From positions 1 through 64,000 of the forward strand of contig NZ_JADDJF010000015.1 in assembly GCF_017811755.1 (NCBI RefSeq): a stretch of DNA of 64,000 nt. Direction: 5' to 3'. Positions 1-64,000 of this stretch are shown piece after piece (positions within the stretch are counted from its first letter, which is position 1; every line of letters starts with the position of its first letter). The position numbers and the translations under genes were made by a program. The notes under the pieces are model-generated. The model had not been told where the DNA came from and did no database searches. It worked only from the letters and a program-made list of their open reading frames with translations. The stretch comes from Pararhodobacter sp. SW119. GTDB lineage: Bacteria; Pseudomonadota; Alphaproteobacteria; Rhodobacterales; Rhodobacteraceae.

Positions 1-14
1 GCAATGAAACTTCT
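1..14 (-). repeat. Truncated copy of the convergent-gap box element
   Basis: On the minus strand this edge reads AGAAGTTTCATTGC, matching the start of the TTTCATTGCGGTTAA box found at six other places in the window. The GGTTAA part, the spacer and the hairpin would lie outside the window. It sits downstream of the minus-strand complex I subunit gene, as the intact copies sit downstream of their neighbours. Only nine box bases are visible, so the call depends on the other copies. Confidence 0.5.
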
Positions 15-212
15 GCTCGAACGGCGCAGAGGCGACGTTCCTGCTACGCCCGCTGAAGTTCAAGCGTCCCAGCTCTCGACTTCGACCGAACCTGAGCGAC
101 TTTTGTGTGCGATGACTTTGGCCCGAAAAGGGCGTCTGGCGCAAAACCCCGGGAGCATCGCCGCCGGGAGTTGCGCTCCGCGCGCGGGCTTCTTGCCGCC
201 GCGCCTGAAAAC

Positions 213-524
213 TCAGTGAGTCCAGACCTCTCGCCGGTTGGTGGCGAAGTTTTCGCCGTAGCCGCCGGGGCGGATGTTCGGGCGGCGCGGTTTGGGTTGA
301 ACCAGGATGTAGTCGATGCCATGCGATTTCGCGTAGGCCTCGGCCTCGGCCTGGCTGTCGAAGCGCAAGCGAACCTGGCCCTGGGTGTCGGTGGATCCGA
401 TCCAGCCCATCAGGGGTTCGGTGTAGCGCGCCTCGCCGCGAAAGAACTCGAGCACCCAGTGCCGGGTACGGGCCGTGCCCGATTGCATGGCGTTGCGGGC
501 GGGGCGATAGATACGGGCGCGCAT
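213..524 (-). CDS. ETC complex I accessory subunit (NDUFS4-like)
   Basis: A 103-residue protein of the NDUFS4/ETC complex I subunit conserved-region family, small accessory subunits of NADH:ubiquinone oxidoreductase in alphaproteobacteria and mitochondria. It begins [16 protein letters not shown] and contains the family's WVLEF and GWIGSTDT segments, an [10 protein letters not shown] helix, and a basic C-terminal end with [15 protein letters not shown]. There is no signal peptide or membrane segment, as expected for a protein of the matrix arm. GGAGGT lies 4 nt before the ATG. It is divergent from uvrB across 118 nt and stands apart from any nuo operon. The family assignment is firm; participation in complex I is inferred from the family. 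Confidence 0.85.
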
Positions 525-642
525 GGAAACCTCCGGATATTCGATCCGTTATCGCCAAGCGCGCGAACAAGCGCAAGAGGCGCGGGGTTGAAACCGGACG
601 GGAGCGACACAACCTGTCCTGCGACATGGGCGAGGTATCCCG

Positions 643-2808
<2,166 letters not shown>

Positions 2809-2910
2809 GACGCGCCGCCGGCATCGCGAGCGCGCGGGTAGTCGAGGCGTTACGTTCGCGCTGTGGCTCCGGCTTGGGCGGCGTGCGGATACGCCCCGTC
2901 GAGCCGAGTC

Positions 2911-2989
2911 AAAGGTTTCATTGCGGTTAAATTTCTCAGAATTTCGTTTCTTTCCAATAGCTTGCGTGACTGCTCGCATGCGAGCAGTC
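2911..2989 (+). repeat. Convergent-gap box-plus-hairpin element, copy 1
   Basis: The box TTTCATTGCGGTTAA is at 2916-2930, preceded by CAAAG. An AT-rich stretch with AGAATTT and CCAATAGCTTGCG follows, then a perfect 22-nt palindrome at 2968-2989 (arms GACTGCTCGCA/TGCGAGCAGTC). It lies in the 219-nt gap between the converging ends of uvrB and a small membrane protein gene. No T-run follows the hairpin, so it is not a canonical intrinsic terminator. Five other full copies share the architecture but have different stem sequences. Confidence 0.8.
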
Positions 2990-3027
2990 GGCCTTTCAGC
3001 CGCCTTCCGGGGCGCAAAGGCGCCGAC

Positions 3028-3300
3028 CTAGCGCCCCAGCGCCGCCGCGATCGCCAGCACGATCACCGCGCCGATGGCCGACACCACCAGGATCGCGACA
3101 AGCCCGTAGGCCGCCAGAACCCCGGCCCCCACCAGCGCCAGCACGAAAGGCGCGGCCAGCGCAGCGACGACGCCGAGGGCGATGTTGCGGGCCTTGTTGC
3201 GCCCCCCGGTCAGGGCCGAGGCGATCAACCCCGCCAACACCCCGATCACGATCAGGATCAGCCCTCCGATCCCGCCAACCACCTGCAGGAACTCTTCCAT
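3028..3300 (-). CDS. Small hydrophobic membrane protein, unknown
   Basis: A 90-residue protein made almost entirely of Gly/Ala/Val/Ile/Leu. I see one membrane segment at about 6-28, a short loop with TGGRNKARN, then two closely spaced or one long hydrophobic stretch at about 35-88. There are no Cys or His and no catalytic motif. I do not recognise the family with confidence. The frame stays open for 68 codons upstream, but that part is Arg-rich and unlike a membrane protein, so I start at MEEFLQVVGG. It follows cobB on the same strand after 94 nt and may be the last gene of a metR-cobB transcript. Confidence 0.6.
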   Translation of the reverse strand: MEEFLQVVGGIGGLILIVIGVLAGLIASALTGGRNKARNIALGVVAALAAPFVLALVGAGVLAAYGLVAILVVSAIGAVIVLAIAAALGR

Positions 3301-3394
3301 TCGCCCCTCCCGTTCTCGGGCGTCCTGCCCGGTCTTCCGCTGGATGTTGCGCCGTTCGCCGGCGGTAAACAAGGGCAAGCGGCGGCGGCGGCGT

Positions 3395-4111
3395 TCAGCC
3401 GCCAGCGGCGCCGGGGTCCGCACGCGCCAGCGCCCATGCGACCCAGTCGGGCACCACCCGGCTGGCCAGGCCGAGGAGATGCGCGTCGAAATCGCCCGAG
3501 ACATCGGTCTGCGTCGTGTTGATCTCGGTGCAATGCGCGCCGGCCGCGCGCGCCTCCATCACCAGGCCCGCCGCCGGCCAGACCTGACCGGAGGTGCCGA
3601 TGGCCGCAAACACCCTGCAATCGGCAAGTTCCGCCGCGATCCGATCCATGTGATAGGGGATTTCGCCGAACCAGACGACATCGGGGCGGGTCGCGGCGCG
3701 GCGGCAGGCGGGGCAGGGGTCGTCGGGCGCCATGTGCATCGGGGCGGGCCAGACGCGGTTGCAGGCCCCACACCGCGCCCGCATCAATGCGCCGTGCATC
3801 TGGATCACGTTCCTGGAGCCGGCGCGATGGTGCAGGTCGTCGACATTCTGCGTCACGATCAGGGTCTGGCCTGGCAGCGCGGCTTCCAGGCGGGCGAGCG
3901 CCGTGTGCGCGGCGTTTGGCCTGGCTTCGGCGCAGTTCCGCCGGCGGGCATTGTAGAAGTCATGCACCAGCGAGGGGTTGCGACGGAATCCCTGGGGCGT
4001 GGCGACCTCTTCCAGGTCGTACTGCGACCAGAGGCCGTTTTCATCACGGAAGGTCCCCAGCCCGCTTTCGGCCGAGATGCCCGCCCCGGTCAGCACAACG
4101 ATCCGCGCCAT
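3395..4111 (-). CDS. cobB: NAD-dependent protein deacylase (sirtuin)
   Basis: A 238-residue sirtuin that removes acyl groups from lysine using NAD+. Visible features are the NAD-binding GAGISAESGLGTFR segment (10-22), TQNVDDLHH (88-95), the catalytic His in QMHG (His106), a four-Cys zinc site (Cys114, Cys117, Cys133, Cys136) and the GTSGQVWPA ribose-binding segment. Tyr53 and Arg56 (YNAR) match the Tyr-x-x-Arg pair that lets SIRT5 and E. coli CobB accept succinyl- or malonyl-lysine, so desuccinylase activity is likely by inference. It starts 1 nt after the metR stop and is probably cotranscribed with metR, though no direct link between the two functions is visible. Confidence 0.93.
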   Translation of the reverse strand: MARIVVLTGAGISAESGLGTFRDENGLWSQYDLEEVATPQGFRRNPSLVHDFYNARRRNCAEARPNAAHTALARLEAALPGQTLIVTQNVDDLHHRAGSRNVIQMHGALMRARCGACNRVWPAPMHMAPDDPCPACRRAATRPDVVWFGEIPYHMDRIAAELADCRVFAAIGTSGQVWPAAGLVMEARAAGAHCTEINTTQTDVSGDFDAHLLGLASRVVPDWVAWALARADPGAAGG

Positions 4112-4112
4112 C

Positions 4113-5018
4113 CTACCCCCGTTGCAGCTTCACCGGCTCGGTTCGCGCCAGACGCAGGACATGCGCCATGAAGGGCTTCGTCGCATCGTCGGTGCGCGTG
4201 GCGGCGTAGAGGCGCCGGGTCATGCCTTTCGAGGTCAGGGGCCGGGTGACGTAGTCCGAGGAATACTTGACCTCGCGCAGCACCCAGTCCGGCAGGACGG
4301 CGACCCCGCGTCCGGAAGCGACGAGGAGCAGGATCACCGCGGTCAGTTCCACCTGCCGGATCGCGCGCGGTTCGACCTTGGCAGGCGTCAGCAGCCCGGT
4401 GAAGACGTCGAGGCGCGTGCGCTCCACCGGGTAGGTGATCAGGACTTCCTCGCGGAAATCCTCGGCCTCGACAAAGGGTCTGGAGGCGAGCGGGTGATTG
4501 GCGGCGGCGACGAAGCGCGGCTCATAGTCGAAAAGCGGGATGAAGGTGACGCCCTCGATCTCCTCGGGGTCGGAGGACACGACCAGATCGACCTCTTCGC
4601 GCGCCAGAGCGGGCAGGGCGCCGAAGGCCAGGCCGGGGCGTATGTCGACATCGACATCGGGCCAGGCGTGGCGGAATTTCTCGAGTACCGGGAACAGCCA
4701 TTCAAAGCAGGCATGGCATTCGATCGCGATGTGCAATCGGCCGGATTTGCCAGCAATTAGGGCGCGAAATTCGTCTTCCAGCGCATCGATGCGCGGCAGG
4801 ACGTCCTCGGCCAGTTTCAGAAGCTTCATCCCGGCCGCCGAGAGCCGCAGCGGTTTCGTCCGGCGCACGAAAAGCTCGACACCGCATTGATCCTCCAGGC
4901 CCTTCAGTTGATGGCTCAGGGCCGACTGGGTGAGATTCAGCAGATCCGCCGCCTTGCCGACGCCACCGGCCAGGTGGATCGCGCGGATCGTGCGAAGGTG
5001 TCGGAACTCAAGGTGCAT
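4113..5018 (-). CDS. metR: LysR-family regulator of methionine genes (MetR)
   Basis: A 301-residue LysR-type regulator with the N-terminal winged helix-turn-helix (MHLEFRHLRTIRAI, AADLLNLTQSALSHQ) and a LysR substrate-binding domain. The segments HACFEWLFPVLEKFR and PVERTRLDVFTGLLTP are characteristic of MetR, whose co-inducer is homocysteine. It is divergent from metF across 91 nt, the classic metR arrangement, and that gap carries a TGAA-N5-CTCA site. A longer frame exists upstream but covers the regulatory region, so the start at MHLEF is preferred. I see no clear Shine-Dalgarno sequence there. metR is followed almost directly by cobB. Confidence 0.92.
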   Translation of the reverse strand: MHLEFRHLRTIRAIHLAGGVGKAADLLNLTQSALSHQLKGLEDQCGVELFVRRTKPLRLSAAGMKLLKLAEDVLPRIDALEDEFRALIAGKSGRLHIAIECHACFEWLFPVLEKFRHAWPDVDVDIRPGLAFGALPALAREEVDLVVSSDPEEIEGVTFIPLFDYEPRFVAAANHPLASRPFVEAEDFREEVLITYPVERTRLDVFTGLLTPAKVEPRAIRQVELTAVILLLVASGRGVAVLPDWVLREVKYSSDYVTRPLTSKGMTRRLYAATRTDDATKPFMAHVLRLARTEPVKLQRG

Positions 5019-5052
5019 TATGCGGCGAGGCTCATGGAGATGATGAGAACAA

Positions 5053-5065
5053 TGAATTTGTCTCA
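5053..5065. promoter_or_regulatory. Probable MetR site in the metR-metF gap
   Basis: The sequence TGAA-TTTGT-CTCA matches the published MetR consensus TGAA-N5-TTCA at seven of eight defined positions. It lies within a wider inverted repeat, TGAGA (5044-5048) to TCTCA (5061-5065). It is 35 nt upstream of metR and 45 nt upstream of metF. A perfect version of the same consensus precedes the methionine synthase operon in this window. Confidence 0.6.
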
Positions 5066-5109
5066 CATGGAGGTTCGTGCCACAAGTGGGGCACCAAAGG
5101 AGCCCTTTC

Positions 5110-5979
5110 ATGCCCGCACCACGCGTCTCTTTCGAGTTCTTCCCGCCGAAATCGCTCGAAGCCAGTTTTCGGCTTTGGGAAACCGTGCGGATGCTGGCGC
5201 CCCTCTCGCCGGAGTTCGTTTCGGTCACCTATGGCGCGGGTGGCACGACCCGGCAGCTGACGCATGAGGCAGTGACGACGATCGGACGCGAGTTCGGGCT
5301 GAACGTGGCTGCGCATCTGACCTGCGTCGATGCCACCCGGGACGAGACGCTGGCCATCGCCCGGTCCTATGCCGAGGCCGGGGTCAGGGAGATCGTGGCG
5401 CTCAGGGGCGATCCGCCGAAAGGCCAGGGGCGCTTCACGCGGCACCCCGACGGGTTTGCCGATTCACTGGAGTTGATCGCGGCGCTGCGAAACGCGGGCG
5501 ATTTCAACCTTCGCGTTGGCGCCTATCCCGAACCGCACCCCGAGGCGGCGGATCCGCAAGCCGACATTCACTGGCTCAAGCGCAAGTTCGAAGCCGGCGC
5601 CGACAGTGCGATCACCCAGTTCTTCTTCGAGCCCGAGACCTTCCTGCGCTTTCGCGACGCGTGCGTCCGCGAGGGCCTCGACGCAAGCCGGATCGTTCCC
5701 GGGATCGTGCCCATCGAGAATTGGGCGGGTATTCGCCGTTTCGCGCAGGCGACTGGGACTTCCATTCCGGTCTGGCTGGACGACGCGTTCGACAAGGCGA
5801 TCCGCGACGGACGCGAGCAGTTGCTGGCGACGGCGATCTGCACGGAACTCTGCGACCGGTTGATGGGCGAGGGGGTGGAGGATCTGCACTTCTACACGTT
5901 GAACCGCGCACAACTCACCCGCGATGTCTGTCATGCCCTGGGCGTGACCGCGCGGGTTCCGCTTCAGAACGTGGCGTGA
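5110..5979 (+). CDS. metF: 5,10-methylenetetrahydrofolate reductase
   Basis: MetF, the FAD-dependent TIM-barrel enzyme that reduces methylene-THF to methyl-THF, the methyl donor for methionine synthase. The 289-residue protein has the N-terminal VSFEFFPPKS motif with the catalytic Glu, SVTYGAGGTTR, HLTCVDATRDE, LRGDPPKGQG and QFFFEPETFLRF, all typical of MetF. Length matches bacterial MetF. The start at MPAPRVS is supported by AAAGGAG 7 nt upstream (5096-5102); an ATG 33 nt upstream lacks this. Its product feeds the split methionine synthase encoded near 48-52 kb, and both have MetR-type sites. Confidence 0.97.
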   Translation: MPAPRVSFEFFPPKSLEASFRLWETVRMLAPLSPEFVSVTYGAGGTTRQLTHEAVTTIGREFGLNVAAHLTCVDATRDETLAIARSYAEAGVREIVALRGDPPKGQGRFTRHPDGFADSLELIAALRNAGDFNLRVGAYPEPHPEAADPQADIHWLKRKFEAGADSAITQFFFEPETFLRFRDACVREGLDASRIVPGIVPIENWAGIRRFAQATGTSIPVWLDDAFDKAIRDGREQLLATAICTELCDRLMGEGVEDLHFYTLNRAQLTRDVCHALGVTARVPLQNVA

Positions 5980-6016
5980 TTCCGAACCGGGGCCCGGCCG
6001 ACGCGAAACCTTTCGG

Positions 6017-6742
6017 TCAGATCGCCGGTCCAGCCGCCACGCGTGCCTGAAGCGCGGTCAGCAACGGGCGCCGCCGACCCCGCGTTCGCGCCAGATCGGC
6101 GGCGGCGACGAGGGGGGCGTCGTTCAGGCTTCGGGCGATCCCGCCGATGAACTGGCCTGCATAACCGGTTCGCCTGCCGTCGAGCAAAAGCGTCTGCGCC
6201 CGCTTCAGATCATCGTGCAGCGCCATCGGATCGGCGCCTCCGCTGCAGGCCCTGGCGATCGCCGTGCGCCGTGCCGCCGTCGCCGAGAGGAAGTCGCGGG
6301 CGAGGATCGATTCGGCCTCGACGATCGAAATGCCCAGGATCGTCTCCAGATGCGCGGCAAGGCCCAGCGGCTTGGCGCAGAAGGCATCCGCGCCGGCCGA
6401 AAGCGCGGCGCCGCGCCCCTCGGGATCACCGGACACCGCCACGATGCGTGGCCGGCGTGGCGTCAGCGCGGCCAGTTCGACGATCAGATCCAGGCCCGAT
6501 CCGTCGGGCAACCCCAGATCGATCAGGGCCAGTTCCGGCCTGTAGAGCCGCAAGTGCCTACGCGCCGCTGCGAGGGTTTCGACGCGACGCAGGCGGATAC
6601 CCGCCGCGCGGCAGATCAGGCGCACGGTCTCGGCCGCGAACCGGCTATCCTCGACCAGCAGCATCGTCTGCGGGCGCGGCATCACGGCAAGAAGAGCGGG
6701 CAGAACACCCAGCGGCGGCGTGCCGGGGGATGATGACGGCAT
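6017..6742 (-). CDS. Orphan response regulator, receiver domain plus unknown C-terminus
   Basis: A 241-residue protein with a receiver domain at about 25-140: the acidic pair Glu31-Asp32, predicted phosphoacceptor Asp75 in ALIDLGLPDGSG, and the conserved Lys124 in FCAKPLG. The C-terminal 100 residues are helical, rich in Ala and Arg, with no recognisable DNA-binding, diguanylate cyclase or HPt signature. No kinase gene is adjacent; the nearest is the hybrid kinase 9 kb away, which has its own receiver. GGAGGT 6 nt upstream (6749-6754) fixes the ATG start, and an in-frame TTG further up is rejected. It converges on metF across 37 nt. Confidence 0.82.
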   Translation of the reverse strand: MPSSSPGTPPLGVLPALLAVMPRPQTMLLVEDSRFAAETVRLICRAAGIRLRRVETLAAARRHLRLYRPELALIDLGLPDGSGLDLIVELAALTPRRPRIVAVSGDPEGRGAALSAGADAFCAKPLGLAAHLETILGISIVEAESILARDFLSATAARRTAIARACSGGADPMALHDDLKRAQTLLLDGRRTGYAGQFIGGIARSLNDAPLVAAADLARTRGRRRPLLTALQARVAAGPAI

Positions 6743-6865
6743 GGCAGCACCTCCATCCAAGGGAGCGAGCCTGCTTGGAATTCCCTAAGGCGCGGTTAAT
6801 CCGCGCAGCCGGGTTGCCATCGACCCGCCGGCGGACATATCACGATTGCACAATCGCAACGGAGA

Positions 6866-7276
6866 ATGCCTGTGATCGGTCGCTTGAATCATGTCGCCAT
6901 TGCCGTGCCGGACCTGGAGGCCGCGTCCGCGCAGTATCGCGGCACGCTGGGCGCCGAGGTCGGCCCGCCGCAGGACGAACCCGATCACGGTGTGACCGTG
7001 GTCTTCATCACCTTGCCGAACACCAAGATCGAGCTTCTGTATCCTTTGGGCGAGGAGAGCCCGATCAAGGGATTTCTCGAGAAGAACCCGGCGGGCGGGA
7101 TCCACCATATCTGCTATGAAGTGCAGGATATCATCGCGGCCCGCGACCGGCTCAAGGCGGCGGGGGCACGCGTCCTCGGCACCGGCGAGCCGAAGATCGG
7201 CGCGCATGGAAAGCCCGTGCTGTTCCTGCATCCCAAGGATTTCAACGGCTGCCTCGTCGAACTGGAGCAGGTCTGA
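6866..7276 (+). CDS. mce: Methylmalonyl-CoA epimerase
   Basis: A 136-residue glyoxalase/VOC-fold protein that interconverts (S)- and (R)-methylmalonyl-CoA in propionyl-CoA assimilation. Visible family markers are the metal-ligand His in LNHVAIAV, KIELLYPLGEESP, GGIHHICYEV with the second metal His, GEPKIGAHGKPVLFLHPKDFNG and CLVELEQ. The length is normal. GGAG sits only 4 nt before the ATG but 10 nt before an in-frame GTG at 6872, so translation may begin at that GTG (IGRLNHV). The stop overlaps the next ATG (TGATG), so mce and the DUF1467 gene are translationally coupled. Confidence 0.94.
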   Translation: MPVIGRLNHVAIAVPDLEAASAQYRGTLGAEVGPPQDEPDHGVTVVFITLPNTKIELLYPLGEESPIKGFLEKNPAGGIHHICYEVQDIIAARDRLKAAGARVLGTGEPKIGAHGKPVLFLHPKDFNGCLVELEQV

Positions 7277-7548
7277 TGACCGTCTTTTCGGGTTTTGTGC
7301 TTTACGCGGTCCTTTGGTTCCTGACCTTGTTCCTGGTCTTGCCATTGCGGCTTACCACCCAAGGGGATGCGGGTTCGGTCGTGCCGGGCACGCCGTCTTC
7401 GGCGCCGCAGGACGCGCAGATGCGCAAGCGGTTGACCATCACCACGATCGCAAGCTTCGTCATCTGGGCGATCGTTGCCGCGATCATCCTGTCGGGCTTG
7501 GTCGGCATCGACGACATCGATTTCCTATACCGCGCGACCCGGGGTTGA
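7276..7548 (+). CDS. DUF1467 small membrane protein
   Basis: A 90-residue protein with two predicted transmembrane helices (about 3-26 and 54-76) joined by a polar loop containing a Gln/Asp-rich segment and MRKRLTITT. The pattern LYAVLWFLTLFLVLPLRL, then the second helix, fits the DUF1467 family, which is widespread in alphaproteobacteria and has no known function. It overlaps the mce stop codon by one base. The coupling suggests a role tied to methylmalonyl-CoA epimerase or simple cotranscription; nothing in the sequence shows which. It converges on the nitroreductase gene with 3 nt between stops. Confidence 0.88.
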   Translation: MTVFSGFVLYAVLWFLTLFLVLPLRLTTQGDAGSVVPGTPSSAPQDAQMRKRLTITTIASFVIWAIVAAIILSGLVGIDDIDFLYRATRG

Positions 7549-7551
7549 AAT

Positions 7552-8142
7552 TCAATCCTCGACCCAGCGGGTGATCGATGCGACGTCGGGGCGCGGACGC
7601 TCTGGCGGGGTCGCGTCGGTGGTGCCGATGTGAATGAAGCCCGCGACCTTCTCGGTCGGTGAAAGGCCCAGTCCACGCGCGCAGAACTCATGGTCATGGG
7701 CGGCGAACCCGGTAAGCCAGCACGCGCCGTACCCTTGGGCGAGGGCGGCGTTGACCAGGGACAGGCAGACCGCGCCGGCGGAGAGCAACTGCTCGACCTC
7801 GGGGATCTTGTCAGAGGGTTTGGGCGCGGCGATGACCGCCACCGCGAAGGGTGAATCGCGGAACGTGGCGGCGGCCTTCTCGGTCTTCTCGGGTGCCTCG
7901 CCCAGCGCCAGGCCGCGTTCCGCGCAGAGCGTGCCCAGCCGGGCGAGCGCGGCCTGCTCCAGCACCACGAATCGCCAGGGTTCGAGTTTTCCATGGTCGG
8001 GAACGCGGGCGGCTGCCGTCAGTAGCCGGGTCAGCACTGTACGATCCGGTGCGGGCGCGCGCAGCATCTTGGCCGGACGGGAACGGCGCGACAGAAGAAA
8101 CTCCAGAACCTCGGGTCGGGCGGGGGGCGGAAGGTCGGTCAT
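7552..8142 (-). CDS. Nitroreductase family protein (YdjA-like)
   Basis: A 196-residue FMN-dependent nitroreductase-fold protein. The N-terminal RRSRPAKMLRAPAPDR motif binds the FMN phosphate in this family; AARVPDHGKLEPWRFVV is the YdjA-type segment, and GFIHIGT the closing FMN contact. Such proteins are homodimeric NAD(P)H oxidoreductases; the physiological substrate is unknown. Length fits the YdjA subgroup. GGAGA lies 3 nt before the ATG at MTDLPPP; the frame runs open upstream in a low-complexity Arg/Pro region without start support. It is divergent from the pcaD-like gene by about 140 nt. Confidence 0.88.
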   Translation of the reverse strand: MTDLPPPARPEVLEFLLSRRSRPAKMLRAPAPDRTVLTRLLTAAARVPDHGKLEPWRFVVLEQAALARLGTLCAERGLALGEAPEKTEKAAATFRDSPFAVAVIAAPKPSDKIPEVEQLLSAGAVCLSLVNAALAQGYGACWLTGFAAHDHEFCARGLGLSPTEKVAGFIHIGTTDATPPERPRPDVASITRWVED

Positions 8143-8282
8143 GGTCTCTCCGGTTTCTTGGGCTTCGCGCTGATCTGTCCCTTCGAGCGGTCGAGGGCAA
8201 GGCCGTTCACCGGGCGGACGCTTGCCCTTCGCACGGAAAGCCGGCAGAGAGTGTCTCGTCTGCACCGGCACCGGAGGATCAC

Positions 8283-9077
8283 ATGCTGATGGCCGATCTG
8301 GGCGATCTTCGCCTGCACTATCGGATCGACGGGCCCGAGGACGGCGCGCCGGTGGTCTTTGCCAATTCGCTGGGCACCGATCTGCGGCTCTGGGACAAGG
8401 TGGTGCCGCTTCTGCCCGAAGGGTTGCGGATCGTGCGCTACGACATGCGCGGGCACGGGCTGTCCGACGCGCCGGCGGCGCCCTATTCGATGGGCGCGCT
8501 CGTGCGCGATCTGGAAAGGCTTCTGGACCATCTGCGCTTGCGCGATGTGCTGCTGGTCGGGCTGTCGATCGGCGGCATGGTTGCACAGGGGCTGGCGGTC
8601 AAGCGGATGGACCAGGTGCGCGCCATGGTGCTGTCGAACACCGGCGCCAAGATCGGCACCGCCGAGATGTGGCAAGAGCGTATCGAAGCGGTCAACGAGC
8701 ATGGCGTGTCAGCCCTGTCCGAAGGGGTGATGCAACGCTGGTTCCCGCAAGCCTTCCGCGACAGCGACGAGTGCCGCGCCTGGCAGCACATGCTGGAGCG
8801 CACGCCGGCCGAGGGCTACGCGGGATGCGCCGCCGCCATCGCCGGCACCGACTTCTATACGCCGACCTCTGGCCTGCGCCTGCCGGTTCTGGGCATCGCC
8901 GGGTCCGAGGATGGCTCGACCCCGCCGGATCTGGTCCGCGAGACGGTGGACCTGATCCCCGGCAGCCGGTTCGCCCTGATCCGGGGCTCGGGCCATCTGC
9001 CCTGCGTAGACCAGCCCGAAGCCTATGCCGCGATCCTGAACGCCTTCATCACCGAAACCGGCCATTTGCAGGGCTGA
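8283..9077 (+). CDS. pcaD: 3-oxoadipate enol-lactonase
   Basis: A 264-residue alpha/beta hydrolase whose length and motifs match PcaD, which opens beta-ketoadipate enol-lactone in protocatechuate/catechol degradation. Visible are the oxyanion-hole region FANSLGTDLRLWDKV, RYDMRGHGLSDAP, the nucleophile elbow GLSIGGM, GIAGSEDGSTPP carrying the catalytic acid region, and the catalytic His in RGSGHLPCVDQP. GGAGG lies 5 nt before the chosen ATG; a second in-frame ATG is two codons later. No other pca gene is in the window, so pathway use is inferred from similarity alone. It is 4 nt upstream of a second hydrolase and probably in an operon with it. Confidence 0.82.
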   Translation: MLMADLGDLRLHYRIDGPEDGAPVVFANSLGTDLRLWDKVVPLLPEGLRIVRYDMRGHGLSDAPAAPYSMGALVRDLERLLDHLRLRDVLLVGLSIGGMVAQGLAVKRMDQVRAMVLSNTGAKIGTAEMWQERIEAVNEHGVSALSEGVMQRWFPQAFRDSDECRAWQHMLERTPAEGYAGCAAAIAGTDFYTPTSGLRLPVLGIAGSEDGSTPPDLVRETVDLIPGSRFALIRGSGHLPCVDQPEAYAAILNAFITETGHLQG

Positions 9078-9081
9078 GGCC

Positions 9082-9807
9082 GTGCCGCATCCCCCGCTTC
9101 TTCTGGTCCACGGATCCTGCCACGGGGCCTGGTGCTGGCGCGATCTTCTACCGGAACTTACCGCACGGGGGATCGCGGCGCGGGCGATCGACCTGCCGGG
9201 GCATGGCGCAGATACCAGGCCGCTGTCAGAGGTCACGCTTGACGCCTATGCCGAAGCGATCCTGGCCGCGGCCGAAGACATGGGGGGACGCGTCGCCCTT
9301 CTGGGCCATTCGATGGCGGGTTACCCGATCACCGCGGCGGCGCAGCGCGCACCCGGCATGATCGACAAGCTGATCTACCTCTCCGCTTATCTGCCCGAGT
9401 CCGGTCGCTCGCTCAGCGACATGCGGGCAGCCTGGCCCGAACAACCGCTCATGCCGGCGATCCGACGCAGGGATGACGGTCTTTCCTTCACCATCGCCGA
9501 GGACTGGCAGCCCCAGGTCTTCTACCACGACTGCCCGGCAGAGGCGGTCGCATTCGCGCGCGAGAACCTGGGTCCGCAGGCCATTGCCCCGCAAGCGACG
9601 CCGCTGGACCTGACCGCCGCATGGGAGGGGATCGAATCGCATTACATCGTCTGTGCCGATGACCGCACCATTCCACCCGACTACCAACGCTACATGGCCC
9701 GCAACCTGCCACTGGAGCGCGTGAGCGAACTGCAATCGTCGCATTCGCCCTTCTTCGCGATGCCGGGCGCGCTGGCCGAGCGGGTCGTCGCGATCCTCGG
9801 CGACTGA
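9082..9807 (+). CDS. Alpha/beta hydrolase, esterase-like
   Basis: A 241-residue alpha/beta hydrolase with VHGSCHGAWCWRDLLP (oxyanion hole), AIDLPGHGADTRP, the nucleophile elbow LLGHSMAGYPI and a late His in LQSSHSPFFAMP. VHGSCHGAWCW and the short cap resemble the salicylate/methyl-ester esterase-like group, including plant hydroxynitrile-lyase relatives. The substrate cannot be read from sequence. It starts at GTG 4 nt after the pcaD-like stop, and its own stop overlaps the ATG of the MFS gene, so the three genes form a tight unit. Confidence 0.85.
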   Translation: MPHPPLLLVHGSCHGAWCWRDLLPELTARGIAARAIDLPGHGADTRPLSEVTLDAYAEAILAAAEDMGGRVALLGHSMAGYPITAAAQRAPGMIDKLIYLSAYLPESGRSLSDMRAAWPEQPLMPAIRRRDDGLSFTIAEDWQPQVFYHDCPAEAVAFARENLGPQAIAPQATPLDLTAAWEGIESHYIVCADDRTIPPDYQRYMARNLPLERVSELQSSHSPFFAMPGALAERVVAILGD

Positions 9808-11000
9808 TGCCGTCCCGTCTGCCGGTCGTCTTCATCCTCGTCACCCTGACGCTGGATGCGATCGGCTTCGGGCTGATCTTGCCGGTGATGCCCGATCTGC
9901 TGGTCGAGGTGACGGGGCGCGACCTGTCGCACGCAGCACTTTGGGCCGGAATGCTTACCGGCGGTTTCGCGGTGATGCAGTTCTTCTGCGGGCCGGTGAT
10001 CGGCGGGTTGTCGGACAGGTTCGGGCGCAAACCGGTTCTACTGTTGTCGCTTGCCGTCCTCTCTGCGGATTACCTGATTCTGGCGCTTGCGGGGACGATC
10101 TGGCTGGTCTTTGCCGCGCGATTGCTGACCGGTGCGGCGTCGTCTACGCAGGCGACGGCGGTGGCCTATCTCGCCGACATCTCCACGCCCGAGGAGAAGG
10201 CGCAGCGTTTCGGGCTGGTTGGCGCGGCCTTCGGCGTGGGTTTCGTTCTGGGCCCGGCAATTGGCGGCCTGCTGGCGGAGTTCGGAACGCGCGCGCCCTT
10301 TGTCGTGGCATCGGCCCTTGCCGCGGCGAACATGGCGTTCGGTGCCATCGTCCTGCGCGAAACCCTGCATCCCCAGAACCGTCGTCCGTTTCGTTTGCGG
10401 CGCGCGAACCCCTTCGCGGCCTTCGGCCACATCGGCCGCTTCCGCGCGGGCAGGCGCCTTTTGGCGGTCTATTTCCTGCACGAGTTCGGTTTCTTCGTCT
10501 ATCCGGTCGTCTGGGCCTATTTCTCGATCGCCCGCTTCGGATGGTCGCCCGGCCAGGTCGGATTCTCGCTCGCCTTGTTCGGACTGTGCTTTGCGGTCGT
10601 CCAGGCGGGATTGATCCGCCCCGCGTTGAATGGACTGGGCCGTCAGGGGGCGATGATCGCCGGCACGCTTGCCGGTATCGTCTCGTTCTCGGGGCTGGCG
10701 GTGGTCGGAAGCGGTGCGCTCGCCCTGGCGCTGGTCCCTGTTGCCGCGTTGGGCGGATTCGTCGTGCCGGCGTTGCGGGCCGAGCTGTCCGACCGCGTCG
10801 GTGCCGACCGGCAGGGAGAGTTGCAGGGGCTGATGGCGTCCCTGCGCGCGGTCGGCATGATGGCGGCGCCGCTGGTCTTCACGCAGGTCTTCGCCAAGTT
10901 CACGGGCAGCGGCGCGGTGATCGAGCTGCCCGGCGCACCGTTCGCCATCGCCGCGCTGCTCAATCTGGTGGCGCTGGTCATCCTGACTCGCCGGGACTGA
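9807..11000 (+). CDS. MFS transporter, TetA/TCR-like drug exporter family
   Basis: A 397-residue major facilitator with about 12 hydrophobic segments. DAIGFGLILPVMPDLL at the N-terminus, the loop 2-3 motif GGLSDRFGRKPVLLLSL and GPAIGGLLAEFGTRAPF are typical of the TetA/TCR group of proton-drug antiporters. Similarity to TetA does not show tetracycline export, since this group is broad. The ATG overlaps the upstream hydrolase stop, suggesting cotranscription with two hydrolases, so the exported compound may relate to their substrates (inference). Confidence 0.88.
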   Translation: MPSRLPVVFILVTLTLDAIGFGLILPVMPDLLVEVTGRDLSHAALWAGMLTGGFAVMQFFCGPVIGGLSDRFGRKPVLLLSLAVLSADYLILALAGTIWLVFAARLLTGAASSTQATAVAYLADISTPEEKAQRFGLVGAAFGVGFVLGPAIGGLLAEFGTRAPFVVASALAAANMAFGAIVLRETLHPQNRRPFRLRRANPFAAFGHIGRFRAGRRLLAVYFLHEFGFFVYPVVWAYFSIARFGWSPGQVGFSLALFGLCFAVVQAGLIRPALNGLGRQGAMIAGTLAGIVSFSGLAVVGSGALALALVPVAALGGFVVPALRAELSDRVGADRQGELQGLMASLRAVGMMAAPLVFTQVFAKFTGSGAVIELPGAPFAIAALLNLVALVILTRRD

Positions 11001-11077
11001 GCCGGCGAACTGTTGGGCTCACGGCGTGGCGCTTGCCGGCCGGCGTGCCGCCAACTAATCTCGGATGCGGGGTCGAC

Positions 11078-11096
11078 CCTGGCCTTCGGGGCCAGG
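11078..11096 (+). other. GC-rich hairpin after the MFS gene, weak terminator
   Basis: CCTGGCC and GGCCAGG form a perfect 7-bp stem around TTCGG. There is no following T-run. It may mark the end of the hydrolase-MFS transcript, but intrinsic termination is not shown. It sits in a 202-nt gap before potF. Confidence 0.35.
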
Positions 11097-11202
11097 CGAA
11101 CGATCAGCGCGTGTGGGATTCGGGCTTGAATTCTTGTCAGTTTCCCGCAGCGTACCATTGCAAACGAAAGCCGGTTCGCCGGTAAGACAGGGAGACGATA
11201 GA

Positions 11203-12303
11203 ATGAAACGCCTCAGGGCTAGGACTTTGGCCTCGACGACTGCGATGCTGGCAATGCTGGGCGGCACCGCCCAGGCACAGGGCGTGGTGAACGTTTTCAA
11301 CTGGTCGGACTACATCACCGACGAGGTGCTGGAGCAGTTCACCGAAGAAACCGGCATCCGCGTCGTCTACGATGTCTACGACAGCAACGACACGCTGGAA
11401 GCGCGGCTTCTGGCCGGATCGTCGGGTTTCGACGTGGTCGTGCCGACCGCGACCTTCCTGGAGCGGCAGATCGCGGCGGGGGTTTATCAGCCCCTGGATC
11501 GCGATCTGCTGCCCAACATCGACAACATGGACGAGCGGTTGATGGCGTCGGCCGCCAGCCACGACCCCGACAATGCGCATGCTGTGATCTACATGTGGGG
11601 CACCACGGGCATCGGCTACAATGTCGACATGATCGCGGAGCGTCTGGGCGAGGATTACGAAGTCGACAGCTGGTCGCTGATCTTCGATCCCGAGATTGCG
11701 GCGCAGGTGGCCGATTGCGGCATCTCTTTCCTCGATTCGCCGACCGACATGTTCCCCGCGGCGATGGCCTACCTGGGACTTGACCCCCAGTCGACCGCGA
11801 CCGAGGATTTCGAGGCCGCGGCGGAGCTGATGTCCTCTGTCCGCGATCACGTTCGCTATTTCCACTCCTCTCAGTACATCTCGGATCTGGCGAACGGCGA
11901 GATCTGTGTCGCTGTCGGCTGGTCGGGTGACGTGCTGCAGGCGGCCGAGCGTGCCGAGGAGGCCGGGCGCGGCGTCAGCGTCTGGTACGCCATCCCCGAA
12001 GAGGGCGCGATGCAGTGGTTCGACATGCTGGCCATCCCGGCAGATGCCCCCAACCCCGAGAACGCGCATGCCTTCATCAACTTCATCATGAAGCCCGAGG
12101 TTGCGGCGGCGATCACCAACTATGTCTGGTTCCCGAACGGCAATTCCGCCGCGTTCGAGCTGGTCGACGAGGAGATCCGGACCGATCCCGCGATCTACCC
12201 GAGCGACGAGGTGATGGACAAGCTGTTCACCGGCGTCACCTACGACGGCAGGACGGACCGGGTGGTCACACGGCTCTGGACGCGCGTGCGGACCGGCCAG
12301 TAA
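11203..12303 (+). CDS. potF: Putrescine-type periplasmic binding protein
   Basis: A 366-residue periplasmic receptor of a polyamine ABC transporter. Residues 1-26 form a Sec signal peptide (basic MKRLRAR, hydrophobic core, AQA cleavage region). The mature protein opens with VNVFNWSDYITDEVLEQF and continues VVYDVYDSNDTLEARLLAGSSGFDVVVPTA, close to E. coli PotF rather than PotD, so putrescine is the likely ligand. GGGAG 8 nt upstream fixes this ATG; longer upstream reading is not a signal peptide. It leads potFGHI and is separated from potG by a hairpin, consistent with excess production of the binding protein. Confidence 0.93.
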   Translation: MKRLRARTLASTTAMLAMLGGTAQAQGVVNVFNWSDYITDEVLEQFTEETGIRVVYDVYDSNDTLEARLLAGSSGFDVVVPTATFLERQIAAGVYQPLDRDLLPNIDNMDERLMASAASHDPDNAHAVIYMWGTTGIGYNVDMIAERLGEDYEVDSWSLIFDPEIAAQVADCGISFLDSPTDMFPAAMAYLGLDPQSTATEDFEAAAELMSSVRDHVRYFHSSQYISDLANGEICVAVGWSGDVLQAAERAEEAGRGVSVWYAIPEEGAMQWFDMLAIPADAPNPENAHAFINFIMKPEVAAAITNYVWFPNGNSAAFELVDEEIRTDPAIYPSDEVMDKLFTGVTYDGRTDRVVTRLWTRVRTGQ

Positions 12304-12313
12304 GAAGCAGATG

Positions 12314-12345
12314 CCCCGCCTGCCGGTCCGACAGGCGGGGTCTTT
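12314..12345 (+). terminator. Hairpin between potF and potG (attenuating terminator)
   Basis: CCCCGCCTG (12314-12322) pairs perfectly with CAGGCGGGG (12332-12340) around a 9-nt loop and is followed by TCTTT. It lies 10 nt after the potF stop and 18 nt before potG. Partial termination here, or a 3' stabiliser of the potF message, would give more binding protein than transporter, a known arrangement in ABC operons. Confidence 0.7.
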
Positions 12346-12363
12346 CGATGGTCGAGGCACCGC

Positions 12364-13509
12364 ATGACCCAGCATGGCTCCAATCAGCCGATCGCCGCCG
12401 AAACACGGCCTTGGCTCGATCCCGAGGCGCAGCCATTCATCTCCATTCGGGGGATCACCAAGCGGTTCGGCACCTTCACCGCGGTCAACAACATCAATCT
12501 CGACATATTCCGCGGAGAGCTTTTCTGCCTTCTCGGCGGCTCGGGCTGCGGAAAATCGACTTTGCTGCGGATGCTTGCCGGCTTCGAGGCCCCGACCGAG
12601 GGGCAGATCCTGATTGACGGGCAGGACATGGCGAAGGTCCCGCCCGACAAGCGTCCGACGAACATGATGTTCCAGTCCTACGCGCTATTTCCGCACATGA
12701 CCGTCGAGAAGAACGTGGCCTATGGCCTGCTGCGCGAAGGCAAGTCCAAGCGCGAAGCCTATGCGCGCGTCGCGGAAATGCTGAGGCTCGTGAAACTCGA
12801 GACGCTGGCGAAGCGCAAGCCGCACCAGCTTTCCGGCGGGCAGCGGCAGCGGGTGGCGCTGGCCCGATCGTTGATCAAGCAGCCGAAGCTGCTGCTGCTG
12901 GACGAGCCGCTCGGCGCGCTCGACAAGAAACTGCGCGAGGAAACACAATTCGAGTTGATCCGAATTCAGGAATCGCTTGGGGTCACGTTCATCGTCGTCA
13001 CCCACGACCAGGACGAGGCGATGACCCTGGCCACGCGGATCGGGGTGATGAACGAGGGTGAAATCCGCCAGGTCGGCGAGCCGCGCGAGATCTACGAGGA
13101 GCCGAATTCGAAGTTCGTCGCCGATTTCATCGGCTCGGTGAACCTGTTCGAAGGCCGCGTGGAGGCCGCCGCCCCGGACCTGATGCGCCTGCAGACCGAC
13201 GAGTTGGGACCCGTCGTGACCCTGCCGCGATCAGGGCTAAGTCGCAACCAGCGGATCTGGGTCGCCCTGCGGCCCGAGCGGATCACCCTGAGCCGCGTGC
13301 GCCCCGATGCGGCGACGAACGTGGTGTCCGGCGTCGTTCAGGAAGTGGGCTACATGGGCCACATGTCGAATTTCCGTGTCCGGCTCGACGGCGGGCGGGT
13401 GATCCGCGTGACCCAGTCCAACCGCCTGCGCGACGAAGATCCGATCAGCTGGGACGAGCCGATATTCGCCAGCTGGTCACCGGCGGCGGTGCGGGTTCTG
13501 ACCGAATGA
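12364..13509 (+). CDS. potG: Polyamine ABC transporter ATP-binding protein
   Basis: A 381-residue ABC ATPase energising polyamine uptake. Walker [10 protein letters not shown] is at 58-66, followed by the Q-loop in [12 protein letters not shown], signature [14 protein letters not shown], Walker [13 protein letters not shown] and the H-loop VVTHDQDEA. After about residue 240 comes the TOBE-type regulatory domain with [11 protein letters not shown]. The N-terminal 25 residues before the first strand are typical of PotG and longer than PotA. The stop overlaps the potH start (ATGA), so the two are translationally coupled. Confidence 0.95.
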
Positions 13510-14444
13510 ACGCACTCACCCGTTCCCCTGTCTGGCGTGGCACCGCGTGGCTGTTTGGCAGGCTAGGCCTGAGCGGGCGCGGTCTGGTCATCGCCATCCC
13601 GATGCTCTGGTTCCTGGTTTTCTTCCTGGTGCCGTTTTTCGTTCTGGGCCGCATCTCGCTTGCCGAGCCGCGGATTGCCTTGCCGCCCTATACGCCGTTG
13701 TTCGAGCGCGGGCCGGACGGCTCCTTGCAGATCATCGCCAGCCTCGAGAACTACTGGTTCCTTTGGGAAGATGCGCTCTACCGCAACGCCTATCTATCCT
13801 CGATCCGGATCGCGGTGATCTCGACCGTGTTCGCGCTGCTCATCGGCTATCCGATCGCCTACTACATCGCCCGCTCGCCCGAGCCGCGCCAGTCGATCCT
13901 GCTGCTGATGGTGATCCTGCCCTTCTGGACGTCCTTCCTGCTGCGTGTCTATGCGTGGATGGGGTTTCTGCGGCGCGAGGGGGTGATCAACAACATGCTG
14001 ATGAGCATGGGCGTGATCGACACGCCGCTGGTCATGCTGCAGACCGACTTCGCCGTGCTGATCGGGATTGTCTATACCTATCTGCCGTTCATGATCCTGC
14101 CCCTCTATGCGAACCTCACCAAGCTCGACAGCGCGCATCTGGAGGCTGCTGCGGATCTGGGCGCCTCGCCGATGGTGACGTTCTTCACCGTGACGCTGCC
14201 GCTTTCCATGCCCGGGATCATCGCAGGCTCCATGCTCGTCTTCATCCCGGCCATCGGCGAATACGTGATCCCGGCTCTGCTGGGGGGGCCGGACACGCTG
14301 ATGATCGGCCGGGTGCTGTGGGACGAATTCTTCTCCAGTCGCGACTGGCCGGTGGCCTCGGCGGTGGCCATCGTCATGCTGGTGCTGGTGGTCGCGCCGA
14401 TCATGTGGCTGCAATCGGTCCAGAACCGGCGGGAGCTTGACTGA
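13506..14444 (+). CDS. potH: Polyamine ABC transporter permease
   Basis: A 312-residue inner-membrane permease with about six membrane helices and the EAA loop (LEAAADLGASPMVTFFTVTLPLSMPGI) that contacts the ATPase. The N-terminal stretch to IAIPMLWFLVFFLVPFFV and FLLRVYAWMGFLRREGVIN match the PotB/PotH family. It overlaps potG by 4 nt and potI by one base. Together with PotI it forms the heterodimeric channel. Confidence 0.95.
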   Translation: MNALTRSPVWRGTAWLFGRLGLSGRGLVIAIPMLWFLVFFLVPFFVLGRISLAEPRIALPPYTPLFERGPDGSLQIIASLENYWFLWEDALYRNAYLSSIRIAVISTVFALLIGYPIAYYIARSPEPRQSILLLMVILPFWTSFLLRVYAWMGFLRREGVINNMLMSMGVIDTPLVMLQTDFAVLIGIVYTYLPFMILPLYANLTKLDSAHLEAAADLGASPMVTFFTVTLPLSMPGIIAGSMLVFIPAIGEYVIPALLGGPDTLMIGRVLWDEFFSSRDWPVASAVAIVMLVLVVAPIMWLQSVQNRRELD

Positions 14445-15247
14445 TGGCGCGCGGCTGGTTCCTGCCGGTGGCGGTCGTGCTCGGCTTCGTCTTCCTTTAT
14501 GCGCCGATCATCTCGCTCGTGGTTTTCTCCTTCAACGAAAGCCGGCTGGTGACGGTCTGGGGCGGGTTTTCCACGCGCTGGTATGGCGAGTTGCTGCGTG
14601 ACCGGCAGATCCTCGGCGCGGCTTGGATCAGTCTGCAGGTGGCCTTCGCGTCGGCCACGGTCGCCACCGCGATCGGGACGCTCGCGGCCTTCGTGCTGAC
14701 GCGTTTCGGCGGATTTCGCGGCCGGCTGCTGCTGACAGGCATGGCCACCGCGCCGCTGGTCATGCCCGAGGTCATCACGGGGCTGTCGTTGCTGCTGCTC
14801 TTCGTGTCGATGGAACTGACGCTGGGCTGGCCGGCCGGGCGGGGGCTGACCACGATCATCATCGCGCACACGACCTTCTGCGCGGCTTTCGTCGCGGTGA
14901 TCGCGCAATCGCGGCTGCGTGACATGGACGAAAGCCTGGAGGAAGCGGCGCGCGATCTGGGTGCCGGTCCCGTGCGGGTGTTCTTCGACATCACCTTGCC
15001 GGTGATCGCGCCGGCGCTGGTCGCCGGCTGGCTTTTGGCCTTCACGCTTTCGCTCGACGATCTGGTGATCGCCAGCTTCGTGTCCGGTCCGGGGGCGTCG
15101 ACCTTGCCGATGGTCATCTTCTCGAAGGTCCGGCTGGGCGTCAGCCCGGACGTGAACGCCCTGGCCACGATCATCATCGGGATCGTCGCCGTGTCGGTGG
15201 TCACAGCGGGGGTCCTGATCCGCCGCCGCGCGAAGCGAGAGGGGTGA
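14444..15247 (+). CDS. potI: Polyamine ABC transporter permease
   Basis: A 267-residue second permease of the polyamine transporter, with six predicted helices and the EAA loop LEEAARDLGAGPVRVFFDITLPVIAPAL. FSFNESRLVTVWGGFSTRWYGELL near the N-terminus is the PotC/PotI signature. The ATG overlaps the potH stop. It is the last gene of potFGHI and converges on the hybrid histidine kinase gene with 9 nt between stops. Confidence 0.95.
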   Translation: MARGWFLPVAVVLGFVFLYAPIISLVVFSFNESRLVTVWGGFSTRWYGELLRDRQILGAAWISLQVAFASATVATAIGTLAAFVLTRFGGFRGRLLLTGMATAPLVMPEVITGLSLLLLFVSMELTLGWPAGRGLTTIIIAHTTFCAAFVAVIAQSRLRDMDESLEEAARDLGAGPVRVFFDITLPVIAPALVAGWLLAFTLSLDDLVIASFVSGPGASTLPMVIFSKVRLGVSPDVNALATIIIGIVAVSVVTAGVLIRRRAKREG

Positions 15248-15256
15248 GGCGTTCGA

Positions 15257-18200
15257 CTAGGCGTCCTGCCGGGCGTCGATGTGCTGCGCGATCTCCTCGG
15301 CCAGGGCGGCTTTGCGAAACGGCTTTGCGACATGCCCGACGAAGCCCGCCGCAAGGTACTCTGCAACCTGATGCTGCATGGCGTTCGCGGTCACCGCGAT
15401 GGCTGGAACGGGGGTCGAACCCGCCGCGCGCTCACGGACGCGGATGCGCGCCAGTGCCTCGATCCCGTCGAGTTCGGGCATTGCGATATCGAGCAGCAGC
15501 AGGTCGAACTTGCCGGGGCGGAACGCCTCCAGCGCGGCACGACCGTCATCGACCAGCGTCACCGACAGCCCGAGGCTGCGCAGCATGCCATCCAGAATGC
15601 GCCGGTTCGTCATGTTGTCGTCCGCAACCAGAACCCGCACACCGCCGAGGTTGGCCTGCCCGATCCGTGCCGGGATCTGATCCTGCACCGCTGGCGCCAC
15701 CGGAAGACTGACGATAACCTTCGTGCCGTTGCCCGGCGCGCTTTGCAGAGCGATCTCGCCGGCCATCAGCTGCACGAGCCGGCGCGTGATCGACAGCCCG
15801 AGACCGGTGCCGCCAAACCGGCGGGCCGTCGATCCTTCGGCCTGTTCGAATTCATCGAAGACCCGGGCGCATTGCGTTGCGGTCATTCCGATTCCAGTAT
15901 CGGTCACGCGGATCTGCAGCACATCGCCCGGACGCATCGAGAAGTCGACCGAAACGGAACCCACCTGAGTGAACTTGAGCGCATTTCCGATCAGGTTGTT
16001 CAGGATCTGCAGTATGCGGTTCCGGTCCCCCATGCGCATCATGGCACTTTGCGCGCATGCCGTGACATCCAACGTCAGCCCCTTGCTTGCGGCATGCGGG
16101 CCATAGAGCGCCCTGACCCGCCGGGCCAGATCAGACGGGGCGAAGGGATAGCTTTCCAGTTCCAGCTTTCCCGCCTCGATCTTCGCCAGATCGAGGATAT
16201 CGTTGAGAATTGCCAACAGCCCTTCACCCGAATCGCGGATCGTATCGATCATGCGGCGCTGTTCGGTATCTATCGCAGAATCGCCCAGCAATTCCGCCAT
16301 CCCCAGCACACCGGTGAGCGGGGTCCGAAGCTCATGGCTCATGTTCGCCAGGAAGGCGGACTTGGCCCGGTTCGCCGCCTCGGCGCGCTCTGTCGCCGCA
16401 ACCAACGCGCTGACGTTGGAACCCACCCCGCGATACCCTCGGAAGGCCCCATCAGGTCCGAAATAGGGCGAGCCGCTGATCCGGATCCAGATCGGCCGGC
16501 CGTCGGCATCATCCGCGACGCGGTAGACGAAGTCCGAATAGGGCTCGCGCCGGGAAGTCTGACGCGCGAGTTCGTCCCAATCCGCACTCAGGCGCGCTTC
16601 GGCATGCATATTCATTTCGTGCCGCGTGCGTCCCAGCAGAGTGGTCGCAGGCATACCGGTCGCCCGTTCGAAGCCACTGGAGATGTAAGTGAAGCGCAGG
16701 TTTTCGTCCTGCTCCCAGAACCAACTGTCGCTGACATCGGCGATATCGGCGAACCGCTGTTCGGCCTCCTGTCGCGCGGCAAGCGCCTGTTCTAGCTCTT
16801 CCTTCGCCTGCGCGAGTGCGAATTCCCGCAGCTTGTGCTCGGTGATATCCAGCATCACGCCACTTTCCGCAGCCGGTTTGCCCGGCGCGGCCCAACGGGT
16901 GACCTGAGCCTTGGACAGCACCCAGATCCAGTGACCCTCGCGGTGGCGAAGGCGGAATTCGTGCGTGACGCTACGTTGTCCCGACCCGTAATGCGACGAT
17001 ACATTCGCATGCAGGCGGTCCAGGTCGTCGGGATGTACGAGCGATTCGAACCTGGCATGGCAAAAGGGTTCCAACTCGGCGCGCGTGTATCCCAGAAGGG
17101 CTGCGTATTGCTCTTCGAACACTACCTCGCCGGTTAGGTTGTCGAGTTCCCAGACCCCGACCGCCGTGGCGTTGAGGATGCGATGCAGACGTTCCTCGGC
17201 GTTGCGCTGCTCGGTGACGTCAAGCATCACCCCGCTCAGTCGTCTCGGCCGCCCCTCGGCGTCGCGCCGGCTGACACGGCCGCTTTCCAGCAGATGCACC
17301 CAGTGCCCCTTCTGGTGGAGCATCCGGTATTCGGCTTCGAAGCGGTCGGTCTCGCCGTCCTTGACCCGGCGAATTCCCTCCATCACGCGCGCAGCGTCCT
17401 CGGGATGCACCAGATCATCCCACATCTCCTGGCTCACCCGTGCGTGCGACTCCGGCTGCAGGCCAAGGATTTCGGCCCAGTAGCTGTTCACATCTTCCAG
17501 CAGCGTTTCCAGGTCCAGTTCGAACGTGCCGATCCGTGCGCCGTCGATGATCTCGCTCAGGCGCCGCTCGGTATCGCGGATGTCGGTCACGTCGATCCGG
17601 AGGCCGACATATCCGCCGTCTCGCAACCGCTTGTTGTGCAGCCGAATGATCCGTCCATCGCGGTAGGGCAGGTCGAACTCGAAATATTCCTCATTGCCCG
17701 TTTCCAGCATCGAGCCAAGCTGGTCGGCCATTTCCTTGGTCGAGCAGTCGTACATGCCGCGTTCGAACCCGGTCCGCATGATCTCTACCAGGCTTACGCC
17801 CGGGACGAGGATGTCCGCGACCGGGGCGTTGAGTTCGCGATACTTGGCGTTGCACAGAACCAGGCGCTGATCGGGGTCGAACAGGACAAACCCGTCCTGC
17901 AACGCCTCGATCGCGTGATCGACCCTGGCCTGGGCTTCCGCCGCCTGATGCGCCAGGCGCGCGAGTTCGGCATCCTTCTGCTTTCGATCGGTGATATCGA
18001 CCGAGAGGATCAGATAGCCCTCGAAGGCGCCGCAGCATGAAAACAGCGGCTGAAAATCGACATCGACCCAGGCAGGCCCCTGTGCAGAGACGGTGCGCTC
18101 TATCTCCACGCGTACGGGTTCCCGGGCGCGCAGCTTCGAAAGGATCCAGTCGGCATCGCTGTTTCTGAACTCGGGCGAGAGCAGGTAGTCCTCGATCGTG

Positions 18201-19282
18201 ATGTCGCGGACCTCCTCAAGGGTCTTGCCGATCCGTTTCTCGAGCGCGGCATTGATCCAGCGCGGCCGCAGATCGGCCGAGGTGACCACAGCGGCGCTTT
18301 GCATCCGGCGCACGACCTCGCCCAGCATCGCGTTTTCCTCGACGCGGGCCTGATCCTCGGTCACGTCGCGGATGCGAAAGACGTAGCCCGCCGAACTCGC
18401 CCCGACGGACTGGCGCCAAGCGACCGTCAGCTGGAATGCGCGCGTGGTGCCGCCGGTTTCCAGCCGGTAGACCGGAGCCGAGGCGATACCGTTCGCCCGC
18501 GCTTCGGCCATGGCGCGACGTTGCAGGGACGCCACCTCGGGCGGCAGCGTTTCCTCCAGCGTCTTTCCCCGGATCTTCTCGGGCGATTCGGCCAGAAGAT
18601 CGGGGCGAGAGACGTGATAGTCGAAACAGCGCCCCTCCTCGTCGATCTCCAGCACCACCTCCGGCATCGCGGCCAGTGTCGCGCGCAGCCTGCCCAGCGT
18701 TTCGGCCTGTTCGTTGCGCGCGTCGACCAGCGCGGCCTCGGTGCGCTGGCGGATGATGGCGGACATGATCCCGTCGGCGACGGTGCGCAGCGCCCAGATG
18801 TCGGTCTGCGTGAAGGCCCGTTGCGTGCGCACGCGATCGAAACCGAGCAATCCCTGAAAGGTCCCGTCGCGTGTCAGGGGAACCACCAGAAGCGAGCGGA
18901 TATGCTGAGAGGCCAGCAGATCGCGCAAGGGATGCGCGGGCAGGGCGTCGACCGATTCGATCATCATGTGACGTCCCGAACGGATCGGATCGATGATCGG
19001 CGCGATGTCGGCTTCGGGTATGGCCTGCATCGTGTCCTTGAAGGCCGCGATACCGGGTGCGCACCACTCGCTGGTGTTGCGCCAGGTGGCGCCGTCGCAC
19101 TGGAATACATAGGCGCGGCAGGCATCGCCGAGCGTGCCGATCTGAGCGAGCACATGATCAATGGTCGGATCGACCGCGTCCCGATCCGCGCGCAGCAACC
19201 GTCCCAGCGCGTCGACGACGATCGGATAGACACCCAGCGCGTCTTCCGGTGGAAGCAGGGTTTTCGGCTGTACAACCTGCAT
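15257..19282 (-). CDS. GAF/multi-PAS hybrid histidine kinase
   Basis: A 1341-residue sensor kinase with no membrane segment, so probably cytosolic. In order: a GAF-like domain (about 38-180), six PAS domains (about 198-310, 318-434, 455-570, 575-695, 699-818, 842-962; the fourth to sixth with PAC-type ends), HisKA with phospho-His983 (MSHELRTP), HATPase_c (N-box NNLIGNALKF about 1095, DTGIGM, GGTGLGLSI), and a receiver domain with Asp1265, acidic pair Asp1221-Asp1222 and Lys1320. Being hybrid, it should pass phosphate to a separate HPt protein, none of which is adjacent. The ligand is unknown. The divergent gap upstream contains TTAACCAT, a CtrA-type half site. The start ATG has only a weak GAAGAA ribosome-binding site. 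Confidence 0.9.
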   Translation of the reverse strand: MQVVQPKTLLPPEDALGVYPIVVDALGRLLRADRDAVDPTIDHVLAQIGTLGDACRAYVFQCDGATWRNTSEWCAPGIAAFKDTMQAIPEADIAPIIDPIRSGRHMMIESVDALPAHPLRDLLASQHIRSLLVVPLTRDGTFQGLLGFDRVRTQRAFTQTDIWALRTVADGIMSAIIRQRTEAALVDARNEQAETLGRLRATLAAMPEVVLEIDEEGRCFDYHVSRPDLLAESPEKIRGKTLEETLPPEVASLQRRAMAEARANGIASAPVYRLETGGTTRAFQLTVAWRQSVGASSAGYVFRIRDVTEDQARVEENAMLGEVVRRMQSAAVVTSADLRPRWINAALEKRIGKTLEEVRDITIEDYLLSPEFRNSDADWILSKLRAREPVRVEIERTVSAQGPAWVDVDFQPLFSCCGAFEGYLILSVDITDRKQKDAELARLAHQAAEAQARVDHAIEALQDGFVLFDPDQRLVLCNAKYRELNAPVADILVPGVSLVEIMRTGFERGMYDCSTKEMADQLGSMLETGNEEYFEFDLPYRDGRIIRLHNKRLRDGGYVGLRIDVTDIRDTERRLSEIIDGARIGTFELDLETLLEDVNSYWAEILGLQPESHARVSQEMWDDLVHPEDAARVMEGIRRVKDGETDRFEAEYRMLHQKGHWVHLLESGRVSRRDAEGRPRRLSGVMLDVTEQRNAEERLHRILNATAVGVWELDNLTGEVVFEEQYAALLGYTRAELEPFCHARFESLVHPDDLDRLHANVSSHYGSGQRSVTHEFRLRHREGHWIWVLSKAQVTRWAAPGKPAAESGVMLDITEHKLREFALAQAKEELEQALAARQEAEQRFADIADVSDSWFWEQDENLRFTYISSGFERATGMPATTLLGRTRHEMNMHAEARLSADWDELARQTSRREPYSDFVYRVADDADGRPIWIRISGSPYFGPDGAFRGYRGVGSNVSALVAATERAEAANRAKSAFLANMSHELRTPLTGVLGMAELLGDSAIDTEQRRMIDTIRDSGEGLLAILNDILDLAKIEAGKLELESYPFAPSDLARRVRALYGPHAASKGLTLDVTACAQSAMMRMGDRNRILQILNNLIGNALKFTQVGSVSVDFSMRPGDVLQIRVTDTGIGMTATQCARVFDEFEQAEGSTARRFGGTGLGLSITRRLVQLMAGEIALQSAPGNGTKVIVSLPVAPAVQDQIPARIGQANLGGVRVLVADDNMTNRRILDGMLRSLGLSVTLVDDGRAALEAFRPGKFDLLLLDIAMPELDGIEALARIRVRERAAGSTPVPAIAVTANAMQHQVAEYLAAGFVGHVAKPFRKAALAEEIAQHIDARQDA

Positions 19283-19335
19283 TGACTGTTCTTCACCGGA
19301 ACGGGAAAGGGCGCGGTCCAGAGAGCGCGAGTAGA

Positions 19336-19350
19336 ATTTATATATGGTTA
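19336..19350 (-). promoter_or_regulatory. Possible CtrA-type site upstream of the hybrid kinase
   Basis: On the minus strand TTAACCAT (19350-19343) is followed by ATAAA, giving TTAA-N7-TAAA, one base from the CtrA consensus TTAA-N7-TTAA. It is about 55-70 nt upstream of the kinase start. CtrA is conserved in Rhodobacterales, but a single site in this AT-rich patch may occur by chance. Confidence 0.4.
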
Positions 19351-19382
19351 ACCTGCTCGCGGACGCTGTGCTTCACCGCCGC

Positions 19383-19411
19383 TTGACACCCTGTGCGCGC
19401 TCGTCTGTGCT
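19383..19411 (+). promoter_or_regulatory. Candidate promoter of the DUF1989 gene
   Basis: TTGACA at 19383-19388 is a perfect -35; 17 nt downstream is TGTGCT (19406-19411), a weak -10. The expected transcript start would be near 19418, about 35 nt before the ATG. The -35 match is strong, the -10 is not. Confidence 0.4.
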
Positions 19412-19453
19412 GGCAATGTCGCCGTCTTTCCATCCAGTTGCAGGAGCGCATCC

Positions 19454-20308
19454 ATGCACCACCCCCCCTCCGACGCCGAAGCCCGTCGCGCCGTGGCGCC
19501 GGTGATCTGCTATCCGACCGGAACGCTGCCACGACCGGACCTGAACCTCTACCGCAAGGCAAGGGAAAGCGCACGGCAGGTTGCCAGCTTGCGAATCCCG
19601 CCGCGTGACGCGAGGGCCTTCGAGGTCCCCAAGGGGCATTTCTTCCGCATCTCCTGCCCCGACGGATCGCAGGTTGGCGACCTCAATCTCTTCTCGGCGG
19701 CGGACCCCGGGGAACGATTCTATTCCGGCAAGACGCGCGCCCTGCATGGAACGCATCTGTCGACCGGCGCGCGCATGTGGTCCGGTTTTCCCTGGCTGCG
19801 CCCGATGGCGACCATCGTGTCGGACAGCCTGGACTGGTACGGTGCGGACGCCCACGGCGGGCGCGTCCACGACGTGATCGGCACGCGCTGTGATCCCTAC
19901 ACGCACCATCTGCTGACGGGCGGGCAGTATCATCTTTGTTGTCATTCGAACCTCACGCGCGCGTTGGACGACGCGGGTTTCGCGCCCGACAGGGCCGAGG
20001 CGATGGTTCATGACGTCCTCAACGTCTTCATGTGCACCGGGTTCACGGCCGATACAGGGCAGTATTTCATGAAGGCCAGTCCCGCGCGCGCCGGTGATTT
20101 CATCGAGTTCTTCGCCGAGATCGATCTGCTGGGCGTCCTTTCGGCCTGCCCCGGCGGAGACTGCGGTGCGGAGCATTCATCGGATGCGGCGAAATGCCAT
20201 GCGCTGTGCATCGAGGTGTTCGCGCCGGCAGACGGGGCGCTTGAAGGCTGGTCCCCGCCGCAGGCCAACGGCTACGATCGCAGCCATGGTCTGTCCCGAA
20301 GGGACTGA
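19454..20308 (+). CDS. DUF1989 / urea carboxylase-associated family protein
   Basis: A 284-residue protein of the DUF1989 family, members of which are found near urea carboxylase or aminomethyltransferase genes and have no settled activity. Visible family features are FFRISCPDGSQVGDLNLFSAADPGERF, THLSTGARMWS, DVIGTRCDPYTHHLLTGGQYHLCCHSN, NVFMCTGF and LSACPGGDCGAEHSSDAAKCHALCIEVF, with several conserved Cys and His that could bind metal. AGGAG lies 8 nt before the ATG. Neither neighbour is a urea gene; it is divergent from the hybrid kinase and precedes the ATP synthase operon by about 190 nt. Confidence 0.8.
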   Translation: MHHPPSDAEARRAVAPVICYPTGTLPRPDLNLYRKARESARQVASLRIPPRDARAFEVPKGHFFRISCPDGSQVGDLNLFSAADPGERFYSGKTRALHGTHLSTGARMWSGFPWLRPMATIVSDSLDWYGADAHGGRVHDVIGTRCDPYTHHLLTGGQYHLCCHSNLTRALDDAGFAPDRAEAMVHDVLNVFMCTGFTADTGQYFMKASPARAGDFIEFFAEIDLLGVLSACPGGDCGAEHSSDAAKCHALCIEVFAPADGALEGWSPPQANGYDRSHGLSRRD

Positions 20309-20375
20309 AACCGCCAGAATGCATGGCCTTTGTCGCTAACAGCGCCCTGTTGGGGCCAAGACCCCGCCTTCACGG

Positions 20376-20404
20376 TTGCGGGGGGGTGATTGCTCTGCTA
20401 GGGA
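20376..20404 (+). promoter_or_regulatory. Candidate promoter of the atpHAGDC operon
   Basis: TTGCGG (20376-20381) and TAGGGA (20399-20404) are separated by 17 nt, about 95 nt before the atpH start. The match is modest, and no better -35/-10 pair is obvious in the gap. Confidence 0.3.
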
Positions 20405-20496
20405 AGCGCCGATTTCGGGTGCCGCGCCGACGTCCGCACCCCTTTGCCCGGGCCAGGCGCGTGGCCGAAGGGTGACCAGACATCGGAAGGATGGAC

Positions 20497-21057
20497 GTGT
20501 CCGAATCAGCTTCGATTTCGTCCGGCATCGCGCAGCGATACGCCACCGCCGTTTTCGACCTCGCGCGCGAGAAAAAGGCACTCAAGGTGCTGGAAGCGGA
20601 CGTCGACGCACTGGAAGCAGCCCTTGCCGAGAGTGGCGACCTGCGGCGCATGATGACGTCACCGCTTTTCCCGCGAAACGAACAGCGCCGCGCCGTCGCT
20701 GCTATTGCGGAGAAGATGACGCTGTCGAAGACGATGACCGGTGTGCTTGGCCTCATGGCGCAGAACCGCCGTCTGTTCGCCGTGCCGCATCTCCTTGTGT
20801 CACTGCGCCGGATGATCGCTGAAGAAAAGGGCGAGGTCTCGGCCGAAGTGACCTCCGCCACCGTCCTGACCAAGGCGCAGGCCGATGCGCTGGCTGCCAC
20901 GCTGAACGAACGCTTCGGCAAGAAGGTCAAGCTGAATGTCGCCGTCGATGAATCGCTCATCGGCGGTCTTATTGTCAAAGTGGGCTCGAAGATGGTCGAC
21001 ACCTCGATCCGCTCCAAGCTCGCTTCCCTCCAGAACAGCATGAAAGAGGTCGGATAA
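20497..21057 (+). CDS. atpH: ATP synthase F1 delta subunit
   Basis: The delta subunit (186 residues), which links the F1 alpha/beta head to the peripheral stalk. The N-terminal helices contain IAQRYATAVFDLAREKKAL; the C-terminal part, with KVKLNVAVDESLIGGLIVKVGSKMVDTSIRSKL, is the diagnostic OSCP/delta motif. I choose the GTG at 20497: GGAAGG ends directly against the ATG at 20491 but lies 6 nt before the GTG, and the resulting N-terminus (SESASIS) matches the family's usual MSEPASIS-type start. It is the first gene of the operon and abuts atpA with no spacer. Confidence 0.95.
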   Translation: MSESASISSGIAQRYATAVFDLAREKKALKVLEADVDALEAALAESGDLRRMMTSPLFPRNEQRRAVAAIAEKMTLSKTMTGVLGLMAQNRRLFAVPHLLVSLRRMIAEEKGEVSAEVTSATVLTKAQADALAATLNERFGKKVKLNVAVDESLIGGLIVKVGSKMVDTSIRSKLASLQNSMKEVG

Positions 21058-22596
<1,539 letters not shown>

Positions 22597-22618
22597 AACA
22601 GGACGAGAGGAGAGGGCG

Positions 22619-24944
<2,326 letters not shown>

Positions 24945-24955
24945 GGAGGGCAGCA

Positions 24956-25369
24956 ATGGCCGATACGATGCAATTCGACCTCGTCTCGCCGGAACGGATG
25001 CTGGCCTCGGTCCCCGCGACCGAGGTGCAGATCCCCGGCGCCGAGGGAGACTTCACCGCGATGCCGGGGCATGTTCCCTTCATCTCGACGCTTCGGCCGG
25101 GGATCGTGATCGCCGCGACCGACAAGGGCGAGATCCGCTATGTCGTGACCGGCGGCTTCGCCGAAGTCACCGGCGAGCATGTCTCGCTTCTGGCAGAGCG
25201 CAGCCTGCTTGCGGAAGAACTGAAGCAGCCCGAGTTCGACGAGATGGTGACCGAAGCGAAGACGTCGCGCGACGCCACGAGCGGTCCGGAATATGACGCG
25301 GCGAACAAGCATTTTGCCGACATCATGGAAATGGGCCGGCAACTGGGACTGCAAGCCTCAACTGTCTGA
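24956..25369 (+). CDS. atpC: ATP synthase F1 epsilon subunit
   Basis: The 137-residue epsilon subunit, which binds gamma and can inhibit hydrolysis. It has the N-terminal beta-sandwich (MQFDLVSPERMLASVPATEVQIPGAEGDF, PGHVPFISTLRPG, YVVTGGFAEV) and a C-terminal helical part that is short and acidic compared with E. coli. GAGG is 8 nt upstream. It is the last gene of atpHAGDC; a 386-nt gap with an intergenic element and a strong terminator follows. Confidence 0.97.
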   Translation: MADTMQFDLVSPERMLASVPATEVQIPGAEGDFTAMPGHVPFISTLRPGIVIAATDKGEIRYVVTGGFAEVTGEHVSLLAERSLLAEELKQPEFDEMVTEAKTSRDATSGPEYDAANKHFADIMEMGRQLGLQASTV

Positions 25370-25508
25370 GAAGACGGGCCTGAGTGTGAGGCCGGCCCCC
25401 GGGGACTTTCTGTAACCCGGCGTTCGGCCCGCACTTTCGCCTGCATTGCCGCACTTTCCTGGACGGCCCGCCGCACGCGCGCCCCGTCAAATTCGCTCGC
25501 AGATTCCG

Positions 25509-25584
25509 AAAGTTTCATTGCGGTTAACGGCGGGAATTCACCCGTTACAAATCAGTGGCTTGCGAGTTTGTGCAACCTTGCACA
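25509..25584 (+). repeat. Convergent-gap box-plus-hairpin element, copy 2
   Basis: The box TTTCATTGCGGTTAA at 25513-25527 is identical to copy 1. It is followed by GAATTC flanked by CGGG/CCCG (25531-25544), then GGCTTGCGAG, then the terminal hairpin TGTGCAA-CC-TTGCACA at 25569-25584. The distance from box start to hairpin is 56 nt. It sits between converging atpC and gabD. A C-run follows the hairpin, not a T-run. Confidence 0.8.
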
Positions 25585-25676
25585 CCCCCCCTTTGCTCAC
25601 CTGCTGCACCGAGCCGGGATCAAACGGGTACAACCTCTGTGCGACCCTCCCCCTTTCCTGGCCGTCCCCAAACCAA

Positions 25677-25710
25677 GAACGCGCGCCCGGCGGGCGCGCG
25701 TTCTCTTCTT
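25677..25710. terminator. Strong terminator between atpC and gabD
   Basis: GAACGCGCGCCC (25677-25688) pairs with GGGCGCGCGTTC (25692-25703), a perfect 12-bp stem with a 3-nt loop. TCTTCTT follows on the plus strand; on the minus strand the stem is followed by TTGGTTTGG. It can therefore end transcription from gabD and from the atp operon. Confidence 0.8.
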
Positions 25711-25755
25711 GCGGGCGTTTTCGATCGCATCTGATCGGTCTTGGCCTGAACGGCG

Positions 25756-27234
25756 TCAGATGCTCAGGCAGACGTACTTCATTTCCAGGTAGTCCTCGAT
25801 CCCGTGGCGCGACCCTTCGCGGCCGAGACCCGACTGCTTGACGCCGCCGAAGGGGGCAACCTCGGTCGAGATGATGCCGGTGTTCACGCCGACGATGCCG
25901 TATTCCAGCGCCTCCTGCACGCGATGGATGCGGCCGACGTCGCGGGCGTAGAAATAGGCGGCCAGGCCGAAGATCGTGTCGTTGGCCATGGCGATCGCGT
26001 CGTCCTCGGTTTCGAACTTGAAGAGCGGGGCAAGCGGGCCGAAGGTCTCTTCCTTGGCGACGGCCATGTCCTGGGTGACGCCGGTGACGATGGTGGGCTG
26101 GAAGAAACTACCGCCCAGCGAATGCCGCTCGCCGCCCGTCAGCACCTTGCCGCCCTTGGAGAGCACATCCTTGATGTGTTCGCGCACTTTGTCGACCGCG
26201 TCGTTGTTGATGAGCGGGCCGAGGTCCACGTCGCCCTCCAGCCCGTCGCCGACCTTCATCTTTTCTACCGCCGCCTTCAGCTTTTCGGCAAACTTGTCAT
26301 AGACCCCGGCCTGGACGTAGATGCGGTTGGCGCAGACGCAGGTCTGGCCGTTGTTGCGGTACTTGGACATGATCGCGCCCTGCACCGCGGCATCCAGATC
26401 GGCGTCGTCGAAGACGATGAAGGGCGCGTTTCCGCCCAGTTCCATCGAACATTTCATCACCTGGTCCGCGGCCTGTTTCAGCAGGATCCGCCCGACCTCG
26501 GTCGAGCCGGTAAAGGTCAGCTTGCGGACCTTCGGGTTCTCGCAGAACTCCTTGCCGATATCCGACGAGCGCGACGAGGTGACGATGGACATCAGGCCCT
26601 TCGGTATGCCGGCGCGTTCGGCCAGGACCGCCATTGCCAGCGCCGAGAGCGGCGTTTCCGCCGCGGGGCGGCCGACGAAGCCGCAGCCCGCGGCCAGCGC
26701 CGGGGCGACCTTGCGGGCGATCATCGCGTTGGGGAAGTTCCAGGGCGTGATCGAGGCCGCGACACCGATCGGTTGGCGCAGGACGGTGATGCGCTTGTCG
26801 GGCTGGTGGCCGGGGATGGTTTCGCCGTAGACCCGCTTGGCCTCCTCGCCGAACCATTCGACGAAGGCGGCGCCGTACATGACCTCGCCCTTGGCCTCGG
26901 CCAGCGGCTTGCCCATCTCGGCGGTCAGGATCGTGGCGAGGTCGTCGGCGTTTGCGACCATCAGGTCGAACCACTTGCGCAGGATGCCGGCACGGTCCTT
27001 GCCGGTGCGCGCGGCCCAGCTTTTCTGCGCCTTTTCCGCGGCCGCGATCGCGTGCGCTACCTCGTCGCGGGACAGGTCCGCGACTTCGGCGATGACGTCG
27101 CCGCGCGCGGGGTTGGATACCGGAAAGGTCTTGCCGTCCTTGGCATCGACCCAGTCGCCGGCGACATAGGCGCGGGTTTCCAGAAGCGCCGGGTCCTTCA
27201 GAAGGGTGCGCAGATCGGTGCGGGTGTCGAGCAT
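25756..27234 (-). CDS. gabD: Succinate-semialdehyde dehydrogenase (NADP-type)
   Basis: A 492-residue aldehyde dehydrogenase oxidising succinic semialdehyde to succinate in GABA and 4-hydroxybutyrate breakdown. Motifs are TPWNFPNAMIARKVAPALAAGC, FTGSTEVGRILL, the catalytic Glu in MELGGNAPFIVF and the catalytic Cys in NNGQTCVCANR, with the family's second Cys two residues on. The C-terminus (GGVKQSGLGREGSRHGIEDYLEMKYVC) is typical of GabD. One variation is GFVGRPAAETPLSALAM, where GabD usually has VxKPAxxTP; the Arg replaces the NADP-contacting Lys, so cofactor preference may be altered. No gabT is adjacent. It is divergent from an alpha/beta hydrolase by 69 nt. Confidence 0.93.
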   Translation of the reverse strand: MLDTRTDLRTLLKDPALLETRAYVAGDWVDAKDGKTFPVSNPARGDVIAEVADLSRDEVAHAIAAAEKAQKSWAARTGKDRAGILRKWFDLMVANADDLATILTAEMGKPLAEAKGEVMYGAAFVEWFGEEAKRVYGETIPGHQPDKRITVLRQPIGVAASITPWNFPNAMIARKVAPALAAGCGFVGRPAAETPLSALAMAVLAERAGIPKGLMSIVTSSRSSDIGKEFCENPKVRKLTFTGSTEVGRILLKQAADQVMKCSMELGGNAPFIVFDDADLDAAVQGAIMSKYRNNGQTCVCANRIYVQAGVYDKFAEKLKAAVEKMKVGDGLEGDVDLGPLINNDAVDKVREHIKDVLSKGGKVLTGGERHSLGGSFFQPTIVTGVTQDMAVAKEETFGPLAPLFKFETEDDAIAMANDTIFGLAAYFYARDVGRIHRVQEALEYGIVGVNTGIISTEVAPFGGVKQSGLGREGSRHGIEDYLEMKYVCLSI

Positions 27235-27303
27235 GGTTGCCTCCCAAGGCTGCAGGTGGTCAAAAGATTGCCGGACTCAGATCATATCGGCCGGAGGAAG
27301 ACA

Positions 27304-28104
27304 ATGGATGCGACGGAAGACCTGAGCCTTGCCTATGCAAACGCCGATTTCATCCCCAGTGCCGCCGACTATCCGCCGCGCTGGCGGGCCGAGGCGGCGG
27401 CGTTCCGCGACGCCTTGGGCGGGCGGGCGCGCTGTGGGCTGGCCTATGGCCCCGGGGCGCGGCAGGTGTTCGACCTTTTCCTGCCCGAGGGGCGCGCAAA
27501 GGGATTACTGGTCTTCATCCACGGTGGCTACTGGCTGGCGTTCGCACCCGGGGATTGGTCGGCCTTTGCGGCGGGCGCGCTGGCGCGGGGCTGGGCGGTG
27601 GCGCTGCCGGGCTACACCCTGGCGCCCGAGGCGCGCATCAGGGCGATGACCGACGAGATCGAGGCGGCGATCGGCGCGGCGGCGATGGAGGTCGACGGGC
27701 CTGTGGTGGTGACCGGGCATTCGGCGGGCGGGCATCTGAGCGCGCGGATGGCCTGCGCCGACCGTTCGCCGGAATGGGCGGACCGTCTGGCGCGGGTCGT
27801 GCCGATCTCGCCGCTGGCCGACCTGCGGCCGCTGATGCGGACGGGAATGAACGCGAAGCTGGCCCTCGATCCCGACGAGGCGGCGGCCGAGAGCCCGGCG
27901 CTGCGGGACCGGCGGCCGGGGGTCGAGGTTCGCGTCTGGGTCGGCGCGCAGGAGCGGCCGGCCTTTCTGTGGCAGGCGCGCCTGCTGTCGGAGGCCTGGG
28001 ACTGCCCCTGGCATGCCGAGCCGGGGCGCCACCATTTCGACGTGATCGACGGGCTGCGTGACCCTGAAAGCCCGCTCATGCGCTGCCTGCTCGACGGGAT
28101 CTGA
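27304..28104 (+). CDS. Alpha/beta hydrolase, kynurenine formamidase-like
   Basis: A 266-residue alpha/beta hydrolase with the HGG oxyanion motif (VFIHGGYWLAFAPGDW), nucleophile elbow VTGHSAGGHLSARM, and a terminal His in AEPGRHHFDVIDGL. HGGYW plus GHSAGGHL is the pattern of the arylformamidase (KynB-like eukaryotic type)/BD-FAE group. The substrate is not certain and no tryptophan-degradation gene is nearby. GGAGGAAG lies just upstream of the ATG; the frame is open far upstream, antisense to gabD, and that part is not real. It converges on prfC. Confidence 0.83.
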   Translation: MDATEDLSLAYANADFIPSAADYPPRWRAEAAAFRDALGGRARCGLAYGPGARQVFDLFLPEGRAKGLLVFIHGGYWLAFAPGDWSAFAAGALARGWAVALPGYTLAPEARIRAMTDEIEAAIGAAAMEVDGPVVVTGHSAGGHLSARMACADRSPEWADRLARVVPISPLADLRPLMRTGMNAKLALDPDEAAAESPALRDRRPGVEVRVWVGAQERPAFLWQARLLSEAWDCPWHAEPGRHHFDVIDGLRDPESPLMRCLLDGI

Positions 28105-28153
28105 GCGGCCGGGACCTGGCGCGTTGCCTGGTGGAGGGCGCGAAACCGGGGGC

Positions 28154-28225
28154 TGCTCAAGCTTGAGCAATCGCGCAAGACCATGAAATCGTTGTGTTAC
28201 CCATAACAATTTAACCTGATCTTTA
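28154..28225 (-). repeat. Convergent-gap box-plus-hairpin element, copy 6 (divergent)
   Basis: On the minus strand a degenerate box TAAAGATCAGGTTAA (28225-28211) keeps the GGTTAAAT core. It is followed by a GTTA/TAAC stem, ACGATTT, GGTCTTGCGCGA and the perfect 16-nt palindrome TGCTCAAGCTTGAGCA (28169-28154). The spacing to the hairpin matches the other copies. It lies between the converging hydrolase and prfC genes. The box is weaker than in the other five copies, so membership rests on architecture and position. Confidence 0.6.
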
Positions 28226-28239
28226 CCCGGATTCGGCCC

Positions 28240-29847
<1,608 letters not shown>

Positions 29848-29854
29848 GGGCGGG

Positions 29855-29883
29855 CGTATAGGCCAGCGCCGGAGCCTTCACAA
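29855..29883 (-). promoter_or_regulatory. Promoter of prfC, placing the start at the ATG
   Basis: On the minus strand TTGTGA (29883-29878) and TATACG (29860-29855) are separated by 17 nt. Only CCCGCCC separates the -10 from the prfC ATG at 29847, so the expected transcript start falls within a base or two of the initiation codon. Confidence 0.55.
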
Positions 29884-29926
29884 GAGCGACACAACGCCCG
29901 CGAAAACCAAGAAACAAAGGCGCCGG

Positions 29927-29955
29927 TTGACGCGGGCGGCGTTTTCCGGTAGCCG
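29927..29955 (+). promoter_or_regulatory. Candidate promoter of rhlE
   Basis: TTGACG (29927-29932) and TAGCCG (29950-29955) are 17 nt apart. This predicts a transcript start near 29962 and a leader of about 94 nt containing two hairpins. The -35 is strong and the -10 fair for a high-GC alphaproteobacterium. Confidence 0.45.
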
Positions 29956-29991
29956 CCTCTGACGGCCAGACGGGCCGATCCGCAAGATGCC

Positions 29992-30041
29992 GGGACGCGA
30001 AAGGCATGCGTCCCATGACCCATTTACGGCCCGATGCCGTA
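29992..30041 (+). promoter_or_regulatory. Two hairpins in the rhlE leader
   Basis: GGGACGC/GCGTCCC (29992-29998 with 30008-30014) forms a 7-bp stem with a 9-nt loop. TACGGC/GCCGTA (30025-30030 with 30036-30041) forms a 6-bp stem with a 5-nt loop. The second ends 14 nt before the rhlE ATG, close to the ribosome-binding region, which lacks a strong Shine-Dalgarno sequence. Cold-induced DEAD-box genes often have structured leaders, so translational control is plausible but unproven. Confidence 0.5.
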
Positions 30042-30055
30042 ATTCACGGACGCAC

Positions 30056-31555
30056 ATGACCAAATTTTCCGACCTGAAGCTGGACCCCAAGGTCCTGAAA
30101 GCCGTCGTTGAAGCCGGCTACGAAACCCCCACGCCGATCCAGGCGCAGGCCATCCCCGCAGCGCTGGAAGGCCGCGACGTGCTGGGCATCGCCCAGACCG
30201 GCACCGGCAAGACCGCGGGCTTCGTGCTGCCGCTGGTGACGCGGCTGGCCCGCGGCCGGGCGCGGGCGCGGATGCCGCGCAGCCTGGTGCTGGCGCCGAC
30301 GCGCGAGCTGGCGGCGCAGGTGGCCGAAAGCTTCGACACCTATTCGAAATACACCAAGCTGACCAAGGCGCTGCTGATCGGCGGCGTCAGCTTCGGCGAG
30401 CAGGACAAGCTGATCGACCGCGGCGTCGACGTGCTGATCGCGACGCCGGGCCGGCTGCTCGATCATTTCGAGCGCGGGAAGCTTCTGCTGACCGGCGTCG
30501 AGGTGATGGTGGTGGACGAGGCTGACCGGATGCTCGACATGGGGTTCATCCCGGATATCGAGCGCATCTTCCAGCTGACGCCGTTCACCCGCCAGACGCT
30601 GTTCTTCAGCGCCACCATGGCGCCCGAGATCGAGCGGATCACCAACCAGTTCCTGTCCAACCCGTTGAAGGTCGAAGTGGCGCGCCAGGCGACGACCGCC
30701 GAGTCGATCGAACAGCGGCTGATCGAGTTCAGACCGTCGCGCAAGGACCGGACCTTTGCCGAGAAGCGCGCGCTTCTGCGCGAACTGATCGTCGCCGAGG
30801 GCGAAGCCTGCAAGAACGCCATCATCTTCTGCAATCGCAAGATCGATGTCGACGTGGTGGCGAAATCGCTCAAGCAGCACGGCTTCGACGCGGCCCCGAT
30901 CCACGGCGATCTGGACCAGTCGGTGCGCACCCGCACGCTCGACGGGTTCCGCGACGGGTCGCTGCGGTTCCTGGTGGCGTCGGACGTGGCGGCGCGCGGG
31001 CTGGATATCCCGGCGGTCAGCCATGTCTTCAACTTCGACGTGCCCAGCCATGCCGAGGATTATGTCCACCGGATCGGCCGGACCGGGCGCGCCGGGCGCA
31101 AGGGCAAGGCCTTTACACTGTCGTCGCCGTCGGACGAGAAGTACTTGGGCGCGATCGAGCACATGCTGCAAAAGCCCCTGCCGCGCGGCGAAGCGCCCGA
31201 GGTCGCGGCGGATGAGCGGCCGGAACCCGCGCCGAAGCCGAAGCGGGGCGAGGGGTCGGAACGCGCGGCACGACCGGCGCGGGCCGAGCGGCCCCGCCGC
31301 GCGCGCCGGGAGCCGGTCGAGGCGCAGCCCGAAGCGGTTGCCAGCCAGCCCGAAGCCGCCGCGAAGGTGGAAAAGCCCGTGGAACCGGCGCCCGCGCCGG
31401 TGCAGCCCGACCCCGCGAACGCGGACGAGCGCGGGCGCAACGACAAGCGCGGCGACCGCCGTGACCGCCGGCGCGGCCGCGACAATGACGCGCCGGTCGT
31501 CGGCATGGGCGATCATGTCCCCGACTTTCTGACCCGCACGTTCCGCTCGGTCTGA
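30056..31555 (+). CDS. rhlE: DEAD-box RNA helicase, RhlE type
   Basis: A 499-residue ATP-dependent RNA helicase. The Q motif (GYETPTPIQAQAIP), Walker A AQTGTGKT (46-53), PTRELAAQ, DEAD (VVDEADRMLDMGF), SAT (FFSATMAPE), VASDVAARGLDIPAV and HRIGRTGRAGRKG are all present. After about residue 370 comes a long low-complexity tail: acidic and proline-rich, with Arg-rich patches (RRARREP, RGDRRDRRRGRD) that probably bind RNA, ending in VPDFLTRTFRSV. RhlE helicases act in RNA decay and ribosome assembly and are often cold-induced. I start at MTKFSDL; an upstream in-frame extension covers the leader hairpins. Confidence 0.94.
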   Translation: MTKFSDLKLDPKVLKAVVEAGYETPTPIQAQAIPAALEGRDVLGIAQTGTGKTAGFVLPLVTRLARGRARARMPRSLVLAPTRELAAQVAESFDTYSKYTKLTKALLIGGVSFGEQDKLIDRGVDVLIATPGRLLDHFERGKLLLTGVEVMVVDEADRMLDMGFIPDIERIFQLTPFTRQTLFFSATMAPEIERITNQFLSNPLKVEVARQATTAESIEQRLIEFRPSRKDRTFAEKRALLRELIVAEGEACKNAIIFCNRKIDVDVVAKSLKQHGFDAAPIHGDLDQSVRTRTLDGFRDGSLRFLVASDVAARGLDIPAVSHVFNFDVPSHAEDYVHRIGRTGRAGRKGKAFTLSSPSDEKYLGAIEHMLQKPLPRGEAPEVAADERPEPAPKPKRGEGSERAARPARAERPRRARREPVEAQPEAVASQPEAAAKVEKPVEPAPAPVQPDPANADERGRNDKRGDRRDRRRGRDNDAPVVGMGDHVPDFLTRTFRSV

Positions 31556-31661
31556 TTGCGGCGCAGCTCTCTGCCTGCCATCGCCCGACACCGGTTCCGC
31601 GACCGCTTCAAGGGGGTGGACAACGGCTGATACTGGCGGAACCGTGCAGCGTGGGCAGCGC

Positions 31662-31737
31662 GTGCGCCAGCGCACATTTCTTCACGATGCTGTATTCGCT
31701 AAGTAAAAATCGTGATGTAAACCAGAATGAAACCTTT
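31662..31737 (-). repeat. Convergent-gap box-plus-hairpin element, copy 5
   Basis: On the minus strand CCAAAGG precedes the box TTTCATTCTGGTTTA (31732-31718), a 12-of-15 match to the consensus. It is followed by CGATTTTT and an ATCGTGAAG segment, then the hairpin GTGCGC-TG-GCGCAC (31675-31662), 57 nt from the box start. TCACGAT and ATCGTGA form a further 7-bp inverted repeat within it. It lies in the 267-nt gap between converging rhlE and sodC. Confidence 0.7.
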
Positions 31738-31822
31738 GGCGCCGGTCCCAGCCGGCGGGCGACAATGCCCGGCGGCCATCACGTTTCTGCCGACCTTGGC
31801 CGAGGGGTGAAACGGATCCGGC

Positions 31823-32335
31823 TTACTGGATCACGCCGCAGACGATCCGTTCGCCGGCGTCGCCGGCAGGTTGCGACTCGTAATCGTCAGGATCGGCGTG
31901 GATGACCATCGCGGTGCCATCCCCGCCACGAAGGCTGTTGTCCTGGCCCTCCTCAAGCGTCACCATCGCGTTGAAAAACTCGACGCGAACCTCGCCGTTT
32001 TCCGGAACGTGCAGGTTGGGCAGGTCGCCGGCGTGCGGTCCGCTTTCGGCATGATAGCCATGATCACGATCGTCGGGATCGAAATGCCCGCCAGCCGAGC
32101 TGAAGTCCCCCTCGCACGCGCCGGTCTCGTGGATATGGAACGCGACCTGGCCGGGCGGAAGACCGCGGAGGTCGACGGAAATCAGGACGCCGTTCGGGGT
32201 CTGGCGAAACTCGACGGTGCCGATATCGCGCTTGTCCCGATCCAGCATGAGGGCAGTGCCGATTTCACTGGCACTTGCGGCGCTCGGGGCAAGGGCAATG
32301 AACGCGGCGGCGGCAGACATCATGGCGGTTTTCAT
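31823..32335 (-). CDS. sodC: Cu/Zn superoxide dismutase, periplasmic
   Basis: A 170-residue exported Cu,Zn-SOD that removes superoxide in the periplasm. Residues 1-22 form a signal peptide with an ASA cleavage site. Metal ligands are visible: His67 and His69 (FHIHETG), bridging His84, further His92/His101 with Asp104, and His146 (VIHADPDDY). The expected disulfide is Cys74-Cys166. GGGAGAG 6 nt upstream selects MKTAMM over the ATG five codons earlier. The mature protein is about 148 residues, normal for bacterial SodC. It converges on rhlE with an element in the gap. Confidence 0.95.
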   Translation of the reverse strand: MKTAMMSAAAAFIALAPSAASASEIGTALMLDRDKRDIGTVEFRQTPNGVLISVDLRGLPPGQVAFHIHETGACEGDFSSAGGHFDPDDRDHGYHAESGPHAGDLPNLHVPENGEVRVEFFNAMVTLEEGQDNSLRGGDGTAMVIHADPDDYESQPAGDAGERIVCGVIQ

Positions 32336-32443
32336 GGTTTGCTCTCCCATCTTCCATTGTTTCGGAGTCGAACTCCGGGCCGGCCCCTTCGTTCCACTTA
32401 ACGGGGGAAGGACCGTCGTCTTCGGCCGCGCTGGAATGCCGGA

Positions 32444-33670
32444 TCAGGCCGCGCGCGGGCGCAGGGCGAGCCAGATCAGCGCGCCGCCGGCGAGCACCAG
32501 GAAGGGCAGCATGGCCAGGTTGACAAGCTGCCAGCCGGTTTCGGCGTCCGAGCCCGAGCAGTTCATCAACTGCCCCGACGACAGCGACGCCGCGGTGACG
32601 CCGCCGAAGACGATCATGTCGTTGATGCCCTGGATGCGCCCCCGCTCGGCCGCGTTGTGCGAGCGGGCCAGCATCGTCGTCGCGCCGATGAAGCCAAAAT
32701 TCCAGCCGACGCCCAGAAGGATCAGCGCAATGAAGAAATGCTCCAGTTCGACGCCGGTCAGCGCGACCGCGCCGCTGCTGGCCAGGATGACCAGTCCCGC
32801 GGCGACGATCCTTTCCACGCCGAAGCGGGCGATCAGGTGGCCGGTCACGAAGGCGGGCGCATACATCGCCAGCACATGCGCCGAGACGATGTCGGCGGCA
32901 TTGCCGGTGGTGAAGCCGCATCCGACCACCGCCAGCGGGGTCGAGGTCATCACCAGGTTCATCAGCGCATAGGCCACCGTCGCGCAGATGATCGACACGG
33001 CGATCACCGGGTCGCGCAGCATCTGGGCGCGCGAGCGCCCGTCGCGCGCGGCGCCGGCGACGGGGGCGGGCGGCTTCGGAATATCGAGGAAGGCGAAAAG
33101 CGTCATGCCGCCGAGGTTGAGCGCGATCACCGCCAGATAGGTGCCGAGGAAGGTCACCACCATTGCATCGGCGGTGACCTTGACCAGTTGCGGGCCGACA
33201 ATGGCAGACAGCAGCCCGCCCGCCATGACATAGGAAATCGCCTTCGGCTTGAAGCTTTCCGAGGCGGTATCGGCGGCGGCAAAACGGTAGAAGCCCTGGC
33301 CCGACATGTAGATACCGGTGAAAAGCGAGCCGAGGCAGAAGAGGACGAAGGAACCCTGCATCAGCCCGATCGCGCCGATCGCCGCGCCGATCGCGCCGCC
33401 GGTCGCGGTCAGCGCAAAGCCCGCGCGCCGGCCGTGACGCTGCATGAAGGCGGCCAGCGGCGTCGCCGTCAGCATCGATCCCAGCACGATCAGGGATATC
33501 GGCAGCGTCGCCCAGCAGATGTTGGCGGCCAGCGACTGGCCGGCAAGACCGGCGACGACGAAGATCATCGGCATCTGCGCGCCAAGGATCGCCTGCGCCG
33601 CAACCAGCACCGCGACATTGCGCCTGGCGCGGGCGTCCGAGAAGGGGGGCGGCGAGGCAGAAAGGCTCAT
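32444..33670 (-). CDS. MFS transporter, substrate unknown
   Basis: A 408-residue major facilitator with about 12 membrane segments. It starts RRNVAVLVAAQAILGAQMPMIFVVAGLAGQ and has the loop 2-3 motif AFMQRHGRRAGFALTATGG. MSGQGFYRFAAADTASESFKPKAISYVMAGG and GWNFGFIGATTMLARSHNAAERGRIQG are distinctive; I associate this pattern with an alphaproteobacterial MFS group sometimes called RfnT-like (riboflavin), but cannot confirm it. No riboflavin gene or FMN riboswitch is nearby. It follows the SLC13 gene after 67 nt on the same strand and lies about 110 nt upstream of sodC. Confidence 0.82.
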   Translation of the reverse strand: MSLSASPPPFSDARARRNVAVLVAAQAILGAQMPMIFVVAGLAGQSLAANICWATLPISLIVLGSMLTATPLAAFMQRHGRRAGFALTATGGAIGAAIGAIGLMQGSFVLFCLGSLFTGIYMSGQGFYRFAAADTASESFKPKAISYVMAGGLLSAIVGPQLVKVTADAMVVTFLGTYLAVIALNLGGMTLFAFLDIPKPPAPVAGAARDGRSRAQMLRDPVIAVSIICATVAYALMNLVMTSTPLAVVGCGFTTGNAADIVSAHVLAMYAPAFVTGHLIARFGVERIVAAGLVILASSGAVALTGVELEHFFIALILLGVGWNFGFIGATTMLARSHNAAERGRIQGINDMIVFGGVTAASLSSGQLMNCSGSDAETGWQLVNLAMLPFLVLAGGALIWLALRPRAA

Positions 33671-33737
33671 GCCGGTGACCTAGCGCCTGCGCGCGGCGGT
33701 GAAAAGCGGTTTCTTCACAGGCGAAGCACCGGCGGCG

Positions 33738-35609
33738 TCAGCCGTCCAGCGGCCAGACCAGAAGCAGGACGGGGACGCTGACCGCGACGGTCAGCACCGA
33801 GGCCGGCAGGCCTAGCCGCCAGTAATCGGCAAACCGGAAGCCGCCGGGGCCGAGGATCAGCGTGTTGTTCTGGTGCCCGATGGGCGTGAGGAACGCGGCC
33901 GAGGCACCAATCGCCACCGCCATCAGGAAGGCGTCGGGATTGAGCCCGAGCGCCTGGGCCATGCCGACCGCGATCGGGCTCATGGCCGCCGCGGTGGCGG
34001 CATTGTTGACGACGTTCGAGATCAGAAGGCTCAGCACCATGATGGCGACGACCGCCAGCGCCGGGGCGCCGCCCATCAGCGCATAGAGTATCGACCCGGC
34101 GAGGAGGTCGGCGGTGCCCGTCGCCTCCATCGCGCCGGCCACCGGGATGAGTGCCGCCAGCAGCACGATCACCGGCCAGTCGATGGCGGTATATATCTGC
34201 CGCGGCGGCACGGTGCGCAGCAGCATCGAGGCCAGCACCCCCAGCGCGAAGGCCGGGGCGGCCGGCAGCAGCCCCGCCGTGGCGATCGCCACGGCGCCCA
34301 GCATGATGCCCGCCGCGGTCAGCGCCATGCGCCGCTCCGGCAGGCGCAGCGCGCGGTCGGCCAGCGGGACGCAGCCCATTTCGCCGGCGAATTCGCCCAG
34401 CGTCTCGGCCGGTCCCTGCATCAGCAGCACGTCGCCCGACCGAATGGCAAGGGTGCGCAGGCGGGCATGCGGGCGCCGACCTTCGCGCGACACGGCCAGC
34501 AGGTTGAGCCCGTAGCGCGTCCGCAGCTTGATATCCTTGGCCGAGCGCCCGCTGAGGATCGACCCGGGCAGCACCACCAGTTCACGCAGCACGATGTCGT
34601 CGGCCTTGGCCTTGTCCGTATCCTCTTCCTCGTCCTTGTCCTCGTCCTTCTCGGTCGACGCAGGCTGCCTCGGACGAACCTTTTCCATCATCTCCTCGTC
34701 GAGTTCCTCTTCCTCCTTCTCGTCCGAGGTGCCCTGTTCCTCGAGCTGCAGGTCCAGCTTCGCCAGCGCCTCGGCCAGCCCATCGACATGCGCCTCGAGC
34801 ACCAGGATGTCGCCGGCGCGCACCACGCGGTTGCCGCGCGGCGCGCTCATCCGGACCTCGTTGCGTACGAGGGCCACGATCTGCGCGTCGGTATCGTCCA
34901 GCGCCTCCTCGACCTTGCGCAGGGTCTTGCCGGCGACATCGCTTTTCTCGCCGACGCGAACCTCGGTGAAATAGGCGGCGGTCTGGAAGCCGTCATCGCC
35001 GCTGGGCTTGCGCGCGGGCACCAGGCGCCAACCGACGAGGACGATGGCGACGATGCCGGTGATCGCCACCGCCAACCCCACGGGGGCGAAGTCGAACATG
35101 GCAAAGCCCGCGCCCGGCCGAAACCCCGAGACGATCAGGTTCGGCGGGGTCCCGACCAGCGTGGTCATGCCACCGAGGATCGTGCCGAACGCGAGCGGCA
35201 TCAGCACCTGCCCCGGCGCCAGGTCCAGCCGACCGGCAAGCTGCACCGCGACCGGCATCAGCAGCGCCATCGCGCCGACGTTGTTCATGAAGGCCGAAAG
35301 CCCGGTGCCGAGCGCCAGGAGTGCCGTCATCGACACGATGCGCCCCCCTGACTGCGGCAGCACGGTGCGCGTCAGCAGATCGACCGCGCCGGTGTTCTGC
35401 AACCCGCGGCTCAGCACCAGAACGCAGGCGACGGTGATCACCGCCGGGTGCCCGAAGCCGTTGAAGGCGTCCTCCGGCGGCACCAGGCCCACGACGACGC
35501 AGGCCAGCAGCGCGGCCAGCGCCACCACGTCGTGGCGCAACCGCCCCCAGAGGAACAGCGCCATGGTCAGCGCGAGGATCGACAGGATCAGGCTCTGCTC
35601 AACCGACAT
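33738..35609 (-). CDS. SLC13/DASS-type permease with two TrkA-C domains
   Basis: A 623-residue anion transporter-like protein. The N-terminal membrane half (about 1-195) carries AFMNNVGAMALLMPVA and ILGGMTTLVGTPPNLIVSGFR, typical DASS/CitMHS hairpins; the C-terminal half repeats it with ISNVVNNAATAAAMSPIA and FLTPIGHQNNTLILGPGG. Between them are two TrkA-C (RCK_C) regulatory domains. Unusually, these are separated by a highly charged insert at about residues 294-345 with runs such as EKEEEELDEEMMEK and EKDEDKDEEEDTDKAK. Such proteins move sulfate, di/tricarboxylates or related anions; the substrate cannot be named. Confidence 0.88.
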   Translation of the reverse strand: MSVEQSLILSILALTMALFLWGRLRHDVVALAALLACVVVGLVPPEDAFNGFGHPAVITVACVLVLSRGLQNTGAVDLLTRTVLPQSGGRIVSMTALLALGTGLSAFMNNVGAMALLMPVAVQLAGRLDLAPGQVLMPLAFGTILGGMTTLVGTPPNLIVSGFRPGAGFAMFDFAPVGLAVAITGIVAIVLVGWRLVPARKPSGDDGFQTAAYFTEVRVGEKSDVAGKTLRKVEEALDDTDAQIVALVRNEVRMSAPRGNRVVRAGDILVLEAHVDGLAEALAKLDLQLEEQGTSDEKEEEELDEEMMEKVRPRQPASTEKDEDKDEEEDTDKAKADDIVLRELVVLPGSILSGRSAKDIKLRTRYGLNLLAVSREGRRPHARLRTLAIRSGDVLLMQGPAETLGEFAGEMGCVPLADRALRLPERRMALTAAGIMLGAVAIATAGLLPAAPAFALGVLASMLLRTVPPRQIYTAIDWPVIVLLAALIPVAGAMEATGTADLLAGSILYALMGGAPALAVVAIMVLSLLISNVVNNAATAAAMSPIAVGMAQALGLNPDAFLMAVAIGASAAFLTPIGHQNNTLILGPGGFRFADYWRLGLPASVLTVAVSVPVLLLVWPLDG

Positions 35610-35689
35610 CGGGGGCTCCGCGAAAGCGGCCGCAGCCCTGCGACCGCGGCCGTCTGATGGATGTCACGCTTTGCGCCACGCGCGCCGGC

Positions 35690-37789
35690 TCAGTCGTCGT
35701 TGAGGCTCGCGAAACTGCCGCCCTCGGCCGCCAGTCGTGCAAGCAGCGGAGCGGGTTGCCAGAAATACGCGTCTTCCTTTGCGCAGTCGTGGATCGTGGC
35801 CAGCACGGTGTCCAGCCCCTGCGCATCGGCATGGTGCATCGGGCCGCCGCGCCAGCGCGGGAAGCCGTAACCGAAGAGCTTCACCACGTCGACGTCGAGG
35901 GGGCGCAGGGCGATCCCCTCGTCGACGATGCGCGCGCCTTCGTTGATCATGGCGGCCATGTAGCGCGCGACGATTTCGTCATCCGGGAAGTCGCGCGGGG
36001 TGATCCCCTTGGCAGTGCGTTCCTCGGCGATCAGGGCCTCGACCTCGGGGTCGGGGCGGCCGCGCGGGTTTTCGGCGTCGTAGATATAGTAGCCCCGCCC
36101 GGACTTGCGGCCCAGCCGTCCCATCTCGTGCAGGCGATCGGGCCAGTCGCCCCAGCGTTCCTCGGCCGGCTTCGTCGGCCTCAGGCGCTGGCGGGTCATG
36201 TAGCCGATGTCCAGCCCCGCCAGGTCGGCCACGGCATAGGGACCCATGGCGAAGCCGAATTCGACCAGCGCCCGGTCGATGTCATAGGGCGAGGCACCCG
36301 CGAGGATCATGTGGTCGGCGGCCAGCCGGTAGACGCGCAGCATCCGGTTGCCGATGAACCCATCGCAGACCCCGGCGCGCACCGGAACCTTCTTCAGCTT
36401 CCGGGCCAGCGCAAAGCCGGTCGCCAGAACCTCGGGCGCGGTCTTGTCGGCCACGACGATCTCCAGCAGGCGCATGACATGGGCGGGCGAGAAGAAGTGC
36501 AGGCCCAGCACGTCGGCCGGGCGCGCGGTGGCCGCGGCGATCTCGTTCACGTCCAGGTACGAGGTGTTGGTGGCCAGGATCGCGCCGGGTTTCGCCACCT
36601 TGTCGAGCTTGCCGAAGACCTCGCGCTTGACCTCCATGCTCTCGAAGACCGCCTCGATGATGACGTCGGCCTCCGACAAGGCCGCGTAGTCGTCGCCGGT
36701 GGTCAGCGATTTCTCCAGCAGTTCCGCGCGCTTGGCCTCGGTCAGCTTGCCGCGTTTCACGCTGTCGGCAAGCGTCCGGCCGATTCCGTCGCGCGCCTTG
36801 TCGGCGGCGGCGGTGTCGCGTTCGATCAGGGTGACCGAAAGGCCGTTGAGCAGCCCCGCGACCGCGATGCCGCCGCCCATCGTGCCGCCGCCGATCACGC
36901 CCAGATGCGCGATGGCGCGCGGCTCCACGCCCTCGATCTCGGGCAGGCGGGCGACCTTGCGTTCGGCGAAGAAGGCGTGGATCAGCGCCCTGCGCTGCGG
37001 GCTTTCCATCAGTTTCATGAACGCCTTGCGCTCCTCGGCCAGCCCCTCGTCCAGGGGCAGGGAGGCGCCCTTGACCGCGACGTCCAGCGCGCTCAGATGC
37101 GCGATCTGTCCGCGGTTGGCGCGCGCCACCTTGGCGCGCAGGTCGCCCACGGCCTCGGCGTCGACCTTCGGACCCGGAAGGTCGCGGATGCGCCGCGGGC
37201 CGTCGCCGCGTGCCAGGATCTCGGCGGCGAAGTTCAGCCCCGCCACGCGCGGCTCCTCTTCCGACAGCGCGTCGACGATCCCCAGTTCCAGCGCTTCCTC
37301 GGCGCCCACCTGCCGGGCCGAGGTGAAGATCTCGGCCGCCGGCAAAAGGCCGATCAGCCGCGGCAGGCGCTGCGTGCCGCCCGCGCCCGGCAGGATGCCC
37401 AGGGTGACCTCGGGCAGGCCGACGCGGGTGCCGCGCAGGGCGACGCGGTAATGCGCCCCCAGCGCCAGTTCCAGCCCGCCGCCCAGCGCCGTGCCGTGCA
37501 GAACGCAGACCACGGGCTTCTCCTGCTGCTCGACCGTATCGACGAGGTGCGGCAGCATCGGATCCATCGGCGGCTTGCCGAATTCCTTGATGTCGGCGCC
37601 GGCGACGAAAGTGCGTCCCGCGCCGTAGATGACCGCGACCTTCTCGGGCCCGTCGGCGAAGCGCTGCATCGCGTCCATCAGCCCCGCACGCACCGGCTGG
37701 CTGCAGGCGTTGACGGGCGGATTGTCGATGCAGATTACGGCAATTTTGCCCTCTGCCGCGTAGCGGACCGGGTTCGCGTTGTCGGTCAT
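35690..37789 (-). CDS. Multifunctional enoyl-CoA hydratase / 3-hydroxyacyl-CoA dehydrogenase
   Basis: A 699-residue beta-oxidation enzyme of the FadB/FadJ type. The N-terminal crotonase domain (about 1-190) has AGRTFVAGADIKEFG, the oxyanion segment HGTALGGGLELALG, and LPEVTLGILPGAGGTQRLPR with the second catalytic Glu. The 3-hydroxyacyl-CoA dehydrogenase part starts with the Rossmann motif GVIGGGTMGGGIAVAGL (about 292) and has LHFFSPAHVMRLLEIV with the catalytic His and GFIGNRMLRVY. Length fits single-chain FadJ-like enzymes in Rhodobacterales, which oxidise fatty acyl-CoAs. No thiolase is adjacent. GGGGAAG precedes the ATG. Confidence 0.92.
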   Translation of the reverse strand: MTDNANPVRYAAEGKIAVICIDNPPVNACSQPVRAGLMDAMQRFADGPEKVAVIYGAGRTFVAGADIKEFGKPPMDPMLPHLVDTVEQQEKPVVCVLHGTALGGGLELALGAHYRVALRGTRVGLPEVTLGILPGAGGTQRLPRLIGLLPAAEIFTSARQVGAEEALELGIVDALSEEEPRVAGLNFAAEILARGDGPRRIRDLPGPKVDAEAVGDLRAKVARANRGQIAHLSALDVAVKGASLPLDEGLAEERKAFMKLMESPQRRALIHAFFAERKVARLPEIEGVEPRAIAHLGVIGGGTMGGGIAVAGLLNGLSVTLIERDTAAADKARDGIGRTLADSVKRGKLTEAKRAELLEKSLTTGDDYAALSEADVIIEAVFESMEVKREVFGKLDKVAKPGAILATNTSYLDVNEIAAATARPADVLGLHFFSPAHVMRLLEIVVADKTAPEVLATGFALARKLKKVPVRAGVCDGFIGNRMLRVYRLAADHMILAGASPYDIDRALVEFGFAMGPYAVADLAGLDIGYMTRQRLRPTKPAEERWGDWPDRLHEMGRLGRKSGRGYYIYDAENPRGRPDPEVEALIAEERTAKGITPRDFPDDEIVARYMAAMINEGARIVDEGIALRPLDVDVVKLFGYGFPRWRGGPMHHADAQGLDTVLATIHDCAKEDAYFWQPAPLLARLAAEGGSFASLNDD

Positions 37790-37869
37790 GTCTTCCCCCA
37801 CCAGAATAGGCTCGCAAGGTCTCATGCCCGGCGCGCCAAGGTCAATGGCCCGGCGCGCACAACACCGCG

Positions 37870-38985
37870 TCAACGCAGGGGCAGGGGGTCCGTCTGCCAG
37901 AGGCGTATCTTCAGCCCGCCATGCGGCACGATGGGACCCGGCGGGCCGAAGGGCAGGTCGGTCGTCCGCGCCAGCCCGGCATCGGCGGTAACCAGTCCCA
38001 CGCGCCATCCGCCGAACCGGTCCCGCAAAACCTGACCCAGCGCGGCGTAGAGCCCGAAAAGCAGCTTGCGGTTGCCGATCCGGCCGCCATAGGGCGGGTT
38101 CACGATGACAAGGCCCGCCGGCCCCTCGGGGCGCTGCAGGTCGCTGATCGCGGCGCGGTCGAACCGGGTGAAGGCGGTGACGCCCGCGCGTTCGGCATTT
38201 GCCCGGCTCATCGTGATCGCGCCGGCGTCGCGGTCCGCCCCGATAAAGCGCAGGCCGGGGTCGGAGGCAGGCGGGCGGGTCTTCATCCCAGCCCAGGCCT
38301 CGGCGTCGAAGGACGCCAGCGCCTCGAACGCAAAGGCACGTGTGCGGCCGGGCATCAGGCCGGCGGCGATCTCGGCGGCTTCGATCACGAAGGTGCCCGC
38401 CCCGCACATCGGATCAAGGACCGGCTCGGTCCCGTCATAGCCGCAGGCCCGCAGGAAAAGTGCCGCCAGTGTTTCGCGCATCGGGGCCGGGTTCACCGCC
38501 TGCTTGTGCCCGCGCCGGTGCAGCGGCTCGCCCGAGGTATCCAGGCTGATCGTGCAGAGGTCATCCTCGATCCGCACCAGAAGCCGCAGGGCGGCCTCCG
38601 CGGCGACCGGCGCGCCCAGTTCCTCGGTGATCGCGCGGGCGACGCGCTCGGCCGCGGCCCCGGCATGGTAGATGCGCGAGGCCCGGCAGCTTGCCTCGAC
38701 CTTGACCGGCACGTCGTCCGGGCGTAGCACGTCGGACCAGCCCACGCGGCGCGCGCGCTTGTCGAGTTGCGCCAGATGCAGCGCGCGGAAGCTGGCGATG
38801 CGGGCCAGTACGCGCGAGGCGCCGCGCAATTCCAGATTGGCGCGCCAGACCTCGGGCCAGCCGCCCTGCACGACGACGCCGCCGGGCTGTTCGGCAACGC
38901 CGGCAAAGCCCGCCGCGCGCGCCTCGGCGGCCAGCAGCGGTTCCAGGCCGGGCGGGGCAACCAGAAATATCTCGAACGGATCCAT
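37870..38985 (-). CDS. THUMP-domain class I RNA methyltransferase (RlmL N-terminal type)
   Basis: A 371-residue protein with an N-terminal ferredoxin-like/THUMP region (MDPFEIFLVAPPGLEPLLAAEARAAGFAG, ISLDTSGEPLHRRGHKQAVNPAPMRETLAALFL) and a UPF0020 methyltransferase domain with SAM-binding DPMCGAGTFVIEAAE and catalytic NPPYGGR. This is the architecture of RlmL (m2G2445 of 23S rRNA) without the fused RlmK part. Target assignment is inferred. No Shine-Dalgarno sequence is clear; I start at MDPFEIF because family members begin there. It is divergent from the GTPase pair by 111 nt and 80 nt upstream of the FadB-like gene. Confidence 0.88.
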   Translation of the reverse strand: MDPFEIFLVAPPGLEPLLAAEARAAGFAGVAEQPGGVVVQGGWPEVWRANLELRGASRVLARIASFRALHLAQLDKRARRVGWSDVLRPDDVPVKVEASCRASRIYHAGAAAERVARAITEELGAPVAAEAALRLLVRIEDDLCTISLDTSGEPLHRRGHKQAVNPAPMRETLAALFLRACGYDGTEPVLDPMCGAGTFVIEAAEIAAGLMPGRTRAFAFEALASFDAEAWAGMKTRPPASDPGLRFIGADRDAGAITMSRANAERAGVTAFTRFDRAAISDLQRPEGPAGLVIVNPPYGGRIGNRKLLFGLYAALGQVLRDRFGGWRVGLVTADAGLARTTDLPFGPPGPIVPHGGLKIRLWQTDPLPLR

Positions 38986-39096
38986 CCGGCCGCCATAGCG
39001 CCAATCGACGCGCGCCGCGACCCATTTCGCGGGGCTTTCGTTGCCGGCCGGTGGTTTTGCACATAGACTCGCGCAGTGGGCAATCAAGGGACGCGC

Positions 39097-40167
39097 GTGA
39101 AGGGAATCATCCGCAAGCTGTTGGGCGAGGGCGAACGGCTGGGACCCGCGGAAACGCCGGACGTGCCGGTGCCGACGCTCTGGCTGCTGGGCAAGACCGG
39201 CGCGGGCAAGTCCTCGGTCGTGCGCGCCCTGACCGGGGTGGGCGAGGTCGGTTCCGGCTTCACACCCTGCACCCGAACCGCGCATGCCTTCGACTATCCG
39301 GCCGAGACGCCGGTGCTGCGCTTCCTCGATACGCGCGGCCTGGGCGAAGCGGGCTACGACCCGTCCGAGGATCTGGCCGAGGCCGAGCGCGGCAGCCACA
39401 TGGTGCTGGTCATCGCGCGGCTCGACGATCCGGTGCAGGGGTCGATCGCGCAGGCGCTGGCCGCCGTCCGCGCGCGGCGGCCCGAGATGCCGGTCCTGAT
39501 GGTTCATACCGGCGCCGACCTGCCCGACGACCCCGGCGCGCTGCAGCGGGCCCGGTCGCGCACGCAGTCGGTCATGGAAAAGGCCGCCGGGGATCCGTTG
39601 CCCGCGGTCACGCTGGCCCTGCCCGAAGCCGGCGCGGCCGAGGGGCTGGAGGATCTGCGCGGCGCCATCGCCGAACTGCTGCCCGAACTGACGCTGCTGA
39701 TGATGCGCGAGAAGCGCCGCGACGCCGAGGCGCGCCGCTTTGCCGAATTGCGACCGATCGTCATGTGGTACGCCAGCGCCGCCGCGGCGAGCGATGCGGC
39801 GCCGCTGGTCGGCGTGGTCAGCGTGCCCGCGCTGCAGGGGGCGATGCTGCACGCGCTTGCCCGCCGTCAGGGGGTTGACTGGACGGCGGCGCGCGCGGGG
39901 CTTTTCGCTTCGGCGCTGGGGTCGGGGATCCTGCTGCGGTACGCGGCGGGTTTCGCCCTGCGCCAGGGCGCGAAGCTGGTGCCCTTCGTCGGGCAGACGC
40001 TGGGCGCGGCGGCGGCGGCAACGGTCAGCTTTGCGGCGACCTACGCCCTGGGGCGCGTCGCGGCCGCCTGGCTTTTCCGAACCTCTCGGGGCGAGACGGT
40101 CGATGCCGCCGATCTGCGCAAGCTCTACGTCGAGGCGCTGAGGAGCGCACGCGATGCGCCTCGCTGA
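39097..40167 (+). CDS. Membrane-associated GTPase with DUF697-like C-terminus
   Basis: A 356-residue P-loop GTPase of the Era/YcjF-like group. G1 is GKTGAGKSS (32-40), a G2 Thr lies in TPCTRTAHAF, and G3 is DTRG (about 78-81). The G4 guanine-specificity motif is degenerate: VHTGAD keeps the Asp but has Gly in place of Lys. The C-terminal third (about 225-335) is hydrophobic with AAAASDAAPLVGVVSVPALQ and ALGSGILLRYAAGFALRQGAKLVPFVGQTLGAAAAATVSFAATYALG, a DUF697-type membrane domain. AAGGGA precedes the GTG at 39097, preferred over the GTG at 39076. It overlaps the next GTPase gene by 14 nt. The function is unknown. Confidence 0.85.
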   Translation: MKGIIRKLLGEGERLGPAETPDVPVPTLWLLGKTGAGKSSVVRALTGVGEVGSGFTPCTRTAHAFDYPAETPVLRFLDTRGLGEAGYDPSEDLAEAERGSHMVLVIARLDDPVQGSIAQALAAVRARRPEMPVLMVHTGADLPDDPGALQRARSRTQSVMEKAAGDPLPAVTLALPEAGAAEGLEDLRGAIAELLPELTLLMMREKRRDAEARRFAELRPIVMWYASAAAASDAAPLVGVVSVPALQGAMLHALARRQGVDWTAARAGLFASALGSGILLRYAAGFALRQGAKLVPFVGQTLGAAAAATVSFAATYALGRVAAAWLFRTSRGETVDAADLRKLYVEALRSARDAPR

Positions 40168-41698
40168 CCGGCTGCGGATGGTCTGGCTCAGGTGGAACCG
40201 GCTGGGGCTGGCCGGTGTGCTGATCCTGCCGCTGGGCATCACCTCGATCCTGGGCTTCTTGTGGCTGGCCGAGCGTGGATGGCTGCTCTGGTTCGTCCTC
40301 GCCTCGGTCCTGCTGTTCGCGGGCTTGCGGGCGGTGCGGCTGGTCCTGCGGATGCGGCGCAATCGCGCGGGCTTCACCGCCGCGCCGGTGCGCGAGGCGC
40401 CGGCGGTCGAGGCCGACCCCGACTGGTCGGATACGGAGCGCGCCGCTTTTGAGACCGCCCGCGCGCACATCCGCAAGCGCGTGAAGGAGCCCCTGACCTG
40501 GGAGGACCTGCCCGCCGAGGCCCTGGCCGTGGTCGAGACGGTGGCGCGCGAAATCTCGGGCGGCAAGCGCACCGCGCTCGATTTCACCCTGCCCGAGGCC
40601 CTGCTGCTGATCGACCGCGTGGCGCTGCGCTACCGCGACTTCCTGCGGGTGAACGTGCCGTTTTCGGACCAGTTATCGGTGCGCGCGCTCTACTGGCTCT
40701 GGCAGCGCCAGCATGGGGTGCGGCGGGCCTGGGATACCGGGTTTCTGGCCTATCGCGGCGTGCGGATCGTTCTCAACCCCGCCGTCGGCCTGCTGCGCGA
40801 GGTCGAGCGCGCGGTGACCGCCGGGTTGCAGGAAAGGCTGACCGACCAGTTGGTGCTCGACAGCCAGGTCATCGTGCTCGAGGAGGCGGCGCAGGCGGCG
40901 GTGGATCTTTATTCCGGCCGCCTCAGGTTTTCGGATGCCGAACTGGCCGAGTTGCAACTGGCCTCGAACGCGCGGGATATGGCCGCGGCGGCAATCCCCG
41001 ACGATCCGGTGCGGATTCTGGTGCTGGGGCAGGTGAGTGCGGGGAAATCGACGCTGATCAATGCCTTGCTGGGACACTCGGCGGCCGAGACGGACATGGC
41101 ACCGACCACCGACCGGCTGACCGCGCACGACTTCGTGCTGGATGACACGCCCTGCCGGCTGGTCGATACCGAAGGGCTGGACGGCGGCAAGGAGACGCTC
41201 AAGTCCCTCTCGGCGCAGATGGTTGAGGCCGATCTGATCCTCTGGGTGCTGCGCGCCAATCGGCCCGGGCGCGCGCCGGACACCGCGCTGCTTGCGCAGT
41301 TCGAGGCGCGGATGGCCGAGCAACCCGCCCGCCGCCGCCCGCCGCTGATCCTTGTCGCCGCCGCCGCCGATGCGTTGCTGCCCGGCTGGCCCTATCCCGA
41401 GGGTCGCCTGCCCGCGGACGAGGCCGACCGGGTCGGGGCGGCGATGGCGGCGATCGGGCAGGACATGGGCGGCCGGGTGGTGATCCCGGTGCGGGCCGAA
41501 GCGCCGGACTGGAACGTCGACCCGGTGATCGATGCCCTGAGCGCGGCGGTGGACGAGGCGCTGATGGTGCAGCGCAATCGACGCCGGCTGGAGGGGGCGG
41601 AAAGCTGGAATGTCCGCGAAAACCTCGGCCGGGCCGGCAAGGGGCTGCGCACGGGCGCGCGGGTCTTCGGACGCCGCCTGCGCGACCGGTTGCGCTGA
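40154..41698 (+). CDS. Membrane-anchored GTPase, partner of the preceding gene
   Basis: A 514-residue protein. Two membrane helices (about 18-38 and 43-63) are followed by a helical region (90-275), then a GTPase domain with G1 GQVSAGKST (292-300), a G2 Thr region APTTDRLTAH, and G3 DTEG (338-341). The G4 position reads LVAAAADAL, lacking the usual Asn-Lys but keeping Asp. The C-terminus is basic (KGLRTGARVFGRRLRDRLR). The 14-nt overlap with the upstream GTPase indicates coupled translation and probably a shared complex at the inner membrane. I do not recognise a characterised homologue. Confidence 0.83.
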   Translation: MRLADRLRMVWLRWNRLGLAGVLILPLGITSILGFLWLAERGWLLWFVLASVLLFAGLRAVRLVLRMRRNRAGFTAAPVREAPAVEADPDWSDTERAAFETARAHIRKRVKEPLTWEDLPAEALAVVETVAREISGGKRTALDFTLPEALLLIDRVALRYRDFLRVNVPFSDQLSVRALYWLWQRQHGVRRAWDTGFLAYRGVRIVLNPAVGLLREVERAVTAGLQERLTDQLVLDSQVIVLEEAAQAAVDLYSGRLRFSDAELAELQLASNARDMAAAAIPDDPVRILVLGQVSAGKSTLINALLGHSAAETDMAPTTDRLTAHDFVLDDTPCRLVDTEGLDGGKETLKSLSAQMVEADLILWVLRANRPGRAPDTALLAQFEARMAEQPARRRPPLILVAAAADALLPGWPYPEGRLPADEADRVGAAMAAIGQDMGGRVVIPVRAEAPDWNVDPVIDALSAAVDEALMVQRNRRRLEGAESWNVRENLGRAGKGLRTGARVFGRRLRDRLR

Positions 41699-41770
41699 AC
41701 GGGGCGGGCCTGCAGGCGTGACGCTGCTTCTGCCCGAGGTTGCCGTGCACACCCAGAAAGGGCCTCAGCC

Positions 41771-41847
41771 AAAAGTTTCACTGCGGTTAATCGCGCCGAA
41801 TTTGATATCTATATCAAAGCTATGCAAAAGTGTGCACGCGCGCACAC
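41771..41847 (+). repeat. Convergent-gap box-plus-hairpin element, copy 3
   Basis: The box TTTCACTGCGGTTAA is at 41776-41790 (one change from copies 1, 2 and 4), preceded by CCAAAAG. GAATTT follows, then the inverted repeat TTTGATAT-CT-ATATCAAA (41801-41818), then AAAGCTATGCAAAA, then the terminal stem GTGTGC/GCACAC (41830-41847). The distance from box to hairpin is 54 nt. It lies between the converging GTPase and sdaA genes. Confidence 0.8.
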
Positions 41848-41892
41848 CTTGCGCCATTCGCGCCCGGCACGGGGCCAACCGGCGCGCCGGCC

Positions 41893-43266
41893 TCAACAGT
41901 TCGGCACGTTGACGGCCAGCCCCCCCAGCGCGGTTTCCTTGTACTTCTCGCTCATGTCGGCGCCGGTCTGGCGCATCGCCTCGATGCAGTTGTCGAGCGG
42001 CATGAAATGCGTGCCGTCGCCGCGCAGCGCCAGGCTGGCGGCCGAGATCGCCTTGATCGCGCCCAGCCCGTTGCGTTCGATGCAGGGCACCTGGACCAGC
42101 CCCTTCACCGGGTCGCAGGTCATGCCCAGGTGATGCTCCAGCGCGATCTCGGCGGCGTTCTCGATCTGCTCGGGCGAGCCCCCCAGCACCGCGCAAAGCC
42201 CCGCGGCGGCCATCGCCGCGGCCGAGCCGACCTCGGCCTGGCACCCGCATTCGGCGCCCGAGATCGAGGCATTGTGCTTGATCAGACCGCCGATCGCGGC
42301 GGCGGTCAGCAGGAATTCGTCGATCCTGCGCGTGCTTGCCCCCGGCACATGGTCGAGCCAGTAGCGGATCACCGCCGGCATCACCCCCGCCGCACCGTTG
42401 GTCGGCGCGGTGACGACCTGGCCGCCAGCGGCGTTTTCCTCGTTCACGGCCATGGCGTAGCAGGACATCCAGTCGTTGATGACATGCGGGGCGGTGATGT
42501 TGAGGCCGTATTCGGCGCGCAGCGCCTCGTGGATGGCCTTGGCGCGGCGCCGCACCTTGAGTCCGCCGGGAAGCGTGCCGTCGGTCGAGAGCCCCCGGTC
42601 GATACAGGCGTTCATCACCTGCCAGATCCGCGCGATGCCGCTGTCCAGATCCGAAGAGCTGTTCATTTTCAGCTCGTTGGCGCGTTTCATGGCGGCGATC
42701 GACTTGCCGCTTTCGCGGGCCATGCGCAGCATTGCGTCGGCGGATTCGAAGGGGAAGGGGATGTCGGCCTGCGCGTTGCGGGCGTTGCCGGCCTGCATCT
42801 CGTCTTCGGTCACGACGAAGCCGCCGCCGATGGAGAAATAGGTTTCGCGAAGGATTACATCGCCTTGCGCGTCGGTTGCCATCAGGATCAGGCCGTTGGG
42901 GTGGCCGGGGAGGGGGGGGCCGTAGTCGAAATGGAGGTCGCGCGCGGGGTCGAAGGCGAGGGGGGAGAGGTCTGGTGGGGTAACCTGTTGGGATTCCTTG
43001 ATTTTCGCCAGTTCAGCCTCGGCCTTTTCGGCGTCGTAGGTGTCGGGCTGGAAGCCGGCGAGGCCGAGGATTACCGCGCGGTCGGTCGCGTGACCAACGC
43101 CGGTGAACGCCAGGGAGCCGTGCAGCGAGGCGCGCAAGCCATTGGCCTTGAACGGAGAATTCCGCAGCCGGTCGAGGAATCGGGCGGCGGCGACCATCGG
43201 GCCCATCGTGTGCGAGGACGAGGGGCCGATGCCGATCTTGAACATGTCGAACACGGACAGGAACAT
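41893..43266 (-). CDS. sdaA: L-serine ammonia-lyase (Fe-S type)
   Basis: A 457-residue single-chain L-serine dehydratase converting serine to pyruvate and ammonia with a [4Fe-4S] cluster. The beta domain opens with [24 protein letters not shown]; the alpha domain holds [14 protein letters not shown], the Cys-rich [17 protein letters not shown] and [19 protein letters not shown], which supply cluster ligands. Length and order match the bacterial fused type. GGAG 6 nt upstream of the ATG supports the start, although the frame is open 90 codons further up. An 11-bp tandem repeat lies 37-84 nt upstream of the start. Confidence 0.97.
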
Positions 43267-43680
43267 CGATTTCTCCGGTTGCGGCGGTGCCAGAAGGGTG
43301 CTGGCAGGCGTATGGCAAGGGGCTGGCAAGCGTATGGCAAGCGTATGGCAGTTCCGAACGGTGCCGCAAGGCCTTGGCAAGACATGCCGTCGCTGGCGGC
43401 GGGCGGCGGGCGCGCTGTGTCGGCGCAGATGCGGCAGCAAGCCCGGCGTGCGAGGGGGCTTCGAATGCCTTTCGGCGGGCCGGAACAAAGCCGGGTTCTC
43501 AAAGGTCGAAACCGGCGCGCGGGACTGTGCCGGCACTTTGCACCCGAGCGTTGGCGTTCCGTCGAGGGCGCCTTCGGAGCCGGAGCGTGGACGCCCGGGT
43601 GCGGACCGGATGTCCGAGTTCGGCCTCGTCAGCAGGGGGCCGGCAGGACTGCCCGCCCCTTGCTGTCGCCGGTCAGGTCG
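43267..43680. other. Gene-free gap upstream of sdaA
   Basis: A 414-nt stretch between sdaA and the baeRF-type gene, both on the minus strand. Open frames cross it on both strands, but they are Arg/Pro/Ala-rich extensions without ribosome-binding sites. The one structured feature is the 11-bp tandem repeat at 43303-43350. No clear terminator follows the baeRF-type gene. Confidence 0.6.
43303..43350. repeat. Tandem 11-bp repeat upstream of sdaA
   Basis: Four units of 11 bp plus a partial fifth: GGCAGGCGTAT, GGCAAGGGGCT, GGCAAGCGTAT, GGCAAGCGTAT, GGCA. On the sdaA strand the unit reads ATACGCTTGCC. The period is one DNA helical turn, so equivalent faces align. It lies 37-84 nt upstream of the sdaA start, where a promoter or operator is expected. 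Confidence 0.85.
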
Positions 43681-44802
43681 TCAGATGGCGTATCGCAGGA
43701 TCGCGGCGAGTTCGGCTTCCTGCGGGATGTCGGCCCGGCGCACGGCGAGAACTCGCCCGCCATTGGCCAGGACACGTCCGGCAATCTCGTCGATCACGCC
43801 GTAGCTTACGGCGCTGTCTTCGGTGTCGAAGGTAATCTCGCCGGTTTCCTCGTCAATCAGGCCGGGCACGACGCTGTCCATGTCGACAAGCAGCGTGTCG
43901 ACGGCGCCGAAGGTTGCGGCACGCGCGGCGCGGGCCACTTGCGTGGTTGCACGGCCTTCGTTTTCGCGCTCGGAATAGAGCCCGGTGAAGTCCGCGACGA
44001 GTTCCGCGTTCAGCTGGTCGACGATCTTGCGCGCCTCGGTGCCGAGGTCATGGGGGGCGATGCGCACCGGGCTTGTCTCGATCGCGGCGTCGGCGAGATG
44101 GGCATAGCTGTTGATCGAGCGATAGATCGACAGGAGCGGGTCGGTCGCGGCCAGGATCAGCGGTTCGGAACGGCCCGACATGAGCCCGCGCAGCGCCGCA
44201 TCAACCTGGCGGCAGTACTGGCGCAGATGATGTTTCTGGCCTTCGCCGCCGCCCTGGCGGCCCGAATAGCTGCGCGAATTGACATTGGCGGTGCCGGCGA
44301 CGCTGGCGGCGTCCTTCGGCAGATCCGGCACACGGATTTCCTGCGCCGGCTGGTCGCCCAGAAGCTCGATCACCCGCACCTCGTTTTCGGCGAGCGCCAG
44401 GATGAAGGCATGCTGCGACATCGAGACGGCGCGCAGCAGCGGCTTGAGGTGAAAGCGGTCTGCAACCTGCACGGTCTCGGTCAGGTGGTTCGGCAGACGC
44501 TGGGTGCGCAGCGAGTCCGGGGTCACGAAGATGGCCAGGCTGTTGGCCTGGGTGCGCCAGAAATCGTCATCGTCCATCAAGTCGTGAAGCTGTTCCTCGA
44601 TCGGCCAGATCGTGCGCTTGGCCGCGCCGACCGCTTCGAGTTGCGCGACGGCGTCGTTGGTCAGTTGCTTCAAGCGCGTGCGGGCGGCGTCGATATGCTG
44701 TGTCTCGGGCGTGGTCTTCAGGTAGATGCTGACAAAGGCTTCACCGCGCGCGGAAACCAGTTTCCTGACTTCGGCGGGCGTGGGAATGTCGACATACAGC
44801 AT
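43681..44802 (-). CDS. baeRF-type (eRF1-like) hypothetical protein
   Basis: A 373-residue protein that I place in the bacterial archaeo-eukaryotic release-factor-like (baeRF, probably family 11) group from LYVDIPTPAEVRKLVSARGEAFVSIYLKTTPET, IDAARTRLKQLTNDAVAQLEAV, SLAIFVTPD, the HAFILALAENEVRVIEL strand, GQKHHLRQYCRQVDAALRG and EPLILAATDPLLSIYRSIN. Members resemble domains of eRF1 and are suspected to act on stalled ribosomes or RNA, without proof. The gene is directly downstream of pnp on the same strand, separated by 75 nt with a terminator-like hairpin. AAGGAG is 12 nt before the ATG. Family confidence is moderate. Confidence 0.75.
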   Translation of the reverse strand: MLYVDIPTPAEVRKLVSARGEAFVSIYLKTTPETQHIDAARTRLKQLTNDAVAQLEAVGAAKRTIWPIEEQLHDLMDDDDFWRTQANSLAIFVTPDSLRTQRLPNHLTETVQVADRFHLKPLLRAVSMSQHAFILALAENEVRVIELLGDQPAQEIRVPDLPKDAASVAGTANVNSRSYSGRQGGGEGQKHHLRQYCRQVDAALRGLMSGRSEPLILAATDPLLSIYRSINSYAHLADAAIETSPVRIAPHDLGTEARKIVDQLNAELVADFTGLYSERENEGRATTQVARAARAATFGAVDTLLVDMDSVVPGLIDEETGEITFDTEDSAVSYGVIDEIAGRVLANGGRVLAVRRADIPQEAELAAILRYAI

Positions 44803-44828
44803 GGGTTTGTTTCTCCTTGGAAAACGGG

Positions 44829-44857
44829 AAGGCCCCGGCGCGGGGCGCCGGGGCCTT
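44829..44857 (-). terminator. Hairpin between pnp and the baeRF-type gene
   Basis: AAGGCCCCGGCG and CGCCGGGGCCTT pair perfectly (12 bp) around a 5-nt loop. On the minus strand CCCGTTTTCC follows. It is 20 nt after the pnp stop and could terminate or stabilise the pnp mRNA. The baeRF ribosome-binding site lies just beyond it. Confidence 0.7.
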
Positions 44858-44877
44858 GGATGGACTGTGGCGGGCGT

Positions 44878-47010
44878 TCAGCCTTCGGCCTGTTCCGGCG
44901 CCAGTTCCTGGCCGGTTTCCTGGTCGACCATCTTCATCGCCAGGCGGACCTTGCCGCGGTCGTCGAAGCCCAGCAGCTTGACCTTGACTTCCTGCCCTTC
45001 CTTCAGCGCGTCGGAGGGGTGGTTCAGGCGCTGCTTGGCGATCTGGCTGACATGGACCAGACCGTCGCGCTTGCCGAAGAAGTTCACGAAGGCGCCGAAA
45101 TCGACGATCTTCACCACGGTGCCAGTGTAGATCTTGCCGACCTCGGGTTCGGCCACGATCGAGTAGATCATGTCGTAGGCCTTCTTGATCGCGGCCTGGT
45201 CGCTGGAGGCGATCTTGATGACGCCGTCGTCGTTGATGTCGACCTTGGCGCCCGACACTTCCACGATCTCGCGGATGACCTTGCCGCCCGAGCCGATCAC
45301 TTCGCGGATCTTGTCGGTGGGGACGGTCATCGTCTCGATCTTGGGGGCGTATTCGCTGAAGCCGGCGGGGGCCGACAGCGCCTTGTTCATCTCGCCCAGG
45401 ATGTGCAGCCGGCCGTCGCGGGCCTGCGCCAGCGCCTGTTCCATGATCTCGGGCGTGATGCCGGCGACCTTGATGTCCATCTGCAGGCTGGTGATGCCGT
45501 TCTCGGTCCCCGCGACCTTGAAGTCCATGTCGCCGAGGTGGTCTTCATCGCCCAGGATGTCGGAGAGAATGGCGAACTTGCCGTCGTCTTCCAGGATCAG
45601 GCCCATCGCCACGCCGGCCACGGGGGCCTTGAGCGGCACGCCCGCATCCATCATCGACAGCGAGCCGCCGCAGACGGTGGCCATCGAGGACGAGCCGTTC
45701 GACTCGGTGATCTCGGACACGATGCGGATGGTGTAGGGGAAGTCGGTCACGGCCGGCAGCACCGCCTGCAACGCCCGCCACGCCAGCTTGCCGTGGCCGA
45801 TCTCGCGCCGGCCCGGGGGCCCGAAGCGGCCGACCTCGCCCACCGAATAGGGGGGGAAGTTGTAGTGCAGCAGGAAGGGCGATTTCGACGTGCCGGTCAG
45901 CGCGTCGATGAACTGCTCGTCCTCGCCGGTGCCGAGGGTGGCGACGCAGAGCGACTGCGTCTCGCCCCGGGTGAACAGCGCCGAGCCGTGGGTGCGCGGC
46001 AGCACGCCGGTTTCGGCGACGATCGGGCGGATGGTGCGGGTGTCGCGTCCGTCGATGCGCGGGGCGCCGTTGATGATGTCGCCGCGCAGGATCGAGGCTT
46101 CGAGCTTCTTGAAGGCCGAGCCGAGGTTCTCGTCGACGAGTTCCTCGTCGGTGAGGGTGTCCTTGACCGCCTGCCGGGCGGCGGCGATGGCGTTGACGCG
46201 TTCCTGCTTGTCGCGGATGGCGAAGGCGGCGCGCATCTGATCCTCGCCGGCGGCCTTCACCTTGGCGTAGAGGTCGGCGTAGTCGGGCGGCTGGAAGTCG
46301 AAGGGTTCCTTCGCGGCATCCTCGGCCAGGTCGATGATCAGGTCGATCACCGGCTGGATGCTGTCATGGGCGAATTTCACCGCGCCCAGCATCTCGGCCT
46401 CGGAGAGCTCGTAGGCTTCCGATTCGACCATCATCACGGCGTCGCGGGTGCCGGCGACGACCAGGTCGAGGCGCTGCTCGGGGTTTTCGCGCAGCTTGTG
46501 CATGTCCTCGCAATCGGGGTTGAGCACATACTCGCCACCCTCGAAGCCGACGCGGCAGGCGGCGATCGGACCCATGAAGGGCGCGCCCGAGATGGTCAGC
46601 GCCGCCGAGGCCGCGATCATCGCGACCATGTCGGGCTCGTTGACCAGATCGTGCGAGAGAACGGTGCAGATGACCAGCACTTCGTTCTTGAAGCCGTCGG
46701 CAAAGAGCGGGCGGATCGGCCGGTCGATGAGGCGCGAGGTCAGCGTCTCCTTCTCGGACGGGCGCGCCTCGCGCTTGAAGAAGCCGCCGGGCACCTTGCC
46801 CGCGGCGTAATAGCGTTCCTGGTAGTGCACGGTCAGCGGAAAGAAGTCCTGACCCGGCTTCGCCGCCTTGGCGAAGGTGACGTTGGCCATGACCGAGGTC
46901 TCGCCCAGGGTGGCGATGACCGAGCCGTCGGCCTGACGGGCCACGCGGCCCGTTTCCAGCGTGAGCGTATCCTGGCCCCACTGGATCGATTTCTTGGTGA
47001 TGTTGAACAT
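44878..47010 (-). CDS. pnp: Polynucleotide phosphorylase
   Basis: PNPase (710 residues), a 3'-5' phosphorolytic exoribonuclease of the degradosome. Two RNase PH domains are separated by an alpha-helical domain: the first has [33 protein letters not shown], the second [27 protein letters not shown] with the phosphate-binding Ser residues and catalytic Asp region [12 protein letters not shown] domain ([15 protein letters not shown]) and an S1 domain ([20 protein letters not shown]) follow. rpsO is not immediately upstream, unlike the common order; the preceding gene is a MarR regulator after 481 nt. AGGATAC precedes the ATG. Confidence 0.99.
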
Positions 47011-47491
47011 TCAGCGTATCCTGTACGGGGACTACCCGGCCCTCCGGGCCCCCTGATCCTATGGCGGCCCCATTGCCGCCGGCCCCATCCATCTTGCGTC
47101 GAACGCCGGGGCCCGGGCGTCACGTTTCAGATGCGCGGCAGATACAGGAAATTCCGCACGTTGGAAAGTGTCGTCGATGCGGGGTGGCGGAGCCGGGCGC
47201 GGCGCTGAAACCGGGCCGTGGATCGGGTGGGATCGGGTCGCGCCGGGGGGCGGGGGCGTGCAAGCTTGCACAACTGGCCGCTCACGCGGGAAAAGTGTCT
47301 GTGGTTTGCGGAAAATCCCCGCAGGATGAAAAATTCGAACGGAAAATCGTCGCTTGGTGAAAAGAATCGACGTTTTTCGGCCCCGGACTTTTGCACGGTT
47401 TTCGGGCCGTTTTGGGGTCGGGGCGATCGGGCATACCATATCTGGTGGGCCGTGCGTGCGACGGGGGTCGTTTTCGCCGCGCGCGCCGGGA
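47011..47491. other. Gene-free gap upstream of pnp
   Basis: A 481-nt stretch between pnp and the MarR gene, both on the minus strand. It should contain the pnp promoter and leader. I see a GGCCC/GGGCC stem close to the pnp start, a 14-nt perfect palindrome GTGCAAGCTTGCAC at 47258-47271, and unusually A/T-rich patches between 47290 and 47420 with repeated TTTTC/GAAAA runs. No ORF in it is convincing. Confidence 0.6.
47258..47331 (-). repeat. Possible degenerate copy of the box-plus-hairpin element
   Basis: On the minus strand TTTCATCCTGCGGGGA (47331 downward) lies 60 nt before the palindrome GTGCAAGCTTGCAC, close to the element spacing and stem style (compare TGTGCAA/TTGCACA of copy 2). It lacks the GGTTAA core and is in a tandem rather than a convergent gap, so it may be unrelated. 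Confidence 0.3.
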
Positions 47492-47977
47492 TCAGGCGGG
47501 ATCCGCAGGGGGGAGGGCGCCCGGTGCTGCGCCCAGCGCCCGGCTGGCCGTGTCGAGCGCCTTGTGCAGATCCTCGGCGCCCGCTTCGCCAAGGGTGCGC
47601 AGCAGCGCCTCGTGGGCGCGGTTCCAGTGTGGAAGTGCCGTTTCCAGCCGGGTCCTGCCGGCATCGGTCAGGCGGGCGACCCGCACGCGGCGGTCGGTGG
47701 GGCTGCGCCCGATCGTGACCAGCCCGGCGGCCTCGATGGCGCGCAGGTTGCGCGTGAGCGTCGAGATCTCGAGCGCCAGGATATCGGACAGGCGGCCCAT
47801 CGGTTGCGCGCCGTCGTCGCCCAACGCGATCGCGCCGAGGAGCGTCAGTTGCGTCGCCTGCAAGCCCGTCGGACGCAGCGCCGCATCATAGAGGCGGGTG
47901 ATCGCCCGCGCCGTGCGCCGGCTGCGAAAGCAAAGGCATTCCGCCGCCAGAAGGCGGGCGGCATCCAGATGGTCCAT
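47492..47977 (-). CDS. MarR-family transcriptional regulator
   Basis: A 161-residue winged-helix regulator. The helix-turn-helix lies in PMGRLSDILALEISTLTRNLRAIEAAGLV, followed by the wing RSPTDRRVRVARLTDAG. The helical ends (FRSRRTARAITRLYDAALRPTGLQATQLTLLG) form the usual dimer interface. Start MDHLDAARLL lacks a clear Shine-Dalgarno sequence. The target genes are unknown; the flanking genes (metH upstream, pnp downstream) are unlikely targets. A TGCATATGCA palindrome about 73 nt upstream is a candidate self-operator. Confidence 0.86.
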   Translation of the reverse strand: MDHLDAARLLAAECLCFRSRRTARAITRLYDAALRPTGLQATQLTLLGAIALGDDGAQPMGRLSDILALEISTLTRNLRAIEAAGLVTIGRSPTDRRVRVARLTDAGRTRLETALPHWNRAHEALLRTLGEAGAEDLHKALDTASRALGAAPGALPPADPA

Positions 47978-48049
47978 GCGGGAAGGTGCGGCGGCGTCGG
48001 TTGGGCGGGGAAGGGGCAATCGCGTCTCGCCTCGGTGGGGGTTATTGCT

Positions 48050-48059
48050 TGCATATGCA
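48050..48059. promoter_or_regulatory. Palindrome upstream of the MarR gene, candidate operator
   Basis: TGCATATGCA is a perfect 10-bp palindrome within the A/T-rich stretch TTGCTTGCATATGCACATAT, between metH and the MarR gene. MarR proteins commonly bind such sites near their own promoter. No direct evidence connects them. Confidence 0.4.
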
Positions 48060-48111
48060 CATATCGAGCCGGGGTCAATTCCGTCCCTATCAGCGCATCG
48101 CGGGCGGGCGG

Positions 48112-51910
<3,799 letters not shown>

Positions 51911-51991
51911 CGACGGTCGGATCCTCGGTTCTGCGCAGACCCGACAGGTAGAGCACGAGCAACGTGAAGGAAATGGAGAGATTCTTGACAT

Positions 51992-52014
51992 GAACATGAA
52001 TGGGTTTCATGTTC
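51992..52014. promoter_or_regulatory. MetR site upstream of the methionine synthase operon
   Basis: GAACATGAA (51992-52000), a 5-nt spacer and TTCATGTTC (52006-52014) form a perfect 9-bp inverted repeat. Its core TGAA-TGGGT-TTCA (51997-52009) matches the MetR consensus TGAA-N5-TTCA exactly. It lies 87-99 nt upstream of the start codon, a usual activator position. Confidence 0.75.
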
Positions 52015-52098
52015 GGCCCCTGACGCCGGGGGCAACTGTCCGCTTCTGGCGGCGTCAGCGCGGCGCTGCGGGACCGGCCCAGCGCCCGCGCCGACCCG

Positions 52099-54126
52099 CT
52101 ACGGGGATGCCGCGCGCGTCCGGTTTGCCATCCAGGTCAGGGCGATCGAGGGCAAGCCGACGAGGAGCCCGATGAGCGACATGTGCGTATGCGTCAGCCC
52201 CAGTCCGATCGCACCGGGCGACGCGAAGAAGAGGCCGCCGATGAAGAGGCTGAAGCGCAGCGCGAATCCGGCGAGGCCCGCGTGCATCGCTCCGATGCCG
52301 GTGATGTAACCCTGCAGGGCCGAGCCGATGAAATAGATGCCGACGATGGCGGTGCAGAAGACCGTGGCGACCTCGGCGATGGAGCCCTGGCCGATCAGCG
52401 CCGGGTTGAGCACGAAGAAGAACGGGATGATGTAGATCACGCTGCCCAGCCGCATCGAGGCGACCGCCGCGCCCATCGGGCTGGTCCCCGCGACCGTCGC
52501 CGCCGCGAAGGCCCCCAGTGCGACCGGCGGCGTGATGAAGGACACCATGCCCCAGTAGAGGATGAAGAGGTGCACGGCCAGCGGATCGAGGCCGACGCGG
52601 ATCAGCGCCGGCGCCAGCACGACGGCCAGGAAGATGTAGCAGGCGGTGACCGTCATCCCCATGCCGAAGATGAAGGCGGTGACCGCGCCCATCAGCAGAA
52701 GCGGCAGCGCCTCGTTGCCCGCAAGGAACACCAAGTCGTTGACCAGCGTGCCGGCCAGGCCCGTGGCCGAAAACGCCCCGACCACCAGACCCACGCCAAG
52801 AAGCAGCGCGACCAGTTCGGCGAGGGAGCGCCCAACGTTCACGAAAAGGTCGACAAAGCCCTTCACGCTGAAACGTGTCGAAGGGAAGAGCTGGTTGATC
52901 GCCAGCAGAAGCGCGGTGGCGTAGAAGGGCGCGATCGTCTCCTGCCGGCGGAACATCATGAAATAGATCAGGACGGCGAAGACGACGATGTAGGGCCAGC
53001 CCTCCTTCAGCGTCGCGCGGACGGTGGGCAGTTCGTCCTTTGGCATGCCCTTCAGGCCCTTGCGCCCGGCATAGGCATCGAGCTGCACGAAGATCCCGAA
53101 ATAAAACAGGATCGACGGGATGGCCGCGGCGAGCACGATTTCGGCATAGGGGCGGCCGAGGAAGGACGCCATGATGAAGGCGGTGGCGCCCATGACCGGC
53201 GGCATCAGCACCCCGCCGGTGGAGGCGCAGGCCTCGGTCCCGGCGGCGTACTTCGCGCTGAAGCCCGACTTCTTCATCGCCGGAATGGTCACCGTGCCGG
53301 TGGTCATCACGTTCGAGATGACGCTGCCCGACATCGAGCCCATGAAGCCCGAGGCGAAGATCGCGACCTTGCCCGCCCCGCCGCGGAACCGGCCGACCAG
53401 CGCGAAGGCGAGGTCGTTGAAGAACCTGCCGCCGCCGGTGAACTGCAGCGTCGCGCCGAACAGGATGAAGCCGATGACAAGCTGTCCGAACGACCGCATC
53501 GGGATCCCCAGCGCGCTTTCGCTCGAGATGACGTGAAAGACCACCGTGTCGTAGAAGGAGGACGAAAAGCCCTGGATCGGGCCGGGAACGCGGTCCGCGA
53601 CGGTGGGGTAGATCGAGAAGAGCAGCACCACCACGAAGATGATCATGCCGCCCGTGCGCCGCGCCCCTTCGAGGATCAGAAGCCAGAACGCGACGGAGAA
53701 GTAGAAGGCGGTCTGCGGCGCGCCGTATTCCCAGCCCCGCATCAGCGCGCGTTCGCTGTTGGCGACGAAATAGCCCACCACCACGATCGAGGCGAGCGCC
53801 AGCACCAGGTCGTACCAGGGCACGCGATCCATCGGCGCGGTTTTCCAGGCCGGGAAGGTCAGGAAGGTGATGAACAGAAACAGCAGCGACAGGATGTAGA
53901 GGTATTGCGGGTCAAGGAGCGCGAAGCCGATCAGCTGCAGATTGAAAAGCTGGTTGACCGACAGCAGAACCCCGGCCGCCGTCGTAACCGCGACGATCGT
54001 GCGAAACGGCTCGGGCAGGATGCGGCGGCGCAACTCGGCCGCGATGGCCTCGTTGGCGGCGGCGAGGGCCGCGGCTTGATCGGCCTCCGACGTACCCGGC
54101 GACGGCCTGGGGTCCCGCTCTGCCAT
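52099..54126 (-). CDS. TRAP transporter fused permease (TAXI type)
   Basis: A 675-residue inner-membrane protein with many transmembrane helices. It fuses a small DctQ-like N-terminal part to a large DctM-like part, as usual for TAXI-type TRAP systems. GSMSGSVISNVMTTGTVTIPAMKKSGFSAKYAAGTEACASTGGVLMPPVMGATAFIMA is the family signature. It is driven by an ion gradient and receives substrate from the TAXI receptor encoded 133 nt upstream. GGAGGA 8 nt upstream supports the ATG over an adjacent TTG. It is divergent from the BKACE operon, which probably breaks down its substrate. Confidence 0.93.
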   Translation of the reverse strand: MAERDPRPSPGTSEADQAAALAAANEAIAAELRRRILPEPFRTIVAVTTAAGVLLSVNQLFNLQLIGFALLDPQYLYILSLLFLFITFLTFPAWKTAPMDRVPWYDLVLALASIVVVGYFVANSERALMRGWEYGAPQTAFYFSVAFWLLILEGARRTGGMIIFVVVLLFSIYPTVADRVPGPIQGFSSSFYDTVVFHVISSESALGIPMRSFGQLVIGFILFGATLQFTGGGRFFNDLAFALVGRFRGGAGKVAIFASGFMGSMSGSVISNVMTTGTVTIPAMKKSGFSAKYAAGTEACASTGGVLMPPVMGATAFIMASFLGRPYAEIVLAAAIPSILFYFGIFVQLDAYAGRKGLKGMPKDELPTVRATLKEGWPYIVVFAVLIYFMMFRRQETIAPFYATALLLAINQLFPSTRFSVKGFVDLFVNVGRSLAELVALLLGVGLVVGAFSATGLAGTLVNDLVFLAGNEALPLLLMGAVTAFIFGMGMTVTACYIFLAVVLAPALIRVGLDPLAVHLFILYWGMVSFITPPVALGAFAAATVAGTSPMGAAVASMRLGSVIYIIPFFFVLNPALIGQGSIAEVATVFCTAIVGIYFIGSALQGYITGIGAMHAGLAGFALRFSLFIGGLFFASPGAIGLGLTHTHMSLIGLLVGLPSIALTWMANRTRAASP

Positions 54127-54259
54127 CAATGTCCTCCGATGCGGACCGCTTGTCCCGGATGGCCGGCGGGCCGCGACGGCCCGCCGGGTCGCGCCGCAGC
54201 GTCAGGCGGCGGCGCGCAATGGGGCGCGCAAGGGGCCAGGGCCACCCTGCGCGCTGGCC

Positions 54260-55432
54260 TCAGGGTTGGAACACGACATCCAGGCCGGCATCTTCAAGCC
54301 CGGCGGCGCGCGCTTCCATCCAGCCCGACAGGAACTCCTCGTCGTCGGAGGGGGCGTCTTCCATGTAAGCGTCCCAGGCCTTGCGCAGGACGCGCTGACG
54401 CTCGATCAGCATCTCGTTGTGGGCCTGCGCCTCCTCGGACCAGACCCCGATCTCCTCGTAGTAGCGGATCGCGCCGTCGTGGTAGGGAACCGCCCACTGG
54501 AAGTTCTGACGGTCCAGCGCCCAGCCGCCGGCGCCCGGTGCGGCATCGGCGTATTCGTCGAACAACTCGACCATCGCCTTGGTCATGTTGTAGGTCAGAT
54601 CGACGTCCTGGTCGGCATAGGCGATCAGCACGGGATAGGGATAGGCCGCCCCCTCATGCGGGTTTTCCGCCGAGATGCCGGCGCCTTCGGTCGCCATGTT
54701 CGGCGCGAAGAAGGGCGCAGCACTCTGCAGCCTTGCCCAACCTTCCTCGTCGTCATGGGGGAACTCGACCCAGGTCAGGCCGCGCGGGCTGGCCTCCAGC
54801 TGGTAGGCCGGGCCCGAGGTCGTGGTGGCGAAGGCCGCGTCGACCTGGTTGTTGATGATGCCTTCCCAAGAGGCGCCGAAGCCGGGGAATTCCACCCGTT
54901 CGACATCGTCCCAGGTCATGCCGGCGAAGGACAGCATCGCGGTGATGTTCTCGTTCAGCGCCGGCGCGCCCACGACCCAGGCGACGCGCTTGCCGCGCAG
55001 ATCCTCGACGAGTCGCACGCCGGTGTCGGCGGCCACGCCGATGCCGAGGTTGCCGTCGTCGTTCGACGCGATCAGCACGCGGACATCCTGGGGCCCCCAC
55101 TCGCGGCCGCCGAATTCGAACACGCCCTCCTGCGAGAAGTAGCTTGCGCCGATGCCGGTCGCCGAGAAGTCGACGCGGCGCTGCTGCAGCGGCACCTGGC
55201 GGGCCACGTCGTTGCGCCCGGGCAGGACGCGCAGGTCCGAGCCGACCACGTTGCGCAGCGCCGAGCCGATGGCGACGGCCTGGTTGTAGCCGCCCGACCC
55301 CGTGTCATAGGCGGTCCAGCTGACCGTTGCCGGCAGCTCGATGTCTTGCGCGGCCACGACCGTGGCCGAAAGTGCGGTGAAGCTCAGGGCCGTCGCCCCG
55401 GCCAGCAGTCCGAGTCGAGTCGAGTTGTTCAT
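54260..55432 (-). CDS. TAXI-family TRAP transporter solute receptor
   Basis: A 390-residue periplasmic binding protein. Residues 1-28 form a signal peptide ending AAQ. The TAXI features are SWTAYDTGSGGYNQAVAIGSALRN near the N-terminus, RVLPGRNDVARQVPLQQRRVDFSATG, LRGKRVAWVVGAPALNENITAML and NNQVDAAFATTTSGPAYQLEASPRGLTWVEFPHDDEEGW. GGAGGA 7 nt upstream fixes MNNSTRL. TAXI receptors often bind glutamate or other carboxylates, but this ligand is unknown. It is first in a two-gene operon with the permease. Confidence 0.93.
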   Translation of the reverse strand: MNNSTRLGLLAGATALSFTALSATVVAAQDIELPATVSWTAYDTGSGGYNQAVAIGSALRNVVGSDLRVLPGRNDVARQVPLQQRRVDFSATGIGASYFSQEGVFEFGGREWGPQDVRVLIASNDDGNLGIGVAADTGVRLVEDLRGKRVAWVVGAPALNENITAMLSFAGMTWDDVERVEFPGFGASWEGIINNQVDAAFATTTSGPAYQLEASPRGLTWVEFPHDDEEGWARLQSAAPFFAPNMATEGAGISAENPHEGAAYPYPVLIAYADQDVDLTYNMTKAMVELFDEYADAAPGAGGWALDRQNFQWAVPYHDGAIRYYEEIGVWSEEAQAHNEMLIERQRVLRKAWDAYMEDAPSDDEEFLSGWMEARAAGLEDAGLDVVFQP

Positions 55433-55496
55433 CAGTTTTTCCTCCCCAGGGTACGTGTTCGACGGATCGCTCCGCCCCGCGTTTGTCGCGGACACA

Positions 55497-55548
55497 TGGC
55501 GCCACCGTAGCGACCCCGACTCCGGCGAACAAGACTTTTGGGCGCCAC
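55497..55548. promoter_or_regulatory. Repeated GGCGCCAC sites in the TAXI-BKACE divergent gap
   Basis: GGCGCCAC occurs at 55498-55505 (within palindrome TGGCGCCA, 55497-55504) and at 55541-55548, 43 bp apart, about four helical turns. They lie midway between the divergent TAXI and BKACE genes. A regulator binding both could coordinate uptake and breakdown, but GGCGCC is common in high-GC DNA. Confidence 0.3.
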
Positions 55549-55640
55549 ATTCCCGCGACGCGCGCGGCGCCGGCGGAAACCCGACAGGGCTTGCGTCCCC
55601 GTCGCGGGGCGTCAATGATGCCGCCCGGGGAGAAGTCGAA

Positions 55641-56519
55641 ATGTCCAGACCTGTCGTCATCACCTGCGCCATCACCGGCGCCTTCGGTACCAAGGACCGC
55701 AATCCGGCGCTGCCGGTGACGCCCGAGGAAATCTCGGCCTCGGCGCTGGAAGCGGCGGCGGCGGGCGCGGCGGTGGTCCATATCCATGTCCGCGATCCGC
55801 AGACCCAGGCGCCGAGCATGGACCTCGCGCTCTACCGCGAAACGGTCGAGCGGATTCGCGCGCGCAACACCCAGGTGATCCTGAACCTGACCTGCGGGTC
55901 CGGCGCGCGCTTCGTGCCCGGCGCGCCGGACCCGCGCTCGCCCGGTGAGGGCACGACGCTGAGCACCCCGGCCGAACGGGTGGCGCATGTCGAGGCACTG
56001 CGCCCCGAGATCGCGTCGCTGGATGTCGGCAGCATGAATTTCGGCGAGCATGTCTTCGTCAATACGCCCGCGCATCTGCGCGAGATGGCCGGGCGGATGC
56101 GCGCCGCCGGCGCGAAGCCCGAGATCGAGGTCTTCGATCTGGGCCATATCGCGCTGGCGAAAAAGCTGATCGCCGAGGGGCATCTGGATGCGCCGCCGCT
56201 TTTCCAGATCTGCCTGGGCATTCCGTACGGCGCCCCGGCGACGCCGCAGACCCTGATGGCGATGCAGGCGCAACTGCAGGCCGATGCGATCTGGTCGGGC
56301 TTCGGCATCGCGGCGCAGCAGTTCCCGATGGTGGCGATGGTGGCGGCGCTGGGCGGGCATGTGCGTGTCGGGCTCGAGGACAATCTTTACCTCTCGAAGG
56401 GGCAGCTTGCCCCCGGCAATGGCGCGCTGGTGGACCGCGCGGCGACGATCCTGGACCTGACCGGGCACAGTGTCGCCACGCCGGACGAGGCGCGAGAGAT
56501 ATTCGGGCTTCCGGCATGA
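55641..56519 (+). CDS. Beta-keto acid cleavage enzyme (BKACE, DUF849)
   Basis: A 292-residue TIM-barrel protein of the BKACE family, which uses acetyl-CoA to split a beta-keto acid into acetoacetate and a new acyl-CoA. Zn ligands His47 and His49 are in VVHIHVRDP; ITCAITGAFGTKDRNPALPVTPEEI, ILNLTCGSG, ASLDVGSMNFG, IEVFDLGHIALAKKL and VRVGLEDNLYLSKGQLAPGNGALV are conserved features. Family members act on 3-keto-5-aminohexanoate, dehydrocarnitine, beta-ketoglutarate and others; I cannot read the substrate. GGGGAG is upstream of the ATG. It overlaps the next SDR gene (ATGA) and leads a five-gene operon. Confidence 0.92.
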   Translation: MSRPVVITCAITGAFGTKDRNPALPVTPEEISASALEAAAAGAAVVHIHVRDPQTQAPSMDLALYRETVERIRARNTQVILNLTCGSGARFVPGAPDPRSPGEGTTLSTPAERVAHVEALRPEIASLDVGSMNFGEHVFVNTPAHLREMAGRMRAAGAKPEIEVFDLGHIALAKKLIAEGHLDAPPLFQICLGIPYGAPATPQTLMAMQAQLQADAIWSGFGIAAQQFPMVAMVAALGGHVRVGLEDNLYLSKGQLAPGNGALVDRAATILDLTGHSVATPDEAREIFGLPA

Positions 56520-57277
56520 TCGCGGCCGATCTCTCGGGCAAGCGCGCGCTGGTCACCGGGGGGGCCTCGGGCATCGGCCTGGCGACGGCGCGCGCGCTGG
56601 TGCGATGCGGCGCGCAGGTGGCGATCAATCACCTGGCCGACGACCCGCGCGGACCCCAGGAGGCCGCGCGCCTGGGTGCGCTGAGCGCCCCCGGCGACGT
56701 ATCGGTCGCGGGCGCGGCCGAGGATATGGTCGCCCGCGCGATCGACACGCTCGGCGGCCTGGATATCCTGATCAACAACGCCGGCACCCCGGTTTCGACC
56801 GAACCCGTTCCCTACGCCGATCTGGACCGCCTGGACGAGCCGTTCTGGGACGCGATCCTGTCCACCAACCTTGTGGGCCCGTTCCGCTGCACCCGTGCCG
56901 CCGAACCGGCGCTGCGGGCCGCACAGGGCTGCATCGTCGCCACCGCCTCGATCGCCGGGATGGGCGGGCAGGCGAGTTCGCTTGCCTATGGCGCCAGCAA
57001 GGCCGGCCTTATCAACCTGACCCGCAACCTGGCGCAGGCGCTCGCGCCGGACGTCCGGGTGAATGCCGTGGCCCCGGGCCTGACGCGCACGCCCTGGACC
57101 GATGGCTGGCCCGAGGCGCGCAAGGAACGCTCGCTGGAGAATACCCTGCTTCGCCGTTTCGTGGAGCCCGAGGATATCGCCGATGCGATGATCTTCCTCT
57201 GCGCGCAGACCGCGATCACCGGGCAGACCATCGTCGTCGACTGCGGCCGCAACTTCACCCTGACCCCCAATCGCTGA
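56516..57277 (+). CDS. Short-chain dehydrogenase/reductase
   Basis: A 253-residue classical SDR. The NAD(P)-binding motif is TGGASGIGLAT, followed by NNAG in LDILINNAGTP and the catalytic YxxxK in AYGASKAG with the Ser in VATASIAG. RVNAVAPGLTRTPWTD and FLCAQTAITGQTIVVDCG close the fold. The residue after the second strand is Asn-His rather than Arg, leaving cofactor choice open. It overlaps the BKACE stop. In context it may oxidise a beta-hydroxy acid to the beta-keto acid that BKACE cleaves (inference). Confidence 0.9.
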   Translation: MIAADLSGKRALVTGGASGIGLATARALVRCGAQVAINHLADDPRGPQEAARLGALSAPGDVSVAGAAEDMVARAIDTLGGLDILINNAGTPVSTEPVPYADLDRLDEPFWDAILSTNLVGPFRCTRAAEPALRAAQGCIVATASIAGMGGQASSLAYGASKAGLINLTRNLAQALAPDVRVNAVAPGLTRTPWTDGWPEARKERSLENTLLRRFVEPEDIADAMIFLCAQTAITGQTIVVDCGRNFTLTPNR

Positions 57278-57310
57278 TCCCGGTCGCCGTGCCGTGAAAG
57301 GAGCCCCAGA

Positions 57311-58954
57311 ATGACCCAGCGCGCCGCCGATCTGTTGGTCGATTGTCTTGTCGCCCAGGGGACCGACCGTATCTTCTGCGTGCCGGGCGAAAGCTATCTG
57401 CCGGTTCTCGACGCGCTGCACGGGCGGTCCGACATCCAGACCGTGACCTGCCGGCACGAAGGCGGCGCGGCGTTCATGGCGCTGGCCGATGCCAAGCTCA
57501 CCCATCGGCCGGGCGTCGCCTTCGTCAGCCGCGGGCCGGGTGCGACCAACGCCGCCATCGGCGTGCATTCGGCCGAGCAGGATGCCGCCCCCCTCATCCT
57601 GTTCGTCGGCCACGTTCCGCGCAGCCAGATCGGGCGCGGCGCGTTTCAGGAGGTCGACTACGCCAAGACCTTCGCCGACATGGCCAAGGCCGTGCTGATG
57701 GTCGACGACCCCGAGCGTATCCCCGAACTCGTCGCCCGCGCCTATACCGTCGCGCAGACGCCGACACCGGGGCCGGTCGTCGTGGTGCTGCCCGAGGACG
57801 TGCTGGAAGCGCCGAGCGCGGCGCGGCCCCAGGACCCGACCCCGGCGCCCGCCGCCTGCGACGGTGGCGAGGCCGCGGCCGAGGTCGCCCGCCGGATCGC
57901 GGGCGCACGCCGCCCGCTGCTGATCGCTGGCGTCCGGCTGGCCGCGTCCGAGGGGCGGGCGGCGCTGCTGGCGGCGGCCGAGGCGTTGGGCGTGCCGGTC
58001 GTGCTCAGCTTCAAGATGCAGCACCTCTTTCCCAATCGTCATCCGCTTTACGCCGGGCACCTGGGCTTCAAGATCCCCGCCCCGCACCGCGAGCTTCTGG
58101 CCGAGGCCGACCTGGTCCTTGCCGTCGGCACCCGGCTGGGCGAGGTGGTCAGCCAGAACTACCGGTTTCCGCGCGCGCCGGTGCCGGACCAGCCGCTGAT
58201 CCATGTCCACGACGATCCGCGCCACCTGGGCCGGGTCCACAAGCACGACCTGGCGGTGGCGGCGGACCCGACCGCGTTCCTGCACCGCCTCGCCGCTGCC
58301 GCGACCGGCCGCGCGCCCGCCGACTGGGCGGAACGCCTGCACGCCTTTGTGGCCCAACGCATGCCCTGGCAGCCGCCGGCAAACGGCGCGCTGGACCCCG
58401 GCCCGGTCGTCGCGCGGCTGGCCGAGGTCTTGCCCGACGACGCGATCCTGGTCACCGATGCCGGCAACTTCTCAGGCTGGCTGCACCGGCATTTCCCCTT
58501 CGGCGCGGGGCACGAACTGATCGGCGCTGTCGGTGGCGCGATGGGCCTTGGCGTGCCCGCCGCGGTCGCCGCCGGTCTACGCGCGCCGGGGCGCAGCGTC
58601 GTCACCTTCGTCGGCGATGGCGGCATGCTGATGACCGGGGCCGAGCTGGCGACGGCGGTGCGCCACCGGGTCCCGGTGCGCATCTTCGTGTCCAACAACG
58701 GCAGCTACGGCACGATCCGCATGCACCAGGAGCGCGACTTCCCCGGCCGTGTCGCCGGCACCGAACTCGCCAATCCCGACTTCGCGCGACTGGCCGAGGC
58801 CTACGGCGCCCGCGGCCTGACCATCAGCACGCCGGAGGAGGCCGCGCGGGTGACCGACGAGGCCCTTGCCACCGACGGCCCCGTCGTCGTCGACATCCGC
58901 ACCGAGGTGGAGAACATCACCGCCTTCGCCACGCTCGCCGATCTGCGCAACTGA
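57311..58954 (+). CDS. Thiamine diphosphate-dependent enzyme (acetolactate synthase-like)
   Basis: A 547-residue ThDP enzyme with the three usual domains. The catalytic Glu50 is in TCRHEGGAAFMALADA; RGPGATNAAIGVHSAEQDAAPLILFVG and GRGAFQEVDYAKTFADMAKA match the acetolactate synthase superfamily; the central domain has PVVLSFKMQHLFPNRHPLYAGHLGFK; the ThDP motif is GDGG at 435-438 continuing to SNNGSYGTI. It is not a biosynthetic IlvB by context: there is no ilvN, and it lies between SDR genes. It could be a 2-keto acid decarboxylase or carboligase. AAAGGAG precedes the ATG. Confidence 0.88.
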   Translation: MTQRAADLLVDCLVAQGTDRIFCVPGESYLPVLDALHGRSDIQTVTCRHEGGAAFMALADAKLTHRPGVAFVSRGPGATNAAIGVHSAEQDAAPLILFVGHVPRSQIGRGAFQEVDYAKTFADMAKAVLMVDDPERIPELVARAYTVAQTPTPGPVVVVLPEDVLEAPSAARPQDPTPAPAACDGGEAAAEVARRIAGARRPLLIAGVRLAASEGRAALLAAAEALGVPVVLSFKMQHLFPNRHPLYAGHLGFKIPAPHRELLAEADLVLAVGTRLGEVVSQNYRFPRAPVPDQPLIHVHDDPRHLGRVHKHDLAVAADPTAFLHRLAAAATGRAPADWAERLHAFVAQRMPWQPPANGALDPGPVVARLAEVLPDDAILVTDAGNFSGWLHRHFPFGAGHELIGAVGGAMGLGVPAAVAAGLRAPGRSVVTFVGDGGMLMTGAELATAVRHRVPVRIFVSNNGSYGTIRMHQERDFPGRVAGTELANPDFARLAEAYGARGLTISTPEEAARVTDEALATDGPVVVDIRTEVENITAFATLADLRN

Positions 58955-58964
58955 GGGGGAACGC

Positions 58965-59687
58965 ATGACCATCGAAGGCGCCACCATCGTCACCGGCTCC
59001 AGCCGCGGCATCGGCCTTGCCATCGCGCGCCAACTGGTAGCGCAGGGGCACGAGGTTGTCGGCATCGCGCGCAGCCAGCCGGGGCCCGAGGGCTTCACTA
59101 CCTATGCCGCCGATCTTACCGATGCGGCGCAGACCGAGGCGGTGCTGGCCGAGGTCGTCAAGCGCCATCGCGTGCTGCGGCTGGTCAACAACGCCGGCGT
59201 TTCCGAACTGGCAAGCCTTGAAGCGGCCACCGCGGCGCAGCTCGACCTGCTGGTCGCGGTCCATCTGCGCGCGCCCATGCAGGCGATGCAGGCCGTGCTG
59301 CCGGGTATGCGCGCCGCCGGTTTCGGCCGGATCGTGAACATCGGCAGCCGCGCCGCACTGGGCAAGCCCGGACGGTTGCTCTACGGGGCGACCAAGGCGG
59401 GACTGGCCTCGATGACGCGCACCGCGGCGCTGGAACTGGCCGCCGATGGCATCACCGTCAACTGCATCGCCCCCGGCCCCATCGAGACGGAGCTTTTTGC
59501 CGCCGGCAACCCGCCCGACTCGGAGGCGCGGCGCCGCTTCACCGCCGGCATTCCCGTCGCGCGCGTCGGCACCCCCGAGGAGATCGCGCATGCCTGCGGC
59601 TACTTCCTCGATGCGCGGGCGGGCTTCACCACCGGACAGTTGCTGCATGTCTGCGGCGGCATGTCCATCGGCGCCACCCTGACCTGA
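58965..59687 (+). CDS. Short-chain dehydrogenase/reductase
   Basis: A 240-residue classical SDR with VTGSSRGIGLAIAR, the cofactor-contact VVGIARSQPG, RLVNNAGVSE and the catalytic YGATKAG with Ser in GSRAALG. Arg after the second strand (GIARS) suggests NADP use. The closing CIAPGPIETELF and TTGQLLHVCGGMS are typical. It differs clearly from the other SDR in this operon, so two separate redox steps are likely. GAGGGGGA precedes the ATG, 10 nt after the ThDP gene stop. Confidence 0.9.
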   Translation: MTIEGATIVTGSSRGIGLAIARQLVAQGHEVVGIARSQPGPEGFTTYAADLTDAAQTEAVLAEVVKRHRVLRLVNNAGVSELASLEAATAAQLDLLVAVHLRAPMQAMQAVLPGMRAAGFGRIVNIGSRAALGKPGRLLYGATKAGLASMTRTAALELAADGITVNCIAPGPIETELFAAGNPPDSEARRRFTAGIPVARVGTPEEIAHACGYFLDARAGFTTGQLLHVCGGMSIGATLT

Positions 59688-59698
59688 GGGGGATGACA

Positions 59699-61810
59699 AT
59701 GACCGGCCCGCTTTCCCCGCTCATCTCGCCCGCGTCGGTGGCGATCCTCGGCGCCTCGGACGATCCGGCGCGGATCGGCGGGCGGCCGCTGGCCTATCTG
59801 CGCGCGGCCGGCTTCGCCGGGCAGATCTATCCGGTCAACCCCAAGCGGCAGACGGTGCAGGGCCTGCCGGCCTATGCCCGCGTCGCCGACCTGCCCACCG
59901 CGCCGGATGCCGCCATCGTCGCCCTGCCGGCGGCGCTGGTCGAAAACGCCGTCACCGAACTGGCCGAACGTGGCGCGCGCGCCTGCGTGATCTTTTCTTC
60001 TGGATTTTCCGAAGTGGGCGAGACCGCGCAGCAGGACCGGATTGCCGCCATCGCCCGCGATGCCGGCATGCGTCTTCTGGGTCCGAACTGCCTGGGCGTC
60101 TTCGATGTGCCCAGCCGTTTCTACGCCAGTTTCACCACCACGCTCGATCGCGGCACCCCGACCGAGGGCAACCTCTCCATCGTCAGCCAGAGCGGGGCCT
60201 TCGGCAGCCATCTCTATTTTCTGGCCCGTCAGCGCGGCCTTGGCATGCGCAGCTGGATCACCACCGGCAACGAGGCCGACGTCACAGTCGCCGAGTGCCT
60301 GGAGCATTTCGCCCAGGACCCCGGCACCAAGGTCATCATGGCCTATGCCGAGGGGTTCCGCGACGGCGACCGCCTGGTCGCCGCGCTGGAGGCCGCCCGG
60401 CAGGCCGGCAAGCCCGTGGTCTTCATGAAGGTCGGCCGGTCCGAGATCGGCGCCGCGGCGGCAAGCTCGCACACCGCCGCCCTGGCCGGGGCCGATGCTG
60501 TCTGCGATGCCGTGCTGCGCCAGTACGGGGCGCATCGCGCCCGCACCACGCAGGAGTTGATCGACATCGCCTATGCGGCCAGTTCGGGCGCCCTGCCGGC
60601 CGGCCGGCGGTTGGGTATCGTGACGATCTCGGGTGGCGTCGGCGTCCTGATGACCGACGAGGCCAGCGACCAGGGTCTGGACGTCTCGCCGATGCCCGCG
60701 TCGGCGCAGGCGGCGCTGAAGGCGCGGTTGCCCTTCGCCGGCGTGCGCAACCCCATCGACATCACCGGGCAGGCCTTCAACGACCCCGACCTGCTGCGCG
60801 ACAACCTCGACTTCGTGCTCGCCCAGGGCGGCTATGACGCCGTCGCGGCGTTTCTGACCACGGTTCCCGGATCGGCGGCGAACCGGGCGCCGATGCGGGA
60901 CGCGCTGCAGGCGGTTCGCACCGCGCATCCCAAATTTCCGCTGATCCTGTCGATGGTCGTCCCGGACGATCTGCGGCGCGAATACGAGGCGATGGGCTAC
61001 GCCGTCTTCGACGATCCCTCGGCCGCCGTCGCCGCGATTGCCGGCATGGCCCGCCTGCGCGAGGCCTTCGCGCGCTCGGCCCCGGCCGCCGGGTCCAGGG
61101 GCAGTGCCGAGGCGCTGCCACCCGGCGCGCTGGACGAACAGGACGCCAAGCGGCTGCTGGCCGCCGCCGGGTTGCCCGTGCCGGACGAACACCTCGCCAC
61201 CACGCCCGAGGAGTCCGTCGCCGCCTGGCGCGCCTGCGAACGGCCCGTCGCGCTGAAACTCGTCTCGCCCGACATTGCGCACAAGACCGAGGTCGGCGGC
61301 GTCGTGCTCGGCCTCGACGACGAAGCGGCGATCCTTGACGCCCATCGCGCCATCCTGGCGCGCGCGCGGGAACACGCGCCTTCGGCGCGGGTTTCCGGCG
61401 TGCTGGTGTCGCCGATGGAGGCCGGTGCCGCCGCCGGCGGGATCGAGACGATCATCGGCGTGATGCGCGACCCCGCGTTCGGCCCGGTCGTGATGCTGGG
61501 CCTGGGCGGCGTCCTGGTCGAGGTGATGGGCGATGTCACTTTCCGGCGCGCGCCGTTCGACACCGACGAGGCGATGCGGATGATCGCCGAGTTGCGCGGC
61601 GCCGCGGTCTTCGACGGCGTCCGCGGACGCCCGCCCGCCGATACCGCCGCGCTGGCCGAGGCGCTGGCCGCGCTCTCCCGCTTCGCCGATGCGCATGCCG
61701 ACGAGATCGAAAGCATCGACGTCAACCCGTTCCTCGTCCGGGCAAGGGGGCAGGGCGCCGTCGCACTGGATGCGCTGATCGTGCGCCGGGCCGACACCGC
61801 CGAAGGTTAG
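59699..61810 (+). CDS. ADP-forming acyl-CoA synthetase (acetyl-CoA synthetase type)
   Basis: A 703-residue single-chain NDP-forming acyl-CoA synthetase. The CoA-binding domain has SVAILGASDDPARIGGRPL and IYPVNPKRQTVQG; the succinyl-CoA synthetase-like domains have IVSQSGAFGSHL, the phospho-His region SSHTAALAGADAV and TISGGVGVLMTDEA; the C-terminal ATP-grasp domain has PVALKLVSPDIAHKTEVGGVVLGL and IDVNPFLV. It interconverts a carboxylic acid and its CoA ester. I use the second ATG because GGGGG lies 6 nt before it and none before the first. Last in the operon, it would activate the acid product or recycle CoA (inference). Confidence 0.92.
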   Translation: MTGPLSPLISPASVAILGASDDPARIGGRPLAYLRAAGFAGQIYPVNPKRQTVQGLPAYARVADLPTAPDAAIVALPAALVENAVTELAERGARACVIFSSGFSEVGETAQQDRIAAIARDAGMRLLGPNCLGVFDVPSRFYASFTTTLDRGTPTEGNLSIVSQSGAFGSHLYFLARQRGLGMRSWITTGNEADVTVAECLEHFAQDPGTKVIMAYAEGFRDGDRLVAALEAARQAGKPVVFMKVGRSEIGAAAASSHTAALAGADAVCDAVLRQYGAHRARTTQELIDIAYAASSGALPAGRRLGIVTISGGVGVLMTDEASDQGLDVSPMPASAQAALKARLPFAGVRNPIDITGQAFNDPDLLRDNLDFVLAQGGYDAVAAFLTTVPGSAANRAPMRDALQAVRTAHPKFPLILSMVVPDDLRREYEAMGYAVFDDPSAAVAAIAGMARLREAFARSAPAAGSRGSAEALPPGALDEQDAKRLLAAAGLPVPDEHLATTPEESVAAWRACERPVALKLVSPDIAHKTEVGGVVLGLDDEAAILDAHRAILARAREHAPSARVSGVLVSPMEAGAAAGGIETIIGVMRDPAFGPVVMLGLGGVLVEVMGDVTFRRAPFDTDEAMRMIAELRGAAVFDGVRGRPPADTAALAEALAALSRFADAHADEIESIDVNPFLVRARGQGAVALDALIVRRADTAEG

Positions 61811-61843
61811 ACAGGGCGTCGGCTCCTCACGGTCGGCTGCTCC

Positions 61844-61920
61844 AAAGCTTTCATTGCGGTTAATGGGGCCGATTTCTTGATTTCGATCAATGCCTTGTCG
61901 AAGTGCGCGCATGCGCGCAC
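61844..61920 (+). repeat. Convergent-gap box-plus-hairpin element, copy 4
   Basis: CCAAAGC precedes the box TTTCATTGCGGTTAA (61849-61863), identical to copies 1 and 2. An inner stem TTGAT-TTCG-ATCAA (61877-61890) follows, then AATGCCTTGTCGAA and the perfect 18-nt palindrome GTGCGCGCATGCGCGCAC (61903-61920), 54 nt from the box start. It lies in the 164-nt gap between the converging acyl-CoA synthetase and aldo/keto reductase genes. Confidence 0.8.
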
Positions 61921-61974
61921 CTGCCGGAGATCCCGCGCACCGGAGCCGAGGCCGCTGTGCAGCGGCCGGCCGCG

Positions 61975-62970
61975 TCAGCAGTACCGCTCCGGCCCCTTCC
62001 ACTGTGCCTCGCTATAGCGATCGCCATGCGCCCAGCCGCAGGGCAGGGCCTGTTCGATCAGCGCCATCTCGTCCGCGCCCAGTTCCATATCGACCCCGGC
62101 GGCGGCTTCGGCCAAATGCCGGGGGTTCCGGGTGCCGGGGATCGGGATGATCGCCTCGCCCTGGCGCAGGAGCCAGGCAATGGCGACCGCCGCGGACGGG
62201 GCCCCGATCCTTGCCGCCGCGTCCCGGAAGCGGTCGGTCGCCGCAAGGTTCGCGGTCAGGTTCGGCTCTTGGAAGCGCGGGTTGGACTTGAGGAAGGCCG
62301 ACGCTTCGGCGCGCGCCAGGTCCGGCGGCGTGTCGGTCAGCAACGCCCGTCCCACCGGCGAGAACGCGACGAGCGAGGTGCCATGTCGCGCGCAAGCCGT
62401 GACTAGCCCAAGTTCCGGCGCGCGGGTCGCCAGCGAGTATTCCGATTGCACGGCGGCGACCGGATGGATCTTCATCGCCCGGTCCAGCGAGGCGGGCGCG
62501 ATCTCGGAAAAGCCGAACGCCTTGATCTTTCCCGCGGCCTTCAGCTCCGCCAGCGTCTCGGTCACTTCCTCGATGGGCCGGTCGGCCTCGCGGCGGTGCA
62601 CGTAGAACAGCTCCACCTGCTCGACGCCCAGGCGTTTCAGGCTTGCATCGAGCGACCCGGTCAGATGCGCCCTGCTGTTGTCGAAGTACCGCGCCCCGGT
62701 ATCGGGATCGCTGCGGATCCCCGCCTTCGTCGCGATGCGGAACCCCGGCCCCCCGCGCGCGGCGAAATAGCGGCCGATCACCGTTTCGGAATGCCCGTTT
62801 CCATAGACATCGGAGGTATCGAGATGGTCGATGCCGAGTTCCCGCGCCCGGTCGAACAGCGCAAAGGCCTCCGCCTCGGTGGCGGAGCCGTAGAAGCCCG
62901 AGATGTTCATCGCCCCCAGCCCGATCGCCGAGATCTCCTGTCCCGTCTGTCCCAGTCTGCGCTTTCTCAT
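61975..62970 (-). CDS. Aldo/keto reductase
   Basis: A 331-residue NADP-dependent aldo/keto reductase of the AKR13/YakC type. The tetrad is visible as Asp and Tyr in DTSDVYGNG, Lys in IATKAGIR and His in LFYVHRRE. IKAFGFSEIAPASLDRA, QSEYSLATRAPE and IIPIPGTRNPRHLAEAA supply the substrate and NADP(H) pocket. It starts at MRKRRLGQTG, with AAAAGGA further upstream than ideal. The substrate is unknown. It is 70 nt downstream of the M24 peptidase gene on the same strand and may share its transcript. Confidence 0.9.
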   Translation of the reverse strand: MRKRRLGQTGQEISAIGLGAMNISGFYGSATEAEAFALFDRARELGIDHLDTSDVYGNGHSETVIGRYFAARGGPGFRIATKAGIRSDPDTGARYFDNSRAHLTGSLDASLKRLGVEQVELFYVHRREADRPIEEVTETLAELKAAGKIKAFGFSEIAPASLDRAMKIHPVAAVQSEYSLATRAPELGLVTACARHGTSLVAFSPVGRALLTDTPPDLARAEASAFLKSNPRFQEPNLTANLAATDRFRDAAARIGAPSAAVAIAWLLRQGEAIIPIPGTRNPRHLAEAAAGVDMELGADEMALIEQALPCGWAHGDRYSEAQWKGPERYC

Positions 62971-63040
62971 GCGTGCATCCGTCCTTTTCCTGCTTCGATC
63001 AATCGCGCGGGCGCAGTGCGACCCGGTCGCCGATTGCCCC

Positions 63041-64000
63041 TCAGTCGCCGGCCTCGTGACCGAACGGGTCGTCGACACTGTGGCAGGGCTGCGTGAACCA
63101 TCTCGCGCCGTCGTCGGTGATGTAGGCGCAATCCTCCAGCCGGATTCCGAACGCGCCGTAGATGCAGATCATCGGCTCAACCGAGAAACACATGCCGGTC
63201 TCGAGCGGGCGCGTGTTGTTGCGCACCATGTAGCATTCCTCGTGCACCTCGATCCCGATGCCGTGACCGGTGCGATGCGGCAGGCCGGGGGTCTTGTAGT
63301 CCTTCTCGAACCCCGGCGCGGCCTCGATCACGCCGCGGGCGGCAAGGTCCACGTCCTCGCAGGGCGATCCCGGTTTCGCGGCGGCAAAGCCCGCCGCTTG
63401 CGCCGCTTTTTCCAGGTTCCAGACCTCCCGCTGTCGGTCGTCCGGCGTGCCGAAGACATAGGTGCGGGTGATGTCCGAACGGTAGTCCCCGACGAAGCAG
63501 CCCAGATCGAGCAACACCATGTCCCCGTCCTTCAGCACCTGCGGGTAGTCGACACCATGCGGATAGGCCGTCGCCTCGCCGAACAGGACGATGGGCTTGC
63601 CCGCGCCCGTCATCGTGCCGCCGAACCGGCGATAGGCTTCGAGGATGAAATCCTCGACCTCGGTGGTGCGGATCCCCTCGCGCAGGATCCGTGCCGCGGC
63701 CTTGTGCACCTCCAGCGTCAACTCGTTCGAGCGTTGCAGCAGCGCGATCTCGCGCGCGGTCTTCACCGCGCGGCAGGCGCTGATGATCGCGTCGCCGTTG
63801 ACCAGGTTGAAACGATTGCCGGCCTTGCGCAGCCGGTCGACGTTGAAGAAGGGCGCGCTGGGGTCGATGGCGAGGTTGCCGCTGGGGATGCCGATGCTTT
63901 CCAGCGTCTCGATGACCAGCGCGCCGGGATCCTCGTGTTCCTCCCAGATGCGGATCTCGCCGTCGATCTTCAGCATCGAGCGCGTCTTCGGTTCCTCGAA
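63041..64000 (-). CDS. M24-family Xaa-Pro peptidase-like protein, 5' end outside the window
   Basis: The last 319 residues of a creatinase/Xaa-Pro dipeptidase-like protein. The visible part begins FEEPKTRSMLKIDG inside the N-terminal creatinase domain, then the pita-bread domain: metal ligands in VLLDLGCFVGDYRSDITRTY (two Asp), His in PHRTGHGIGIEVHE, Glu in FSVEPMICI and Glu in IRLEDCAYI. These support dinuclear metal binding. Members are peptidases, creatinases or dimethylsulfoniopropionate lyase (DddP), all M24-fold; the ligand set does not decide between them here. The gene continues past the right edge. Confidence 0.88.
   Translation of the reverse strand, partial: FEEPKTRSMLKIDGEIRIWEEHEDPGALVIETLESIGIPSGNLAIDPSAPFFNVDRLRKAGNRFNLVNGDAIISACRAVKTAREIALLQRSNELTLEVHKAAARILREGIRTTEVEDFILEAYRRFGGTMTGAGKPIVLFGEATAYPHGVDYPQVLKDGDMVLLDLGCFVGDYRSDITRTYVFGTPDDRQREVWNLEKAAQAAGFAAAKPGSPCEDVDLAARGVIEAAPGFEKDYKTPGLPHRTGHGIGIEVHEECYMVRNNTRPLETGMCFSVEPMICIYGAFGIRLEDCAYITDDGARWFTQPCHSVDDPFGHEAGD

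What the first reader, a model, noticed from the sequence alone, without database searches (positions are those of the whole stretch)
52099..61810. Undefined catabolic cluster: TAXI-TRAP, BKACE, two SDRs, ThDP enzyme, ADP-forming acyl-CoA synthetase
A TAXI-TRAP uptake operon is divergent from five tightly spaced genes. A consistent reading is uptake of a hydroxy- or keto-carboxylate, oxidation to a beta-keto acid by one SDR, cleavage with acetyl-CoA by BKACE to acetoacetate and an acyl-CoA, and use of the remaining parts by the ThDP enzyme, second SDR and synthetase. The combination of BKACE with a ThDP decarboxylase/carboligase-type enzyme does not match a pathway I recognise.
Basis: inference. 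Interest (0 to 1): 0.65.

Follow-up and report, generated by a model that had tools for sequence, protein, structure and literature searches.

The report
Uncharacterised dicarboxylate-type catabolic gene cluster
This bacterial DNA carries an uptake system beside five enzyme genes that look like a compact, mixed version of a recurring but unstudied set of genes, perhaps for taking up and breaking down a small two-ended organic acid, and one of its enzymes shows a likely charge switch for what it can bind.

Summary
Observation confirmed: TAXI receptor and fused TRAP permease (52099-55432, minus) are divergent from BKACE, SDR1, ThDP enzyme, SDR2 and ADP-forming acyl-CoA synthetase (55641-61810, plus; gaps -4, 33, 10, 5 bp). 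No other locus examined has BKACE with this ThDP enzyme: none within 4 kb of 66 BKACE sequences, no BKACE in 80 ThDP loci. But every part recurs beside the same kind of TAXI-TRAP. Of the five receptors nearest the window's, four sit with acyl-CoA dehydrogenase, ligase and IclR, three with 3-hydroxyacyl-CoA dehydrogenase, two with a 3-oxoadipyl-CoA thiolase. ThDP+SDR2+synthetase, SDR1, or BKACE+SDR1 are variable members. I read the window as a compact hybrid: uptake of a dicarboxylate-like acid, SDR oxidation to a beta-keto acid, and BKACE cleavage in place of dehydrogenase plus thiolase. In 66 BKACEs the residue matching BsfD Arg91 is acidic near carnitine-dehydrogenase-like genes (17 of 27 acidic, 0 of 33 Arg); the window has Arg, suggesting an anionic distal group. 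The ThDP step and exact substrate remain unknown. First reading partly supported.

The parts
52099..54129 (-). TRAP transporter fused permease (probable start 54126)
   Evidence: PF06808 320.8 bits; TIGR02123 554.6 vs 320.65; start
54260..55432 (-). TAXI-family solute receptor
   Evidence: TIGR02122 208.7 vs 84.35 (longer ORF 54260-55819; start at 55432). In the low-scoring alignment to VcGluP (40 bits) the places of Q93 and E125, which bind the amino group of glutamate (PMC11574862, passages), are Gly in the window; the numbering offset is my own inference.
55641..56519 (+). BKACE-family (PF05853, DUF849) enzyme; Arg90 = BsfD Arg91, Phe165 = BsfD Phe166
   Evidence: 346.2 bits vs 24.8; alignment to 9ZSC and 3C6C; site residues
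56516..57277 (+). SDR1, classical short-chain dehydrogenase; recurring partner of BKACE and of TAXI-TRAP
   Evidence: PF13561/PF00106; 57-64% orthologues next to BKACE in L123, L126, L127, L129, L130; 70-72% orthologues next to TAXI, without BKACE, in L142, L143, L146
57311..58954 (+). ThDP-dependent enzyme, PRK08199 subfamily (not acetolactate synthase)
   Evidence: 644.8 vs 539 for PRK08199; 342.9 vs 538.35 for TIGR00118 acetolactate synthase
58965..59687 (+). SDR2, short-chain dehydrogenase; recurring partner of ACD and often of the ThDP enzyme
   Evidence: PF13561; 50-56% relatives in L042, L045, L047, L072, L144, L146, L147, L160
59693..61810 (+). ADP-forming acyl-CoA synthetase (alpha-beta fused; no acetyltransferase domain found)
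   Evidence: PF13380, PF13607, PF13549; best PDB match 4-hydroxybutyrate-CoA ligase 8WZU 366 bits; no NCBIfam equivalog cut-off met

Best explanation
It is a catabolic cluster put together from two modules that in the other alphaproteobacteria examined occur separately, each in some genomes beside the same kind of TAXI-TRAP transporter. The transporter imports a dicarboxylate-like acid (inferred). Branch 1 (inferred, best supported): an SDR, most likely SDR1, oxidises the 3-hydroxy acid to a 3-oxo acid. BKACE, whose Arg90 suits a negatively charged far end, then transfers it with acetyl-CoA to give an acyl-CoA (succinyl-CoA if the acid is 3-oxoadipate) plus acetoacetate. This would replace the CoA-bound 3-hydroxyacyl-CoA dehydrogenase and 3-oxoadipyl-CoA thiolase steps of related clusters. 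Branch 2 (weakly inferred): the ThDP enzyme breaks a carbon bond next to a keto group, most likely decarboxylating a 2-oxo acid, with SDR2 before or after it. ACD then makes, or recovers ATP from, the CoA ester of the product, or activates the acetoacetate from branch 1. Shown here: the genes, their families, the recurrence of the modules, the thiolase family in some relatives, and the residue pattern in BKACE. Not shown: any reaction, the cargo, or co-expression.
For: Receptor tree: the nearest rows to the window receptor by path are L142, L143, L146, L127 and L144. Four of these five (not L127) carry the acyl-CoA dehydrogenase ACADc (70-73% to the L052 reference), AMP-ligase and IclR; three (L146, L127, L144) carry HCDH; two (L144, L146) carry hydratase and 3-oxoadipyl-CoA thiolase; L127 carries BKACE and SDR1. 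Six of six thiolases tested from such clusters (L144, L122, L126, L146, L147, L166) pass the cut-off of TIGR02430 3-oxoadipyl-CoA thiolase, 650-705 vs 597 bits. BKACE sits in L122 beside TAXI-TRAP, that thiolase and HCDH, and in L127 beside SDR1, TAXI-TRAP and HCDH. Among 28 loci with ThDP at 50% or more, 11 have the TAXI, 11 the ACD and 16 at least one; among 52 loci with ThDP below 50%, none has either. Residue at BsfD Arg91 in 66 BKACEs: R 33, D 26, S 2, one each of E, G, I, M, V. A carnitine-dehydrogenase-like gene lies within 4 kb of 17 of 27 acidic ones and 0 of 33 Arg ones. BsfD Arg91 lies near the phosphonate of its ligand (PMC12871164, passages). Published TAXI cargoes that I saw are glutamate, 2-oxoglutarate and o-phthalate (passages).
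Against: The whole five-gene set was found nowhere else, so the modules may serve different substrates. The link to 3-oxoadipyl-CoA thiolase is thin: 7 of 52 receptor-tree relatives have it, none of the 28 public ThDP loci has it at 60% or more, and of 33 Arg-type BKACEs one has it within 4 kb (L122) and L126 has it about 5 kb away. Arg at the BKACE site is common (33 of 66) in many contexts, so it is not specific to dicarboxylates. A 3-oxoadipate BKACE model exists (NF053568), and the window protein scores 218.1 against a cut-off of 350. Of the 52 receptor-tree relatives, 24 show none of the marker genes, some because the contig is short, so receptor similarity alone does not fix the cargo. 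Another form of the ThDP cluster (L045, L047, L057, L072) carries a different thiolase with a ChsH2-type OB-fold partner (thiolase tested for L037, the same contig as L057; OB-fold tested for L045; the rest by BLAST or eye). In the own genome no IclR was found (no positive control run), the best ACADc match is 41%, and the thiolase (64%) lies in a phenylacetate operon by eye, so the upstream CoA steps of the relatives seem to be missing here. VcGluP, a well-studied TAXI receptor, does not bind adipate.
Confidence: 0.36

Rival explanations
1. A sugar-acid or hydroxy-acid pathway like deoxyribonate catabolism: SDR1 makes a 3-keto sugar acid, BKACE yields a 2-hydroxyacyl-CoA (such as glyceryl-CoA) and acetoacetate, ACD recovers ATP from the acyl-CoA, and the ThDP enzyme handles the released fragment.
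For: SDR + BKACE is genetically required for deoxyribonate in Pseudomonas simiae (PMC6365646, passages). L123 has BKACE-SDR1 next to an enolase-superfamily-like gene and a tricarboxylate-type transporter (named by eye), and L042 has the closest ThDP (62%) with SDR2 near an IlvD/Edd-type dehydratase (named by eye).
Against: The receptor's five nearest relatives sit with CoA beta-oxidation genes or BKACE, and I saw no sugar-acid genes there. No lactonase, glycerate kinase or MFS gene is among the genes of 52-62 kb.
Confidence: 0.2
2. The two modules serve two different substrates and are neighbours only because genes for hydroxy/keto acid use accumulate beside the transporter.
For: BKACE-SDR1 and ThDP-SDR2-ACD were apart in every other locus examined; BKACE-SDR1 also occurs with no TAXI in the stretch fetched (L123, L129, L130).
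Against: Tight spacing (-4, 33, 10, 5 bp) with the ThDP gene between SDR1 and SDR2 suggests one transcript, and both modules associate in different genomes with the same kind of TAXI-TRAP and HCDH.
Confidence: 0.22
3. The BKACE protein does not cleave but acetylates its substrate, as BsfD does, giving a beta-diketone after loss of CO2, and the ThDP enzyme and SDRs work on that diketone.
For: The closest solved structure by score is BsfD (9ZSC), and the window shares its Phe166, Arg91 and long loop; BsfD makes 2,4-dioxopentylphosphonate (PMC12871164, passages).
Against: Phe at this place is found in all 66 relatives examined, 17 of them beside carnitine-dehydrogenase-like genes, where a BKACE is taken to act on 3-dehydrocarnitine (PMC12482172, passages). 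So Phe does not mark the BsfD chemistry.
Confidence: 0.08
4. The ThDP enzyme is a ring-opening hydrolase like cyclohexane-1,2-dione hydrolase: SDRs oxidise an alicyclic diol carboxylate to a dione, ThDP opens it to an oxo acid, and ACD activates the acid toward 3-oxoadipyl-CoA.
For: It would explain two SDRs, a ThDP enzyme and a CoA ligase, with a 3-oxoadipyl-CoA thiolase in the same cluster in L144.
Against: By sequence the ThDP enzyme is far from cyclohexane-1,2-dione hydrolase (133.9 bits) and nearer to acetolactate synthases (269.8 bits). No aldehyde dehydrogenase is in the cluster.
Confidence: 0.08

Closest known systems
Oxidative deoxyribonate pathway of Pseudomonas simiae (SDR dehydrogenase + BKACE; PMC6365646, passages)
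   Same: An SDR in one operon with a BKACE is proposed to turn a 3-hydroxy acid into a 3-keto acid and cleave it with acetyl-CoA; the genetics are shown, the cleavage step was not shown directly.
   Different: There with MFS transporters, a lactonase and (elsewhere) glycerate kinase; here with TAXI-TRAP, a ThDP enzyme, a second SDR and an ADP-forming synthetase.
Carnitine catabolism with carnitine dehydrogenase and BKACE (PMC12482172, as cited there; L140 and relatives here)
   Same: Same BKACE subfamily, with the same Phe and long loop; the L140 protein is 55% identical to the window's.
   Different: BKACEs beside carnitine-dehydrogenase-like genes have Asp/Glu where the window has Arg (17 of 17); the window cluster has no carnitine dehydrogenase.
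BsfD of flavophos biosynthesis (9ZSC; PMC12871164, passages)
   Same: Closest solved relative by score; same Phe166, Arg91 and beta3 loop.
   Different: BsfD is a biosynthetic acetyltransferase in a phosphonate cluster; the window gene is in a transporter-linked catabolic-type cluster.
Dicarboxylate beta-oxidation with 3-oxoadipyl-CoA thiolase (dca/paa type, recalled) and TRAP uptake of azelaic acid (azeTSL, PMC10945470, passages)
   Same: In L144 and L146 a related TAXI-TRAP sits with ligase, acyl-CoA dehydrogenase, hydratase, HCDH, 3-oxoadipyl-CoA thiolase and an IclR regulator.
   Different: The window lacks all of these CoA steps and has SDR1 + BKACE + ThDP instead; the azelaic-acid system has separate small and large permease genes.

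Membership tests
BKACE / DUF849 (PF05853) | Match to the family profile above its cut-off | tested here: met
   346.2 vs 24.8 bits
BKACE / DUF849 (PF05853) | Zn ligands His-x-His and Glu (BsfD His48, His50, Glu247) | tested here: met
   H47, H49, E246 in the window protein
Canonical BKACE as described in PMC12871164 | Catalytic Tyr (Tyr145/Tyr173 of CcaKce/PdKce) | tested here: not met
   Phe165 in the window; Phe in 66 of 66 relatives, so the feature does not hold for this part of the family; cleavage is inferred, not shown
Canonical BKACE as described in PMC12871164 | Releases acetoacetate and acyl-CoA | not testable with these tools
   Needs an assay
3-oxoadipate:acetyl-CoA acetyltransferase (NF053568) | Equivalog cut-off | tested here: not met
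   218.1 vs 350 bits
TAXI-TRAP transporter | TAXI receptor plus single fused permease | tested here: met
   TIGR02122 and TIGR02123 cut-offs passed
TAXI-TRAP transporter | Cargo | not testable with these tools
   No close solved receptor: best match 40 bits
Acetolactate synthase | Equivalog cut-offs (TIGR00118, TIGR02418) | tested here: not met
   342.9 vs 538.35 and 262.9 vs 551.1
PRK08199 ThDP subfamily | Subfamily cut-off | tested here: met
   644.8 vs 539; the model's name gives no function beyond 'thiamine pyrophosphate protein'
Sulfoacetaldehyde acetyltransferase | Equivalog cut-off (TIGR03457) | tested here: not met
   235.7 vs 676.4
ADP-forming acyl-CoA synthetase | CoA-binding, Succ_CoA_lig and ATP-grasp_5 domains | tested here: met
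   substrate not given by any NCBIfam equivalog
Dicarboxylate CoA beta-oxidation cluster | Acyl-CoA dehydrogenase, hydratase, HCDH and 3-oxoadipyl-CoA thiolase beside the transporter | tested here: not met
   Met in L144 and L146; none lies in 52-62 kb of the window; own-genome copies are elsewhere or distant
Deoxyribonate oxidative pathway | SDR + BKACE | tested here: met
Deoxyribonate oxidative pathway | Lactonase, MFS transporter or glycerate kinase in the cluster | tested here: not met
   Not among the genes of 52-62 kb

The most novel reading that the evidence does not exclude
A TAXI-TRAP transporter for dicarboxylates longer than C5 feeds a pathway in which a dehydrogenase and a BKACE do, on the free acid, what HCDH and 3-oxoadipyl-CoA thiolase do on the CoA ester in related clusters. 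A ThDP enzyme of a subfamily without stated function supplies or trims the acid. The Arg/Asp position in BKACE would be the switch between anionic and cationic substrates.
Probability: 0.2. Interest if true: 0.55.

Novelty: new variant of a known kind. Interest (0 to 1): 0.4.

Why it matters
TAXI-TRAP transporters are called widespread but poorly understood (PMC11574862), the PRK08199 ThDP model names no function, and most BKACE substrates are, to my knowledge, unassigned. The cluster family described here gives testable partners for all three. The charge pattern at one BKACE residue is a simple rule that could be checked on enzymes already in hand. It also shows that the Phe seen in BsfD is ordinary in this part of the family (66 of 66), so it should not be used alone to predict the BsfD reaction.

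Tried and rejected
Rejected: acetolactate synthase, sulfoacetaldehyde acetyltransferase and 2-hydroxyacyl-CoA lyase for the ThDP enzyme. The equivalog cut-offs of the first two are not met; 2-hydroxyacyl-CoA lyase 1 scores 146 bits against 269.8 for the best acetolactate synthase.

Rejected: Phe165 as a sign of BsfD-type chemistry. It is present in all 66 relatives examined.

Led nowhere: promoter/terminator scan, tRNA scan (none), PDB searches with the two SDRs and ACD (generic), literature searches for the combination. Structure prediction was not used, because family membership was already clear.

Genes of other loci were called by a home-made script or as stop-to-stop frames and named by BLAST to references; 'has' and 'lacks' depend on the identity thresholds set. 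Names of AMP-ligase in loci other than L144, CaiB, MaoC, FAH, IlvD, cyclase and the L123 genes are by eye. The Fisher value (2e-8) treats related sequences as independent; the L140 row that supplied the carnitine-dehydrogenase reference is among the 17, and the own-genome L039 row is in at exactly 40%. L140's dehydrogenase is best matched by L-carnitine dehydrogenase but below its cut-off (368.2 vs 414). Thiolases of L148 and L169 were not tested.

Changed on checking: the number of receptor relatives without marker genes (24, not 20), the best same-genus ThDP identity (47%), the SDR2 range (50-56%), and the thin link to the thiolase, which is now told; for the last reason the confidence was lowered from 0.40 to 0.36 and the novel case from 0.22 to 0.20, and the two-substrate rival raised from 0.20 to 0.22.

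Full report
What is there. Seven genes at 52099-61810 are confirmed: a fused TRAP permease and a TAXI receptor on the minus strand, and BKACE, SDR1, ThDP enzyme, SDR2 and ADP-forming acyl-CoA synthetase (ACD) on the plus strand, with gaps of -4, 33, 10 and 5 bp. G+C (0.66-0.73) and third-position G+C (0.86-0.91) are near the rest of the window (0.67 and 0.87). Downstream lie an aldo-keto reductase and an M24 peptidase on the other strand, then transport and amine-type genes (by eye); they do not look part of it. No regulator was seen between the methionine synthase genes on the left and the aldo-keto reductase on the right.

Where it comes from. The genome is a 4.51 Mb assembly of 192 contigs. 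Among 17 same-genus genomes no ThDP match is above 47%. In the receptor tree all 20 own-family receptors fetched fall in a group of 29 rows (support 100/100) that does not hold the window's; its nearest rows are L142, L143, L146, L127 and L144 from other families. This suggests that the transporter at least came from outside the family (inference).

The ThDP module. The 80 ThDP loci kept from public genomes were compared. At 50% identity or more (28 loci) 11 have the same kind of TAXI, 11 have the ACD, 4 have SDR2, 11 have a 3-hydroxyacyl-CoA dehydrogenase (HCDH) or FadB-type protein, and 16 have TAXI or ACD; none has the 3-oxoadipyl-CoA thiolase at 60% or more. Below 50% (52 loci, many from Mesorhizobium) none has any of them at the thresholds set. 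None of the 80 has BKACE or SDR1 at 45% or more. Typical order: TRAP, TAXI divergent from ThDP, hydratase, HCDH, SDR2, ACD (L045, L047, L072). SDR2-ACD also occurs without ThDP (L147, L160).

The BKACE-SDR1 module. From 52 class matches (all fetched), 11 of 16 family matches and one paralogue in the own genome, 66 BKACE sequences in 64 loci were compared. SDR1 at 57-64% is adjacent in L123, L126, L127, L129 and L130, and one at 55% is near in L134. BKACE lies with TAXI-TRAP, HCDH and thiolase in L122, and with SDR1, TAXI-TRAP and HCDH in L127. No relative of the ThDP enzyme was found within 4 kb of any of the 66. In the same 385-genome sample, 10 of 39 BKACE-positive genomes other than the window's are also TAXI-positive, where 4.3 would be expected (hypergeometric 0.005, kinship ignored).

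What the relatives say about the substrate. Six of six thiolases tested from these clusters (L144, L122, L126, L146, L147, L166) pass the 3-oxoadipyl-CoA thiolase cut-off. The HCDH and hydratase of L144 and L146 pass the cut-offs of PRK08268 and PRK08138, general models of 3-hydroxyacyl-CoA dehydrogenase and enoyl-CoA hydratase. Together this points to a pathway that ends at 3-oxoadipyl-CoA, so to a dicarboxylate of six or more carbons or something that becomes one (inference). Against this: the thiolase is present in only 7 of 52 receptor-tree relatives and 2 of the 5 nearest, and in none of the 28 public ThDP loci; another form of the ThDP cluster carries a different thiolase with a ChsH2-type OB-fold protein (L045, L047, L057, L072); and 24 of the 52 relatives show none of the marker genes, some because of short contigs. 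In the own genome no IclR was found (no positive control run) and the best acyl-CoA dehydrogenase match is 41%. Its thiolase (64%) lies in what looks like a phenylacetate operon, and its HCDH match (53%) lies beside a different TRAP.

The BKACE active site. By score the nearest solved relatives are BsfD (9ZSC) and 3C6C. The Zn ligands are kept. At the place where the flavophos preprint reports a Tyr in canonical BKACEs and Phe166 in BsfD (PMC12871164, passages), the window has Phe, and so do all 66 relatives. Since 17 of these lie beside carnitine-dehydrogenase-like genes, where a BKACE is taken to act on 3-dehydrocarnitine (PMC12482172, passages), Phe alone does not argue against cleavage. 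At BsfD Arg91, which the preprint places near the phosphonate after the ligand flips, the window has Arg. The 66 relatives have R 33, D 26, S 2 and one each of E, G, I, M and V. Carnitine-dehydrogenase-like genes (40% or more to the L140 protein, within 4 kb) accompany 17 of 27 acidic and 0 of 33 Arg ones (Fisher 2e-8, relatedness ignored). I read this as a charge switch: acidic for a trimethylammonium group, Arg for an anionic group. It remains a correlation, the Arg half rests on BsfD alone, and the Arg type is found in many contexts that say nothing of dicarboxylates.

The receptor. The best solved relative is the glutamate receptor VcGluP at 40 bits. In that weak alignment the two places that bind the amino group of glutamate (Q93, E125) are Gly in the window (numbering offset inferred), which fits a ligand without an amino group. 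TAXI cargoes that I saw in papers are glutamate, 2-oxoglutarate and o-phthalate; VcGluP does not bind adipate (passages).

How it most likely works. Uptake of a dicarboxylate-like acid; an SDR (probably SDR1) makes the 3-oxo acid; BKACE with acetyl-CoA makes an acyl-CoA and acetoacetate, standing in for HCDH plus thiolase; ThDP, SDR2 and ACD form a second branch or an entry branch whose reaction I cannot fix. ACD might activate acetoacetate, but its presence with ThDP in genomes without a BKACE nearby argues that it belongs to the ThDP branch. Families and recurrence are shown; every reaction is inferred.

Known or new. All single parts belong to known families. SDR + BKACE is known for deoxyribonate (PMC6365646, passages). 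TRAP uptake with beta-oxidation of a longer dicarboxylate is proposed for azelaic acid (PMC10945470, passages), with a three-gene TRAP. I found no paper on the combination: searches are the searches, over open-licence papers only; Bastard et al. 2014, the main BKACE study, was not read and is known to me only through citations and recall. I therefore call it a new variant of a known kind, of moderate interest.

Noticed in passing
window 48112-51997 (-): Methionine synthase is split into two genes: a homocysteine S-methyltransferase part (50837-51997) and a pterin, B12 and activation part (48112 to about 50850). The break is at a domain border with separate starts, so it looks like a natural split rather than a frameshift.
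   Followed up: partly
L039 (own genome C1:375000-390000), BKACE near 6737-7687: A second BKACE of the same genome (50%) has Asp at the switch position and lies with an SDR, an acyl-CoA dehydrogenase, an ACD and a carnitine-dehydrogenase-like gene (40%, borderline), so it may act on a cationic substrate.
   Followed up: partly
L142 2146-3567, L146 2516-3952, L045 3556-5004: A membrane protein of about 480 aa (the three taken as alike by eye) stands between IclR and the acyl-CoA dehydrogenase or ligase in several TAXI clusters; the one from L146 matched no NCBIfam or Pfam family at the thresholds used.
   Followed up: partly
L043, L052, L056, L063: ThDP orthologues also occur beside acyl-CoA dehydrogenases and a phosphotransferase-family gene (PF01636 for the L052 copy, the others by eye), an arrangement that recalls 4-hydroxyacyl-CoA degradation (the comparison is recalled).
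   Followed up: no
L240 (own genome C149:84500-104000): A phosphonate-type ABC transporter (by eye) is followed by AMP-ligase, a nitronate-monooxygenase-like gene, a thioesterase (both by eye) and two acyl-CoA dehydrogenases (67% and 48% to those of L045), about 10 kb or more from a ThDP paralogue.
   Followed up: no
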